Below are positions 1 to 64,000 of a stretch of 64,000 bases of DNA, piece by piece. Below the pieces are notes generated by a model. That model saw nothing but the letters and a program-made list of their open reading frames with translations. It did no database searches and was not told where the DNA came from. Made by a program: the position numbers and the translations under genes. Every line of letters begins with the position of its first letter. The stretch's first letter is position 1. The stretch comes from Enterovibrio baiacu. GTDB taxonomy: Bacteria > Pseudomonadota > Gammaproteobacteria > Enterobacterales > Vibrionaceae. Where the stretch lies: assembly GCF_004120195.1 (NCBI RefSeq), contig NZ_SCHN01000007.1, forward strand, positions 186,001-250,000. The letters are read 5' to 3'.

Positions 1-205
1 ACTTCCTTTATGGGTATGTAGGGTTATTTTTGTAATTGTTAGAGCTAATCACTCTGAGAACGGAAGTATTATGCGCAGAACAGGGTGAGCAAATCGGGCG
101 TGAACACACAATATTAATAAGGTGTTGCTTTGGTGTTTAAATTTGAGATGGGGAAAGTTAGAAATGGGTGTAAATCCACCCGTCATTCAGAAAGGTGGCG
201 GGTGT

Positions 206-952
206 TTATTGTGTATCCGGCGTACTGGCTGTGTTTGATTTTTCGGTTTCGGTTTCAGGTACAGATGTTGGCTCTGTTTCAGAAGGCGCAAGGTTGTGTG
301 TATTGAGCCCATCAACAGATATCGTTTCTTTCGGGCCAAGAAACTTAGGCTGAACATCCAGCACGTAGATATCAAGCAAGGCTTTCACGCGTGCTAAGGT
401 TTCTCGGCTTCGAATTTTCAGACCGGCTAAGCCTTTCGGGCTCGGAACAGCAAGGCAAATAGCATCAATATTGTAATGGTCAGCGATGAATAGAGCGCGT
501 TCGCAGTGGAAGGCTTGCGTGACGATGGTGAATTCATCTGCATCAAAGACCTCTCTCGCGCGTATCACCGAATCGAGCGTTCTAAACCCTGCATAATCCA
601 ACACAATGTGTTCGTCTGGAATACCGGCTTTAAGCATGTCGCGTTTCATCGTCCATGGCTCGTTATAAGAACGGTGGGCGTTATCGCCACTGAGCAAAAG
701 CACATCCACTTTATTCTCTTGATAAAGCGCTTGGGCGGCGTCAATGCGGTAGGTGTAGTACGGGTTTCTGGTCTTGCCTATGTATTTGCTTGTGCCAAGT
801 ACGAGGGCAACATGACGCGCTGGCGTCTGATCGATGGAGGTGTAAATCCTTCCTTTCGCTTGGTATGACACCCAGAGATCCATCGACGCAATACTGAGTA
901 CAGACGCGACAATCAGGATAATCGTGGTGATGGCGAATTTACGAAAAGACAT
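206..952 (-). CDS. sanA: SanA-like inner-membrane DUF218 protein
   Basis: This is a 248-residue protein of the SanA/YdcF (DUF218) family. In E. coli, SanA supports envelope barrier function (vancomycin exclusion at high temperature). One N-terminal membrane segment lies at about residues 6-25, followed by a periplasmic domain. Family landmarks are LGTSKY (about 52-57), SGDN (88-91) and QAFHCERA (146-153). The tail after about residue 215 is rich in Thr, Glu and Ser and looks like a disordered extension that E. coli SanA lacks. I chose the ATG at 952; an in-frame TTG lies two codons upstream, and neither has a convincing ribosome-binding site. The gene stands alone, downstream of maeA on the same strand and separated from it by a terminator. 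The family assignment is firm; the exact function is inferred. Confidence 0.85.
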   Translation of the reverse strand: MSFRKFAITTIILIVASVLSIASMDLWVSYQAKGRIYTSIDQTPARHVALVLGTSKYIGKTRNPYYTYRIDAAQALYQENKVDVLLLSGDNAHRSYNEPWTMKRDMLKAGIPDEHIVLDYAGFRTLDSVIRAREVFDADEFTIVTQAFHCERALFIADHYNIDAICLAVPSPKGLAGLKIRSRETLARVKALLDIYVLDVQPKFLGPKETISVDGLNTHNLAPSETEPTSVPETETEKSNTASTPDTQ

Positions 953-1027
953 GAGCAAATAGACGAGGCTTTATTTCTGTGATGAACCAGCAGGTTATAA
1001 CAAAGGAACGTAAATGACAAAGAGAAC

Positions 1028-1053
1028 AGCCGCAAGCTAGGGCGCTTGCGGCT
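1028..1053 (-). terminator. Terminator hairpin after maeA
   Basis: A 9-bp perfect stem (AGCCGCAAG with CTTGCGGCT) and an 8-nt loop lie 11 nt past the maeA stop. An A-run precedes it and a T-rich stretch follows it on the minus strand. The plus strand also carries a T-run, so it could act in both directions. Confidence 0.75.
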
Positions 1054-1063
1054 AATTTTTTTA

Positions 1064-2755
1064 TTAGAACGATGTACGCTTATATTGGCGGTATTTAGGT
1101 TGCCAGAAAATCGCGTCGATTTTCTCTTTCAGTGCGTCTTCTGCGAGCTCTAACGCGACACCTTGTTCAATCGCTTTCTTCGCAACTGCTAGCGCAATGT
1201 GCTTAGACACATCGTGAATTTCTTCCAGTGGCGGAAGCAGGGCGCCTGTGCCGTTTTTCGCCAGTGGCGAACACTCAGACAGCGCACGGCTTGATTCCAT
1301 CAACATTTCGTCAGTCACACGTTTCGCATCAACAGCCAGCACACCCAAACCGATACCCGGGAAGATGTAGCTATTATTACATTGTGCGATTGGGTAGGTT
1401 TGACCGTTATCAAGCACAACAGGATCAAACGGGCTGCCCGTTGCAACCAATGCTTCACCATTCGTCCAACGTAGGATATCAAACGGCGTTGCCTCAACGC
1501 GGCTGGTTGGGTTAGACAGTGGGAATACGATAGGGCGCGCACAGTGCTCATGCATCGCTTTAATCACGTCTTCACTAAACAGACCTGGCGCACCAGAAAC
1601 GCCGATAAGCACGGTAGGCTTCGCGTTCTTCACAACGTCTAGCAGAGAAAGGTTTTGATCTTCCGCTTCCCAATCTTTTAACGCATCACGCTTTTGCGTC
1701 AGCTTCTGTTGGAAATCGAGCAGGTTTGGCATGCTATCAACCAACAAGCCCCAACGGTCAACCATGAACACACGCTCACGCGCTTCTTCATCGCTGATGC
1801 CTTCTGACACCATTTGCGCGATGATCGCTTCTGCAATACCACAACCAGCTGAGCCAGCGCCCAAGAAGGTAATGCGCTGCTCAGATAGCGTTGTGCCTGC
1901 TGCTTTACAGGCTGAAATCAATGAACCCACCGTCACGGCTGCAGTGCCTTGGATGTCGTCATTGAAACAACAAACGCGATCTTTATAACGCTCCAGCAAT
2001 GGCATGGCGTTCTTCTGTGCAAAATCCTCGAATTGGATTAGCGCATCAGGCCAGCGGCGTTGAACGGCTTGAATGAACTCTTCAATGAAATCGTCATAAT
2101 CTTGGCCCGTTACGCGGGAATGACGCCAGCCCATATACATTGGATCAGAAAGACGTTGCGGGTTATTCGTGCCCGCATCCAATACGATTGGCAGGGTGTA
2201 AGCCGGGCTGATACCACCACACGCGGTGTAAAGCGCCAGTTTACCGATTGGAATGCCCATGCCGCCGATGCCTTGGTCACCAAGACCAAGAATACGTTCG
2301 CCATCGGTCACAACGATAACTTTCACGTTATGGCGTGATGCGTTGTTCAGCATTTCGTCGATGCGGAAACGGTTTGGGTAAGAGATAAACAGACCACGGC
2401 CACGACGGTAAATGTTCGAGAAGTTTTCACACGCCGCGCCAACGGTTGGCGTGTAAATGATTGGCATCATTTCAGTGACATGGTTGTTCACCAAACGGTA
2501 GAACAGCGTCTCGTTGGTGTCTTGGATGTTGCGCAGGTAAATGTGCTTATCCATGTCATTTTCAAAGCGCTTGTATTGCTTGTAGGCACGCTCTGCTTGC
2601 TCATCAATGGATTCAATCGCTTCTGGTAGCAGGCCTTCAAGGTTGAAAAACATACGTTCTTCAACGGAAAACGCACTGCCTTTGTTCAGTAGCGGCGTTT
2701 CGAGTAGTGCTGGACCAGCGTAGGGGATATACAGAGGGCGTTTTTGATTATGCAT
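1064..2755 (-). CDS. maeA: NAD-dependent malic enzyme
   Basis: This 563-residue enzyme catalyses oxidative decarboxylation of malate to pyruvate with NAD+ in the cytosol. Its length matches E. coli MaeA (565 residues). The catalytic Tyr sits in [11 protein letters not shown] (Tyr101) and the catalytic Lys in GIPIGKL (Lys172), after the [11 protein letters not shown] signature. The NAD-binding Rossmann motif is [13 protein letters not shown], at about residues 296-308. The start [21 protein letters not shown] aligns with family N termini, though no strong Shine-Dalgarno sequence is visible. It is flanked by its own terminator and by a divergent helicase gene, so it is probably monocistronic. 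Confidence 0.95.
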
Positions 2756-2993
2756 TATTAAGTACGACTCAAATCTTTCAGAATTTTATGAATACGTTAA
2801 CCCTTGGTTATTGGGTCTATCACTTTTGCCTGTCAGCTAAGGAAACAAGCAAACAGAGGGCTAACGATGTGCTGAAAGTGTAGTGGTGAAGTCCGCTACT
2901 GTTCAACCTTCTTTTGGCAAAAGAAGCGGCGGTGTAGCGTATTTAACGCGTTATACATACAAAATGGCCTCAAACATTAGCGTTTGAATCACA

Positions 2994-5504
2994 ATGAGAA
3001 AGTTAGAACAACACAATTCAGGGGTTAGCGACGCTTATTCGAACATTGGAATGTTTCTTCGTCGGCGCTTTGCGATACACTGCGAACCATTCGAAGTGTT
3101 ACAAGATCTCCCCATGCAACCAGACTTTTCATTTCCACTCCCTATTGATGTTCTTCGTGATGAGATAGCGCGTGTGCTTCCTCGGCGTAATGTGATCATT
3201 CAAGCCGATACGGGAACGGGAAAATCGACACGGGTGCCACTTTGGGCGCGAACGCTTGGCCGTGTGTTAGTGATTGAACCTCGACGTGTTGCGTGTACTT
3301 CACTTGCGGGGTTTGTGGCAGAAAGCCTTTCGACTTCGGTTGGTAGACAGGTTGGTTATGCCATTAAGTTTGACCATCGGTTTACTGAAAACACCGAAAT
3401 TGTGTTTGCGACGCCGGGTGTCGTGCTTCGCTGGTTTAGCGAAAACAAACTGGCGGATTTTGATGTGGTGATGATCGATGAATTTCATGAGCGTCGCGCT
3501 GAAATGGATTTGCTCGCAGCGTTATTACTCAAATATGAGCAACATCGACTGATCGTAACGTCAGCAACCTTAGATGCGGGAAAACTTGCGACCTATTTTG
3601 ATGCAGAATGTTTAAAAGCCGTCGGTAGGAGTTACGGTGTCACAGTGTCTCACCACGCTCGAGACCCACAGTTTATGCCGACTGCACGAGATTTGGATGT
3701 TCGTATTAAGGCCCTTGTTGTTGATGCATTGGCGCGAGGCGGTGATGTGTTGGTTTTCTTGCCGGGGAAGAAAGAAATTAATCAATGTCAGGCGACACTA
3801 AAGGGCATTGAGGCAGAGGTTATTCCTTTGCATGCGTCGGTATCTGATCACGATAGGCACAGAGCACTTCATCCATCTTTTAAGCAAGATCGGCGTTCTC
3901 ACGCTAACGCTCAGTCTGACCATGTTCAACGTGTTGTGCTTGCCACCAATGTGGCAGAAACCTCACTTACCATTCCCGGCATTGTCACTGTCATCGACTC
4001 TGGACTCGAGCGGCGAACACATCAACGTAACGGTCGAACTGCATTGGCGCTTCATGCTATTTCCAGTGCTAGCGCAAAACAGCGAGCAGGGCGCGCGGGT
4101 CGTGTGACTGAGGGGTATTGCGACCGTATGTATGGAAAGCATGCACCATTAGAAGCGTTCACCCCGCCTTAGCTGGAGCGCGAAGAGCTCACCGAAACCA
4201 TGCTTGCCGCCGCAGCGTGCGGTTATCCGCTTAACACCTTGCCATTACTCAGCATATTGCCGGAAAAGTCTTGGGCTACAGGCGTTCAACGCCTTCGTGC
4301 GATGGGGGCGATTGATGAGGCAGGGAAGATAACACCGCATGGAAATACCCTTTACCCACTGCCTATCGATGCTTTGTTCGCGCACCTTATTTCGGGCATG
4401 AAGGATAAAAGTAATCAGGAAGCGATGTGTGATCTCGCCGCAATGCTTCAAACGCCACAAAAGGTATGGAAGCGAAAAGGTGGAGACGACGCCCTCGATG
4501 CGTTTAGCCAATGGAATAAACATCAATGTGACGTTGTCACATCGTTGGCGGTCATTCGAGAAGAACAACCCGATATCATTGATGTAGATACGCTTGCTCT
4601 TGCAGAAGCGAAACAACTTTCAGCCTCGTTACGTGAAGCATTAGCGCTGCCACAGCGAGAAGTCGCGAGTCGATTTAGGCGCGATGCCTTTTTAACGAAC
4701 GTGATGGAGGTATCGCCAGAGTTGGTTTTTGTTCGCCGAGCGCGAAGACAACAAGCATTCGGGAATGGCATAAGCGAAGCCGTACTTAGTCGCGATAGTG
4801 ACTTTCCAGATAAAGCCCAAGCCGCCATCATCTTTGATCAGTTTCACTTAGCGGGAAAAGGGTCAAAGCAAACCACGTCATACGCTACCTGTATGGCTTC
4901 TATTTCACTCGGTTCGATTGCACAGGCGGGGTTAGGTGATGAGCAGGTTGGTGAGCGACAAGAGCAAGATGGGCAGTTCGTCGACCTTGTTCAAACCGTG
5001 TATGCCGGTCGTGTTGTTGCTGAAACCGTGAGGCTAGCAGAAGGAGACAGCCTGATCGCAGCGTTAGCCGAGCGTATTCTTTCGGGAGAGCTCATTGAAG
5101 GTGCGGGAGCGGCAATCACTCGACAGGTAACCTATTGGAACCTGTACCAATCTCTTGAGAGCAAAACATCGACGCAAAACGTCAGTGCCCAAGCGTGGCT
5201 TGAAGAAGTACTTACCGATTTGGGGGTGGAATCTGCGGAAGATGTACTTCTTCTCGACAGCAGTGATCTTCATTTCGACGGCATTCCCGGTTGGGAGTTT
5301 GATGACTTTGCCGAAAAATACCCACTCACACTCCAACTCGCTCAGTTAAATCTGACGGTTGAATACAACAAAGCGAAACGAACGGTGGTTCTTCATCATC
5401 ACAGTGGCCTTAGAAAAGAGGGGCCAAAACGGTGGGAATTGCCGACATGGCAAGGCTGGCGTGTTCAATACAAAAAAGCCAGCCGTGTGGTTGATGTGAA
5501 ATAG
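2994..5504 (+). pseudogene. DEAH-box RNA helicase (HrpA/HrpB type) interrupted by an in-frame TAG
   Basis: Two consecutive open stretches in the same frame (2994-4172 and 4173-5504) together encode one DEAH-box helicase of about 836 residues, close to HrpB length. The first part holds motif I ADTGTGKST (71-79), motif II DEFH (162-165), SAT (190-192) and motif VI QRAGRAGR (363-370). It stops at TAG (4170-4172) in the context FTPP-stop-LEREEL. DEAH helicases normally have a P-E-I/L-x-R motif here, so one GAG to TAG change would explain the stop. The second part supplies the C-terminal helical and accessory domains; its first ATG is at 4200 with no ribosome site. The truncated 392-residue product keeps both RecA lobes. 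Start codons at 2994 or 3114 are both possible. It may be a pseudogene, a sequencing error, or a gene relying on readthrough. Confidence 0.75.
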
Positions 5505-5509
5505 GTAGG

Positions 5510-5537
5510 ATACAAACGCCTCAACAGGCGTTTGTAT
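5510..5537. terminator. Bidirectional terminator between convergent genes
   Basis: A perfect 12-bp stem (ATACAAACGCCT with AGGCGTTTGTAT) with a CAAC loop lies between the convergent helicase and PIG-L genes. It is six bases after the helicase stop and 11 before the PIG-L stop. Confidence 0.8.
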
Positions 5538-5548
5538 TCGTTCTAGGG

Positions 5549-6898
5549 CTACTCAAATGGCGAGAACATTTCGACTTCCGCTAAGCCTGTGTTTGCGGTG
5601 CTTTGTGACGTTGATGTTACTCGAATGGTAACGGCGTTCACTCGCTGTGAATTGAAGCCTATAGGGAAGGCGAAGCCGTTGTTTGAAAGTTGATTAAACG
5701 GCAGTGTTGTCGTGTTGTTTCCGTCATGAAGTACAATTTCACCGCCCGTGATATGATCGACGAGATTTGGTCGGTCATAGAGAGTGATTTGGTCGAGCGT
5801 GACTGACTGAGCCCATTCATATTTTATCCAAGCACCGCTCTTCTCTCGGTTACTTGCCCATTCTGCTTTTTGGGTAATTCTGTAATCCGTTGGGTAGCCT
5901 GAATAGACACCATCAACCGTATTATCGGCAGTTTGTCCCGTTGAATAGTTCTCTGATGACGCGGTAATGGTTGCATCTTTAGCGATGTTTTTTCTCGTCT
6001 GACACGCTGTATTGGTATTCAGTTCGCGTCGGTACATGCGTGTGAGCCATGCATTGTGGCCGCGATCCCACGTACTATTGTGATAGTTATCGGCAATACT
6101 TCCGGTTGTTACTCCCCATGTCCCTGCATTGACAATAAGTTCGCTGTCGGACACGTTTCGCGCCAAGGATGCCGTTCTGTAATTTTGATAAAACCGAAAA
6201 TCAAAGCAATGCTCTTTCAAACTGAATGTTTGAATGTCTTGCATTAACCAAGATACTGCCTGGTGATCGGAGTGGTCTCCATGATTGCCATGCTCGGCGA
6301 TGTTGGTTTCAGCTGCGTGTATCTGAATAGTAGAGAATCCAACGGCTTCTTCTGCAACAAGCTGCTCGATGGTCCAGACTAAATCTTTCCAGCCGTCGAA
6401 GGTATCCACACCATCCACCGTTAGAAGTTGGTCTACATCGCCATTTCTGAGCTTTTCGAGTGATGAATATCCTGTGAAGTTATAACCACTGCCATTACCC
6501 GAGCCGTCCGGTAGGCGGAAAAAATAGGATACGGTGTTGCTGTAAGCCGATCGTTCTAAGGTGTGGTCATTCACTGTAACAGTGGACACGCTTTCTTCTC
6601 TCCCGCGCGCGCCATTTTGAGTGTTCACCATGAATCGAATAGCACTCTTTGCTCCCTCTTCTCTCGCAATGTATTTAGGGTGCTGAAGGGGCCCATCTCC
6701 CAAGCCCGCATCACCTGCAGTGAAGTGAAGGAAAACGACTTTGTTACTGGGTTTTTTCACATCGTTGTAGGCACTGGGATTCATAAAAAGCTGCCAGTCG
6801 TCCGCATGTGCAGCGACATAGATACTTAGGGTTGATGAATGTGCAAATTGACTAAACAAACAAAGGGCAAGAGAAGCGCCCAACGCCGCTTTTTTCAT
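5549..6898 (-). CDS. Secreted PIG-L family deacetylase with discoidin-like C-terminal domain
   Basis: This 449-residue protein has a Sec signal peptide (MKKAALGASLALCLFSQFAHSS, cleavage near residue 22). The PIG-L metal-binding motif appears as AHADDWQLFM just after it (about 30-39), and a His-rich second motif (HGNHGDHSDH) lies near residue 208. PIG-L enzymes are zinc-dependent N-deacetylases of N-acetylglucosaminyl compounds. From about residue 310 the protein resembles an F5/8 type C (discoidin, carbohydrate-binding) fold: NIAKDATITASSENYS, then TADNTVDG, AEWAS and a beta-rich end. A secreted deacetylase with a sugar-binding module suggests action on extracellular glycans or chitin-like material, but the substrate is not visible in the sequence. 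It is a single gene convergent with the helicase. Confidence 0.85.
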   Translation of the reverse strand: MKKAALGASLALCLFSQFAHSSTLSIYVAAHADDWQLFMNPSAYNDVKKPSNKVVFLHFTAGDAGLGDGPLQHPKYIAREEGAKSAIRFMVNTQNGARGREESVSTVTVNDHTLERSAYSNTVSYFFRLPDGSGNGSGYNFTGYSSLEKLRNGDVDQLLTVDGVDTFDGWKDLVWTIEQLVAEEAVGFSTIQIHAAETNIAEHGNHGDHSDHQAVSWLMQDIQTFSLKEHCFDFRFYQNYRTASLARNVSDSELIVNAGTWGVTTGSIADNYHNSTWDRGHNAWLTRMYRRELNTNTACQTRKNIAKDATITASSENYSTGQTADNTVDGVYSGYPTDYRITQKAEWASNREKSGAWIKYEWAQSVTLDQITLYDRPNLVDHITGGEIVLHDGNNTTTLPFNQLSNNGFAFPIGFNSQRVNAVTIRVTSTSQSTANTGLAEVEMFSPFE

Positions 6899-7022
6899 AG
6901 GAATACTCTCAAGTGGTGGCAGTGAGCATTTATCCGAAGGATAACGCGTAAAGAACTTGTTTTAGCAGTAAGCCTTTGAGAGAGCGTGTATTAAAATTTG
7001 AAAAGAGATTGAAAGGAATGAA

Positions 7023-7044
7023 AAAGCGCCCGAAAGGGCGCTTT
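7023..7044 (-). terminator. Terminator after yajQ
   Basis: A perfect 9-bp stem (AAAGCGCCC with GGGCGCTTT) and a 4-nt loop lie 32 nt past the yajQ stop. A T-run follows on the minus strand. Confidence 0.85.
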
Positions 7045-7075
7045 ACAGTGTTTATATGCGGTGTTCTGACGTGTA

Positions 7076-7558
7076 TCAGTCGCGGAAGTTATTGAACTGG
7101 AAAGGCTGGCCAAGATCAGATTCACGTGCCAACTGCATTACCGCTTGTAGGTCATCACGCTTTTTACCCGTAATGCGCAATTGCTCACCTTGGATTTGCG
7201 CTTGAACTTTGATCTTTGCGTCTTTGATCATCTTCACCAGCTTCTTCGCAATCAATGCCTCGATGCCGTTTTTGAAATGAACATCTTGCGACCAAGTTTT
7301 GCCGGTGTGAACGACGTCTTTAGGCTCCATCGCTCTTGCATCTACGCCACGCTTTGCCAAGTTACCACGAAGAATGTCGATCATCTGGGTGACTTGGAAA
7401 TCTGAATCAGCAGACACTTTGACGACTTCTTTGTTTAGCTCGAAGCTAGCGTCAACACCACGAAAATCGAAACGAGTCGCGAGTTCTCGCATTGAGTTAT
7501 CTACGGCGTTTCTTAGTTCGACGTTATCAATTTCAGAGACGATGTCAAAAGAAGGCAT
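7076..7558 (-). CDS. yajQ: YajQ family nucleotide-binding protein
   Basis: This 160-residue protein matches the YajQ/DUF520 family over its full length ([28 protein letters not shown], the [14 protein letters not shown] region, ending FQFNNFRD). Family members have two ferredoxin-like domains; they bind nucleic acid, and in Xanthomonas a homologue binds cyclic di-GMP. Its role in this organism is inferred. It lies 54 nt downstream of the aroH-like gene on the same strand and may be cotranscribed with it; a clear terminator follows. Confidence 0.95.
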
Positions 7559-7612
7559 AGTATTATCCTGATGTTTACTTGAGAAAATTAGACGAATTCT
7601 ACAACAAATTGC

Positions 7613-8677
7613 TTAGTTGTCGGTATTACGTTTTTCAATGGCGCTCGCCAACATATCCAGCATGTCGCAGGTATCATTCCAACCCAAGCATGGGTCAGTG
7701 ATGGATTTACCATAGGTCAAACCGCAAATGTTGTCTTTCTCAACCGCTTGATTGCCTTCCTCGATAAAGCTTTCCGCCATGATGCCCGCAATGAAGGTGT
7801 CACCATTGGTGATTTGCTCACAAATGTTTTTCGCAACATCAAGCTGACGTCTGTGTTGTTTTTCACAGTTCGCATGGCTGAAATCAACAACCAATTTTGG
7901 CACTAGGTTGAAGCCTTTAAGGTTTTCAGCCGCGTTAGCGATGTCTTCACGCTTGTAGTTAGGCTGGTGGCCACCGCGCAAAATTACATGACCATATGGG
8001 TTGCCGCTTGTGCGGTAAATGGTCATGACGCCTTCTTTGTTTGGTGAACAGAATAGGTGTGACGTTTGGCTTGAACGAATCGCATCAATTGCGATTTTGA
8101 TGTTGCCATCTGTACCGTTCTTAAAGCCAACAGGGCAAGAAAGGGCTGACGCCATTTCACGGTGAATTTGAGATTCGGTCGTACGCGCGCCAATGGCACC
8201 CCACGTCACCAAGTCAGCGATGTACTGGCCCGTGATCATATCGAGGAATTCGGTGGCGGTTGGCATGCCGAGTGCGTTGACATCGAGAAGGAACTTACGC
8301 GCCTTGAACAAGCCTTCGCGTAAATGACAGCTGCCATCCAAGTGTGGATCGTTAATCATGCCTTTCCAGCCAACAACGGTGCGTGGCTTTTCGAAATAGG
8401 TACGCATAACAATGTGCAGGTTGTCTTTGTGCTGCTCTGCTTTTTCTTTCAATCGGCGGGCGTAATCAAGTCCCGCTTCTGGATCGTGAATCGAACAAGG
8501 GCCAACAACCACGAGAAGGCGGCTGTCTCTGCCGGCGAGAATATCTTCGGCTTGTTTGCGTGATGCGGCAATGTGCTGGGCAATGCTATCAGTCAGTGGA
8601 TGTTCATTTTCCACTTCTGAAGGTGTTGGCAAAGTGTCAACAGGTTGCGTTCTGAGTTCGTCTGTTTTTATTGGCAT
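7613..8677 (-). CDS. aroH: 3-deoxy-7-phosphoheptulonate (DAHP) synthase, class I, AroH-like
   Basis: This enzyme condenses phosphoenolpyruvate and erythrose-4-phosphate, the first step of the shikimate pathway. I place the start at the ATG ending at 8677 (354 residues, MPIKTDELRTQPVD) because AAGGAAGG lies about nine bases upstream; the frame stays open for 17 more codons upstream but without support. Family motifs are VVVGPCSIHD, FEKPRTVVGWKG, GAIGARTTESQIHREMAS and PVGFKNGTDG. The stretches FLDMITGQYIADL, TSGNPYGH and DPCLGW are closer to E. coli AroH (Trp-sensitive) than to AroF or AroG, so the isozyme label is an inference. In E. coli aroH also neighbours PEP-synthase genes; here a stand-alone PEP-utiliser domain gene is divergent from it. 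No TrpR operator was recognised. Confidence 0.93.
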   Translation of the reverse strand: MPIKTDELRTQPVDTLPTPSEVENEHPLTDSIAQHIAASRKQAEDILAGRDSRLLVVVGPCSIHDPEAGLDYARRLKEKAEQHKDNLHIVMRTYFEKPRTVVGWKGMINDPHLDGSCHLREGLFKARKFLLDVNALGMPTATEFLDMITGQYIADLVTWGAIGARTTESQIHREMASALSCPVGFKNGTDGNIKIAIDAIRSSQTSHLFCSPNKEGVMTIYRTSGNPYGHVILRGGHQPNYKREDIANAAENLKGFNLVPKLVVDFSHANCEKQHRRQLDVAKNICEQITNGDTFIAGIMAESFIEEGNQAVEKDNICGLTYGKSITDPCLGWNDTCDMLDMLASAIEKRNTDN

Positions 8678-9013
8678 GGACACTGCCTTCCTTACTTCAG
8701 TTTTGATGCAAAGCCAGTAAGATAGCAAAAATTCGCGGACATAAAAGCGGGGAAGCGATCTTTGCGCAATTAAATGTGTTTATTGCTTTACATTTCGTCT
8801 GTTCTCGTTGCCATTGCTGGTATTTTGCGCTGTGGATTTCAAGGTTTTCACGTTCACGCTAGAAATTAATATTTTCGCTTGTATCCCCGAGTGTCTCTGG
8901 GTATGTTTTGAGGCAGATAGAGACAAATCTGTTGTTTGGATAAACCCTCGATTTGTTTCAAGAAAAATTGCCTCTTTGGCAGCTCAATCATCACAAGGCA
9001 GTATTGGTGCGCT
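8678..9013. other. Divergent intergenic region, aroH-like / PEP-domain gene
   Basis: A 336-bp AT-rich region must hold both divergent promoters. The only clear element is the AAGGAAGG ribosome site of the aroH-like gene (about 8687-8694). I see no strong operator or attenuator hairpin, and no Trp-rich leader peptide. Confidence 0.5.
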
Positions 9014-9817
9014 ATGTCTCAAATGGAATTGACTTACTCTTACGTTTTTAAAACCCCTTCTCAGCTAGAAAACAATGACAACGCCTTAGGCATGATTGCC
9101 TTGGGTGACCTTTATGCTTCCGCCATTAATGTCCACCCCGCGTCGTTAGACGACAGTGCAAAGGCGGTTTCAAAGCTGGTTGATTTGATTGAAACGGCAT
9201 ACCAGAAAAATGCTGATCAACCGCTTCGTATTATGTTGAACCACAACAGCTCGCTGCAACTTCGTCAGTTAGCAAACAGTGACGTTGAAGCGGAAGAGCC
9301 GAACCCGAATATGGGGTTACGTGGCGTGTCACGTTATGTGAGTGACATTGGTCGCCCAGGCTTTGTGTTGGAGTGTGAAGTGCTCAAATCCGCCATTGTT
9401 GATAAGAAGCTTCCTGTTGAGATTGTGGTGCCGTTTGTTCGCACATCAAGTGAAGCTGCAACTATGATTGATCGATTGGCAGAACGCGGTTTATGCCGTG
9501 GCGCGAATGGATTAAAGGTGCACCTCGCGTGCCAGCTTCCTGCAAATGCATTACTCGCCGAACCCTTGTTGGCGTATTTTGATGGCATCATTGTGGACGT
9601 TGATCATTTGGCCGCGTTTACCTTGGGCGTCGATTTTGAAAACGATGCACTGCCTTACGGTTTCAATAAGCACAATGAAGCGGTGCGTGGTTTGATTCTT
9701 GATACCATTCGTAAAGCACAGTTGGCGGAGAAACCGGTTGCTGTGCTAACACAGCAAAGTGATACGCACATTATTCAACTTGCAGAAGGTGCCAACGTGG
9801 AAATCCTTTTCCAGTAA
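9014..9817 (+). CDS. Stand-alone PEP-utilising enzyme C-terminal domain protein
   Basis: This protein of about 267 residues resembles only the C-terminal PEP/pyruvate-binding TIM-barrel domain of PEP synthase and related enzymes: VEIVVPFVRTSSEAATMIDRL, GLCRGANGLKVHLACQLPAN, then LLAYFDGIIVDVDHLAAFTLGVD. In PEP synthase the last motif reads roughly G-S-N-D-L-T-Q; here it is DVDHLAAF, so the catalytic loop is not conserved and the protein may be regulatory or non-catalytic. The phosphohistidine and ATP-grasp domains are missing. I used the ATG at 9014; in-frame ATGs at 8936 and 9023 are alternatives, with no decisive ribosome site. It is divergent from the DAHP synthase gene, another PEP user, and followed by a terminator. 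Confidence 0.75.
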   Translation: MSQMELTYSYVFKTPSQLENNDNALGMIALGDLYASAINVHPASLDDSAKAVSKLVDLIETAYQKNADQPLRIMLNHNSSLQLRQLANSDVEAEEPNPNMGLRGVSRYVSDIGRPGFVLECEVLKSAIVDKKLPVEIVVPFVRTSSEAATMIDRLAERGLCRGANGLKVHLACQLPANALLAEPLLAYFDGIIVDVDHLAAFTLGVDFENDALPYGFNKHNEAVRGLILDTIRKAQLAEKPVAVLTQQSDTHIIQLAEGANVEILFQ

Positions 9818-9836
9818 GATGCCTCTCATGCCAATG

Positions 9837-9865
9837 AAAACGCCGCGGTAATTCGCGGCGTTTTT
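9837..9865 (+). terminator. Terminator after PEP-domain gene
   Basis: A GC-rich stem (AACGCCGCG with CGCGGCGTT), a 6-nt loop and a following T-run, starting 20 nt after the stop. Confidence 0.9.
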
Positions 9866-10037
9866 GATCTATAAGGCATCTAATGCCAACCCCTAATGCG
9901 ACGCGGGTCAGCGCGCGAGTGAGACGTAAATTGGATGAAGAAAAGGCAATCACTTCGTTGTATTCAAATAACTACAACGCATGCGCAGCAAATCCCGTAT
10001 ACTGCGCCTAATTGAAAAACGAAAGAGCAGAGCATCA

Positions 10038-10874
10038 ATGATTAAAATTGGTCAGTTGAATACACTAACCGTGGTGAAAGAAGTCGATTTTGGTATTTTC
10101 GTCGATGGCGGCAGTGAATACGGAAACATTTTGTTGCCGAAACGCTATGTACCAAAAGACACTCAACTCGGTGATGAAATCGAAGTATTCATTTATTTTG
10201 ACTCTGAAGACGACATTATCGCGACGACAGAAACACCTTTGGCGCACGTTGGTCAGTTCGCAAAACTGAACTGCATCAATACGACGCCCGTCGGTGCGTT
10301 TTTAAACTGGGGTTTGCCGAAAGACTTGCTGGTGCCGTTCAGTGAGCAGCGCATGCGAATGCAAGAAAACCATTCGTACCTTGTTTATCTGTACTTGGAT
10401 AATGCATCAGGCCGCATTGTTGGCTCAACCAAGTTCAACAAGTTCCTTGATAAAACACCAGCGCGTTACAAACTGGGCGAGCAGGTACATATCACTGTCG
10501 TTGAGCAAACGGATCTGGGCTACAAGTGTGCTATTAACGATAGCCACTGGGGTTTGATCTTCAAAACGGAAGCGTTTGGTAAGCTGTTTGTTGGTAAATC
10601 ACTGAAAGCCTTCATCAAGCAAATTCGTGAAGACGGTAAGATTGACCTGTCTTTGCAGAAATTGGGTAAGGGTAAAGTGGATGACCTGTCAGATAAAGTC
10701 ATTCGTACTCTCGAAATGAAAGGCGGTTTCCTGCCAGTCACCGACAAGAGCAGCCCTGCGGAAATCTTTGAGATCTTCCGTACGAGCAAGGCGACGTTCA
10801 AGAAAACCATTGGTGGTTTGTACAAAGAGCGCCGAATTCGCATTGAGTCTGACGGTATTTACTTGATCAAGTAA
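10038..10874 (+). CDS. cvfB: S1-like RNA-binding protein, CvfB/YitL family
   Basis: A 278-residue protein with tandem S1-like OB folds (MIKIGQLNTLTVVKEVDFGIFVDGG at the N terminus, IVGSTKFNKFLDKTP, then VEQTDLGYKCAINDSHWGLIF) and a C-terminal winged-helix segment (SPAEIFEIFRTSKATFKKTIGGLYKERRI). This is the CvfB/YitL family; in Staphylococcus CvfB is an RNA-binding virulence regulator. The start at 10038 matches family N termini; an upstream in-frame ATG at 9981 would add 19 basic residues and is not supported. It appears monocistronic, with a terminator downstream. What RNA it binds here is unknown. Confidence 0.88.
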   Translation: MIKIGQLNTLTVVKEVDFGIFVDGGSEYGNILLPKRYVPKDTQLGDEIEVFIYFDSEDDIIATTETPLAHVGQFAKLNCINTTPVGAFLNWGLPKDLLVPFSEQRMRMQENHSYLVYLYLDNASGRIVGSTKFNKFLDKTPARYKLGEQVHITVVEQTDLGYKCAINDSHWGLIFKTEAFGKLFVGKSLKAFIKQIREDGKIDLSLQKLGKGKVDDLSDKVIRTLEMKGGFLPVTDKSSPAEIFEIFRTSKATFKKTIGGLYKERRIRIESDGIYLIK

Positions 10875-10907
10875 CATCGGCTAACGATTGATTTAAGCAA
10901 CACTCAT

Positions 10908-10937
10908 ACAAAAGGAACCGAGAGGTTCCTTTTTTGT
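10908..10937 (+). terminator. Terminator after cvfB
   Basis: A stem of AAAGGAACC with GGTTCCTTT, loop GAGA, followed by a T-run, about 35 nt after the cvfB stop. Confidence 0.88.
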
Positions 10938-11102
10938 GTCTCTTTTTCAGGCAACGAAGTCTTATCTTTGACCTTGCAAACTGGGTCGTGTGAATTCGCT
11001 TATTACGATGCAGGTTGTAAGGCATACAAACCACGCGAGTTTGGCTAGGTATAAAACCTATAAAGCAATGCATGATCAGGCGAAGGACCGCCGAATAAAA
11101 AG

Positions 11103-11129
11103 AGCCCGGAACGATTCCTGTTCCGGGCT
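11103..11129 (-). terminator. Terminator for leftward rsmF transcript
   Basis: A perfect 10-bp stem (AGCCCGGAAC with GTTCCGGGCT) and a 7-nt loop. The T-run is on the minus strand, so it ends leftward transcription from rsmF, 120 nt past its stop. Confidence 0.8.
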
Positions 11130-11142
11130 TAGGGGAATGGCT

Positions 11143-11218
11143 CGTAAGAGCCTTGCGCTAACTGGTTTAAATGGAGATTTGTAACTCTTAAAAATTTAGC
11201 TTGTGCAAGGTTCTTACG
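11143..11218. other. Long-range hairpin in the rsmF 3' region
   Basis: The arms 11143-11156 (CGTAAGAGCCTTGC) and 11205-11218 (GCAAGGTTCTTACG) pair over 14 bp with one G.U pair and a 48-nt loop. The arms can extend inward through a second TAA/TTA pairing. The element lies between the rsmF stop and its terminator, so it would be part of the rsmF 3' UTR. Confidence 0.6.
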
Positions 11219-11248
11219 GCGTTTCATCATTGAGAAAATGAAAACTAA

Positions 11249-12682
11249 TCAATCAATAAATAAGTTCACATCTCTAACTAGTTCTCTTGGAAGACCATTT
11301 TTAATTCTATTGCCTACCCATTTGCCAATTCCGATCGGTTGGCCTCGGTAACATACAATCACTTCACCTTTTCCTGTGAGATCTTGTGGTCTAATATCTC
11401 GACCCATGTACCATTCTTTAGCATTTTCTGCCGACAGGTCGAGGCAGATGGCTTCTTTGCCCGTCGCCAATGCCATGACCGTCTCGTGTTGCCAGCGGTA
11501 ACCGTTCTTGTGCGACTCTGCCAACTTCAATCCAATGCGGTCGAACTTAATTTCTGGTAGCAACAGTTCTACGGCTTTCGGGAACAGCCATACTTCTTTG
11601 TCACGCAGCCACACGGTTGCGCTGCGCGGCACGACGATACCCAATGAAGACTCGACAGCCGTAATCACGTCGGCAGAGTCTTTGCGTGTCGCTGGTTTGA
11701 ATGGGAAGTTGCGCGGACGCTTTTTCACCATTTCGCTGTTCACATTTTCAATTTTTCGAACGCGAGCAACAAAGAAACCTTCGCTATCGAAGATTTGCGG
11801 GAATACGTGCAGGAAGCCTTCTTCCGTGCAGGCTTTTTCCGCCCCCTCGAACAAATGGTTCAAGGGCTCAAACTCAACCGCATCGCCAAAAGTGTCTTTT
11901 AGGAAATGACAAATGTGCTGGTTTTCTTCGTGGTTCAATGTGCAGGTTGAATACACTAGCGAGCCGCCGGCTTTTAGCGCGTGGAAGGCACTGACAATCA
12001 AGTCACGTTGTGTGTTGGCAATCTCAGTCACTGATTCAGGACTCCAGTTGCTCATGGCATCGGCATCTTTTCGAATCGTGCCTTCGCCAGAGCAGGGTGC
12101 ATCCAACAAGATGGCATCAAAGCTTTCTGGCAGCCAACCACCAAACACGCGACCATCAAAGTTTGTTAGCGCTGCATTGTAGACGCCACAACGAAGCAGG
12201 TTAGCGTGAAGCACCTTCACACGGCTTGCTGAATACTCGTTAGCAACGAGCACGCCTTGGTTATTTAATGCCGCAGCAATTTGGGTTGTTTTTGACCCTG
12301 GAGCAGCTGCCATGTCCAACACACGTTCCAGGTCGGTATTGTTCTCAAGTAGGGCGGTGACAGGTAGCATGGAGCTGGCTTCTTGAATATAGAAAAGCCC
12401 CGCCATGTGCTCTGCAGTGTTACCAAGCGGCACGGTATCGGCATTTTCTTCACGTTCAATCCAAAACCCGGTATCGCACCAAGGCACAGGCGATAATGCC
12501 CAACCTTTCTCTTGCGCGCGGATCTTAAAGTCTTCGACAGAGTTCTTGAGCGTGTTTACGCGAATGCTTCGGCGTAACGGGCGCTTACACGCGTCGATGA
12601 AATCGTCCATAGAAAGGTGAGATGGAAGGATTTGCTCAACTTGTTTTAGGAATAACTCTGGCAATTCGATGTTTGGATGCAC
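11249..12682 (-). CDS. rsmF: 16S rRNA (cytosine(1407)-C(5))-methyltransferase RsmF
   Basis: This 477-residue protein is an RsmF (YebU) homologue, a NOL1/NOP2/SUN methyltransferase that makes m5C1407 in 16S rRNA from S-adenosylmethionine. The SAM site is [16 protein letters not shown] (around residues 117-132). The two catalytic cysteine motifs are DAPCSGEG and STCTLN. The C-terminal region contains the PUA-like part ([24 protein letters not shown]). It lies downstream of letA-letB on the same strand, as yebU follows yebS-yebT in E. coli. A terminator between letB and rsmF suggests it has its own promoter. Confidence 0.95.
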
Positions 12683-12771
12683 TTGAACGTGTCTCTTACT
12701 GAAATTTCTTGATGGCGAAGTGTAAAAGGAAAGCGCTGAAGACGCCAGATTCTCTCAACGCTAGGCAAAGA

Positions 12772-12805
12772 AAAAGCGCGATCCTTTATAAAGAATCGCG
12801 CTTTT
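12772..12805 (-). terminator. Terminator after letB
   Basis: A long near-perfect stem (AAAAGCGCGATCCTTT with AAAGAATCGCGCTTTT, one mismatch-type pair) with T-runs on the minus strand, 40 nt past the letB stop. Confidence 0.8.
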
Positions 12806-12844
12806 CGGGGCATTTGTGTTCGGTTTGAACTTGGCTCAGCCGTG

Positions 12845-15469
12845 TTAGAACTCAGGAATGGCTGTGCGCCATGATTCCCACTCAGACTTTGCTTCACGGT
12901 GTAGCAAGTAATGCTGATCAGAACGCGCTGGTGCGGCTAAGGCTTCGCCTTCAGGTGTTGCGAACGCGATGCCGCCTTTCAGGATGCTCTCAATGGTGCC
13001 ACTACGCACGGTCGCGCCGGTTAAGCCGATTGAAACATCCACACCAGAACGGTTCCAGAATACTGTGTTGTTGCGAACCAAATGTTTGTAATCATCACTG
13101 ATCTTCACTTCAATCAGGACGCGGTCAGCGAAACGGCCAAGACGCACATCGGTGACGGTACCTACCTCAAAGTCGCGGAATAGAATCGGGGTTCCCACGT
13201 TCACAGAGCCACGATTTTCGCTCTCTAGAACCAGTGTCAGGCCGCCTTTGTATTCCGCAGCGTTGTGAAGCTGGAATTCTTCACGTAGCTTGCCATTGCC
13301 CGGTACGACGGAAATATACGCGCCAAACAGAGAATCCAAGTTCTCGGTTTTGGTTAGGCTCAATGTAGGCTGCGCTACCCAAAAATAACTCGTCGCTTTA
13401 GCCAGTTTGCTTGAATACTCAGGGTACAAAATGGCATTTACGATCACGCCTTCATATTGGAAGGCAGGGGAGAGATCTGTCACTTCACCAACATCAACGC
13501 CTTGATAGCGGATCTTGCTACCTGCCGAGAGGCCATTGGCTTCGTCTGCAGTAAAGGCGATTTTTAGCCCGTAGTTTTGTGCATCTGTCAGACTGTCGTA
13601 TAGCTTCCAATGACGGCCATTTTTGTTGTCGATACCTTGAATGTCGCCAAACGAAATACCGCCAGATACGATAGATTTCAACGAACCTGTATCGATATGT
13701 ACGCCAGACAAGCTCGCTTTAATGTCGACACCTGATTGGTTCCAAAACACGGTTTTGTCTGTGATCAGGTGGTGGTATCGATTCTCGATTTTTACCTGAA
13801 CTTCGACGCTGTTTTTTGCCAATTGGAAACCTTCGACTTTGCCGACGGTGAAGTTCTTATACATCACGGGGCTGCCTTCGGACACTGACGGCAGTTTTGC
13901 AGCAATAAGGGTTAGCGTTCGATAGCCCTTTAAGCTGTCTTTCGCGTTTCGCGCTTGGATTTCAGATTTAAAGAGGGTGTAGTTATCGCGGACTTTCGCT
14001 TCACCTTCGCTGGTAAAGCTAATGGCTGGCTCCGCCATTTGCGCGACAGCTGGCACAATAAACTCAACACCTTCTGAGGTGATTTGGCCTGTTACACCGC
14101 CAACGATGAAGAAGCGTGTCTGACTCTTCACCAGATGTTTGTATTGCGGGTCGATAATGACCTCGAGGCTGACTGAACCGTCATTCAACGCTGTTTTGTT
14201 CACGAAGCCCACTTGCATGCCACGGTAAAGGATCTTGGTATTTCGCCCCAAACCCCACGCGTTGTCGGCACTTAACGACACGGTCAGTGCGCGAGGATCC
14301 GCAGCCATGATGGAATCTGTACTTTTCGCACTGAACGTATGCGTTTCTTTGCCATCGCCCGGGGTGATAGACAGGGTGTTCCCTGTAAACAAATTCGGCA
14401 GATTTTTCAGACCATCGAAATTGAGTTGCGGGGCTTCAATGATGAACTCACTGTTGCTCTTTAATATCCATGCCATCGCAGGATCAATGTTGGCTTTCGC
14501 AATGGTGCCCGTGAAATCTTTATTGAATGAGATATCGTTCAAGCGCCCGACTTCTAGCCCTTGATAGACGATAGGGGCCTCAGGGTTTTTGATGTTGTGG
14601 TTCGCAGGCAAGTCGATAGTGATCGGAATGCCGCGGTCTGTGTCGTTAATAGAGCTGTACAGTTGGAATGTTGTCATGTCAGGTGCTTGTGGTGCTCCCA
14701 TTGGCGAATCAAACGCCACACCGCCAGCGAGAACAGAAGCGAGGTTTTCAACTTTGACATCGACACCCGATAACGACACATCGGCACTCACGCCACTCAC
14801 ATTCCAAAAGCGCGACTTTTCCGTTACCAAGCTCGCGTGCTCTTTCTTCACTTTGAGCGACACTTTCACGCGGGTTTTGTCTTTGGTTAAACGGTAGTCA
14901 TAGACTTCGCCAACGCGTATTTTTTTGTAATACACGCCAGAACCGATGCTCAATGATCCTAAATCGGGTGCTTCAAGCACAACGTGCATGCTGTCGTCAT
15001 CAAAGGCAACAGGTGGCGCTTCTTCCGCTGCAACAAATCGTGTTCTCGAATCGCCAGCGCCCGGAAATACCGCGATATAGTTACCTGAAACCAGCGCATC
15101 GAGTCCGCTTATACCTGTGATAGAGGCTTTGGGTTTAACCACCCAAAACACCGTGTCCTCTTTAAGGATCTTCGTCGCTTCGGGGTAAATATCAGCTTCT
15201 GCTGTGATGCTTTGCAGGTCATCCGCCAGATTGATTTTGCGGATCATACCTACTTCCAAGCCTTGATAACGGATGGTGGTTCTTCCTGCTTCAATCCCTT
15301 GTGCATCGGTAAATTGAATTTCAATGCGTTCGCCAGCTTCACTGACCGAACGATAGAGAAGCCAACCCGCTAACAAGAAAGCAAGGGCGGTAAAAATCCA
15401 CAAAGGGGAGATCCCTCTGTCTTTTTTAATCGTCGGCTCTTTGATTTGAGGTTGTTCAACGTTGCTCAT
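12845..15469 (-). CDS. letB: LetB (YebT) seven-MCE-domain lipid transport protein
   Basis: An 874-residue protein almost identical in length to E. coli LetB (877). A single N-terminal membrane anchor (about residues 22-40, ISPLWIFTALAFLLAGWLLY) is followed by seven MCE domains. I count seven copies of the MCE core motif, for example YQGLEVGMI, YKKIRVGEV, YQGLEVGRL, YRGMQVGFV, YKNFTVGKV, YQGVDVGEV and FRDFEVGTV. LetB hexamers stack into a hydrophobic tunnel spanning the periplasm and are thought to move phospholipids between the membranes. The gene overlaps letA by 14 nt (start 15469 lies inside letA), indicating translational coupling. Confidence 0.96.
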   Translation of the reverse strand: MSNVEQPQIKEPTIKKDRGISPLWIFTALAFLLAGWLLYRSVSEAGERIEIQFTDAQGIEAGRTTIRYQGLEVGMIRKINLADDLQSITAEADIYPEATKILKEDTVFWVVKPKASITGISGLDALVSGNYIAVFPGAGDSRTRFVAAEEAPPVAFDDDSMHVVLEAPDLGSLSIGSGVYYKKIRVGEVYDYRLTKDKTRVKVSLKVKKEHASLVTEKSRFWNVSGVSADVSLSGVDVKVENLASVLAGGVAFDSPMGAPQAPDMTTFQLYSSINDTDRGIPITIDLPANHNIKNPEAPIVYQGLEVGRLNDISFNKDFTGTIAKANIDPAMAWILKSNSEFIIEAPQLNFDGLKNLPNLFTGNTLSITPGDGKETHTFSAKSTDSIMAADPRALTVSLSADNAWGLGRNTKILYRGMQVGFVNKTALNDGSVSLEVIIDPQYKHLVKSQTRFFIVGGVTGQITSEGVEFIVPAVAQMAEPAISFTSEGEAKVRDNYTLFKSEIQARNAKDSLKGYRTLTLIAAKLPSVSEGSPVMYKNFTVGKVEGFQLAKNSVEVQVKIENRYHHLITDKTVFWNQSGVDIKASLSGVHIDTGSLKSIVSGGISFGDIQGIDNKNGRHWKLYDSLTDAQNYGLKIAFTADEANGLSAGSKIRYQGVDVGEVTDLSPAFQYEGVIVNAILYPEYSSKLAKATSYFWVAQPTLSLTKTENLDSLFGAYISVVPGNGKLREEFQLHNAAEYKGGLTLVLESENRGSVNVGTPILFRDFEVGTVTDVRLGRFADRVLIEVKISDDYKHLVRNNTVFWNRSGVDVSIGLTGATVRSGTIESILKGGIAFATPEGEALAAPARSDQHYLLHREAKSEWESWRTAIPEF

Positions 15470-16697
15470 ATTTATCCCAAATAAGACGAGAATCGAGGCT
15501 TTCAGCTGCGATCATGGTAAGCACCACAACTAAGCCAAAGGCAATAGCACCGGGGCCGGGTGTAAAATCGAGAAGGCGTCCACGGTCGATAAGGGACATC
15601 ATGATGGCGATAACGCACAAATCCATGACGGACCATTTACCAATCCATTTAACGAAACGGTACATTTTCATCCGTTGCTTACGGCCTGACTCCACTTTGA
15701 GGTGAATGCAAACGAGGATGTAAGCAAGGCTGACAATTTTCGCGACCGGCACAATGATACTGGCGGTAAAAATGATAATGGCGATGCCATACATGCCTGT
15801 TTTAATCAGGTGTGCAACGCCGGAAAAAATGGTGTCTTCTAATCGTTTGCCGTTCGTGAGCAAAATCGAAATAGCGAAAAAGTTCGCGGGGAAGATGAAA
15901 ATTGTGGCAGCGATTAAACATGCCCATGTTTTCTGAATACTTTGGAAGATACGCCTTTCAAGCTTTGCACCACAGCGAGCGCAATGCGTGTGCGCTGCAT
16001 CTTGTGCGAGACCGCAGTGCTTGCACCCAATCATGTGCTCATCATCCAGTGTGAGTGTGGTTTGGGGTTGGCTTTTAGCATTATTCATCAACTCTGCTTT
16101 GGCAGAATAGGCGTCCCAATAACGCTTGGGGGATACGCGAGAAAGCAAAGCCGCCATTAGGATCTGAAGTAGCACAAAGCTAAAGAGGCCACGGCCGACC
16201 GAAATTTCGGCGATGTCAGCGACTTTGAAGCCTGCAATGCCAAGGCTGACAAGAAACACATCAACCATAACCCAGTGTCTAATGAGCTTTAACACATACG
16301 TGGTGTAGTAGAGACTTTTCGCGTGCTGATAGTGAAGTGCGACATTTGATAGCAAAATCGACAAAAGGAAGACGAACGGCGAAAACACGGTGCAGAACAG
16401 CACCAACAGACCAACAAATGGAAAGGTGGAAAGCAGGATAACAGCGCCACTTCCAACCGTGGTCGATAAGTTAACGCCAATCAGTTCAATGCTGATCAAA
16501 GGAAATAACTGCGCGGGAAAGAACAGCGCTAGTGCGGCAAGCGCTAGCGCGATTTCACCAGAAAAACTGAGTGACGTATTTTTAGCCACCCGTGAGCCAC
16601 ACCCAGGGCAGCATGCGCTGTAGCCTCGTGCTACAGACACGTTATGTAATATCAAGTCACAAGATGTGCATCGCAGCACGCGCATGGCTGATTCCAC
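15456..16697 (-). CDS. letA: LetA (YebS/PqiA family) membrane partner of LetB
   Basis: A 413-residue polytopic inner-membrane protein of the PqiA/LetA family. It has two related halves, each preceded by a zinc-ribbon: CTSCDLILHNVSVARGYSACCPGCG near the N terminus and CKHCGLAQDAAHTHCARCG in the middle. Each half carries several strongly hydrophobic helices (for example ALALAALALFFPAQLFPLI and AIIIFTASIIVPVAKIVSLA). LetA partners LetB in the envelope transport system. It is first in the operon; the upstream region holds two overlapping palindromes that may be operators. Confidence 0.95.
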   Translation of the reverse strand: MESAMRVLRCTSCDLILHNVSVARGYSACCPGCGSRVAKNTSLSFSGEIALALAALALFFPAQLFPLISIELIGVNLSTTVGSGAVILLSTFPFVGLLVLFCTVFSPFVFLLSILLSNVALHYQHAKSLYYTTYVLKLIRHWVMVDVFLVSLGIAGFKVADIAEISVGRGLFSFVLLQILMAALLSRVSPKRYWDAYSAKAELMNNAKSQPQTTLTLDDEHMIGCKHCGLAQDAAHTHCARCGAKLERRIFQSIQKTWACLIAATIFIFPANFFAISILLTNGKRLEDTIFSGVAHLIKTGMYGIAIIIFTASIIVPVAKIVSLAYILVCIHLKVESGRKQRMKMYRFVKWIGKWSVMDLCVIAIMMSLIDRGRLLDFTPGPGAIAFGLVVVLTMIAAESLDSRLIWDKYEQR

Positions 16698-17118
16698 CTC
16701 ATAAGGTTGCGAGTTTTTCCTGATTGGGAATTCAAGCTGTACAGCTTAGTATACTAAGTGTTGAGTCTGACAGACGCCGATGCGTGTTCATATTCAAGAC
16801 AGCATCATCTCAAAAGCGAAAGCATCATAAACTTTCTCGCCCGCTCAGGACATGAAATTATGCATAAAACGCAGATATCTCAATGAATTTGTTCAATTCT
16901 TGGGCGATCATTTTCAGTGTTAATGCATGACGCTGAATTCATTATCTTCACTAAAGATACAAACGTCTGGCGTTTAGCCACATAACTTTCATGATTTCAT
17001 CAAGATAAATTCGTAACCATCTTGAAGCAGTCTGGACTTTTTTGGGCAATTTCACTATTGAACCTCAGATAAATACATTATACGGTTACCGCCTCCTTCA
17101 TACGGATGCTGTAAATCA
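16698..17118. other. Divergent intergenic region letA / msrC
   Basis: A 421-bp AT-rich region between divergent genes with no open frame worth calling. It contains the palindromes AAGCTGTACAGCTT (16734-16747) and CTTAGTATACTAAG (16745-16758), which share three bases and sit about 40-60 nt upstream of letA. The remainder presumably contains the msrC promoter; I see no well-matched -35/-10 pair there. Confidence 0.5.
16734..16758. promoter_or_regulatory. Two overlapping perfect palindromes upstream of letA
   Basis: Two perfect 14-bp palindromes (AAGCTGTACAGCTT and CTTAGTATACTAAG) overlap by three bases, 37-61 nt upstream of the letA start. They look like operator half-site pairs for a dimeric repressor. 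No known consensus was recognised. Confidence 0.4.
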
Positions 17119-17577
17119 ATGGAAAACAAAACCGCGTTCTACCACCTTCTTACTCGTCAAGCTGTCGCGTTGATCGAAGGGGAACCCAACTTGATTGCAA
17201 ACCTTGCCAATGTCAGTGCACTGCTTTTTCAAGAGCTCGAATGCATAAACTGGGCAGGTTTTTACCTCGATGATGGCAACGAATTGGTGTTGGGTCCGTT
17301 TCAAGGTAAGCCAGCTTGTGTGCGTATTCCTTATGGAAAAGGCGTTTGCGGTACTGCGTTCAGTCAGGATTCTGTCCTACGTATAGAAGATGTGCACTTA
17401 TTTGAAGGGCATATCGCATGTGATGCAGCCAGTAATTCAGAAGTTGTTTTACCGTTATATGTGAAGGGTAAACTTGTTGGTGTTTTGGATATAGATAGTC
17501 CAGAAAAAGCAAGATTTGATGTGCATGATGAAACCGGACTCACTTTATTGGTCAATGAATTGCAAAAACACCTCTAA
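17119..17577 (+). CDS. msrC: Free methionine-(R)-sulfoxide reductase (fRMsr)
   Basis: A 152-residue single GAF-domain protein, the YebR/MsrC family, that reduces free methionine-R-sulfoxide with thioredoxin. The three conserved cysteines appear in order in GKPACVRIPYGKGVCG and EGHIACDAAS; the downstream VLDIDSPEKARF segment is also typical. The start ATG at 17119 fits the family N terminus. The order msrC-proQ-prc on one strand, with letA-letB-rsmF divergent, copies the E. coli yebR-proQ-prc / yebS-yebT-yebU arrangement. Confidence 0.94.
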   Translation: MENKTAFYHLLTRQAVALIEGEPNLIANLANVSALLFQELECINWAGFYLDDGNELVLGPFQGKPACVRIPYGKGVCGTAFSQDSVLRIEDVHLFEGHIACDAASNSEVVLPLYVKGKLVGVLDIDSPEKARFDVHDETGLTLLVNELQKHL

Positions 17578-17691
17578 ATTTAAGGTTCTCTGTGGTTTTT
17601 CGCACTCAGGTATCTATAATACGCAGCACTTATTTTGTTAACTCGTACACAATCTCTATTGTCGCCATCGCGCAAAGAGACAGGAAGAAAA

Positions 17692-18348
17692 ATGGAAAAC
17701 ACTGAAAAACTGGCCAACAGCAAACAAGTTATTGCATATATCGCTGAGCGTTTCCCGAACTGTTTCACTCTTGAAGGTGAAGCGCGTCCTCTGAAAATCG
17801 GCATTTTCCAAGACTTGTCTGAACGTCTTGCTGATGATCCAAAGGTCAGTAAAACCCAACTTCGTGCCGCGCTGCGTCAATACACGTCTTCCTGGCGTTA
17901 CCTATATGGCGCAAAAGAAGGTGCTGTTCGCGTTGATCTAGACGGTGGTGATTGTGGCGCACTTGAGCAAGAGCACATTGAGCATGCTCAAACTGCGTTG
18001 GCTGAAAGCAAAGCGAGAGCTGCTGAGCGTCGTAAAGAGCAAGCTGCGAAACAAGGTGACAAAAAGTCTAACGCGAAAGACAAAAAATCACCAAAAGCAA
18101 ATAAATCAACGGCTAACCAAGCAAAATCTCGACCAGCCAAGGCAAAAAATACTAAGCTTACTAAGAAGCCAGTTGAGCCACGTCGTGAACTCAACGCCGA
18201 AGATATTGTCGTAGGTAAGGACGTTAACGTTAATATGGGTAATGGCAACATGCCCGCTACGATTGTAGAACTTAATAAGGACGAGGTTCGCGTACGTTTA
18301 AGCAATGGTCTAACCATGCTCGTTAAAGCGGAGCACCTCAGTTCATAA
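17692..18348 (+). CDS. proQ: RNA chaperone ProQ
   Basis: A 218-residue ProQ. The N-terminal FinO-like domain (about residues 5-120, with the [13 protein letters not shown] and [10 protein letters not shown] segments) binds structured small RNAs and mRNA 3' ends. A Lys/Ala-rich disordered linker (about 125-170) and a C-terminal Tudor-like domain ([41 protein letters not shown]) follow. The start at 17692 is preceded by AGGAAG at good spacing. It is likely cotranscribed with prc, which begins 19 nt later. Confidence 0.96.
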
Positions 18349-18366
18349 AGGGAGAACCCTCGACGC

Positions 18367-20370
18367 ATGACATGTCGAATCCGCTTTTCTGTGATCGCTG
18401 CCAGTATAATGCTGGCAGCATCCGCTCATGCCATTGAGGCTAAGTACGAATCATCTGACTTACCTACTCTGGTGTCTGAACCTCAACACAAGACAGCCAG
18501 CAAACGTATTACCCGCCGTTTTGAAAAATCTCACTACAAGCAGTTTCAGCTTAATGATGCATTCTCCGCGGAAGTCTTTGATCGCTATTTAGAAACACTT
18601 GATTTCAACCGCTTGTTCTTAACGCAAGAAGAAGTCGAGGCGCTATCCAAGTGGCGTGCTGAATTTGATGATCAACTTCGCTCAGGTGAAACAACGGCGG
18701 CATATGACATTTTTAATGTGTCTCTGCAAAAGCGTTTTGAACGCTACCAATATGCGTTGTCTTTGCTAGACAACGAAATCACGTTTGATGCAAACGATGA
18801 GATGTTGGTTGATCGCAGTGAAGAACCTTGGGCGAAAAACGATGCAGAACTTAATGAGTTGTGGCGCCTTCGCGTTAAGAACGATGCATTGAACTTGAAA
18901 TTAGCCGGTAAAGAATGGCCTGATATTCAGGATACGTTGAAAAAACGTTATAACAATGCGCTCAAACGCCTTACCCAAACAAAAAGCGAAGATGTTTTTC
19001 AGATTTATCTGAATGCTTTCTCTCGTGAAGTCGATCCTCACACCAGCTACTTGTCACCAAGAAATGCCGAACAATTCCAATCAGAGATGAACCTGTCTTT
19101 GGAAGGTATTGGTGCTGTGTTACAGGTTGAAGATGATTTCACCGTCATTCGTTCTTTGGTTGCAGGTGGCCCGGCATCTAACTCGAAGAAATTGTCTCCA
19201 GGTGACCGCATCATTGGCGTAGCGCAGGATGACAACAAAGTGGTTGATGTGATTGGTTGGCGTCTTGATGACGTTGTTCAATTAATCAAAGGACCGAAGG
19301 GGAGCAAGGTAAAACTTGAGATATTGCCTGAAGGCGCGAACTCTAAAAGTTACAAGGTAACAATTGTTCGTGACAAAATCCGACTCGAAGATCGCGCAGT
19401 AAAATCTGAGCTTATCAAAGAAGGTTCGGCAAAAGTGGGTGTTATTTCAGTTCCTAGCTTCTATGTAGGCTTGGCGGAAGACACCAAGAAAGAAATTGCC
19501 AAACTCAAAAAGGATAAGGTAAGCGGTATTGTTATCGACCTTCGTAACAATGGCGGTGGTGCGCTAAGTGAAGCGTCTGCGCTGACCGGTTTGTTTATTG
19601 AAGGTGGTCCTGTTGTTCAAGTGCGTGACAGTTATGGTCGCGTGAAAGTGAACAGTGACAGTGATAATGCCATTTACTACGACGGTCCAGTCACGGTTTT
19701 GATCAACCGTTACTCGGCATCTGCTTCTGAAATTTTTGCTGCGGCATTGCAAGATTATGGTCGCGCAGTGATTTTGGGCGAGCAATCTTTTGGTAAAGGT
19801 ACAGTGCAACAACACCGTTCACTGAACCATATCTATGATTTGTTCGACAAACCACTTGGCCACGTTCAGTACACCATCCAAAAATTCTATCGAATTAATG
19901 GCGGCAGTACGCAGAACTTAGGGGTTGTTCCTGACATTGCATTCCCAACAGCGGTTGACCCTGAAGAAACAGGTGAGAGTGTTGAAGAAAATGCATTGCC
20001 ATGGGATAGCATTAACCCTGCAGTGTATAGCACGGTAGGAAATACCAACAACTTGGTGGTTGAACTTGATAAAATGCACCAGTCTCGAATCAAAAATGAT
20101 GAAGAGTTTGGCTTTATCATTGAAGACATTGCTGAGTACAAAGCGATCAAAGACGATAATGTGATCTCTTTGAATGAGAAATCGCGCATCGCAGAACGTG
20201 AAGAAGCAGACAGCAAGCGACTTGCACGTTTAAATGATCGTCAAAAAATGTTGGGTAAGAAAGCCTTCAAGACGTTGGATGATGTGCCAAACGATTATGA
20301 AGAGCCAGATGCTTATTTGAATGAAGCGGCGCTCATCACGCTAGACATGGCAAGGTCTAAGAAGAGTTGA
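18367..20370 (+). CDS. prc: Tail-specific periplasmic protease Prc (Tsp)
   Basis: A 667-residue C-terminal processing peptidase (S41). It has a signal peptide (residues 1-22, ending AHA), an N-terminal helical domain, a PDZ domain (GIGAVLQVEDDFTVIRSLVAGGPA, then LSPGDRIIGV) and the Ser-Lys dyad region (RYSASASEIFAAALQDYG ... GEQSFGKGTVQ). In E. coli Prc degrades tagged and envelope proteins and processes FtsI, with NlpI as adaptor. GGGAG lies upstream of the start. The gene is directly downstream of proQ and followed by a strong terminator. Confidence 0.96.
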   Translation: MTCRIRFSVIAASIMLAASAHAIEAKYESSDLPTLVSEPQHKTASKRITRRFEKSHYKQFQLNDAFSAEVFDRYLETLDFNRLFLTQEEVEALSKWRAEFDDQLRSGETTAAYDIFNVSLQKRFERYQYALSLLDNEITFDANDEMLVDRSEEPWAKNDAELNELWRLRVKNDALNLKLAGKEWPDIQDTLKKRYNNALKRLTQTKSEDVFQIYLNAFSREVDPHTSYLSPRNAEQFQSEMNLSLEGIGAVLQVEDDFTVIRSLVAGGPASNSKKLSPGDRIIGVAQDDNKVVDVIGWRLDDVVQLIKGPKGSKVKLEILPEGANSKSYKVTIVRDKIRLEDRAVKSELIKEGSAKVGVISVPSFYVGLAEDTKKEIAKLKKDKVSGIVIDLRNNGGGALSEASALTGLFIEGGPVVQVRDSYGRVKVNSDSDNAIYYDGPVTVLINRYSASASEIFAAALQDYGRAVILGEQSFGKGTVQQHRSLNHIYDLFDKPLGHVQYTIQKFYRINGGSTQNLGVVPDIAFPTAVDPEETGESVEENALPWDSINPAVYSTVGNTNNLVVELDKMHQSRIKNDEEFGFIIEDIAEYKAIKDDNVISLNEKSRIAEREEADSKRLARLNDRQKMLGKKAFKTLDDVPNDYEEPDAYLNEAALITLDMARSKKS

Positions 20371-20423
20371 TTTATCACTCAATAGTGAATTAACTACCGA
20401 TTTATCAATAGTTAACGAAAACG

Positions 20424-20452
20424 AAAAAGCAGGCTTAGAGCCTGCTTTTTTT
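20424..20452 (+). terminator. Terminator after prc
   Basis: An 11-bp stem (AAAAAGCAGGC with GCCTGCTTTTT), loop TTAGA and a T-run, 54 nt past the prc stop. Confidence 0.92.
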
Positions 20453-20557
20453 ATGCGTTCAAAAAAAGTTAATGTGATATCAGCGAGGTTTAAGGTGAGC
20501 AATAGTGTGATTTGTATCTAAGATTAAATTAAGACCAAAACGAGTAAGGAGATACCT

Positions 20558-21223
20558 ATGACGAAATGGATAAGCTTAATGTGCCTACTGTTCTCCTTAT
20601 CGAGTGCCGTAAAAGCAGAAGATTTAACCCAGTTTGATTTTCCCTTACTGCTTGGCGATTGGTATTGGTTTAGTCCTGATCAACAATCCGAACCTGCCGG
20701 TGAAAAGGGTGCGTACAAGGCCATCAACATTTCTTTTAAATCTGACTACCGCTTCAATGTGAAATTGCTGAATCGAGATGGTTCGGTGGAAGAGGCGTCA
20801 GGAAAGTACGATATTGATGAAACGACCATCGTGCTCAATGATGACTTTGGCGATTCTCAGCATCACGAGTACAAATTGAATCACAACCAACTGATGTTGA
20901 AAGGCGCGCAGTTTACGAAGATTCTGCCTAACAATTTATCAGGTGCGTGGTACAGCGACATCATTCGAGGTAAAGACGTTGGTGAGGAAGTCGAGCAACT
21001 CGCGTTGATGCTTCGTCCCGATTTTCTTTTCTCTGCAAGAATCTCTGGCAAAGAAGGGAAGTCCATTACCCATCGAGGCGTTTACTTTTTAGAAGATGAT
21101 CATCTCGTGCTTATCTATCGTGGTGGTCAGCAAGATTCTCAATTTGAATTGTCTTCGAACACACTTAAGTTAGTCGACAACCAATTCGGAATGGAAGCCG
21201 TACTTCAACGCCAGTCGCCTTAA
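20558..21223 (+). CDS. Secreted hypothetical protein with two lipocalin-like repeats
   Basis: A 221-residue protein with a Sec signal peptide (MTKWISLMCLLFSLSSAVKA). AAGGAG precedes the start. Two similar beta-rich halves are visible: LGDWYWFSP ... ISFKSDYRFNVKLLNRDGSVEEASGKYDIDETTIVL and LSGAWYSDI ... LALMLRPDFLFSARISGKEGKSITHRGVYFLEDDHLVL. Each has an opening G-x-W-Y motif followed by alternating strands, as in small lipocalin-like or calycin barrels. No catalytic residues or lipobox are apparent. I do not recognise a named family; the duplication is seen directly, the fold is inferred. It stands between the prc terminator and a heptamer repeat array. Confidence 0.65.
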   Translation: MTKWISLMCLLFSLSSAVKAEDLTQFDFPLLLGDWYWFSPDQQSEPAGEKGAYKAINISFKSDYRFNVKLLNRDGSVEEASGKYDIDETTIVLNDDFGDSQHHEYKLNHNQLMLKGAQFTKILPNNLSGAWYSDIIRGKDVGEEVEQLALMLRPDFLFSARISGKEGKSITHRGVYFLEDDHLVLIYRGGQQDSQFELSSNTLKLVDNQFGMEAVLQRQSP

Positions 21224-21230
21224 ACTTTTT

Positions 21231-21300
21231 GAGAAGCGAGAAGCGAGAAGCGAGAAGCGAGAAGCGAGAAGCGAGAAGCGAGAAGCGAGAAGCGAGAAGC
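21231..21300. repeat. Heptamer tandem array, 10 perfect GAGAAGC units
   Basis: Ten uninterrupted perfect copies of GAGAAGC (70 bp) begin eight bases after the stop codon of the upstream gene and end 25 bp before a convergent terminator. It is likely to vary in copy number by slippage. The core CGAGA is shared with the second heptamer array at 40322-40433 read on the other strand. Confidence 0.98.
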
Positions 21301-21325
21301 TAATTACGGCGAATTAGAAAGTTAT

Positions 21326-21357
21326 AAAAAAGGGACACTGAAGCGTGTCCCTTTTTT
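21326..21357. terminator. Bidirectional terminator, hypothetical gene / pncB
   Basis: A perfect 13-bp stem (AAAAAAGGGACAC with GTGTCCCTTTTTT) and a 6-nt loop, with T-runs on both strands, between convergent genes. Confidence 0.92.
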
Positions 21358-21378
21358 GTGAGTCAGATAAACCCGTGA

Positions 21379-22539
21379 TCAGATGTTGAATGCTTTTTTC
21401 AATTCACTGAGATATTCCGTATCTCTACAGATAGATTTTCCTGGTTCATCAGAAATTTTCGCAACGGGTTTTCCGTTGCACGTCACCAACTTAATGACGA
21501 TGTTCAGCGTTTCAACATCGGGCAGGTGACAGGTTAACTGGGTACCGATTCCAAATGATGTGTTTATGCGGCCGGTAAAATGTTGATGGATGTTCAGCGC
21601 TTTATCTAACGTGAGTCCGTCAGAGAAAATCAACGTTTTCTCCTGCGGTGAAATGCCAAGACTTTCATAGTGCGCGATGGCTTTTTCTCCCCACGCAATA
21701 GGATCACCACTGTCATGACGAAGACCATTAAATTGCTCACTGAGGTGCAACGTAAAGTCATTCAAAAAAGCATCCATGTTGATGCAGTCGGTGAGGGCGA
21801 TCCCCAACTTGTCTGGGTACTCTTGTAACCAGCGATTTAGTGCCAACAACTGTGAATCAGCAAGATCGCCTGCCAATTGTTGATGAGCTTGGAACCATTC
21901 ATGTGCTTGGGTGCCGACGGCTGGAATATTGTGTTTTTTCGCCAGAAGTAGGTTAGAGGTACCGGCAAACTGAGCACATTCTTTGGTCAAGTGCTCAACA
22001 ATGGCATGGTGCACTTTTTTCGAAAAGCGGCGGCGCGTACCAAAATCGACAAAATGAAAATCTGAGCCGGCATTGTCCAGCGCCGTCAGCTTGGACGTAA
22101 GTAGATCAATGGCCTGGTTGACCGTGGCATCGGGATATTTTACGTGACAACGTAACTCGCAAATTATTGCAAGTAATGGCACTTCCCATAGGATGACATC
22201 AATCCATTTACCTTCGATGTGAATCGCGAGTTGGTCATCATCAATCGACACAGTAACTTGGTCTGCGTTAAGCGAAAATTCACGAAGATAGGCGAGATAG
22301 TCTGCTTTATACAGGCCAAGCTCTGACAAGAATTGAAGTTCTTCTTCAGTGAATGTCAAACAAGCAAGTGATTGGATTTCAGCGTCCAATCTGGCTTTGA
22401 GTTGAGTCAAACTTTCATTGCTTCGGCAATGAAATTCAGCCGCGACGTTCACTTCCGGGTAGTGGTGGAAGATCGCTTGCTGCATATTTAACTTGTAGGC
22501 ATCCGTGTCTAATAATGACGAAATGATTGGCGTATGCAT
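21379..22539 (-). CDS. pncB: Nicotinate phosphoribosyltransferase
   Basis: A 386-residue PncB that converts nicotinate and PRPP to nicotinate mononucleotide in the NAD salvage pathway, at the cost of ATP. Typical features are the N-terminal [40 protein letters not shown], the His-containing [26 protein letters not shown] and the C-terminal SFGIGTQLT ... [21 protein letters not shown]. Length is close to E. coli PncB (400). It is convergent with the upstream secreted protein gene and divergent from pepN. Confidence 0.96.
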
Positions 22540-22832
22540 GCCCTAAAAAGTACCTCGTGGCTCAAATTTTCGCTGAACGTTTATATAATTGGGTTTACGC
22601 CATTTGCGGCAGCAAATTTAACGTCAAACCTACATGTTTCGTCAACCTAGTGGTAGTCGATCTGCGTCGGCTTCTTGTCATCAATAAGTTCGACTGCTCA
22701 TTCGTTGCACAGTCAACCTGTAGCAAAACCGAATGTTAGCGGGTATCTTAGATGATTATGCCTTCATTATCGTGTGACGTCGGTGAAATTGACTGCTCAC
22801 ACGCTTTCGTTATGCAACAAAAGGAATCTGAC

Positions 22833-25442
22833 ATGACGCAACAACCTCAGGCTAAATACCGTAAAGATTATACGGCTCCTGATTTCACGATAACCCACAT
22901 TGACTTAGACTTTGATTTACTCGACTCGTATACGCGAGTGATTGCGAAAAGCCAAGTTAAACAGATGGTTGCCGGCGCAGATTCCATGATCTTAGACGGT
23001 GACAGTCTCACGCTGAAAAAAATCGAAATTGATGGAAAAGCGTGGCCGCATTACAGCGAAACAACAGAAGGGCTTATTTTATCGCAATTGCCGAAAGAAT
23101 TTGAGCTTTTAATCGAAACTGACATCGATCCGGCGGGAAATACATCACTTGAAGGCTTATATAAGTCAGACGGTGCATATTGTACGCAATGTGAAGCGGA
23201 AGGTTTCCGTCGAATCACGTATTACCTAGACCGTCCAGACGTACTGGCTAAGTTCACGACGACCATTACTGCTGACAAATCGGCGTATCCGTATTTATTG
23301 AGTAACGGCAACAAAGTCGGAGAAGGTGATGCTGACAACGATCGTCATTGGGTGAAATGGGAAGACCCGCACGCAAAACCAAGTTACTTGTTTGCACTTG
23401 TTGCAGGGGATTTCGATTTACTGTCTGATCGCTACACCACCAGAAGTGGCCGAGATGTGGCATTGGAAATCTTCGTTGATAAAGGCAATTTAGATCGTGC
23501 TACGCATGCCATGACCTCGCTAAAGAACTCAATGAAGTGGGACGAGGATCGTTTTGATCTTGAATATGATCTTGATATCTACATGATCGTTGCCGTCGAT
23601 TTTTTCAACATGGGTGCAATGGAAAACAAAGGCTTAAACGTCTTTAACTCCAAGTACGTGTTGGCGAATTCTGATACTGCAACAGACACCGATTACCTTG
23701 GCATTGAAGCGGTTATCGGTCATGAATACTTCCACAACTGGACCGGTAACCGAGTAACGTGTCGTGACTGGTTCCAACTCAGTTTGAAAGAAGGGTTAAC
23801 CGTTTTCCGAGACCAAGAGTTTTCTTCGGATCTCGGCTCTCGCGCAGTAAACCGAATTGGAAATGTTCGCATCATGCGTGGCCCTCAGTTTGCTGAGGAT
23901 TGTGGTCCAATGGCGCATCCTATTCGTCCTGAAAAAGTTATTGAAATGAATAACTTCTATACACTGACAGTGTATGAGAAGGGCAGCGAAGTGATCCGTA
24001 TGATGCATACCTTATTGGGTGAAACCAACTTCCAGAAAGGCATGAAGTTGTACTTCCAACGTCATGACGGCACTGCGGCAACGTGCGAAGACTTTGTCAA
24101 AGCGATGGAAGATGCATCTGGCGTTGACTTAGCGCAATTCCGCCTTTGGTACAGTCAATCGGGGACACCTGAGTTGACGGTGACGAGCACATTCGATGAA
24201 ACGCAGCAGACGTTTTCTTTGACGGTGAAACAGTTCACGCCTTCAACGACTGATCAAAAAGAGAAGCAAGCACTGCTCATCCCGTTTGATGTTGAACTGT
24301 ATGCAGCAGATGGCTCAGTTATTGAGTTACAGTGTAACGGTAAATCTTTGGATAATGTGCTTCACCTTACACAAGATGAACAAACATTTACTTTTGAGAA
24401 TGTGTCTGAAAAGCCTGTTATTTCAATGCTTCGTGAGTTTTCAGCGCCCGTAAAACTCAATTATGATTACAGCGATGAAGAACTCGCTTTCTTGATGGTT
24501 CACGCGAGAAATGAATTTGCACGTTGGGATGCCGGGCAGATGCTTCTGGCAAAACACATCAAAGCAAACGTTGCTCGTGTTCAGCAAGGGCAGACCTTCT
24601 CATTGCCTGAGGATGTGCTTGATGCATTCCGAGGTGTGTTGCTGAGCAAGGAACTTGATGTTGCTTTGATTGCCGAAGTGATGACACTGCCAAGCGAAAA
24701 TGAGATTGGTGGGTGGTTTGATGTGGTCGACGTGGATGCGATTCACCATGTTCGCGATGCGATCAAACATGCGTTCGCCGATGCATTTAGCGAAGAACTC
24801 AGTGCGATTTATCACACCCTTCGTCAAGAAAATTACGCCATTGAGCATGATGCAATGGGAAAACGTAGTTTGAGAAACGTTTGTTTGAGCTACCTTGCGT
24901 TGAATGAAAATGCAGATGCATTGGTGTCCGCACACTTTAATGAATCAAACAACATGACTGATACCGCGGCTGCGCTTGCTGCTGCCAACCATGCCGAACT
25001 GGATTGTCGTGCGCCTCTGATGAACGTATTCAGTGAAAAATGGACGCATGACGGTTTGGTCATGGACAAGTGGTTCATGCTGCAAGGTACTAATCCTGCG
25101 GGCAATGCGCTTGAAAACGTTAAGGCGCAAATGGAGCACGCTGCATTCAGTTTGAAAAATCCAAACCGCACACGTTCTTTGGTCGGGGCGTTTTGTAATA
25201 ACAACCCGGTTCATTTCCATGCGAAAGACGGTTCAGGATATAAGTTCCTGTCTGACATTCTTATTCAATTGAATGAATCAAACCCTCAGGTTGCTTCTCG
25301 ATTACTTGATCCTTTGCTCAAGTTGAAACGATTTGACGAAGAAAGGCAGCGTTTGATGCGTGAACAACTCGAACGTTTGGCTGCGCTCGATAAACTGGCA
25401 AAAGATCTGTATGAAAAGATCAATAAAGCCTTAGAAGCTTAA
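22833..25442 (+). CDS. pepN: Aminopeptidase N (M1 family)
   Basis: An 869-residue cytosolic zinc aminopeptidase, one residue shorter than E. coli PepN. The substrate-binding GAMEN motif (NMGAMENKGLN) and the zinc motif HEYFHNWTGNRVT (HExxH) followed by the third ligand Glu in SLKEGLTVFRDQEF are present. The start at 22833 (MTQQPQAKYRKDY) has AAGGA seven to ten bases upstream; the frame is open for 27 codons further but without support. It removes N-terminal residues from peptides in protein turnover. Monocistronic, with a terminator downstream. Confidence 0.97.
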   Translation: MTQQPQAKYRKDYTAPDFTITHIDLDFDLLDSYTRVIAKSQVKQMVAGADSMILDGDSLTLKKIEIDGKAWPHYSETTEGLILSQLPKEFELLIETDIDPAGNTSLEGLYKSDGAYCTQCEAEGFRRITYYLDRPDVLAKFTTTITADKSAYPYLLSNGNKVGEGDADNDRHWVKWEDPHAKPSYLFALVAGDFDLLSDRYTTRSGRDVALEIFVDKGNLDRATHAMTSLKNSMKWDEDRFDLEYDLDIYMIVAVDFFNMGAMENKGLNVFNSKYVLANSDTATDTDYLGIEAVIGHEYFHNWTGNRVTCRDWFQLSLKEGLTVFRDQEFSSDLGSRAVNRIGNVRIMRGPQFAEDCGPMAHPIRPEKVIEMNNFYTLTVYEKGSEVIRMMHTLLGETNFQKGMKLYFQRHDGTAATCEDFVKAMEDASGVDLAQFRLWYSQSGTPELTVTSTFDETQQTFSLTVKQFTPSTTDQKEKQALLIPFDVELYAADGSVIELQCNGKSLDNVLHLTQDEQTFTFENVSEKPVISMLREFSAPVKLNYDYSDEELAFLMVHARNEFARWDAGQMLLAKHIKANVARVQQGQTFSLPEDVLDAFRGVLLSKELDVALIAEVMTLPSENEIGGWFDVVDVDAIHHVRDAIKHAFADAFSEELSAIYHTLRQENYAIEHDAMGKRSLRNVCLSYLALNENADALVSAHFNESNNMTDTAAALAAANHAELDCRAPLMNVFSEKWTHDGLVMDKWFMLQGTNPAGNALENVKAQMEHAAFSLKNPNRTRSLVGAFCNNNPVHFHAKDGSGYKFLSDILIQLNESNPQVASRLLDPLLKLKRFDEERQRLMREQLERLAALDKLAKDLYEKINKALEA

Positions 25443-25478
25443 TCTGGCACTTGCGAAAATCGCCATAATAAGTAATTT

Positions 25479-25509
25479 AAAAGCCGTCTAATCAATGACG
25501 GCTTTTTTT
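25479..25509 (+). terminator. Terminator after pepN
   Basis: A 10-bp stem (AAAAGCCGTC with GACGGCTTTT), 8-nt loop and T-run. The T-run directly abuts the ATG of the DUF2835 gene at 25510. Confidence 0.88.
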
Positions 25510-25737
25510 ATGAATTCGACTGTATATTTATTCTCACTTGATATCTCTTACCAAGTTTTTTCACAGCATTATTCCGGTGCTGCGTCGACAGTAGTTGTTA
25601 AAACAGACAATGGGTTAACACTGCAACTTCCTGCATCGCGCTTGCGTCCATATTTGAGTCAACTGGGTGTAAAAGGGCGTTTTCGGCTGACTGTAGACGT
25701 AAACAATCGTTTTAAATCGTTAGAACAGATTGTTTAA
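25510..25737 (+). CDS. DUF2835 family protein
   Basis: A 75-residue protein matching the DUF2835 family over its length (YLFSLDISYQVFSQHYSGAASTVVVKTDNGLTLQLPASRLRPYLSQLGVKGRFRLTVDVNNRFKSLEQI). The family is restricted mainly to gammaproteobacteria and has no known function; a small PilZ-like or OB-like beta protein is possible. The start at 25510 fits the family best, but the ATG immediately follows the T-run of the pepN terminator, so there is no normal ribosome site and the ribosome-binding region would lie in the hairpin. An ATG five codons upstream (25495) falls inside the hairpin. Confidence 0.8.
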   Translation: MNSTVYLFSLDISYQVFSQHYSGAASTVVVKTDNGLTLQLPASRLRPYLSQLGVKGRFRLTVDVNNRFKSLEQIV

Positions 25738-25892
25738 ACCGTACGTTAATCACATATCTAAAAACTGCGCTCCAATTACCGTTTTTTCGTGTAACGCTTT
25801 CGTAACCTAGAGCTTAAACTACATCATAAGTCGCAAAGACTAATTAACCTCTATACTCATAGCGATTACACAAATAATAAATGGAGTAAACC

Positions 25893-28800
25893 ATGACCGC
25901 GCGTGACCCTATTGTGCCGGTGTTACTTGAAAAAGTTTACCATCTAATAGACGAGAAACTAGACAAGAAACAACAACCGCTTGTTGAAACGTTAGCCAAA
26001 AGGATTTTGGGTCCCATTTCCGACGATGATTTGCAAGAGAGGAATGAGTCCGATTTATATGGTGCTGTTATCAGCCTTTGGCATCATTTAAATACCTTCG
26101 AACAATCCAAAATCTTCGTAAAAGTATTCAACCCAACGCTCAGCGGTGATGGATGGCAATCTACCCATACCATTGTCGAAATTTTAACTCCCGATGCACC
26201 TTTTCTTGTCGATTCAGTCCGTATGGCGCTGAATCGTTTAGACATTGCTGCTCACCTTATGCTCAATGGCCCTCAGCATGTTGTTAAAGATGCAAAAGGG
26301 AAGGTTATTGAAATTGGTGACGAGAAAGGCGCACGCCAATCGGTTTTCCATATCGAAATTGATAAGTTAACCAGCAAGAAGGAAATGGCGGCGCTCGAAA
26401 AAGAACTGACTGAATCACTAACTGATGTCGCGCTCGTTGTGAACGATTGGCAACCAATGCGTGACAAGTTGGCATCACTCATTACGGGTTTGAAGAAAGA
26501 AAAACCGCCAGTAGAGAAAGAGCGCCAGCAAGAAGCCATCGAGTTTCTTCAGTGGATCAGCGAGCACAACTTTACCTTTATGGGCTATCAGTTCTATGAA
26601 CTGACTGCCGTTGAAGGCGACCACATTTTAAAACCCGCTGATGAAGTTGGTTTGGGTTTGGCGAAGAAGCTTGATTTGCCGCGTCCTGGCATCAAGCTGT
26701 CGGACATGCCTGAATCTGCGCGAGCAACCGCATTGCGCAAAGAGCTACTCATTATCAATAAAGGCAATAGTAAATCTCGTGTCCACCGCCCAGCGTATGT
26801 CGATTACATTGGTATCAAATGTTTCGATAAGAAGGGTAACGTGGTGGGTGAGCACCGTTTCCACGGACTCTATGCTTCTTCAGCGTACAACCAAGCGACC
26901 AACAGCATTCCTGTTCTGCGTAACAAAGTGCAGCGGATCCTTGAGATCAGCGGTTACTACCCGGGATCACACTCATGGAAAGCGTTGGCGAACATCATTG
27001 AAAACTTCCCACGTGACGAACTTTTCCAAGCAACGGAAACGGAAATGCTCGATATCGGTATGGGGATTGTTCAAGTACAAGATCGCGACATGCTGCGTAT
27101 CTTTGTACGTCGTGACCCATTTGGCCGTTTCTTCTCGTGCATGGTTTATGTGGCGAGAGAGCGTTACAACACCGAGTTGCGTCGAGCAACACAACGTATT
27201 CTGAAGCAGTATTTTGGTTCAGAAAAAGAGGTCGAGTTCACGACCTTCTTCTCTGAAAGCCCATTGGCAAGGACCCATTACATCGTGCGTGTTGATAACA
27301 ACAACTTCGATATCGACGTTAAGAAGCTAGAACAAAACCTCACTGAGGCAGCATCAACATGGGATGATCGCCTAGAAGAATCGGTGATTGCGAACTTTGG
27401 TGAAAACAGCGGTACGCCGATTGCCAAACGTTTCTCCCGTGCTTTCCCTCGTTCTTATAAAGAGGCAATGCTTCCGGGTTCAGCGGTGGCGGATATTGAG
27501 CGTCTTGAAGGGCTTAGCGACAGCAAGAAACTTGATATGCTGTTCTATCGCCCGCAAGAAGAACCTTCAACGTCTTGTGCTGTGCGCCTCAAGCTGTTCC
27601 AAAAAGACGAAGCGATTCACCTTTCTGATGTCATGCCAATGTTGGAAAACCTTGGTCTGCGCGTGATTGGTGAAGCTCCATATAAAGTGGAAACAACGTC
27701 TGGTGAAGTGTTCTGGATCCTCGATTTCTCTATGCTTCACAGTGCAAGCACCGAGTTGGATCTGTCAGACGCGCGTCTTAAATTCCAAGATGCATTTGCT
27801 GCGATTTGGGAAGGGCGCTTGGAAAGTGACGGCTTCAACCGTTTGGTGTTGAATGCAGGTCTTTCGGGCCGCGAAGTGACCATTCTTCGTAGTTATGCGC
27901 GTTACATGCGCCAAGTTGCATTCCCGTTTAGTCAGTCATACATCGAAGAAACCTTGTCTTCACATGCTGACTTGGCGCAGTTGTTGGTTGCTCTGTTCAA
28001 CAAGCGTTTTGATCCGAAAGCAAACAGCGAGAAAGAACAAGACAAGATCATTCAGCAAATTGAAGACGAGCTAGAGCAAGTCGAAAGCTTGGATGACGAT
28101 CGTATCATTCGTCGTTACATGGAAATGATCCTTGCGACGTTACGTACGAACTACTTCCAAACAGACAAAAACACGGGTGAGTTGAAGGACTACTTCTCCT
28201 TCAAAATGGAACCTTCTAAGATCCCAGAGATTCCGAAACCTGTGCCAGCGTTTGAGATCTTCGTTTACTCGCCAGACATTGAAGGTGTTCACTTGCGCGG
28301 TGGCAAAGTTGCCCGTGGTGGTCTTCGTTGGTCTGACCGTCAAGAAGATTTCCGTACCGAAGTATTGGGCTTGGTAAAAGCGCAACAAGTGAAGAACACC
28401 GTGATTGTGCCGGTTGGCGCAAAAGGTGGCTTTGTTTGTAAGAAGCAACACTCACTCAGCGGCCGAGATGAAATCTTTGCTGAAGGGCAGCGTTGTTACC
28501 GTATCTTCATTCGTGGCCTGTTGGATATTTCTGACAACATCGTTGAAGGCGCACTAACGCCACCACCAAATGTGGTGCGTCATGATGAAGATGACCCGTA
28601 TTTGGTTGTTGCAGCAGATAAAGGAACGGCGACGTTCTCGGATCTCGCGAACTCTGTGTCTGAGGAATATAACTTCTGGCTGGGCGATGCGTTTGCATCG
28701 GGTGGTTCTAACGGTTATGACCACAAAGCGATGGGTATTACGGCGAAAGGTGCGTGGGAATCGGTTAAGCGTCACTTCCGCGAAATCGGTATCGACTGCC

Positions 28801-30710
28801 AAGAAACAGATTTCACCTGTGTGGCCATCGGTGACATGGCGGGGGATGTGTTTGGTAACGGTATGTTGCTGTCGAAACATATTCGTCTGCAAGCTGCCTT
28901 TAACCACATGCACATCTTCATCGACCCAACGCCAGATTCAGCGAAATCTTGGGTAGAGCGTGATCGCCTCTTCAAGCTTCCGCGTTCTAGCTGGGAAGAT
29001 TACAACCAGAAACTGATTTCGAAAGGCGGTGGCATCTTCTCGCGTAAAGCGAAGTCGATCGAACTGTCGCCTGAAATTCAGAAAATGCTGGGTATTCGTA
29101 AGCAATCGATGACACCCAACGAGTTGATCAAACAGATCCTCCGCACCAATGTGGATCTACTTTGGAACGGTGGTATCGGTACTTACGTTAAATCCGAATC
29201 TGAAACACATACCGATGTAGGTGACCGCGCGAATGATGCGCTTCGTCTAAACGGTAATGAAATCGGCGCGAAAATCGTGGGCGAAGGCGGTAACTTGGGG
29301 ATGACTCAGTTAGCGCGTATCGAATATGCCATGAATGGTGGTCGTGCAAACACAGACTTTATCGATAACGTAGGTGGTGTGGACTGTTCGGATAACGAAG
29401 TTAACATCAAGATCTTGCTGAACGGTCTCGTTGCCGCAGGGGACTTAACCTACAAGCAGCGTAATGAATTGCTTGAGCGCATGGAAGACGAAGTGTCTGA
29501 AATCGTTCTGGATAATGCTTATTGCCAAAGTGAATCCATTTCGGTGACGGCAGAACAACAGGTCGCTTTGCTGAAAGAGCAGATCCGTTTTATTCATTAC
29601 CTCGAGAAAGACGGTAAGTTGGATCGCGGCCTTGAGCACATTCCAGATGACGAAACCTTGGCGGAGCGTCAGCTTCACGGCAAGGGCTTGACCCGTCCTG
29701 AGATTGCCGTGCTTGTGGCTTACGGGAAAATGGTACTCAAAGAGCTGTTGGTGATTGATGAAATCACAAAAGATCCATACTTCGGCGATTTGCTACCTGC
29801 TTACTTCCCAAGTGAGTTACAACGTAACTATCGTGATTCTATGGAAAATCACCCACTGCGTGGCGAGATTATTGCCACCAGCCTTGCTAACCAAATGTCG
29901 AACTGCATGGGTTTCAACTTTGTTTCGCGTATGCAGGACGAAACGGGTGCAAGTGTGGGGGAGATTGCCTCAGCGTATGCCGTTGCGCGTGATGTGCTTG
30001 ATTTCGGCTCTACGTTTGAAGATGTTCGCGCATTGGATAACAAGGTGTCTGCACAAACACAATATGCGATTCTGTTCCGCTGCCGTCGTATGCTTCGCCG
30101 AGCAACACGCTGGATCTTGCGTAATCGCACAAGAGGTCAGGGCATCCAAGAGCAATTGGCGTTCTACAAACCAGCCATTAAAAATCTGTCAGACAACCTT
30201 GAGAAATACTTGGTGCCTGCAGAAATTAAAGAGCATGAGCAACAAGCGGCAGGTTACATCAAAAATGGTGTGCCTAAAGAGATCGCAGATAAAGTGGCTC
30301 GCTTAACAAGCTTGTTCGCTGGGTTCGATTTGGCGCAAGTGTCGGATCAAATGAAGATGCCATTCGATGTGGTTGCGCGTTTGTACTTTGTACTTGGCGA
30401 TACCTTGTCATTGCATTGGTTCCTCAAGCAAATCACCAACCAACCGGTCGAGAACCACTGGCAGGCATTGGCGCGTGCTTCATTCCGAGAAGATCTGGAT
30501 TGGCAGCAGCGCTTGCTGACAGCACAAATCTTGTCAGGCATGAAAAAAGGCGAGTCTGCAGAACTGGGTCTTGAATCTTGGATGATTGATCATGCAATTA
30601 GCCTAGGCCGTTGGGAAAGCATCGTTGCGGAATTTAAAGTGGGCTCAGCTCATGAATTTGCGAAATTCTCCGTTGCATTGCGGGAACTTACGCTTTTAAA
30701 TTTGAATTAA
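25893..30710 (+). CDS. gdhB: NAD-specific glutamate dehydrogenase, large (about 180 kDa) type
   Basis: A 1605-residue enzyme of the large NAD-dependent glutamate dehydrogenase class, oxidising glutamate to 2-oxoglutarate and ammonia. The long N-terminal regulatory region includes ACT-like modules; the catalytic core lies near residues 780-1150 (HLRGGKVARGGLRWSDR, then VPVGAKGGFVCKK with the catalytic Lys, LLWNGGIGTYVK and IVGEGGNLGMTQLARIEYA). A GGAG-containing ribosome site precedes the ATG. The length is typical of this class, such as the Pseudomonas homologue. Monocistronic, with a terminator just before pyrD. Confidence 0.96.
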   Translation: MTARDPIVPVLLEKVYHLIDEKLDKKQQPLVETLAKRILGPISDDDLQERNESDLYGAVISLWHHLNTFEQSKIFVKVFNPTLSGDGWQSTHTIVEILTPDAPFLVDSVRMALNRLDIAAHLMLNGPQHVVKDAKGKVIEIGDEKGARQSVFHIEIDKLTSKKEMAALEKELTESLTDVALVVNDWQPMRDKLASLITGLKKEKPPVEKERQQEAIEFLQWISEHNFTFMGYQFYELTAVEGDHILKPADEVGLGLAKKLDLPRPGIKLSDMPESARATALRKELLIINKGNSKSRVHRPAYVDYIGIKCFDKKGNVVGEHRFHGLYASSAYNQATNSIPVLRNKVQRILEISGYYPGSHSWKALANIIENFPRDELFQATETEMLDIGMGIVQVQDRDMLRIFVRRDPFGRFFSCMVYVARERYNTELRRATQRILKQYFGSEKEVEFTTFFSESPLARTHYIVRVDNNNFDIDVKKLEQNLTEAASTWDDRLEESVIANFGENSGTPIAKRFSRAFPRSYKEAMLPGSAVADIERLEGLSDSKKLDMLFYRPQEEPSTSCAVRLKLFQKDEAIHLSDVMPMLENLGLRVIGEAPYKVETTSGEVFWILDFSMLHSASTELDLSDARLKFQDAFAAIWEGRLESDGFNRLVLNAGLSGREVTILRSYARYMRQVAFPFSQSYIEETLSSHADLAQLLVALFNKRFDPKANSEKEQDKIIQQIEDELEQVESLDDDRIIRRYMEMILATLRTNYFQTDKNTGELKDYFSFKMEPSKIPEIPKPVPAFEIFVYSPDIEGVHLRGGKVARGGLRWSDRQEDFRTEVLGLVKAQQVKNTVIVPVGAKGGFVCKKQHSLSGRDEIFAEGQRCYRIFIRGLLDISDNIVEGALTPPPNVVRHDEDDPYLVVAADKGTATFSDLANSVSEEYNFWLGDAFASGGSNGYDHKAMGITAKGAWESVKRHFREIGIDCQETDFTCVAIGDMAGDVFGNGMLLSKHIRLQAAFNHMHIFIDPTPDSAKSWVERDRLFKLPRSSWEDYNQKLISKGGGIFSRKAKSIELSPEIQKMLGIRKQSMTPNELIKQILRTNVDLLWNGGIGTYVKSESETHTDVGDRANDALRLNGNEIGAKIVGEGGNLGMTQLARIEYAMNGGRANTDFIDNVGGVDCSDNEVNIKILLNGLVAAGDLTYKQRNELLERMEDEVSEIVLDNAYCQSESISVTAEQQVALLKEQIRFIHYLEKDGKLDRGLEHIPDDETLAERQLHGKGLTRPEIAVLVAYGKMVLKELLVIDEITKDPYFGDLLPAYFPSELQRNYRDSMENHPLRGEIIATSLANQMSNCMGFNFVSRMQDETGASVGEIASAYAVARDVLDFGSTFEDVRALDNKVSAQTQYAILFRCRRMLRRATRWILRNRTRGQGIQEQLAFYKPAIKNLSDNLEKYLVPAEIKEHEQQAAGYIKNGVPKEIADKVARLTSLFAGFDLAQVSDQMKMPFDVVARLYFVLGDTLSLHWFLKQITNQPVENHWQALARASFREDLDWQQRLLTAQILSGMKKGESAELGLESWMIDHAISLGRWESIVAEFKVGSAHEFAKFSVALRELTLLNLN

Positions 30711-30732
30711 GCATCGAAAGTGTTGATAATAC

Positions 30733-30758
30733 AGCCCCGTTTATTCGGGGCTTTTTTT
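30733..30758 (+). terminator. Terminator between gdhB and pyrD
   Basis: A 7-bp GC stem (AGCCCCG with CGGGGCT), 6-nt loop and seven Ts. The pyrD ribosome site GGAGG starts immediately after it. Confidence 0.9.
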
Positions 30759-30768
30759 CGGAGGTTAC

Positions 30769-31779
30769 ATGATGTACCGCCTCGCCAGATCGGCAATTTT
30801 TCAGCTAGACCCAGAGCATGCTCATGATCTGACAATCAAGAATCTATCTCGCTTTACTGGTACTCCTCTCGATATTTTTTATCGTCAAAACCTTCCTCCT
30901 CGTCCTGTTCAAGTCATGGGACTGCATTTCAAAAACCCAGTTGGCCTCGCTGCAGGCTTAGACAAAAACGGTGAATGTATTGATGCCTTTGGCGCAATGG
31001 GTTTCGGTTTTGTTGAAGTGGGGACGGTAACGCCGCGTCCTCAATCGGGTAATGACAAGCCACGTCTTTTCCGCGTTCTTCCTGCAGAAGGGATCATCAA
31101 CCGCATGGGGTTCAACAATGCAGGTGTTGATGCACTGGTAGAGAATGTTAAGAAAGCCAAATATGACGGCATTATTGGCATTAACATCGGTAAAAACAAA
31201 GACACACCGCTAGAGAAGGGTAAAGACGATTACCTCATTTGTATGGATAAAGTTTATGACCATGCAGGGTACATCGCCGTTAACATTTCTTCGCCAAACA
31301 CGCCTGGGCTTCGTTCGCTGCAATACGGAGAAGCACTTGATGATCTGCTTGGAGCACTGAAAGTGCGTCAAACAGAATTGGCAGAATCTCGTGGTAAGTA
31401 TGTGCCTGTTGCATTGAAGATTGCGCCAGACATGACAGAAGATGAATTGGTACAAGTTGCTGATGCATTGGTTCGCCATAACATCGATGGTGTTATCGCA
31501 ACGAACACAACACTTGATCGTGCGTTAGTGGATGGTATGCCACATGCACACGAAGCGGGTGGGTTAAGTGGTCGCCCAGTTCAAAACCGAAGCACTGAAG
31601 TGATTCGTCGTCTTCACCAAGAACTGGATGGCAAATTACCAATCATCGGCGTAGGCGGTATCGACTCCGTCATGGCGGCGAAAGAAAAAATGATGGCAGG
31701 TGCTGAACTGGTTCAAGTTTATTCTGGCTTCATTTACCACGGACCTAAACTCGTGAAGAATATTGTTCGCAATATTTAA
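30769..31779 (+). CDS. pyrD: Dihydroorotate dehydrogenase (quinone), class 2
   Basis: A 336-residue class 2 dihydroorotate dehydrogenase, oxidising dihydroorotate to orotate with a quinone acceptor at the inner membrane in pyrimidine synthesis. Evidence includes the N-terminal amphipathic helix, [32 protein letters not shown], the catalytic Ser in [14 protein letters not shown] and [19 protein letters not shown] near the C terminus. GGAGG precedes two adjacent ATGs (30769 and 30772); either could start. The order pyrD-zapC matches E. coli. Confidence 0.97.
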
Positions 31780-31802
31780 CCTAGAAAATTAAGAAATTAA
31801 CG

Positions 31803-31833
31803 AAAGGGGGAACGAAGTTTTCCCCTTTTTTTT
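31803..31833 (+). terminator. Terminator after pyrD
   Basis: A stem of AAAGGGG with CCCCTTT plus inner A-T pairs, followed by a run of Ts, 23 nt past the pyrD stop. Confidence 0.85.
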
Positions 31834-31922
31834 TATCTAAACCCCATTACACTTCTCCGAAAGCTCAAATTAAATCGCACTTTACACGGACCGATTCTCT
31901 GCACGAAGCAGGAGAGAACAAG

Positions 31923-32471
31923 ATGTTGAAACCAAACAATGCATGGAAATGGTACTTCGATACCGACGCAAACGCGCTGATGCTCGACCTTGGTGACGAT
32001 ATGGTTTTTAAAGTGGCGATTGAAAAGAAGCACCTGATCCCCGATGCGTTTGTTGATACCCCATTTTCAGTCGATGACGCATCACTCTTTTCGACCTACT
32101 CAGATGCAGTAAGTCAACTACCATTGTCTGGTCCTCGCCAGGCTGAATTGGTATTAAACGCAGTGGCAGCGAACCGCTTCCATAAACCGCTACTCCCTAA
32201 AAGTTGGTTTTTCGAAACACAAGCAGGGCATACCACGCCAGCTGTAGGCTCTATTGTGGATTTGAAGACTGAATACGGCAGCGAAGCCTTTCTGGTGATT
32301 GAAAACGCAGGTTGTGCATCTTTGTGTATGCACGCAAGCGAATCAGCATTGGCGCTGACCGAAACAAAACAAATGCGGTTCTGTGAAGCGATAAAAGTAA
32401 TGAATGACCGACTATCTCTAAATCAACAGCAATACGATAGCCGCAGTGGTCATTATGCGTTAGTAGGCTGA
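31923..32471 (+). CDS. zapC: Cell division protein ZapC
   Basis: A 182-residue homologue of ZapC (YcbW), a cytosolic protein that binds FtsZ and promotes lateral bundling of protofilaments in the Z ring. The N terminus MLKPNNAWKWYFD and the PRQAELVLNAVAANRFHKPLLPKSWFF segment are characteristic. AGGAGAG lies upstream of the ATG. It follows pyrD as in E. coli, but the next gene in E. coli (ycbX) is absent here and a 1.1-kb gene-free region follows. Confidence 0.93.
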   Translation: MLKPNNAWKWYFDTDANALMLDLGDDMVFKVAIEKKHLIPDAFVDTPFSVDDASLFSTYSDAVSQLPLSGPRQAELVLNAVAANRFHKPLLPKSWFFETQAGHTTPAVGSIVDLKTEYGSEAFLVIENAGCASLCMHASESALALTETKQMRFCEAIKVMNDRLSLNQQQYDSRSGHYALVG

Positions 32472-32491
32472 TAGGGTTTCCCTATCAGCCT
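32465..32491 (+). terminator. Terminator overlapping the zapC stop codon
   Basis: A perfect 12-bp stem (AGGCTGATAGGG with CCCTATCAGCCT) with a TTT loop, then a pyrimidine-rich T tract. The stem includes the stop codon region. Confidence 0.85.
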
Positions 32492-32937
32492 TTCTTTTCT
32501 TCACTCCTCCAGTACGCTCTGTTCCTCCCCACGGCCTTGTCGTTTAACCCTCAAATTCGTCGCTTATCCATGTTGGTCAATAAAGGCCTATTCTTGTCCA
32601 TTCAAGGTTCTTAAACGCGTCCTATTTCACGCCTTGGCTGACGTAAATTGATGTCGAACTAGGCGAGTCTTTGTCTGTTGGGAGATCGGAATATGCACGC
32701 CATTTGGCCATTTTGATGTTAAATACATCAGCTCGGTGTATCCAAGTAGGGGAAAGCCATCGTCTTCTTTAAATGAATAACTTTCGCCTAAACATTCACA
32801 AAATCATAAACCTCTCCCTCTAAGAATGCGTGTCTTCTGTACAGAGTATTTGCACCAATCTCTCACTGTTATGGGCTTGTTACATACTATTGCCCGTATT
32901 TACCTCATGATTTCTTCGCTTATTTTCCAATCACTTG

Positions 32938-32955
32938 ACGTGATGCTTATCACGT
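32938..32955. promoter_or_regulatory. CRP-like palindromic site
   Basis: ACGTGAT-GCTT-ATCACGT contains the GTGA-N6-TCAC core of CRP sites with perfectly symmetric 7-bp arms. The outer base pair is C/G rather than the preferred T/A. It lies within intergenic DNA, upstream of a run of hairpins. Confidence 0.45.
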
Positions 32956-32983
32956 ATTTCTAATCATTTGGTATGGTTTTTGT

Positions 32984-33118
32984 TCATGTACATTTGCTCG
33001 AAAGAGCAAAAATAAGGCATTTAACAGAAACAAATTCATATTAACTTCCTCCTTTTTCAGTGAGAAGTTAACCCAAACACACCTCTGGTATATACCAGTT
33101 TTAAGGTGTGCTTTTAGT
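32984..33118 (+). ncRNA. Candidate structured small RNA downstream of a CRP-like site
   Basis: Three hairpins follow within 120 nt. The first is TTTGCTC-GAAA-GAGCAAA (32993-33010, GNRA-type loop). The second is TTAACTTC with GAAGTTAA (33041-33071). The third is CACACCT with AGGTGTG enclosing the palindrome CTGGTATATACCAG (33078-33110), followed by CTTTT. A fourth, GTTTCC/GGAAAC, lies at 33118-33134. There is no open frame. The start is a guess from a TATGGT hexamer at 32972-32977, and the end is only weakly U-rich. Direction is assumed rightward. This is a candidate from structure and position only. Confidence 0.25.
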
Positions 33119-33561
33119 TTCCAAATAGGAAACTGTTATGATGAGTAGAAGACAAACACCCTAAATTTTAATTGATCCTGTGGATAAGTGTGTACTTACT
33201 ACGATAAGAAATCATGGTTTGGATAGAGCGTTTCAACGTGAATAGCATTTAGTTAAAGGGGTTGACTGAGCTGTAGGTAAGAGTGTTTCCTGATGGAAAC
33301 ATGAATTTGGGTGTGAGTCGTGGATAAATTGGTGTGAAATTAAGCGGGTTTGCACCTGGGACGTGAAGCCTCACCAAAAGAACATGAACAAAGGTTAGGG
33401 CGAAACATTGTTAAGCGGCTTTTTGTGTTTTCGTTTCATCCTTGCGCATTCCCATCACTCACATGGCGTTTTTTGCGTTGAATGAAAATTGACTATTTAT
33501 GCAGCGATAACACCGTCAGTTCTGTTTGTTTTGGCTAAATCGAACGAAGTCTTATGCAGAG

Positions 33562-33592
33562 TTGAGCGAAGTCCATTTAATTCGGTTATAAT
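33562..33592 (+). promoter_or_regulatory. Probable sigma-70 promoter of rlmKL
   Basis: A perfect TATAAT (-10) at 33587-33592 and a TTGAGC (-35) at 33562-33567, with a long 19-nt spacer. The predicted transcript would have a leader of only about 25 nt. Confidence 0.5.
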
Positions 33593-33622
33593 CGCGCGCA
33601 ACATTCCTCAGAATACATTTCC

Positions 33623-35755
33623 ATGAATCAATATTTAGCAATTACCTCCCGCGGTCTTGAGAACCTTCTAGCAGAAGAATTAGAGCAACTCGGTGCAAGC
33701 AACGTGAAAGCGGTTAACGCTGGCGTACGTTTTCGTGCTGATGAAAAAACGCTTTATACCTGTTGTTTATGGAGCCGCACTGCATCGCGTTTCATTCTTG
33801 TTCTGAGCGAGTTTGATGTACGTGATGACATGGACCTGTATCTGGGTGCGTCAGCAATCAACTGGCCACAATACTTCAGTGAAAGAAAACGCATTGCCGT
33901 TGACTTCAACGGTACCAACCGCGAAATCCGTAACAGCCAATACGGTGCGTTAAAAGTAAAAGACGCCATCGTTGACCGTTTTGTAAAAGCGGATCTTGAT
34001 CGTCCAAGCATTGACCGCGAACAACCAGACTTGCGTATCCACATGCGTTTGTCGCGTGAAAATGGCCTATTGGGTATCGACATGGTCGGCAGTGGTTTGC
34101 ACCAACGTGGTTACCGCACAGAAGCGGGCGCAGCACCACTTCGTGAAACGAACGCAGCAGCACTTGTCATGAAAAGCGGTTGGACGTTTGATCAGCCGTT
34201 GCTCGATCCTATGTGTGGTTCGGGCACATTGCTTATTGAAGCAGCCATGATGGCGGCGCAAGTTGCACCAGGCCTAAAGCGCAAACGCTGGGGCTTTGAA
34301 TCACTGAAATCTTTCGACCGCGAGAAATGGATGGAAGTGCATTCAGAAGTGACCTTCAAATCGAAGAAAGGCCCAGCGAAATGTGAAACACGTTTCTTCG
34401 GCTTCGATAATGATGCGCGCGTGCTCGAAACGGCGAAATCAAATGCTCGTCGTGCTGGCGTCTATGACTTGATTCAATTTGAGTTGAGTGATGCGGCGAC
34501 ATTGAGCAGACCAGAAGGCTTTGAAACGGGCCACGTGATTTGTAACCCTCCATACGGTGAGCGTCTAGGCACCACGCCTGGCTTGATCGCGCTTTATACC
34601 CAACTGGGTGTTCAGCTGAAAACAGAATTTAAAGGGTCGGTTGCCTCTATCTACTCTGGCTCAGACGAATTGCTGAGCTGTTTGCGTATGCGCGCAGAGA
34701 GCAACTACAAGCTTCGTAACGGTGCACTTGATTGTGTCATGAAAACTTACCAGATTACTGCGCGCGGTGAAGTTGCACCTGTAGAAGGCCAGAAAGCCCC
34801 TGCATCAGACGTGGCACCTGAGTTTTCTAACCGTCTTCGTAAGAACATCAAAAAGCTTGAGAAGTGGGCGAAACAACAAGGCCTAGAATGCTACCGCCTG
34901 TACGACGCTGACTTGCCTGACTACAACGTGGCGATTGACCGCTACAAAGATCATATCGTCATTCAAGAATACGCTGCGCCAAAAGAGATCCCTGAAGAAA
35001 CAGCACGCCGTCGCCTGTTGGATGTTGTGCGTGCTGCCATTACCGTGACAGGCGTGAATGCCAACAACGTGGTACTGAAGACCCGTGAAAAACAGAAGGG
35101 CACCAATCAGTATCAAAAACTGGGTGAAGCAAAACGCTTCATGGAAGTGCAAGAGTATGGCGTTAAGCTGGAAGTGAACCTTCAAGATTACTTGGATACT
35201 GGCTTGTTCTTGGATCACCGTTATACGCGTAAGTTGTTGGGTGAGAAGGCGGCGGGTAAAGATTTCTTGAACCTGTTTGCTTACACAGGCACAGCAACTG
35301 TGCACGCAGCCGTTGGCGGTGCACGTTCAACCACCACGGTTGATATGTCGAAAACTTACCTTGCGTGGGCTGAACGTAACATGAAGCTTAACGGCAAAGT
35401 GGGGCGTCAGTATGAGTTCATCCAATCAGATTGCTTGAAGTGGTTATCAATGGCAGATGGCCAGTACGATCTTATCTTCATCGATCCGCCAACGTTCTCT
35501 AACTCTAAACGCATGGAAGACACGTTTGATGTTCAACGTGACTACCTCAAGTTAATGACCGATCTTAAGCGTTTGCTTCGTCCGAACGGCGAAATCGTGT
35601 TCTCGAACAACAAGCGTAACTTCAAGATGGATTTTGATGCGTTGAATGGGTTGGGCTTGTTTGCACGCAACATTACCGATCGCTCTATTCCGCTCGACTT
35701 TGAGCGTAACAAACACATTCATAATTGCTGGATCGTGACCCACAAGGAAGGTTAA
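33623..35755 (+). CDS. rlmKL: Bifunctional 23S rRNA methyltransferase RlmKL
   Basis: A 710-residue fusion that makes m2G2445 (RlmL half) and m7G2069 (RlmK half) in 23S rRNA. The N-terminal THUMP domain is followed by the first methyltransferase with [15 protein letters not shown] and NPPYGERLG, and a second with [18 protein letters not shown] and [13 protein letters not shown]. Length matches E. coli RlmKL (702). No clear ribosome site precedes the ATG. Its stop codon overlaps the start of the next gene by one base (TAATG). Confidence 0.96.
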
Positions 35756-36009
35756 TGGCGTTAGTCCTCTACAGCACGGAAGCTTGTCACCTTTGTGAAG
35801 AGGCTTTTGCACTTTATCAAGCCGTGGGTAATACCACGGCTTTGCGCGTTATCGACATTGCGTTCGATGAGACGCTTTTCTCTCGTTACGGCGTCACTAT
35901 TCCCGTATTATCTCTTCAAAATGAAGACGGTACAGTGCTCAGCGAATTAGGCTGGCCTTTCGATTCTTCATTACTACAGACATGGTTAGATACACATGGC
36001 ATTGATTAA
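35755..36009 (+). CDS. Small glutaredoxin-like protein (DUF836)
   Basis: An 84-residue thioredoxin-fold protein. The CxxC redox motif is in STEACHLCEEAF near residue 9, and a cis-Pro segment (GVTIPVLSLQNEDG) follows near residue 47. DUF836 glutaredoxin-like proteins are of unknown substrate. The ATG at 35755 overlaps the rlmKL stop by one base and has AAGGAAGG directly upstream. Its own 3' end overlaps uup by 14 nt. The rlmKL / glutaredoxin-like / uup trio is translationally coupled. Confidence 0.88.
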   Translation: MALVLYSTEACHLCEEAFALYQAVGNTTALRVIDIAFDETLFSRYGVTIPVLSLQNEDGTVLSELGWPFDSSLLQTWLDTHGID

Positions 36010-37915
36010 TATCACCAACGCTCAGCTCGCTTATGGCGACAATCCATTGCTGGATAAAGCTGAGTTCGTTCTTCAACCCGGTGAACGAGTGTGTTTGGTA
36101 GGCCGAAATGGCGCTGGCAAATCCACGCTAATGAAAGTGATTCATGGCACGGTACAGCTTGATGATGGCAGCATTAACCGTCAAACAGATCTGAAGGTGT
36201 CACGCCTTGAGCAAGATCCACCGCGTGACGCTGAAGGCACTGTGGTTGATTATGTTGCCGAGGGCTTGGCGGAAGTAGGGGCGCTATTAAAGCAGTACCA
36301 CGAGCTTCTCGGCTTGATGGAAACCGACCCAAGCGAAACAAACATTAACCGTCTGGCTCGTGTTCAAGAGCAACTCGACCACAACGGTGCATGGCACTTT
36401 GAAAATCAAATCACGCAAGTGCTAGACGCCTTGAAGCTTGATGGCAACAAGAAGCTTTCTGAGCTGTCGGGTGGTTGGCAGCGTAAAGCCGCACTGGCGC
36501 GTGCGTTGGTCTGTGATCCTGACATTCTTCTTCTTGATGAGCCCACCAACCACTTGGATGTGGCCACCATCATGTGGTTGGAAAACTTCCTCAAAGATTT
36601 CAAAGGCTCAATCATCTTTATTTCGCACGACCGCGCATTCATTCGTTCAATGGCAACCCGCATTGTGGACTTGGATCGTGGCATGCTGTCATCTTTCCCT
36701 GGTGACTATGAAATGTACCTGGAAGGTAAAGAAGAAGCACTGCGCGTTGAAGCTGAACAAAATGCGTTGTTCGACAAGAAACTTGCGCAAGAAGAAACGT
36801 GGATCCGTCAAGGCATTAAAGCACGTCGTACCCGCAATGAAGGCCGCGTTCGTGCGCTGAAACAATTGCGTCGTGAACGTGCTGAACGTGTGGATGTGAT
36901 GGGCAAGGCTAACATCCAACTGGATGATGCCGCGCGCTCAGGCAAGATTGTGTTTGAGGCGAACAATATTGGTTACCAATGGGGCGAAAAGCGACTCATT
37001 GACGACTTTAGCTTCAATGTCATGCGTGGTGATCGCATCGCGTTAATTGGCCCGAATGGTTGTGGTAAGAGTACCTTGCTCAAAGTGATGCTACAGCAAC
37101 TTGAAGCTGACTCAGGCTCTTTCCATGTCGGTACTAAGCTCGATGTGGCGTACTTCGACCAGTATCGTGAAAAGCTGGATCCTGAGAAAACAGTGATCGA
37201 CAACCTTGCCGAAGGCAAACTAGAAGTCGATGTTGGTGGCAAGAAGCGCCATGTGCTTGGCTACCTGCAAGATTTCTTGTTCCATCCTCGTCGCGCGCGT
37301 ACACCAGTAAAAGCCCTGTCTGGTGGTGAGAAGAACCGTCTATTGTTGGCGCGTCTTTTCTTGAAACCTGCCAATTTATTGGTACTCGATGAGCCAACCA
37401 ATGACTTGGATATCGAAACTCTGGAACTTTTGGAAGAATTGCTTGCCAATTATCAGGGTACCTTGCTGTTAGTGAGTCACGATCGTCAATTTGTTGATAA
37501 CACAGTGACACATAGCTGGGTGTTTGAAGGGGATGGTTTGATTCGTAAGTTTGTGGGTGGCTATCACGATGCAATGCAGCAACGTGAGAACTACTTGAAA
37601 GCAACCGAGACCAGTAAACCTCAGAAAGCAAAGCCAGAAACATCAGCAGAAGTGCCGAAAAAAGCACCAGAAGCGAAAAAGACAACGAAAAAACTGTCTT
37701 ACAAGTTGCAAAGAGAGCTTGAAGCGCTTCCACAGCTACTTGAAAACTTAGAAAATGAAATTTCGCAAATTCAGGCGTCGGTTAACGACCCTGCGTTCTT
37801 CCAACGTAGTAATGATGAAACACAAACTGTGCTTCAACGCTTAAGTGAAGCTGAAGCAGAGTTAGAAGTTGCCTTTGAACGTTGGGAAGAGCTCGAAGAA
37901 ATGCAAAAGGATTAG
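35996..37915 (+). CDS. uup: ABC-F family ATPase Uup
   Basis: A 639-residue soluble ABC-F protein with two nucleotide-binding domains: Walker A GRNGAGKST (about 36-44) and GPNGCGKST (about 350), signatures LSGGWQRK and LSGGEKNR, and Walker B segments ILLLDEPTNHLD and LLVLDEPTNDLD. A Lys/Ala/Glu-rich linker and C-terminal coiled coil (about 560-639, DNA-binding in E. coli Uup) complete it. Uup affects precise transposon excision and ribosome or replication-intermediate handling. It begins inside the preceding gene. Confidence 0.95.
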   Translation: MALINITNAQLAYGDNPLLDKAEFVLQPGERVCLVGRNGAGKSTLMKVIHGTVQLDDGSINRQTDLKVSRLEQDPPRDAEGTVVDYVAEGLAEVGALLKQYHELLGLMETDPSETNINRLARVQEQLDHNGAWHFENQITQVLDALKLDGNKKLSELSGGWQRKAALARALVCDPDILLLDEPTNHLDVATIMWLENFLKDFKGSIIFISHDRAFIRSMATRIVDLDRGMLSSFPGDYEMYLEGKEEALRVEAEQNALFDKKLAQEETWIRQGIKARRTRNEGRVRALKQLRRERAERVDVMGKANIQLDDAARSGKIVFEANNIGYQWGEKRLIDDFSFNVMRGDRIALIGPNGCGKSTLLKVMLQQLEADSGSFHVGTKLDVAYFDQYREKLDPEKTVIDNLAEGKLEVDVGGKKRHVLGYLQDFLFHPRRARTPVKALSGGEKNRLLLARLFLKPANLLVLDEPTNDLDIETLELLEELLANYQGTLLLVSHDRQFVDNTVTHSWVFEGDGLIRKFVGGYHDAMQQRENYLKATETSKPQKAKPETSAEVPKKAPEAKKTTKKLSYKLQRELEALPQLLENLENEISQIQASVNDPAFFQRSNDETQTVLQRLSEAEAELEVAFERWEELEEMQKD

Positions 37916-37917
37916 GA

Positions 37918-39792
37918 ATGCAGTTCAACAAATTCAAATTGTCAGCAATCGCACTCGCGGTTGCTGGATTACCAACGCTTGCAAGTGCAGCGATTTATAA
38001 AGTCGAGAAGCTAGATACATTAGATACGTTTAACGTTAAGAGCTCAATGGCTACGGCAATTTCGCCACAAGGTGGAAAAGTTGCAGTCGAAGAACTCATT
38101 GGGCCTGTTGGGTTGAATTATTCAGAAGAAATGCCTTACATGGTAGATGAAGAGCATTTCATTAATAGTTATGAGGATCTTGATAACTATTGTGATAATT
38201 ACCTTGGTTACAATACCTGCGAATCTTGGGCGGATGAGCAATGGTATGGCATCAAAGCCACAGGCGAAGTCTGTGATAGCGAAGACAGTGAGCAAGTCTG
38301 TGACGGCGGCCTGAAGAAAGAAATCGACGCATGGAACAACGGTTACACGTCGAATAGCACCGCCTCCGTTGATCGCAACAGAACGAACCCTTTTAAGGCT
38401 GTGAGTGGTCCGACCGGTGTTGTTGATGAAAACTCAACCAATGTTGTGATCAATCAGATTTCGGAAACAGGAACAGTCATTGGTGCTTCAAGTAGCCCGT
38501 ATTTTAGAAATGGATCGGAGTACGCCAGAGCCTTTAAAAGTCGAGGATATTTCGATGCCACAGAATTACTCCCACCAACTTCGTCAAACCCACTAATTTC
38601 TTTAATTGGCCAGACTAATGCTAATGGAGCGGTAGAGTTTGAACATTTGGGTATCTCAAAAACTATTGTCTATGGGTCGGCTTCGATAGAAAATATGGAA
38701 AACCCAGGTAATAGCAACAAATCACCTGAAAACTCGAATGTTAATTTGGACAGTTGTGTAAATAACCCTAGTTACACAGAGCGTGCTTGTCAGTATTTTC
38801 AGTTTGCCAATCAGGCATCTATTTGGATGTCAGGATATGGTGATTTTGAAAATGCACGTGTTATCGCAAGCTTTCCCAATGGAGCAAACGACGGTGGAGA
38901 AGAAACAGCTCAAGCATCTGTTAAAGGCGCTGTTGTTGTTAAAACAGGAGATACAGCTCCTACTCTGGTCGGGTATAACACTTACGATGATAGCAATTTT
39001 TATGCGAGAGCTGTGATATTTACCCCAATCAGCACAGGGTTTGATACTTGTTTAACTGAGCTTGAAAATACACCATCAAAACGCTGTTGGGACATGGAAT
39101 TAATCCCAGGTATCGACATTCGTCAAAGTGGAGACATTATCTACTCTTATTCTGTTGCTAATGATATCAATGACAGTCGTGTTGTTATAGGCGTTGCTAA
39201 AAATCTTCGTCGCTCTAGTGGAGCTTACGCTGAGACCGTGTTTATAAATACCGGTGATAGCAGTAGAGATACAACCCTATTAGGTCCATCTCAGAGTTCT
39301 CTTTTCTTCTCTGGCTACAACGCAACAGCAGCATCAATTAACAACGATAACGAGCTAGTAGGTAAGGTTGATACTGAGTCTGCGCGTGATCGTGCTCGTC
39401 GTCAGCGTGGTTACATTTACCTTCATGGTTCAGCAACAAACTTAGCCACGTTCCAAAATACCCGTGGTTGGTTGCTTGATGATTTGACCAACGGTGGTGC
39501 TGATTCAGACACGAATAACCAATACCGTATTGCTGAGGCGTTTGATATCGCGGATAACGGCGACATTGCTGCATCCGCTTTCTATTGTGCTGGTGGCTAC
39601 AGCTCAACCGCACACAACGCGCTTTGTAACGGCACTGAAGAACTGGTTGCGGTAAAACTGACACGAGATAACAGTGGAACCATTACACAACGTACTTACG
39701 ATGATCAGACAGTATCACGCAGTGGCGGCAGTGTTGGTTTCTTAGGTTTGGGCCTTCTTGCGCTTGCTGGCGCAATGCGTCGTAAAAAGTAA
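37918..39792 (+). CDS. DUF3466 secreted protein with GlyGly-CTERM-like tail
   Basis: A 624-residue secreted protein with signal peptide MQFNKFKLSAIALAVAGLPTLASA. It matches the DUF3466 family of marine gammaproteobacteria. The C terminus, SGGSVGFLGLGLLALAGAMRRKK, has the layout of a GlyGly-CTERM sorting tag: Gly-Gly-Ser, a hydrophobic helix, then basic residues. These tags are processed by rhombosortase before type II secretion. Paired cysteines in the N-terminal third (CDSEDSEQVCDGG and others) suggest disulfides. The ATG at 37918 follows AGGA closely and lies two bases after the uup stop. DUF3466 proteins have no assigned biochemical role. Confidence 0.85.
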   Translation: MQFNKFKLSAIALAVAGLPTLASAAIYKVEKLDTLDTFNVKSSMATAISPQGGKVAVEELIGPVGLNYSEEMPYMVDEEHFINSYEDLDNYCDNYLGYNTCESWADEQWYGIKATGEVCDSEDSEQVCDGGLKKEIDAWNNGYTSNSTASVDRNRTNPFKAVSGPTGVVDENSTNVVINQISETGTVIGASSSPYFRNGSEYARAFKSRGYFDATELLPPTSSNPLISLIGQTNANGAVEFEHLGISKTIVYGSASIENMENPGNSNKSPENSNVNLDSCVNNPSYTERACQYFQFANQASIWMSGYGDFENARVIASFPNGANDGGEETAQASVKGAVVVKTGDTAPTLVGYNTYDDSNFYARAVIFTPISTGFDTCLTELENTPSKRCWDMELIPGIDIRQSGDIIYSYSVANDINDSRVVIGVAKNLRRSSGAYAETVFINTGDSSRDTTLLGPSQSSLFFSGYNATAASINNDNELVGKVDTESARDRARRQRGYIYLHGSATNLATFQNTRGWLLDDLTNGGADSDTNNQYRIAEAFDIADNGDIAASAFYCAGGYSSTAHNALCNGTEELVAVKLTRDNSGTITQRTYDDQTVSRSGGSVGFLGLGLLALAGAMRRKK

Positions 39793-39957
39793 TTTTCATT
39801 TCTGGCTCACTCTCACAAATATGTCGAGGATGAGCCTCCCGATGCTTGATTATTCTTTGTGCATGAACAAATCTTAATGGGTGCGGTTAATAAAACGTCA
39901 ACACGACCAACGCCGCGCAGTAAAGATGAAAACGTCGAAGGATAAGAGGGCGGAAAT

Positions 39958-40128
39958 ATGAAAAGACAGAAGCGAGATCGTTTAGAGCGTGCACAATCGA
40001 AAGGTTACCAAGCTGGAATAAACGGTCGATCCTCTGAGACGTGTCCTTATCAGGCCACGGACGCTCGCAGCCAATGGCTAGGTGGCTGGCGCGATGGCCG
40101 AGATAGCAAAACGACCAACATGAAGTAA
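39958..40128 (+). CDS. rmf: Ribosome modulation factor
   Basis: A 56-residue homologue of E. coli RMF (55 residues), starting MKRQKRDRLERAQSKGYQAG and containing CPYQATDARSQWLGGWRDGR. RMF binds 30S subunits near the anti-Shine-Dalgarno region and drives 100S hibernation dimers in stationary phase. The basic N terminus and WLGGWR motif are conserved. The position just before fabA, on the opposite strand, matches E. coli. A GGCGGA sequence lies upstream of the ATG. Confidence 0.95.
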   Translation: MKRQKRDRLERAQSKGYQAGINGRSSETCPYQATDARSQWLGGWRDGRDSKTTNMK

Positions 40129-40150
40129 ACCCACTCCTAAACCACATCTT

Positions 40151-40180
40151 AGCAAGCCCCTTGAATAGGGGCTTTTGCTT
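40151..40180 (+). terminator. Terminator after rmf
   Basis: A stem of AAGCCCC with GGGGCTT, extended by AGC/GCT pairs across a small bulge, with a T-rich tail, about 25 nt past the rmf stop. Confidence 0.75.
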
Positions 40181-40321
40181 GTTCATATAACGCACTATAA
40201 CTTATCGATTAGGGCGGATAACAAACGGAAAAGAGCGGTCTTGGGTATTGAGCGAACAGAGTGTTTAGGTGAGGTAAGAAAAGTGCAGGTAGAGCTTGTC
40301 TATGAATGGTGGGCTGGCAAA

Positions 40322-40433
<112 letters not shown>

Positions 40434-40440
40434 GCCTATA

Positions 40441-40467
40441 AAAAAACCGCCACAAGGGCGGTTTTTT
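40441..40467. terminator. Terminator at the convergent rmf / fabA junction
   Basis: A perfect 11-bp stem (AAAAAACCGCC with GGCGGTTTTTT) and a 5-nt loop, with T-runs on both strands, 20 nt past the fabA stop. Confidence 0.92.
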
Positions 40468-40486
40468 AAAACATGATGGCGTCGGC

Positions 40487-41005
40487 TTAGAAAGAAGAAG
40501 TATCTTGGAAAAGGCCAACTTTCAAATCTTTTGCTACGTAGATTTCTTTACCGTCTACCAATACGCGACCATCTGCCACGCCCATTACCAATTTACGGTT
40601 GATAACGCGCTTCATTTGGATTTCGTAGGTCACTTTCTTCGCGGTTGGAAGCACTTGGCCAGTGAATTTCACTTCGCCAACACCCAATGCACGGCCTTTA
40701 CCTTCGCCGCCCATCCAACCAAGGAAGAAACCAACAAGCTGCCACATTGCATCAAGACCCAAACAACCAGGCATTACTGGGTCGCCAGGGAAGTGGCAAT
40801 CAAAGAACCACAAATCAGGGCTGATATCTAACTCAGCAACGATGAAGCCTTTACCAAAGTCACCACCTTCGTCAGTGATGTTGGCAATACGATCCATCAT
40901 TAGCATGTTTGGTGCTGGAAGCTGTGGGCGACCCGGACCAAAAAGTTCACCTTGGCTTGAAGCTAGCAGGTCTTCCCTAGTGTAAGAATGGCGTTTCATT
41001 AGCAT
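40487..41005 (-). CDS. fabA: 3-hydroxydecanoyl-ACP dehydratase/isomerase FabA
   Basis: A 172-residue FabA, the same length as in E. coli. It dehydrates 3-hydroxydecanoyl-ACP and isomerises the product to cis-3-decenoyl-ACP, the branch point for unsaturated fatty acids. The active-site His is in [23 protein letters not shown], with the catalytic Asp in the same segment. I used the ATG ending at 41005 ([13 protein letters not shown]), with AAGGAAC about eight bases upstream. A perfect FabR-type palindrome sits 31-54 nt upstream. Confidence 0.97.
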
Positions 41006-41035
41006 TATACTGTTCCTTCGAAAAGATAGAGGCAC

Positions 41036-41059
41036 TTTAGCGTACACGTGTACGCTAAA
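41036..41059. promoter_or_regulatory. FabR-type operator (24-bp perfect palindrome)
   Basis: A perfectly symmetric 24-bp palindrome with core AGCGTACA-CG-TGTACGCT lies in the short region between the fabA start and the lonP stop. It matches the AGCGTACA/TGTACGCT layout of the FabR repressor site of E. coli fabA and fabB, so unsaturated fatty acid feedback on fabA is likely. Confidence 0.8.
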
Positions 41060-41068
41060 CAACTCGGA

Positions 41069-42772
41069 TCAGTGAAGGAGCCAGCTTTTAAGCTTAGAAA
41101 TTAATGATATGTGACGATGCTCACCGTGGTGGAAAGCGTCAATACGCTCCGAAATTTTGTCTAACAAGGTCTCTTCTTGTTCTTCTTGCTCCTCTTGAGC
41201 AAGATTTTCTTCTGGTTGTTCTTTATCGCCACTGAAACGAAGACCCGTAATAAGCGGGAAAGCTTCCTCTACATCTTCAATTGCCCAAAGGTGGAATTGA
41301 CCGTCACGGATCGCCGTTGCTACGTCATTACTGAGGCATAACGCATTGAGATTTGTCTTAGGAAGGATCACGCCCTGAGAACCTGTTAGGCCGCGGTTTT
41401 CACAAATGTGGTAGAACCCTTCAATTTTCTCGTTAATCCCGCCAACTGCTTGAACGCGGCCAAACTGATCGACGGCACCTGTGATGGCGATGCTTTGATT
41501 GATAGGTTGCTGAGCCAATGCACTGACAAACGCACACAATTCCGCAAGAGAGGCACTGTCGCCGTCTACTTCGCAGTAAGATTGCTCAAACACGATAGAT
41601 GCAGCGTATGGTAGGGGTTCATCAAGGTCCAATGCCGCGCTCACAAAGGCTTGCATGATCATCATGCCTTTTGCGTGAATGTTGCCTGCCAAATCGACTT
41701 TGCGCTCTACGTCAGAAATGTCGCCATCACCAAAGTGAACCACACAAGAGATACGCGCCGGTTCACCATACGCCATTGGGTGTCCTGGCATTTCAACAAC
41801 GGTGAGGCCGTTAACCTGACCGATGTGCTCGCCACGAGTATCAATAAAGACTTGGCCTTTATGGATGTCATCAACAGCACGAAGTGGCAGGTAAGATTCA
41901 CGGAAGTATTTCTCGCTAATGGCTTTTTCTACGTCGTCTTTAGTGACGCTGTCACCTTTTGCTTGGTAGTCAGCTTCACGAAGTAGCGACTGAATCCAGA
42001 GCGGGCACAGTGGCATGCGGTCTTGATCTTCTGTGAAGCGCACGCCGGCTTGCATCACGCGTTTTACTGCGCCAGATGTCAGAGGTTTTACGCCATAGAA
42101 AGCCTGAAAGCCTTTTAACACAGAAAGGTAATCGTCAACGCTTTCTGGGGTAAGCAGCATATCGGGTTCGTATTCGGTATAAATACCTAAACCATGCAGC
42201 TCCGGTTCGCCGTCTTCAAAATCGTTCATCAACGAACGATCACCAATGACAATCACGCGCACTGATAATTCTGAAGGGTTAGGGAGTTCGCAATAGGTAT
42301 CAGGCTTTGCACTCTTCCAAGGCAGGTTGCCTGTGCACAACACGTGCTTGAGGCGACTCCAGATATTGGGTTGGCTAATGACACCTGTAAGAGAAATAAG
42401 AAGTACACCGCCATTTGCTTTATGAAGCAGCCCTTCAACGCTGCGTGACATTGTCACATCTTCATTGGTGGGATACACTGCGCCAAACAATTGAGTTTCA
42501 TCGAAATTCTCAGCAACAACCACAGGCATATCAGCCGATGGCAGTTTGTTGACGACGATATCTTTCACAATGGAAAGGTAGTCATGGACATCTGGCGCCG
42601 TGACGAGCAACAAACGCGGAAAGTGCACTTCATGCACAAGACGCTGAATGCTGTTTGTTAACCTTGGTTGCAATGCACAAGGGGTCATTGCGGTTAAGGC
42701 TGGGTAATTTTCAATCTGTTGTTCAACATTCGAAAACTGGGGAACTACGGACTGCCAGGTAACTTCTTGCAT
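41069..42772 (-). CDS. Lon-related protease LonP (YcbZ family)
   Basis: A protein of about 567 residues similar to E. coli YcbZ. It has a degenerate AAA+ part and a C-terminal Lon S16 protease domain. The catalytic Ser is in EVDGDSASLAELCAFVSAL and the catalytic Lys in GGINEKIEGFY. The GNIHAKGMMIMQAFVSAAL segment before the serine is typical. I chose the ATG at 42772 (MQEVTWQSVVPQF), which aligns with the YcbZ start; the frame is open upstream to a TTG at 42835. The C-terminal tail has an acidic Glu/Gln stretch. Order fabA-lonP-matP matches E. coli. Its substrates are unknown. Confidence 0.9.
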   Translation of the reverse strand: MQEVTWQSVVPQFSNVEQQIENYPALTAMTPCALQPRLTNSIQRLVHEVHFPRLLLVTAPDVHDYLSIVKDIVVNKLPSADMPVVVAENFDETQLFGAVYPTNEDVTMSRSVEGLLHKANGGVLLISLTGVISQPNIWSRLKHVLCTGNLPWKSAKPDTYCELPNPSELSVRVIVIGDRSLMNDFEDGEPELHGLGIYTEYEPDMLLTPESVDDYLSVLKGFQAFYGVKPLTSGAVKRVMQAGVRFTEDQDRMPLCPLWIQSLLREADYQAKGDSVTKDDVEKAISEKYFRESYLPLRAVDDIHKGQVFIDTRGEHIGQVNGLTVVEMPGHPMAYGEPARISCVVHFGDGDISDVERKVDLAGNIHAKGMMIMQAFVSAALDLDEPLPYAASIVFEQSYCEVDGDSASLAELCAFVSALAQQPINQSIAITGAVDQFGRVQAVGGINEKIEGFYHICENRGLTGSQGVILPKTNLNALCLSNDVATAIRDGQFHLWAIEDVEEAFPLITGLRFSGDKEQPEENLAQEEQEEQEETLLDKISERIDAFHHGEHRHISLISKLKSWLLH

Positions 42773-43031
42773 ACGTCTGGGATTCAACTCTTGGTGTGTT
42801 ATGTACCGAGAGTATAAAGGAAGAAGACGCTGCAAAGTAGATAAGATCCTTCCTGATACACGGTTATAGGGACGTTCGGCGAAATAAGTTGCTGAACGTC
42901 ACGAGTTTGAAAATGATATCGCCGAAATCAAAGGGATAAACCAAGATGCGTTTGATTAAAAAATAATCTACTGTTACGCTGTCACTGTATTAATGTCTTT
43001 TATTGCTCTCAACTAAAAACATACTAAGAAT

Positions 43032-43481
43032 ATGAAATATCAACAACTTGAAAACCTCGAAGCTGGATGGAAGTGGGCCTATGTGGTCAAAAAGCATAAA
43101 GAAGGGTCCAACGTTACGCGATATATCGATACGAGCGAGGCGCAAGCCGCTGTTAATAGCTTGATGTCAATCGAACACGAGCCAACGAAAGTGATCGAAT
43201 GGATCGCTGAGCACATGTCTCCTGATCTTGATAACAAGTTGAAGCAAGCGATTCGTGCGAAGCGTAAGCGTCACTTCAATGCTGAACAAGAACACACGCG
43301 CAAGAAATCAATCGATCTTGATTTTCGTGTTTGGGAAAAGCTGTCCATGAAGGCGCAAGACCTAGACGCGACACTGTCAGACACGATTGAGTACTTGTTA
43401 GGTGAAGCTAACCGTTCTCAAAACGCCAATAAAAAGGTAGATGCACTCAAGAAAGACTTGAGCAGCTTGTTAGACATGTAA
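43032..43481 (+). CDS. matP: Macrodomain Ter organiser MatP
   Basis: A 149-residue MatP. It binds matS sites in the Ter macrodomain, condenses terminus DNA and links it to the divisome through ZapB. The N-terminal four-helix part (MKYQQLENLEAGWKWAYVVKKHKEG), the ribbon-helix-helix core (HTRKKSIDLDFRVWEKLSMKAQDLDATLSDTIEYLL) and the C-terminal coiled coil are present. Divergent from lonP, as in E. coli. Confidence 0.97.
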   Translation: MKYQQLENLEAGWKWAYVVKKHKEGSNVTRYIDTSEAQAAVNSLMSIEHEPTKVIEWIAEHMSPDLDNKLKQAIRAKRKRHFNAEQEHTRKKSIDLDFRVWEKLSMKAQDLDATLSDTIEYLLGEANRSQNANKKVDALKKDLSSLLDM

Positions 43482-43490
43482 GGTGAGACC

Positions 43491-43781
43491 ATGGAGTATT
43501 TCTTAGCCGTTAGCTTCATTGCTTTGTTTGCGTTTATCGCCGTCGATCGTCCCATTGTTTATATTCGCTTTAAAGATGGAGAGGTGACGAAAACAAAGGG
43601 AAAGATCCCGCACGGCTTCTTGCATGATTGCACTGAAATCTGCAAACGTTCGCCGTTCTCTGGAACGGTGAAGGTATACAGAAATCGCTTCAAACCCGCT
43701 AAGTTGGTGCTTTCCAAAGGGATTGATAGCAAAGTTCAACAGCGCATCCGTAATGTTTTCCCGCATAAATCTTTCAAATGA
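43491..43781 (+). CDS. DUF3634 family protein
   Basis: A 96-residue protein beginning with one membrane helix (MEYFLAVSFIALFAFIAV), followed by a small basic cytoplasmic domain (IVYIRFKDGEVTKTKGKIPHGFLHDCTEI ... VKVYRNRFKPAKLVLSKGIDSKVQQRIRNVFP). This matches DUF3634, found in Vibrionaceae and relatives, with no known function. It starts 9 nt after matP and overlaps the next gene by four bases, so the three genes form one operon. Confidence 0.8.
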   Translation: MEYFLAVSFIALFAFIAVDRPIVYIRFKDGEVTKTKGKIPHGFLHDCTEICKRSPFSGTVKVYRNRFKPAKLVLSKGIDSKVQQRIRNVFPHKSFK

Positions 43782-44179
43782 ATTCGCAAGTATCTCCTAT
43801 AGCCTTTCGCTTAACGCGAGGGGCTGATCTAAAACAATCCATTCTTGCGTCCATACACGCTAACGCTATTCAGGCGGGTTGTGTCGCCTCAGTAGTGGGG
43901 TGTTTATCTACGCTCTCTTTGCGTTTGGCTGATGGTCACTCTGTTGTCACCTTAGAGGGCGCATATGAAATCATCACCGTTTCAGGCACGTTAACGCCTG
44001 ACCATGTGCATCTTCATCTTTCTGCCGCAGATCGTGAGGGGAAAATGATTGGAGGGCATCTCATGGAAGGTAGCATTGTCAGCCATACGGCAGAAGTGTG
44101 CTTACTTTCTTTTCCTGCCATGGCGTTTACGCGTGCGTTTGATGAGGACACGGGTTACACCGAGTTGGTGGTGAACTAG
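43778..44179 (+). CDS. PPC (DUF296) domain protein
   Basis: A 133-residue single PPC/DUF296 domain. The conserved pattern LTRGADLKQSIL, GCVASVVGCLSTLSLRLADG, and the His cluster DHVHLHLSAADREGKMIGGHLMEGSIV are present; these histidines often bind metal in bacterial and archaeal members. Plant homologues fuse the domain to AT-hooks; the bacterial proteins have no clear function. It overlaps the DUF3634 gene by ATGA and is followed by a terminator. Confidence 0.88.
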   Translation: MNSQVSPIAFRLTRGADLKQSILASIHANAIQAGCVASVVGCLSTLSLRLADGHSVVTLEGAYEIITVSGTLTPDHVHLHLSAADREGKMIGGHLMEGSIVSHTAEVCLLSFPAMAFTRAFDEDTGYTELVVN

Positions 44180-44235
44180 TTGTTGCTGTTGCTATCAACC
44201 TGGAATGTATGAACAGTAAGCGAAACATGAGCAAC

Positions 44236-44270
44236 AACTAAAAAGGGCGCTTCTCGCGCCCTTGTTAGTT
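44236..44270 (+). terminator. Terminator after PPC gene
   Basis: A stem of AAGGGCGC with GCGCCCTT, extended by AACTA/TAGTT across a small internal loop, with loop TTCTC and a T-run. Confidence 0.85.
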
Positions 44271-44331
44271 TTACGGGGCCACTTATCAGGCCTTATCCCG
44301 TATCATCCCGCTATTTCAGTCGAGCAGTGCG

Positions 44332-47280
44332 TTATTTCACTTCCATGGATTGTGGCCTTGAAAAATCAAGGTACTTACCATTTCGGGCCTTCACAGACTT
44401 CAGATCCTCATTTGTCACACTTTGGCTAAAGGTCGCTGTTCGGTTGTAAGAAAGGTTTGGCCAATCTCCCAAACGCACCTTCACGCCTTCATCCGCATAG
44501 ACATATACGTCATGTTTTCGAATCCAGCTTGGAAGTGCATAACCGGAACGCTGATTGACAGGTAAGCAGTATTGCTCTCGGGTTGTTAAGCTCACGATGC
44601 AGCCAAGCGGTGTGGAGCTTTGTTCTACGCGCATAGAGCGAGGGGTTGAGAAATCAATATACTCGCCATTCTGTGCGAGTACATTGGAGAGTTTTCGGTT
44701 CTCAACCGTCCCTTCAAATGACGCAATGCGACGGTACGAAAGGTTATTGTAATCAGACAACACCACCTTAGCGCCAGGCTCAGCTTGGACATAGACCTCA
44801 TGGCGATTTATCCAGCTTGGCAAAGAATAGCCAGCACTTTTTCCTACCGATAAACAGTACTTTGCGCCAGATGACAGGCTCACAATACAGCCTTTTGCTT
44901 TGGTGACGTTGTCACCTCCAATGACGGTGACGGTCGGCTTGAAGTCTGTTGCATCGATTTGTCGGGTGCTTAGCGTTTTGCCATTACAACGCACTTCCGC
45001 GTTGAGCACTTCGGCAGAGCGCTCGATGTTAACGTTGAATTGGTTCATTTGGTTTGTAGAGAAACGTTTATCTGACAAAGCAAAATGCAACGTACCTTTG
45101 CGGCGAGTCTCAACGTTTAACTGGCAAGTCGCGTTCGCGCCGTCCTGGGCGTACGTCATGCCATATGCACCGTGGGTTGCTGGGTAGACATAACTTCGTA
45201 GTTTGTTCTCAGGATCGTAGTAACCAAAGAGCGTCGTAATAGGCACACCTTGTTTCTTTGGTACGCGTGCAACACTGAGATCGGGCTTGTTTGTACGCTT
45301 CCATGTCTTGCCATTGGAAACAAAATGCCACGTGTTTCCATTTTTGATCGTTTCAACGGCAGTGTTTACATGCACATTGGAGTGATAGCCTGCACGGTGG
45401 GCGATACTGATCACTTTTCCTTTGTTCGCGCGATTGGCGTCAGGGATGTGGATATCGCGCGTCCAATAGCCATTGCTAAACGAAATATTGATCAGCTTGT
45501 TGGTGGAAAGTAAATCGGCTAACTGCGCCTTTGACACCTGAGAGGGGCCAGCAGAGGCAGTTGGCGCATTGTTTACCTTTAATGACCACATCTCCATGGT
45601 TTTCGTGTCGTTATTCCACTTCGAAAAACCGGTTGGCGATGAAGGATCAAACACCGCTTTGTTTTCGAGGAAGCGCTGAATACGCTGCGCAGTATGTGGC
45701 GTATGGAGTGTGTAGTTGTTATATGTCGCATCGTAAATGCCGCCACCCGCCATCGCATCCTTATTGAATGCAAAGCCTTCAAACGCCTCTTGGCATTCAT
45801 CATTCAAGCAGGTTGCTTTGTCAGTCTTTACGCGGGAAAAGTTTGGAATAAAGGCGTTAGTATCAGCATCCCAGCCCCACGTAGAGTTCACTGCATTGGG
45901 TGGACGATGCACTGATCCGTTAAACCCGCCTGGATAATGACCAATACCGTAGTTATGTCCTAATTCATGGCTAAATTCGTTACCTTTGCTGCTTCGCAGT
46001 GTCACGATGCCAGCACCACCAGAGAGACCATGCACAACAACACCGTTTTCATAGCGACCTAGTGTGTTATGGGCACTGATTTGAGCGGCGGCATAAGGAT
46101 GGCTGCCTCCGGGGGCGGATGAATGAATGCCGTAGTTAGCGTTGTTAATACCAAGCGATATCAAGCGCTTCCCGATGGTTTCACGCATGCTTCCTTTGTG
46201 CACACCGCCTGTGTCTGGGGCGAAGTCTGTTAATAAGGTGCCGTCGGGCATCATCACTTCTTTGAAGTGGAGCGACGTGAAGTTATTGACGATGAGCTTG
46301 CTGGTGGGCGTTTGTTGGAAGTATTCGCGGATCAATTCAGGCTGCGTTTGCATCTCAAATTGATCGCGGTTAGGCGTCAACATACCTACATCGATGGTGT
46401 TCAGAAAAACCTGTGTTGGCGCGCCGACACTTACACCGTTCAATGTGCCTTGTTTGCCATTAGCGGTAAAAGCAAAGGACACCCCAGGTTCAATGAGTGT
46501 TGCATCGATAGCGACAGACCAAAAATCACCGTACTTCACACGGCCGGCGTTCGCATCCACGTCGCTGAACCAGCTTCCGTTGAGGTAGCGAAAAACGCGT
46601 GTTTCACCACGATTGACGGACAAGCGTTTACCCGAATACTTCACTGTTGAGCGGTATCCAGCCTCAGAGGAAACAACGACCGTTCGGCCATTAGCCACGT
46701 TTGAGTCTGGAAGCGTGAACGTGCTGACCCATGCGCCATTGGCTGTTTTAAGCTGAATAGCACCGAACTGCTTGAGCTGCTCAGTAAAGAACGACGCGTC
46801 TTCAAATTTCTTCAGCGTACTGGTGCCCGAAAATGAGCGGTCATAAGCGCTTGGTATCTTGAAATCGTCAGCGTTTAGGCCCGCAGAAAGCCCGCTCCCT
46901 GCAATGCTAGGAAGCGCATCGGGAGAGGCCATATCAAACTGTGCTTTTAATGTATTGTCTTTGTCGAACACAGACACGCGCACTTGTTTCGCATGTTTAT
47001 CGCGCTCAGACAGTTTCATCATCACCAAGGTGTTGCGCGCACCAGTCAGGTGAGGCTGAGTATCGTTTGGAATATGTTGCTTGGCAGGAATAATGGCGTG
47101 CTGCGCAAACATGACATAGCCAGAAAGCGCGCCTTCCAAATCGTTATAGAAATTGTTGTTAAAGGTCGCGACAGGGCTGGTGGCTGTGTTTGTTTCAGCT
47201 AACACGTACGGAGAAGCAAACGCCAGTGCGATCGACAAGCTTGTTGAAATCCTTGTAAGGTGTAAGGATCGTTTTTGCAT
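44332..47280 (-). CDS. Secreted M66 metalloprotease (StcE/TagA-like)
   Basis: A 982-residue secreted zinc protease. It has a signal peptide (residues 1 to about 28, ending VLA). The extended zinc motif HELGHNYGIGH lies near residue 440, inside the M66 signature region (GGAGIVTLRSSKGNEFSHELGHNYG). Family members include StcE of enterohaemorrhagic E. coli, a mucinase, and Vibrio cholerae TagA. A related module occurs before and after the catalytic domain (NVANGRTVVVSSEAGYRSTV and NRANKGKVISIAHRAGYHSNV). Two C-terminal repeats of about 100 residues carry C-I-V-S-L ... Y-C-L, S-W-I-x-x-H-x-V-Y-V and N-L-S-Y-x-R, resembling beta/gamma-crystallin folds. A mucin or glycoprotein target is inferred. 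Confidence 0.88.
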   Translation of the reverse strand: MQKRSLHLTRISTSLSIALAFASPYVLAETNTATSPVATFNNNFYNDLEGALSGYVMFAQHAIIPAKQHIPNDTQPHLTGARNTLVMMKLSERDKHAKQVRVSVFDKDNTLKAQFDMASPDALPSIAGSGLSAGLNADDFKIPSAYDRSFSGTSTLKKFEDASFFTEQLKQFGAIQLKTANGAWVSTFTLPDSNVANGRTVVVSSEAGYRSTVKYSGKRLSVNRGETRVFRYLNGSWFSDVDANAGRVKYGDFWSVAIDATLIEPGVSFAFTANGKQGTLNGVSVGAPTQVFLNTIDVGMLTPNRDQFEMQTQPELIREYFQQTPTSKLIVNNFTSLHFKEVMMPDGTLLTDFAPDTGGVHKGSMRETIGKRLISLGINNANYGIHSSAPGGSHPYAAAQISAHNTLGRYENGVVVHGLSGGAGIVTLRSSKGNEFSHELGHNYGIGHYPGGFNGSVHRPPNAVNSTWGWDADTNAFIPNFSRVKTDKATCLNDECQEAFEGFAFNKDAMAGGGIYDATYNNYTLHTPHTAQRIQRFLENKAVFDPSSPTGFSKWNNDTKTMEMWSLKVNNAPTASAGPSQVSKAQLADLLSTNKLINISFSNGYWTRDIHIPDANRANKGKVISIAHRAGYHSNVHVNTAVETIKNGNTWHFVSNGKTWKRTNKPDLSVARVPKKQGVPITTLFGYYDPENKLRSYVYPATHGAYGMTYAQDGANATCQLNVETRRKGTLHFALSDKRFSTNQMNQFNVNIERSAEVLNAEVRCNGKTLSTRQIDATDFKPTVTVIGGDNVTKAKGCIVSLSSGAKYCLSVGKSAGYSLPSWINRHEVYVQAEPGAKVVLSDYNNLSYRRIASFEGTVENRKLSNVLAQNGEYIDFSTPRSMRVEQSSTPLGCIVSLTTREQYCLPVNQRSGYALPSWIRKHDVYVYADEGVKVRLGDWPNLSYNRTATFSQSVTNEDLKSVKARNGKYLDFSRPQSMEVK

Positions 47281-47585
47281 GATTGATGAGCCTTTTTAGG
47301 TTGAAAGTGGTCATCAATATATTCATAAAAGGTGTGGTTATTTGCATTAATAATTAGACGTGCGAATGTATTTGTTATTGCTTAACTATCGCTACGGGTT
47401 ATTACGCCTAATATTCTGATTAATAGTTACTAATTCTGTTTATTCACCCTAGTGACTGATTACGCATTAAGGTGTGAAAAATCTCGGGGTGAGTACAAGA
47501 GATTGTGCATAATTCGCCAGTTAGGTGAATGAAGCGCTCAACGAGATCGTGCCGAGCACCTCAAGATTCACGTGTTTATTCGTCA
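47281..47585. other. AT-rich region between rtcR stop and protease start
   Basis: About 305 bp, strongly AT-rich near the protease start, where its promoter must lie. I see no clear terminator hairpin after rtcR and no open frame. Confidence 0.4.
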
Positions 47586-49181
47586 CTATCCGTTCTTTAG
47601 CGCCTTCCAGTTAAGGCCGAACTTGGCCAAGTACTTCTGCAGTCTTGATGAATCATTGGCTTGTGTTTTCTTCGTTCGACTCACATTGAACAATTCACGT
47701 CCTGCTGCGGCCATAGAGTCGTGTCGCGCGCAAACATCGAGTACAAATTGCAATTGGTGCTTATCGAAATCATCGAGGTCCATGAGCACATCTTCCCTCA
47801 ACACGTTTAAGGATGAAGAGGCCAGTGAAGGAGTATCGCTTGGTGACCAAGACGCTGTGAGTCGTTGCACTTCGTCATTCACGTCTTCGACAGAGATCCG
47901 AGAAGAGTCCGCCAGAGTGCCTAATCGTGTGATGGCAGAGCTAAGATCGCGGAAGTTACCTTGCCACGTCGCCTTACTTGAATGAGCAAACTGGAGAAAC
48001 GCGTTTCTCGCTTCTTTATTAAACCTGACGCGGTGGCCGTGTTTCTCAGCGAAAGAGACCAATTCATACTCGAGATTGGCGTCCAGATCTTCTTTTCTGT
48101 CTTTCAGCGCCGGGAGTTGATACGTCCAAAGATTAATGCGCGCCAGTAAGTCATCACGAAACTCACCACGCTCAACCATGGCTTTCAGATTGCGATTTGT
48201 GCCCGCTATCAGTTGGAAATTACTTTGGGTTTCGCTGTCACTGCCTACAGGGTGGAAGCGCTTGTATTCGATAGCGTGTAACAGCATGGCTTGTTCTTCC
48301 AAGCCCAGCTCGCCAATTTCATCGAGAAACAATAAGCCATTGTTAGCCGCCATGAGAAAGCCGTCACGTGCTGACGATGCGCCAGTGAATGCGCCCTTGG
48401 TGTGCCCAAACAAAGCAGCCATTGCATTCATGCCTTTCAATGTCGCACAGTTCACCACAACGAACTGTCCTTTCAACATCGAGCGCATTTTCTTGAGTTG
48501 ATAAATACGCTGAGCGAGCTGACTTTTCCCTGCACCGGTAGGGCCGGTAAGTAAAATAGGGGCGGTCGAACGGATCGCCACTTTCTCTATTTGGGTAATC
48601 AATTGGTTAAAAGCGGTGTTCTTGGTTTCTATGCCCGATTTAAGAAAGGTTTCACCTTGCAGGCTCGCGTTATCAAAGCGCGTGGCGAGTTGGTCATAAC
48701 GCGATAAATCCAAATCGATGAGTTGCACACGACCTATGGATTTATCCTCCTTACTGTTGTCAGGGGCCGTTTGAATGAGTTTTCCGGGGAATTGGCGACT
48801 TTCCGTTAAGAGATAACTACAGATCTGCGCGACATGGGTGCCCGTCGTGATATGGAAAAGGTACTCATTGTTCTCGATATCAAAATCCATGGAATCACAG
48901 AAATCGTAGAGCTTGGCGTAAACCTCTTCGAAGTCCCAAGGATCGAGAAAGTTCATTTCACAGACATGCACTTGGGTGTCGCTCGACACCGCTTTAATGT
49001 CTGATGCGACAGTTTTGGCAAGACGCAGGTTGTGATTGTCATGAAGCAAGTACACTTCATCTATCGGCAGATCTTCTTGGCTGACGAGACTCACATTAGG
49101 ACGCCAACGGTGGAGGCGATCGACGTGTTTCCCAATTCTGTCTAGCTGTGTCCCCAACAAGCTCAACGCAATCGTCTTCAT
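47586..49181 (-). CDS. rtcR: RtcR, sigma-54-dependent activator with CARF-like sensor domain
   Basis: A 531-residue bacterial enhancer-binding protein, the length of E. coli RtcR (532). The N-terminal CARF-like Rossmann domain (about 1-180) carries ITTGTHVAQI (111-120); in RtcR this domain senses an RNA-related ligand, probably a terminal cyclic phosphate species. The AAA+ domain has Walker A GPTGAGKS (213-220), the sigma-54 contact loop GAFTGA (263-268) and Walker B LLFLDE (283-288). A C-terminal helix-turn-helix follows (AGRELFNVSR). I chose the ATG at 49181, preceded by GAAGGG, over a GTG at 49199. RtcR usually controls the RNA-repair genes rtcBA; here it is divergent from a sigma-54 promoter, tRNA-like RNAs and a slipin. 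Confidence 0.95.
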   Translation of the reverse strand: MKTIALSLLGTQLDRIGKHVDRLHRWRPNVSLVSQEDLPIDEVYLLHDNHNLRLAKTVASDIKAVSSDTQVHVCEMNFLDPWDFEEVYAKLYDFCDSMDFDIENNEYLFHITTGTHVAQICSYLLTESRQFPGKLIQTAPDNSKEDKSIGRVQLIDLDLSRYDQLATRFDNASLQGETFLKSGIETKNTAFNQLITQIEKVAIRSTAPILLTGPTGAGKSQLAQRIYQLKKMRSMLKGQFVVVNCATLKGMNAMAALFGHTKGAFTGASSARDGFLMAANNGLLFLDEIGELGLEEQAMLLHAIEYKRFHPVGSDSETQSNFQLIAGTNRNLKAMVERGEFRDDLLARINLWTYQLPALKDRKEDLDANLEYELVSFAEKHGHRVRFNKEARNAFLQFAHSSKATWQGNFRDLSSAITRLGTLADSSRISVEDVNDEVQRLTASWSPSDTPSLASSSLNVLREDVLMDLDDFDKHQLQFVLDVCARHDSMAAAGRELFNVSRTKKTQANDSSRLQKYLAKFGLNWKALKNG

Positions 49182-49213
49182 TTTTATTTTTCCCTTCACC
49201 CAGACATTTATTC

Positions 49214-49229
49214 CTATCTATATGGATAG
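49214..49229. promoter_or_regulatory. Candidate RtcR upstream activator site
   Basis: CTATCTATATGGATAG is a 14/16 palindrome 130 bp upstream of the sigma-54 -24 element, a typical enhancer distance. A second inverted repeat, GTTTA-N10-side spacing to TAAAC with six bases between arms (49300-49315), lies closer to the promoter. Neither has been matched to a published RtcR consensus. Confidence 0.4.
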
Positions 49230-49358
49230 AAGGCATATCTAAACTAATCAAATCGTGTGTTTATTTTTGAAGGGTAAGCAACACTCTTTTTGGCGCCTAG
49301 TTTAAAAAAGTAAACATAAACATCCACATAAAACTATTTTCCTGTTTCTTACCGTGTT

Positions 49359-49374
49359 TGGCACGTTACTTGGA
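49359..49374 (+). promoter_or_regulatory. Sigma-54 promoter of the tRNA-like RNA / slipin unit
   Basis: TGGCAC-GTTAC-TTGGA matches the -24/-12 consensus TGGCAC-N5-TTGCW with one deviation (TTGG for TTGC). The predicted start is near 49385, directly at the first structured RNA module. A divergent rtcR gene supports the assignment. Confidence 0.88.
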
Positions 49375-49388
49375 ATACTGAGTCTGTG

Positions 49389-49506
49389 ATTAGCGGTGGT
49401 GACTCAAACGTTCACGCTGGTGCACGTCACACTGTGACTGTGTATTCCGATCACACACCTCTGGAGAGGAACAGTTTCCACTGTTACGGGTTCGATTCCG
49501 TTTAAT
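49389..49506 (+). ncRNA. Structured RNA module A with T-arm-like hairpin
   Basis: About 118 nt starting just after the predicted transcription start. A short closing stem, ATTAG (49389-49393) with TTAAT (49502-49506), encloses a chain of five hairpins that abut with no spacer: GTCAC/GTGAC (49426-49438), TGTGT/ACACA (49439-49457), CCTC/GAGG (49458-49469), AACAGT/ACTGTT with a TTCC loop (49470-49485) and ACGG/CCGT (49486-49501). The last one has the loop GTTCGATT, a T-loop sequence. No D-arm or anticodon is evident. It ends where module B begins. It could be a highly modified tRNA-like RNA or a Y-RNA-like element; no Ro (rsr) gene is present here. Confidence 0.55.
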
Positions 49507-49580
49507 GACTAGATAGCTCAGGGGTAGAGCGACGAAACAACATTTTGTGTGCGTAGGTTCGATTCCTACTCTAGTACCCA
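49507..49580 (+). ncRNA. tRNA-like RNA module B (ends in CCA)
   Basis: A 74-nt cloverleaf. It has a six-pair acceptor ACTAGA/TCTAGT with a mismatched first pair (G.A), a D-arm GCTC/GAGC with loop AGGGGTA, a T-stem GTAGG/CCTAC with loop TTCGATT, and a terminal C-CCA. The anticodon arm ACGAA/TTTGT has the loop ACAACAT, which has C instead of the universal U33 and closes further by an A-T pair to a five-base loop. A formal anticodon would be AAC but the loop is not decoding-competent. It is most likely a tRNA mimic, not a translating tRNA-Val. It abuts modules A and C. Confidence 0.7.
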
Positions 49581-49650
49581 ATTGGTAGCTCAGTTGGTAG
49601 AGCGGCGAAAGCAATTTCGTTTGTCGCGGGTTCAATTCCCGTCCAATCAC
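49581..49650 (+). ncRNA. tRNA-like RNA module C (anticodon arm capped by GCAA)
   Basis: It starts at the base after the CCA of module B. The acceptor is only five pairs (ATTGG/CCAAT), followed by TA, a canonical D-arm GCTC-AGTTGGTA-GAGC and a canonical T-arm GCGGG-TTCAATT-CCCGT. The anticodon position forms CGAAA-GCAA-TTTCG, a five-pair stem with a GNRA tetraloop, plus two G.U pairs below. There is thus no anticodon loop. The 3' end reads CAC, not CCA. It keeps the tRNA elbow (D and T arms) but cannot decode. Confidence 0.7.
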
Positions 49651-49855
49651 TTTATGTATCGCAACACGGCGTAAAACGGGCTGGCCACTGCCAGTGAGAC
49701 GCAAATGAAACAGCGAGATTCAGCAGGCAGGACGCCACCTGAACCACAAGTTTCGCTTGCCCCTTATTGGTATGTTTGTCCTTTTTACGCTCAACACCTT
49801 GGCAAAATTGCTCGTGATTTGACGAATGATTTAGCACGGTAATTTAAGGAAGAAA
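49651..49855 (+). other. Leader between tRNA-like RNAs and slipin gene
   Basis: A 205-nt untranslated stretch with no terminator. Small hairpins are visible, such as CTGGC-CACT-GCCAG near 49680-49693 and CAAG-TTTCG-CTTG near 49747-49759. The slipin ribosome site AAGGAAG is at 49846-49852. The absence of a terminator suggests the RNAs and slipin share one transcript that is then processed. Confidence 0.5.
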
Positions 49856-51013
49856 ATGATGTTTAGAAAAACCATTAAAATTGCAGAAAATGAACGCGCA
49901 CTGGTATTCAAAAACCAACAACTCACGGATGTGCTCATGCCGGGCACTCATAAGGTGTGGGATATTTCCGATGAAGTTAGCTTTCAGCGCTTTGACATTG
50001 ATGCGCTCTATTTCTCTCCAGTAAACGGTGAGCGCTTGTATCAATGCAATGTTGCGTTACGTGAGCAGATCACACATGAAAAGCTGGCTGACACAGAAGT
50101 TGGTCTGTTGTTTGTGAATGACATGCTGAGAGGTGTGGTGGCGCCGGGTGAGCGACTCTTTCTCTGGAAAGATGCGGGAGATATTCGTGTAGAGCGAACC
50201 GACATTAGCGCGCAACTGCAACTCAACGAACAAACCTTGTTTCTTGTGAACAAAGCGGGGGCAAACACGGCCTCAAGACTGATTCGAAGTGCAGAGACCG
50301 TCGCGATCAAGCCCATCATGAATGCAGTGGTGAAGAACAACCATGTGGGATTGCTTTATGTGGATGGCAAGCTGGTGGAAACACTCGAACCGGGGCAATA
50401 CGGCTATTGGCAATTCAATCGCGACGTGACGCTTAAAACGTTCGATACACGTACTCAGATTCTCGAGATCTCCGGACAAGAGATCATGACGAAAGATCGT
50501 GTGAGCTTGCGGATTAACTTAACGGCGAGCATCCGCGTTATTGATGCTAAAACTGCCGCGAGTAACGTCGAGAAGCTTGAAGATTATGTGTACAAGTTGC
50601 TTCAACTTGCGCTTCGGGAAGCCATTGGCACCAAGACACTGGATGATCTTTTACTGGATAAACTCTACATCGGCGAAACGGTGAGAGAGCTGGTGACAGA
50701 ACAACTCGCTGATATCGGCGTCGCGCTGGGTAATGTAGGCATGAAAGACATCATTCTGCCGGGCGATATCAAAGGGATCTTGAACCAAGTGGTGGAGGCG
50801 CAGAAATCTGCTGAAGCCAACGTGATCAAACGTCGAGAAGAAACAGCCGCAACGCGAAGCTTGCACAACACGGCCAAAGTGATGGAAAACAACCCAACAT
50901 TAATGCGCCTTAAAGAGCTAGAAGCGCTGGAAAAAGTCGCTGAGAAAATCGATAGCCTGACAGTGTACGGCGGGTTAGATGGCTTGATGCAAGGTGTCGT
51001 GAAAATAACGTAA
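49856..51013 (+). CDS. Soluble slipin (SPFH/Band 7 protein) in RtcR-controlled unit
   Basis: A 385-residue SPFH/Band-7 protein. Unlike most slipins it shows no N-terminal membrane segment. Three similar modules precede or enter the SPFH core: ENERALVFKNQQLTDVLMPG (from 11), TEVGLLFVNDMLRGVVAPGE (from 80) and NHVGLLYVDGKLVETLEPGQ (from 162). The SPFH core runs to about residue 320 (EIMTKDRVSLRINLTASIRV, LREAIGTKTLDDLLLDK, then NQVVEAQKSAEANVIKRREE). AAGGAAG precedes two adjacent ATGs at 49856 and 49859. SPFH proteins form large ring or cage assemblies. A scaffold role around damaged or tRNA-like RNA is suggested by context only; no RNA-binding motif is recognised. Confidence 0.88.
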   Translation: MMFRKTIKIAENERALVFKNQQLTDVLMPGTHKVWDISDEVSFQRFDIDALYFSPVNGERLYQCNVALREQITHEKLADTEVGLLFVNDMLRGVVAPGERLFLWKDAGDIRVERTDISAQLQLNEQTLFLVNKAGANTASRLIRSAETVAIKPIMNAVVKNNHVGLLYVDGKLVETLEPGQYGYWQFNRDVTLKTFDTRTQILEISGQEIMTKDRVSLRINLTASIRVIDAKTAASNVEKLEDYVYKLLQLALREAIGTKTLDDLLLDKLYIGETVRELVTEQLADIGVALGNVGMKDIILPGDIKGILNQVVEAQKSAEANVIKRREETAATRSLHNTAKVMENNPTLMRLKELEALEKVAEKIDSLTVYGGLDGLMQGVVKIT

Positions 51014-51016
51014 ACC

Positions 51017-51065
51017 GCGCGCTTCTTTCTGGTTATACATCAACAACCCAAGGAAAGAAGCGCGT
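51017..51065 (+). terminator. Long hairpin after the slipin gene
   Basis: A perfect 12-bp stem, CGCGCTTCTTTC (51018-51029) with GAAAGAAGCGCG (51053-51064), begins four bases after the slipin stop. No U-tract follows, so it may be a 3'-stabilising or processing hairpin instead of a classic terminator. Confidence 0.5.
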
Positions 51066-51350
51066 CCTGAGCATGGAAATCATAAGGTGTACTGAGAGCA
51101 AAAAATAGTGAAACAAGAATATAAAACCACAAGCGAATGCTGGTGGATATCAGCGTTCAGAGGTCGATGTTCTTTCGCGTTGTCATCTGCTTTCCGGCAT
51201 CAAAGTTAATACTCTAATGCACTATAACTAATTTGTGCCGCCTTGCCATAATTTCGCCATTATTGGTCTTAATTGGCCACAATTGAACCCCAGAACAGAC
51301 AGATTGATTTGATGTAATGATGCCATTCAAAACACAGAGAGGACGAAGCA
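51066..51350. other. Intergenic region upstream of the sortase target gene
   Basis: Gene-free, with the promoter of the sortase pair presumably inside it. It contains CTAATGCACTATAACT at 51214-51229, repeated identically after the sortase gene at 54412-54427. The ribosome site GAGAGGA lies just before 51351. Confidence 0.5.
51214..51229. repeat. 16-bp direct repeat, left copy flanking the sortase pair
   Basis: CTAATGCACTATAACT, identical to 54412-54427, about 3.2 kb apart in the same orientation. A 13-bp related copy, GCACTATAACTTA, occurs after rmf at 40192-40204. Upstream both long copies share an AGTTAA segment. Confidence 0.7.
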
Positions 51351-53669
51351 ATGGCATGCTTACCCAACGTCAAACCATCCGATTCAGAGACGCAAAACAG
51401 CCGTAAAAACGTTGTCGATACCACCCGTCAATTCAAGTTGTGGACATTGGCGCTGCTGCTTTTTATCGCGACACCTTTTGTCACGATGGCCAATGAACAA
51501 GAAGGGGGATTATTCCTTCAAATGGTGAACAGCCATCAGAATTTATGGAGTGAAGCGCCACAGCTTTCAACGGATGCTGACATGGAAGTGAATGGATTGA
51601 TTAATCGCGTCACTGTCACACAAACCTTTACCAACCCAACGGACAGTTGGGTGAATGCGCGGTATTTATTTCCATTGCCACAAAACGCAGCGGTGGATCA
51701 ACTTACCATTCGAGTCGGCGAGCGCATCATTGTGGGTGAAATCCAACCTAAACAAAAAGCCCGAGAAGCCTTTAACAAAGCAGCAGCAGAAGGAAAGAAA
51801 ACCTCGCTGGTAGAACAGCATCGTTCAAACTTGTTTTCGACACAGATTGCGAACGTCGCGCCAGAAGAAACCATCATTGTCGAGATTGAATACCAAGAAA
51901 CCGTGAAGTATGAAGACGGGGTGTTTAGCCTGCGCTTCCCGACGACGTTCACGCGGAAATACATTCCTGGTTTGCCCGTTCTTTCGGTTGGTGAACTTAG
52001 CCCTGCAGAGCAAGCGATTCAAAGTGACAGTGCAAACAATCACATGGTGAGTCGTGATAGTGGTGAGAGCAATGGGGAAACAAACGGCGTAGAGAATGCT
52101 GCTACGACAATCTCATCGAACGGATCGACATCGCAAGCAGCGCCTGTCTTGGCGCAAATGCACAATGGTTGGGCGGTTGCTACACCGCAAGTGCCGGATG
52201 CCAACGAAGTGACACCAGATTATCGCGATCCCTTGATTGATGGTGACATTCAATTCACCCTGAGCGTTGACTTAAATACCGGTCTGGAATTGGATGCCGT
52301 CGAAAGCCCATCTGCCGCCATTAATGTTCAACAGATTTCTCTGACACGCTATGCCGTCACGCTGAGCCAAATGGAACTCGCTAACAAGGATTTCGAACTG
52401 ACCTGGCGTCCAACAGCAGCGTTCAGCCCTGTTGCTGCCATGTTTGTTCAAGAAACAGAAATGGAAACCAGTGCAAATTCGAGCGTCGAACTAGAAAGCG
52501 AAACGCGTTATGGCTTGCTCATGGCCATGCCACCGCAAACGAATGAAAGAACCAGCATCCCACAGAACATCACCTTTGTGTTGGACGTGTCAGGCTCCAT
52601 GTTTGGTGACGCCATTGAACAAGCCAAAGAGGCGGTTATCTACGCGTTAAATCGACTAGACCCTAACGATTATTTCAACCTGATCATTTTTAATGATGAA
52701 GCCGCGTATCTATCAGACACGCCCCTTATTGCGTCACTTAAAAACATTGGAGAGACCATTGCCGTTGTTGAATCACTCAAAGCGGATGGTGGCACTGAAA
52801 TGGTTGGCGCGCTTGAACTTGCCTATAGCTATGAAGCCAAAGAAAACTTCGCGAACCAAATCGTTTTCATCACTGATGGCGCAATTGGTAACGAAGCGGA
52901 ACTCTATGCACTCATTCAAGAAGGGTTGGGAAACCGTCGGTTATTCACGGTAGGGATCGGTTCTGCACCAAACAGTGCCTTTATGCAGCGCGCCGCGATC
53001 AGCGGAAAGGGCACATTCACACACATTGGCCAACTTAACCAAGTGGTCAGCGCCTTGCAGCCGCTCTTCGACAAGCTCTCAAGCCCTGTGATGCAAGACA
53101 TCAAAGTAACCTGGCAAGACGGCACGCCTGTCGATGCATGGCCTTCGCCAGTGCCGGATTTGTATAAGCACCAACCGTTGACGTTAGCCTTCAAAATTCC
53201 TTCGGACGCTAAAACCCTCAACCTGTCAGGCAAGCTTAATCAACAAACGTGGAATTACAGCATCGATTTAGAAAACGTTGGCGCCGGACAAGCGACGGGC
53301 ATTGATGTGCTTTGGGCGCGCAAGCAAATTGAAAGTATTACCTTAGATCAAACCCTGAGCGCTGAGCAAAAGGAGCAACGCATTACTCAACTGGGGCTAA
53401 ACCATCATATCGTCACTAAGCACACCAGTCTGATAGCGATTGACCAAACACCCACGCGTCCTTTGGATGAAAACGCTGCGTCATTCAACATCAACCCGCA
53501 TAAGCCTCACAACGCTGCAAACGGGTCTAATGGTGTGATGCTACAAAGTGGATTAGGAAGCACGATGGCAATGCTGTTCGGCGGCCTTATCTTGATGTTG
53601 AGTATGTTTGCATGGTGCTGGACGGCTCGAATGAACAAAGATCGAGAGGTATGGGAGTCGCTATCATGA
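51351..53669 (+). CDS. Marine proteobacterial sortase target protein (VIT-VWA)
   Basis: A 772-residue envelope protein. It has a signal segment at about 28-47, an N-terminal VIT domain (WSEAPQLSTDADMEVNGLINRVTVTQTFTNPT ... FPLPQNAAVDQL ... IEYQETVKYEDGVFSLRFPTTF), a VWA domain with the MIDAS motif DVSGSMFG (near residue 413), and a C-terminal hydrophobic helix followed by RMNKDREVWESLS. This layout is that of the dedicated targets of marine class GN sortases. No LPxTG-type motif is evident; the region just before the helix reads GVMLQSGLGSTM. The sortase gene overlaps its stop codon (ATGA). The processed protein probably ends up anchored in or released from the envelope; its function is unknown. 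Confidence 0.9.
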   Translation: MACLPNVKPSDSETQNSRKNVVDTTRQFKLWTLALLLFIATPFVTMANEQEGGLFLQMVNSHQNLWSEAPQLSTDADMEVNGLINRVTVTQTFTNPTDSWVNARYLFPLPQNAAVDQLTIRVGERIIVGEIQPKQKAREAFNKAAAEGKKTSLVEQHRSNLFSTQIANVAPEETIIVEIEYQETVKYEDGVFSLRFPTTFTRKYIPGLPVLSVGELSPAEQAIQSDSANNHMVSRDSGESNGETNGVENAATTISSNGSTSQAAPVLAQMHNGWAVATPQVPDANEVTPDYRDPLIDGDIQFTLSVDLNTGLELDAVESPSAAINVQQISLTRYAVTLSQMELANKDFELTWRPTAAFSPVAAMFVQETEMETSANSSVELESETRYGLLMAMPPQTNERTSIPQNITFVLDVSGSMFGDAIEQAKEAVIYALNRLDPNDYFNLIIFNDEAAYLSDTPLIASLKNIGETIAVVESLKADGGTEMVGALELAYSYEAKENFANQIVFITDGAIGNEAELYALIQEGLGNRRLFTVGIGSAPNSAFMQRAAISGKGTFTHIGQLNQVVSALQPLFDKLSSPVMQDIKVTWQDGTPVDAWPSPVPDLYKHQPLTLAFKIPSDAKTLNLSGKLNQQTWNYSIDLENVGAGQATGIDVLWARKQIESITLDQTLSAEQKEQRITQLGLNHHIVTKHTSLIAIDQTPTRPLDENAASFNINPHKPHNAANGSNGVMLQSGLGSTMAMLFGGLILMLSMFAWCWTARMNKDREVWESLS

Positions 53670-54391
53670 ATGGGGATATGATGCGATTCAAACGGAACTG
53701 GGGAACCTCTCGAATCGTCAGGGTCTTAGGTAAATTAGGCAAACGCCGTGCCGCCATCTTTTTAGCATTTCTGGTGGGATTCGCTCTCTTTGGTCACGGT
53801 GTTTACATTCAGGCTAAGGCTCAACTGGCACAATTGCTCATCGCACATGCATGGGAGAGCCAACAACAAATAGGGGGGATTCATCGTCCTTGGCCGTGGG
53901 CCGACACATACCCGATCGCTAAAATGGGCGTGAATGATGACCCCCCACAATGGGTGCTGTCAGGCGCAAACGCCCGAAATCTCGCGTTTGGTCCAACGCT
54001 ACAAATGAACACCGCGCTGCCTGGCAAGCAAGGAAACATGGTGATCTATGGACACAATGACACACATTTTGCAGGATTAAGCCAGGTAGAGATCGGTGAT
54101 GATATTGCGATTGAGGATGCCAGTGGGAAACTGCGGCTTTACCAGATTCGTGATTTTAACATTGTCGACGAATCGGAAACGCAATGGATTCAAGATACGG
54201 ATGATGACCGCTTAACATTGATTACCTGCTATCCCTTCAATGCATTAACGGTAAACGGTCCACTTCGATTGGTGGTGATCGCAACCCCAAAAGATGCAGA
54301 AAATCAGGTGACTACACAAAATGAAGCATTGAAGGATATAACGGGTGATGTGTTATATTCTGACGTGAATTCAAGAGGATACTGGTTATAG
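53666..54391 (+). CDS. Class GN (marine) sortase
   Basis: A 241-residue sortase with an N-terminal membrane anchor (RRAAIFLAFLVGFALFGHGVYI). The catalytic His is in NMVIYGHNDTHFAGL and the catalytic Cys in RLTLITCYPFNAL, with the Arg in GPLRLVVIA. The start at 53666 overlaps the target-protein stop codon by ATGA; an upstream in-frame start at 53612 lies within the target gene. This sortase type is found paired one-to-one with the VIT-VWA target in marine gammaproteobacteria, so the pair is a closed enzyme-substrate unit. Confidence 0.92.
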   Translation: MNGDMMRFKRNWGTSRIVRVLGKLGKRRAAIFLAFLVGFALFGHGVYIQAKAQLAQLLIAHAWESQQQIGGIHRPWPWADTYPIAKMGVNDDPPQWVLSGANARNLAFGPTLQMNTALPGKQGNMVIYGHNDTHFAGLSQVEIGDDIAIEDASGKLRLYQIRDFNIVDESETQWIQDTDDDRLTLITCYPFNALTVNGPLRLVVIATPKDAENQVTTQNEALKDITGDVLYSDVNSRGYWL

Positions 54392-54411
54392 TGTTTTAAG
54401 TTAAACACACC

Positions 54412-54427
54412 CTAATGCACTATAACT
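54412..54427. repeat. 16-bp direct repeat, right copy, inside a hairpin
   Basis: CTAATGCACTATAACT. Its CACTATAAC part also pairs with GTTATAGTG at 54385-54393, which overlaps the sortase stop codon, giving a 9-bp stem around the sortase 3' end. Confidence 0.7.
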
Positions 54428-54570
54428 TAATGGTTGTATCATGATAAGTCACCCAACAAAGTGGAAGAATAAATAAAGAGAACGCCCTTAAACAAAATGG
54501 GATAAAACAGACGCCAATGGCTATTTAGAGAGCAATCCATGCAATGGAAAAGGATTGAAAATCGAAGGGT

Positions 54571-54600
54571 AAAAAAAGGACGCTTAGTTAATAAGCGTCC
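54571..54600 (-). terminator. Leftward terminator with no associated protein gene
   Basis: A perfect 9-bp stem (GGACGCTTA with TAAGCGTCC) followed by seven Us when read on the minus strand. No gene on that strand lies upstream for over 5 kb. Confidence 0.8.
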
Positions 54601-54745
54601 GAAGGGAGGTTTTGAGGCAGTGTTGTTATTGTTAAAGCAGGCAATGACCAACATTTCTCAAACAGCGAAATACTGATGCAGTGCCTTGTTGCGTTTGGAG
54701 CGAGTGAGTGACGGGTAATGATGTTTAGCATGTCACTCACGTTTA
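54571..54745 (-). ncRNA. Candidate leftward small RNA
   Basis: The orphan terminator at 54571-54600 implies a leftward transcript. About 110 nt upstream of it, GTGAGTGAC (54732-54740 on the minus strand) pairs with GTCACTCAC (54704-54712) over 9 bp, giving a likely 5' hairpin. No start codon with a ribosome site opens a useful frame. The 5' end and promoter are not defined; 54745 is a nominal limit. Confidence 0.35.

Positions 54746-64000: not shown

What the first reader, a model, noticed from the sequence alone, without database searches (positions are those of the whole stretch)
47586..51065. RtcR / sigma-54 / tRNA-like RNA array / soluble slipin cassette without RNA-repair enzymes
Seen: rtcR divergent from a well-matched sigma-54 promoter, whose transcript starts at three abutting structured RNAs and runs with no visible terminator into an SPFH gene. 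Known: RtcR is a CARF-domain activator of RNA repair genes rtcBA, and Band-7 proteins with a tRNA-like RNA were proposed as RNA-repair scaffolds by comparative genomics (Burroughs and Aravind 2016, from memory). Here no rtcA, rtcB, ligase, nucleotidyltransferase or Ro gene lies within the window on either side. Inference: an RNA-damage-induced system in which tRNA mimics are displayed by, or assembled on, a slipin ring, as decoy, sensor or scaffold.
Basis: partly seen in the sequence, partly recalled or inferred. Interest (0 to 1): 0.93.

Follow-up and report, generated by a model that had tools for sequence, protein, structure and literature searches.

The report
RtcR-switched tRNA mimics with vault-like protein
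A marine bacterium keeps a damage-sensing switch, a set of tRNA-shaped RNAs and a cage-type protein resembling the animal vault protein, although the RNA-repair enzymes usually encoded beside them are gone, which suggests that the RNAs and the protein do a job of their own.

Summary
RtcR (equivalog, 759 bits) is divergent from a sigma-54 promoter with a TATC-N6-GATA enhancer site that recurs at fixed spacing in 28 of 28 related loci. The missing repair enzymes are a derived loss: 26 of the 28 loci have rtcB downstream, 21 have rtcA, and the window carries the scar. The genome has only rtcB2-prfH and no rtcA; its sister Enterovibrio norvegicus and one distant genome (G733) have neither RtcB nor RtcA by Pfam search. 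Between window and sister the leader differs at 2.3% of sites, against 23% at slipin synonymous sites and 9.8% in the next intergenic stretch (but 3.2% just upstream of the promoter). The tRNA-likes vary most in the anticodon loop, so they probably do not decode. The slipin is predicted as three beta-modules plus SPFH; vault protein is the only listed solved fold that spans it. Best reading: an RtcR-induced, ligase-independent tRNA-mimic/cage particle. The parts are well supported; binding and function are inferred.

The parts
47586..49199 (-). rtcR: CARF - AAA+ (sigma-54 activator) - DNA-binding regulator; the start is perhaps the in-frame ATG at 49181
   Evidence: Pfam RtcR 249.8 bits; NF038308 759 bits; omega 0.029 against E. 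norvegicus; GAFTGA and Walker A present
49215..49228 (.). Probable RtcR enhancer site, palindrome TATCTATATGGATA, 144 bp upstream of the sigma-54 box
   Evidence: TATC-N6-GATA at -142..-146 (25 loci) or -125 (3 loci) in 28 of 28; palindrome + spacing + box occurs once in this genome, at this locus
49359..49374 (+). Sigma-54 promoter box (TGGCACGTTACTTGGA); start expected near 49385
   Evidence: same type of box before the RNA leader in the gamma relatives
49383..49459 (+). [quoted passage not shown]
   Evidence: covariance model matches the window (67.6 bits) and 27 other loci, 20 of the 28 being its training set; no Rfam match up to E 10; fold less secure than the rod
49464..49506 (+). Half tRNA: anticodon-like arm and T-arm (6-nt loop as folded), no D-arm
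   Evidence: T-arm motif at 49490; fold; dropped by the parse, which asks for a 7-nt T-loop
49507..49577 (+). tRNA-like A; 5-nt anticodon loop in the maximal-stem parse; the bases 49578-49580 read CCA but overlap the 5' end of unit B
   Evidence: Rfam tRNA 42.0 bits; ARAGORN 'Val(aac)'; parse
49579..49650 (+). tRNA-like B; 4-nt anticodon loop on a 6-bp stem in the maximal-stem parse; no CCA after it
   Evidence: Rfam tRNA 40.1 bits; z -2.30; parse
49664..49795 (+). Rod RNA: long imperfect hairpin with conserved tip GCAGGCAGGACGC
   Evidence: z -5.04; 40 consensus pairs, 30 with changes on both sides in 13 sequences; model found in 15 untrained loci; 4 of 4 paired changes against E. norvegicus keep pairing in the window's fold
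49856..51013 (+). Soluble SPFH ('slipin') protein: three tandem beta-modules (the third belonging to SPFH), SPFH core, long helix
   Evidence: Band_7 108.9 bits; repeats; model pLDDT 80.5; vault-protein match; omega 0.075
51060..51334 (+). Scar of the rtcB deletion: 51060-51095 resembles the 5' flank and 51215-51334 the 3' flank of Grimontia rtcB
   Evidence: blastn to L005 6193-6225 (weak, E 0.04) and 7509-7626 (E 1e-21); no rtcB remnant

Best explanation
The locus is an RtcR/sigma-54-switched operon for an RNA-protein particle, reduced from an RtcR-slipin-RtcB(-RtcA-RlaP) repair operon by loss of the enzymes. Steps: (1) broken tRNAs, as 5' halves with a 2',3'-cyclic phosphate, activate RtcR (shown for Salmonella RtcR in print; inferred here). 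(2) RtcR on the palindrome at 49215 opens the promoter at 49359 (inferred from conserved sites). (3) The transcript starts at the leader (three-way junction, half tRNA, two tRNA-likes, rod) and runs into the slipin (inferred from sequence). (4) The slipin forms a soluble vault-like ring or cage and binds the leader RNAs (inferred). (5) The tRNA-shaped RNAs do not decode; held by the cage they act as bait that occupies anticodon nucleases or captures damaged tRNA, so the module protects without ligation (inferred). Where rtcB is present, the same particle would be the scaffold on which repair happens.
Confidence: 0.42

Rival explanations
1. Cis-regulatory leader: the RNAs act only in cis, tuning stability or translation of the slipin mRNA, and have no life as separate RNAs.
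For: Directly upstream of the slipin in the loci where they are seen; no terminator above chance between them; neighbouring tRNA-likes can overlap by some nucleotides (L007 4682-4752 and 4749-4822; CCA of unit A overlaps unit B in the window), so not all can be cut out as full tRNAs; the rod ends about 60 nt before the start codon.
Against: A 410-nt leader with two or three tRNA bodies is elaborate for cis control; 16 of 67 parsed units are followed by N-CCA (about 1 expected at 1 in 64, though about 9 come from closely related P. luteoviolacea-type loci), as if they were once or still matured; real tRNA genes sit downstream of the slipin in L117, L123 and L037/L038/L046.
Confidence: 0.22
2. 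Signal amplifier: the tRNA-likes are sacrificial substrates; their cleavage yields 5' fragments with cyclic phosphate that keep RtcR active, making a positive-feedback switch.
For: RtcR binds 5' tRNA halves ending in cyclic phosphate (PMC7790460); RtcR and the RNA leader occur together in all 28 loci of the main gamma group; in a genome without RtcA another source of ligand may be needed.
Against: Anticodon loops, where cleavage would occur, are not conserved; YrlA is not cleaved in Salmonella; L030-L034 and others have tRNA-like and slipin with no RtcR in the fetched stretch.
Confidence: 0.13
3. Back-up tRNA supply: the array replaces cleaved tRNAs; the window's copies are degenerate members of such a set.
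For: In two genomes of one genus (G722, G749; 2 of 8 fetched genomes of family f189) an RtcR-type enhancer and promoter stand before rtcB-rtcA-tRNA(Met)-slipin, followed on the same strand by 13 and 17 tRNA genes, each with a different anticodon, and then RlaP (ARAGORN; Rfam confirms 7 of 9 and 14 of 15 of those in L117 and L123). In Anabaena one repressor controls a 26-gene tRNA operon, rtcB and a slipin (PMC10272220, passages). N-CCA follows 16 of 67 tRNA-like units, the window's unit A included.
Against: The window's units have 4-5-nt anticodon loops in the parse, and orthologous units are conserved in body, not in loop.
Confidence: 0.11
4. RtcB2 (with PrfH) supplies the missing ligase in trans, so the operon is still a repair operon.
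For: rtcB2-prfH is present in this genome; G003 of the genus has a second, RtcB2-like match (PrfH not checked there).
Against: E. norvegicus keeps the same locus with no RtcB found; the enhancer-promoter signature occurs once in this genome, not at rtcB2.
Confidence: 0.07
5. Decaying remnant of a repair operon without function.
For: rtcB, rtcA and RlaP are gone from the locus; the first tRNA-like is halved; tRNA scores are lower than in relatives (42/40 against up to 70 bits).
Against: omega 0.029 (rtcR) and 0.075 (slipin); leader at about a tenth of the slipin's synonymous divergence; paired changes in the rod keep pairing.
Confidence: 0.05

Closest known systems
[quoted passage not shown] coli, Salmonella)
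   Same: RtcR equivalog, sigma-54 promoter, tRNA-damage theme, a tRNA-like ncRNA in the operon (YrlA)
   Different: No rtcB, no rtcA; SPFH protein at the locus; tRNA-likes plus two further RNAs; Rfam YrlA score 29.1 against a threshold of 69
SPFH/Band-7 modules with a cognate tRNA-like RNA in RNA-repair gene neighbourhoods (Burroughs and Aravind 2016, recalled abstract; paper not held)
   Same: SPFH protein with a tRNA-like RNA; relatives carry rtcB, rtcA and RlaP
   Different: The syntax as recalled includes a ligase; here it is lost from the locus, and in two lineages no RtcB is found in the genome
PaFlo8 in the rtc locus of Pseudomonas aeruginosa PA14 (PMC13086221, one passage)
   Same: SPFH gene embedded with rtcA, rtcB, rtcR
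   Different: The word tRNA does not occur in that paper's main text; enzymes present
Anabaena TrcR regulon: trn operon of 26 tRNAs, rtcB, slipin alr0740 (PMC10272220, passages)
   Same: Slipin, rtcB and tRNA-shaped RNAs under one regulator of translational stress
   Different: Repressor TrcR instead of RtcR; a tRNA operon on a megaplasmid, apart from the slipin
Eukaryotic vault (major vault protein plus vault RNAs)
   Same: Tandem beta-modules before an SPFH shoulder and a long helix (predicted here); small structured RNAs beside it (vault RNA from print)
   Different: 3 modules against repeats R1-R9; 385 aa; no sequence-level match to MVP; no evidence of a closed shell

Membership tests
RtcR-controlled RNA-repair (rtcBA) operon | RtcR regulator | tested here: met
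   NF038308 759 bits, cut-off 650
RtcR-controlled RNA-repair (rtcBA) operon | sigma-54 promoter with upstream enhancer site | tested here: met
   (sequence only)
RtcR-controlled RNA-repair (rtcBA) operon | RtcB ligase in the operon | tested here: not met
   none in window; deletion scar; only RtcB2 elsewhere
RtcR-controlled RNA-repair (rtcBA) operon | RtcA cyclase | tested here: not met
   0 of 18 genus genomes
SPFH + tRNA-like RNA module of RNA-repair systems (recalled, 2016) | SPFH protein with a tRNA-like RNA beside it | tested here: met
   with relatives 36 of 44 sources run with Rfam
SPFH + tRNA-like RNA module of RNA-repair systems (recalled, 2016) | ligase or nucleotidyltransferase in the neighbourhood | tested here: not met
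   no RtcB, RtcA, RlaP match in the window; relatives have them
Stomatin/slipin (membrane SPFH) | SPFH domain | tested here: met
   Pfam Band_7; PDB stomatin 5e-35 with the profile of 35 slipins
Stomatin/slipin (membrane SPFH) | N-terminal membrane hairpin or helix | tested here: not met
   max 19-residue hydropathy 1.14; the N-terminus is two extra beta-modules
Major vault protein | tandem beta-modules + SPFH shoulder + long helix | tested here: met
Major vault protein | sequence homology to MVP | tested here: inconclusive
   profile of 35 slipins found no MVP chain at E<=1
Major vault protein | 39-fold half-shell enclosing RNA | not testable with these tools
   needs cryo-EM
Decoding tRNA | tRNA fold at Rfam threshold | tested here: met
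   2 of the 3 T-arm units of the window
Decoding tRNA | 7-nt anticodon loop, conserved among orthologues | tested here: not met
   loops of 5 and 4 nt in the window's two units by maximal-stem parse; loops vary most in 4 ortholog groups
Decoding tRNA | CCA 3' end encoded | tested here: inconclusive
   N-CCA after unit A, not after unit B; 16 of 67 units overall; CCA could be added
YrlA / bacterial Y RNA | Rfam RF02553 threshold | tested here: not met
   29.1 bits against 69
YrlA / bacterial Y RNA | Ro/TROVE partner gene | not tested
   no TROVE search was run

The most novel reading that the evidence does not exclude
A bacterial 'mini-vault' for tRNA damage: a soluble MVP-like shell induced by RtcR together with its own tRNA-shaped RNAs, two further new RNA families (three-way junction and rod) and, in some relatives, a set of spare tRNAs, which works as a particle and not as a ligase system. 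The eukaryotic vault, whose function is unknown, would then have a functional parallel or ancestor in bacteria.
Probability: 0.22. Interest if true: 0.93.

Novelty: new variant of a known kind. Interest (0 to 1): 0.72.

Why it matters
It is a natural separation-of-function experiment: in E. norvegicus the RtcR switch, the RNAs and the slipin are kept in a genome in which neither RtcB nor RtcA is found. That makes three open questions directly testable: what the tRNA-like RNAs and the SPFH protein of RtcR loci do apart from ligation; whether RtcR can be activated without RtcA/RtcB, against one published report; and whether vault-like protein plus small RNA is an old tRNA-damage device. The rod is a strongly covarying RNA; the window's copy has no Rfam match up to E 10.

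Tried and rejected
Rejected: decoding tRNA array (anticodon loops); YrlA membership; VIT/VWA neighbour as a vault-PARP part (it is the marine sortase target TIGR03788, with ORFs of matching size and order in Grimontia); rtcB insertion in Grimontia instead of loss here (all 23 gamma RtcR-slipin loci outside the genus have rtcB downstream of the slipin, in L018 after RlaP).

Weak or negative results. The '28 loci' are the window plus the 27 gamma loci with RtcR in the fetched stretch; L035 and L039, which also have RtcR, were left out of the counts, and L030-L032, gamma by label, show no RtcR. Minimum-energy z-scores of the three-way junction and of the first two tRNA units in the window are unremarkable (-1.00, -0.86, -1.07). 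RNAalifold on A1 found only 11 pairs, 3 with two-sided changes, and not the closing stem; my swap test for that stem gave own mean 14.3 against 10.8, with 10% of cross-clade swaps reaching the own median: suggestive only. Acceptor stems are paired in 78.5% of cells against 54.3% with shuffled partners (maximum 59.3%), but my parser preferred positions with acceptor pairing and I kept only units with at least 3 pairs, so this excess is inflated. In unit group 3 the acceptor is not conserved (0.29); D-loops (0.04-0.32) and variable loops (0.23-0.40) also vary. The gap upstream of the promoter is as conserved as the leader (5/156). E. norvegicus' own minimum-energy fold of the rod differs in its middle part. 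In one search the junction model hit 6 of 369 class genomes; two strong ones have RtcR and slipin, four weak ones (E 0.001-0.008) show neither within about 3 kb and may be chance. No Rfam-grade tRNA upstream of the slipin in L036, L042, L047, L050, L115, L116, L119, L121; 14 of the 47 loci were not run with Rfam. Three RtcR hits (G406, G604, G755) are weak; I kept them in the 44. In one search the rod was found in 6 of 20 further loci and the junction in 6 of 20; L126 and L134 repeat L004 and L012, so the new ones are L122, L132, L133 and, in part, L116 (rod) and L122, L129, L133 and, weakly, L132 (junction); nothing in L117 or L123. Burroughs and Aravind 2016 is not held; its content is recalled. 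Print searches; in the listings seen, which were capped, I found PaFlo8 and Anabaena but no description of this variant or of the two extra RNAs.


Full report
1. What is there. The genome is probably a Vibrionaceae close to Enterovibrio norvegicus (its slipin is 96% identical). Reading outward from the switch: rtcR on the minus strand, 47586-49199 (NCBIfam equivalog 759 bits, cut-off 650; GAFTGA and Walker A present); a palindrome TATCTATATGGATA at 49215-49228; a sigma-54-type box at 49359-49373; a structured leader from about 49385 to 49795; the slipin, 49856-51013; then a scar, and a marine sortase-target gene with its sortase.

2. The switch. By '28 loci' I mean the window and the 27 gamma loci with RtcR in the fetched stretch (L004-L029, L049; 9 are P. 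luteoviolacea-type and 5 of the window's genus, so they are not independent). TATC-N6-GATA lies upstream of the sigma-54 box in 28 of 28, 142-146 bp away in 25 and 125 bp away in 3. The bare palindrome occurs 5 times in the 64-kb window. Palindrome + spacing + box occurs once in this genome; among 18 genomes of the genus it occurs at this locus in exactly the five that have RtcR, plus one extra hit each in G006 and G012. More distant loci repeat it: spacing 124-127 bp in L117, L118, L122, L123, L130, L131 and 144 bp in L120; in the other three of ten regions scanned (L115, L116, L129) the palindrome is there but my pattern found no box. RtcR and the strong slipin match occur in the same 5 of 18 genus genomes. 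In an order-wide draw 44 of 394 genomes have RtcR; 28 of these 44 have a strong slipin match (E below 1e-70; some cover only residues 74-384), against 0 of 20 genomes without RtcR, all 20 of the window's family and 4 of them with a weak SPFH match.

3. The tRNA-likes. Rfam tRNA passes threshold twice in the window, 42.0 and 40.1 bits; relatives reach 70 bits. Of 44 sources searched with Rfam (window; 3; 17; 13; 10), 36 have a tRNA match upstream of the slipin, in Gamma- and Betaproteobacteria and in bins labelled Alphaproteobacteria, Planctomycetota and Gemmatimonadetes; some are ordinary tRNAs. A parse of 48 upstream regions gave 67 units with a D-arm out of 91 T-arm anchors; the window's half tRNA was not among them. 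In four ortholog groups that I chose (32 units), anticodon loops differ at 0.59-0.72 per site, D-stems at 0-0.06, T-arms at 0.04-0.13, acceptors at 0-0.08 in three groups and 0.29 in the fourth; D-loops and variable loops lie between. Decoding tRNAs show the reverse (general knowledge). So these are tRNA-shaped RNAs without a conserved anticodon. N-CCA follows 16 of 67 units, among them unit A of the window (49578-49580), where it overlaps the 5' end of unit B.

4. Two further RNAs flank the array. The rod (49664-49795) has z -5.04 (-2.79, -3.06, -4.69 in L005, L007, L014), 40 consensus pairs of which 30 show changes on both sides in 13 sequences, and a conserved tip. Its model finds 28 of 49 sources at E below 0.002, 15 of them not used in building it, and among 20 further loci L122, L132, L133 and part of L116, besides the repeats L126 and L134. 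The three-way junction (49383-49459) matches the same 28 loci, 8 of them untrained, with weak matches at the right place in L032-L035; its fold is less secure. The window's copies match nothing in Rfam up to E 10.

6. The missing enzymes. Downstream of the slipin, rtcB is present in 26 of 28 loci, rtcA in 21 and RlaP nucleotidyltransferase in 18 (Pfam of examples). Only the window and E. norvegicus (L004) lack rtcB. Flanks of Grimontia rtcB can be recognised in the window (51060-51095, weak, E 0.04; 51215-51334, E 1e-21) with no remnant between: a deletion. The genome keeps rtcB2-prfH elsewhere and no RtcA is found. RtcA is found in 0 of 18 genus genomes. G012, whose contig of 35,456 bases has the length of the E. 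norvegicus DSM 15893 contig, has no RtcB match. G733, from another family of the order, has RtcR, slipin and RlaP but no RtcB or RtcA match: a second loss.

7. Still used. Window against E. norvegicus: slipin omega 0.075 with 61 of 266 synonymous sites changed; rtcR omega 0.029 with 141.5 of 350; leader 11 of 473; downstream intergenic 33 of 336; rtcR-promoter gap 5 of 156. Fisher p is 4e-19 and 5e-6 for leader against slipin-synonymous and downstream intergenic. The gap is as conserved as the leader, so the RNAs are not singled out. In the window's fold of the rod 4 of 5 changes are in pairs and all 4 keep pairing; the single change in the junction is in a loop. Both species lack rtcB, so this selection most likely acted without it.

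8. How it probably works. [quoted passage not shown] The same signal is assumed here. The product is tRNA-shaped RNA plus a soluble, probably ring-forming protein and no ligase. The simplest function left is protection by a particle: bait or capture for anticodon nucleases or broken tRNAs. The authors of PMC7790460 offer competition with the nuclease for YrlA, though YrlA itself was not cut. Binding, cage formation and protection are inference. PMC9650030 (abstract and passages) holds that RtcAB are needed for RtcR activation; PMC7790460 found that in a ruvA mutant rtcA is not needed. If the locus is active in E. norvegicus, need for RtcAB cannot be general.

9. Wider family. Two genomes of one genus (G722, G749; 2 of 8 fetched from family f189) have RtcR // rtcB-rtcA-tRNA(Met)-slipin followed on the same strand by 13 and 17 tRNA genes, each with its own anticodon, then RlaP, behind the same enhancer and promoter type; that they form one transcript is not shown. 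L037, L038 (Planctomycetota) and L046 (bin labelled Alphaproteobacteria) have a tRNA-His gene just after the slipin. Anabaena puts a 26-tRNA operon, rtcB and a slipin under one repressor (PMC10272220, passages). So tRNA-shaped RNA linked to such slipins ranges from real tRNA sets to apparently non-decoding mimics.

10. Verdict. The parts and their conservation are solid; 'without RNA-repair enzymes' is a derived state; the association of an SPFH protein with a tRNA-like RNA in RNA-repair loci is already in print (recalled, 2016). New here, as far as the searches show, are the ligase-free variant, the rod and junction RNAs, the vault-like architecture, and the spare-tRNA operons.

Noticed in passing
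L117 + L127 (G722) and L123 + L128 (G749): RtcR-type enhancer and sigma-54 box before rtcB-rtcA-tRNA(Met)-slipin, followed on the same strand by 13 and 17 tRNA genes of different anticodons and then RlaP: candidate damage-induced spare tRNA operon.
   Followed up: partly
L115 (G733): Second lineage with RtcR, slipin and RlaP but no RtcB or RtcA match in the genome; a T-arm and folded RNA in the leader, no Rfam-grade tRNA.
   Followed up: partly
L037 6218-6290, L038 6217-6289, L046 6214-6286: tRNA-His(gtg) gene at the same distance just downstream of the slipin, in addition to tRNA-likes upstream.
   Followed up: partly
L020-L026, L028, L029: P. luteoviolacea-type slipins (~540 aa) carry extra beta-modules before SPFH; the structure job for one was interrupted and not rerun.
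   Followed up: partly
L017 2550-4368: Three ORFs lie between rtcR and the enhancer site in Thaumasiovibrio occultus, yet site, promoter and RNAs are kept.
   Followed up: no
window 51351-54391: VIT/VWA marine sortase target (TIGR03788) and sortase next door; VIT domains also occur in vault PARP4 (recalled), but similar ORFs follow rtcB in Grimontia, which suggests coincidence.
   Followed up: partly
window 44332-47280: Large M66 (StcE/TagA-type) metalloprotease with beta/gamma-crystallin repeats beside rtcR.
   Followed up: no
window 11093-11230: SdsR and SraC/RyeA sRNA matches on opposite strands at Rfam threshold.
   Followed up: no
L003 6948-8746 (G000 contig C5): rtcB2-prfH pair in the same genome; the RtcR enhancer-promoter signature is not found there.
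   Followed up: partly
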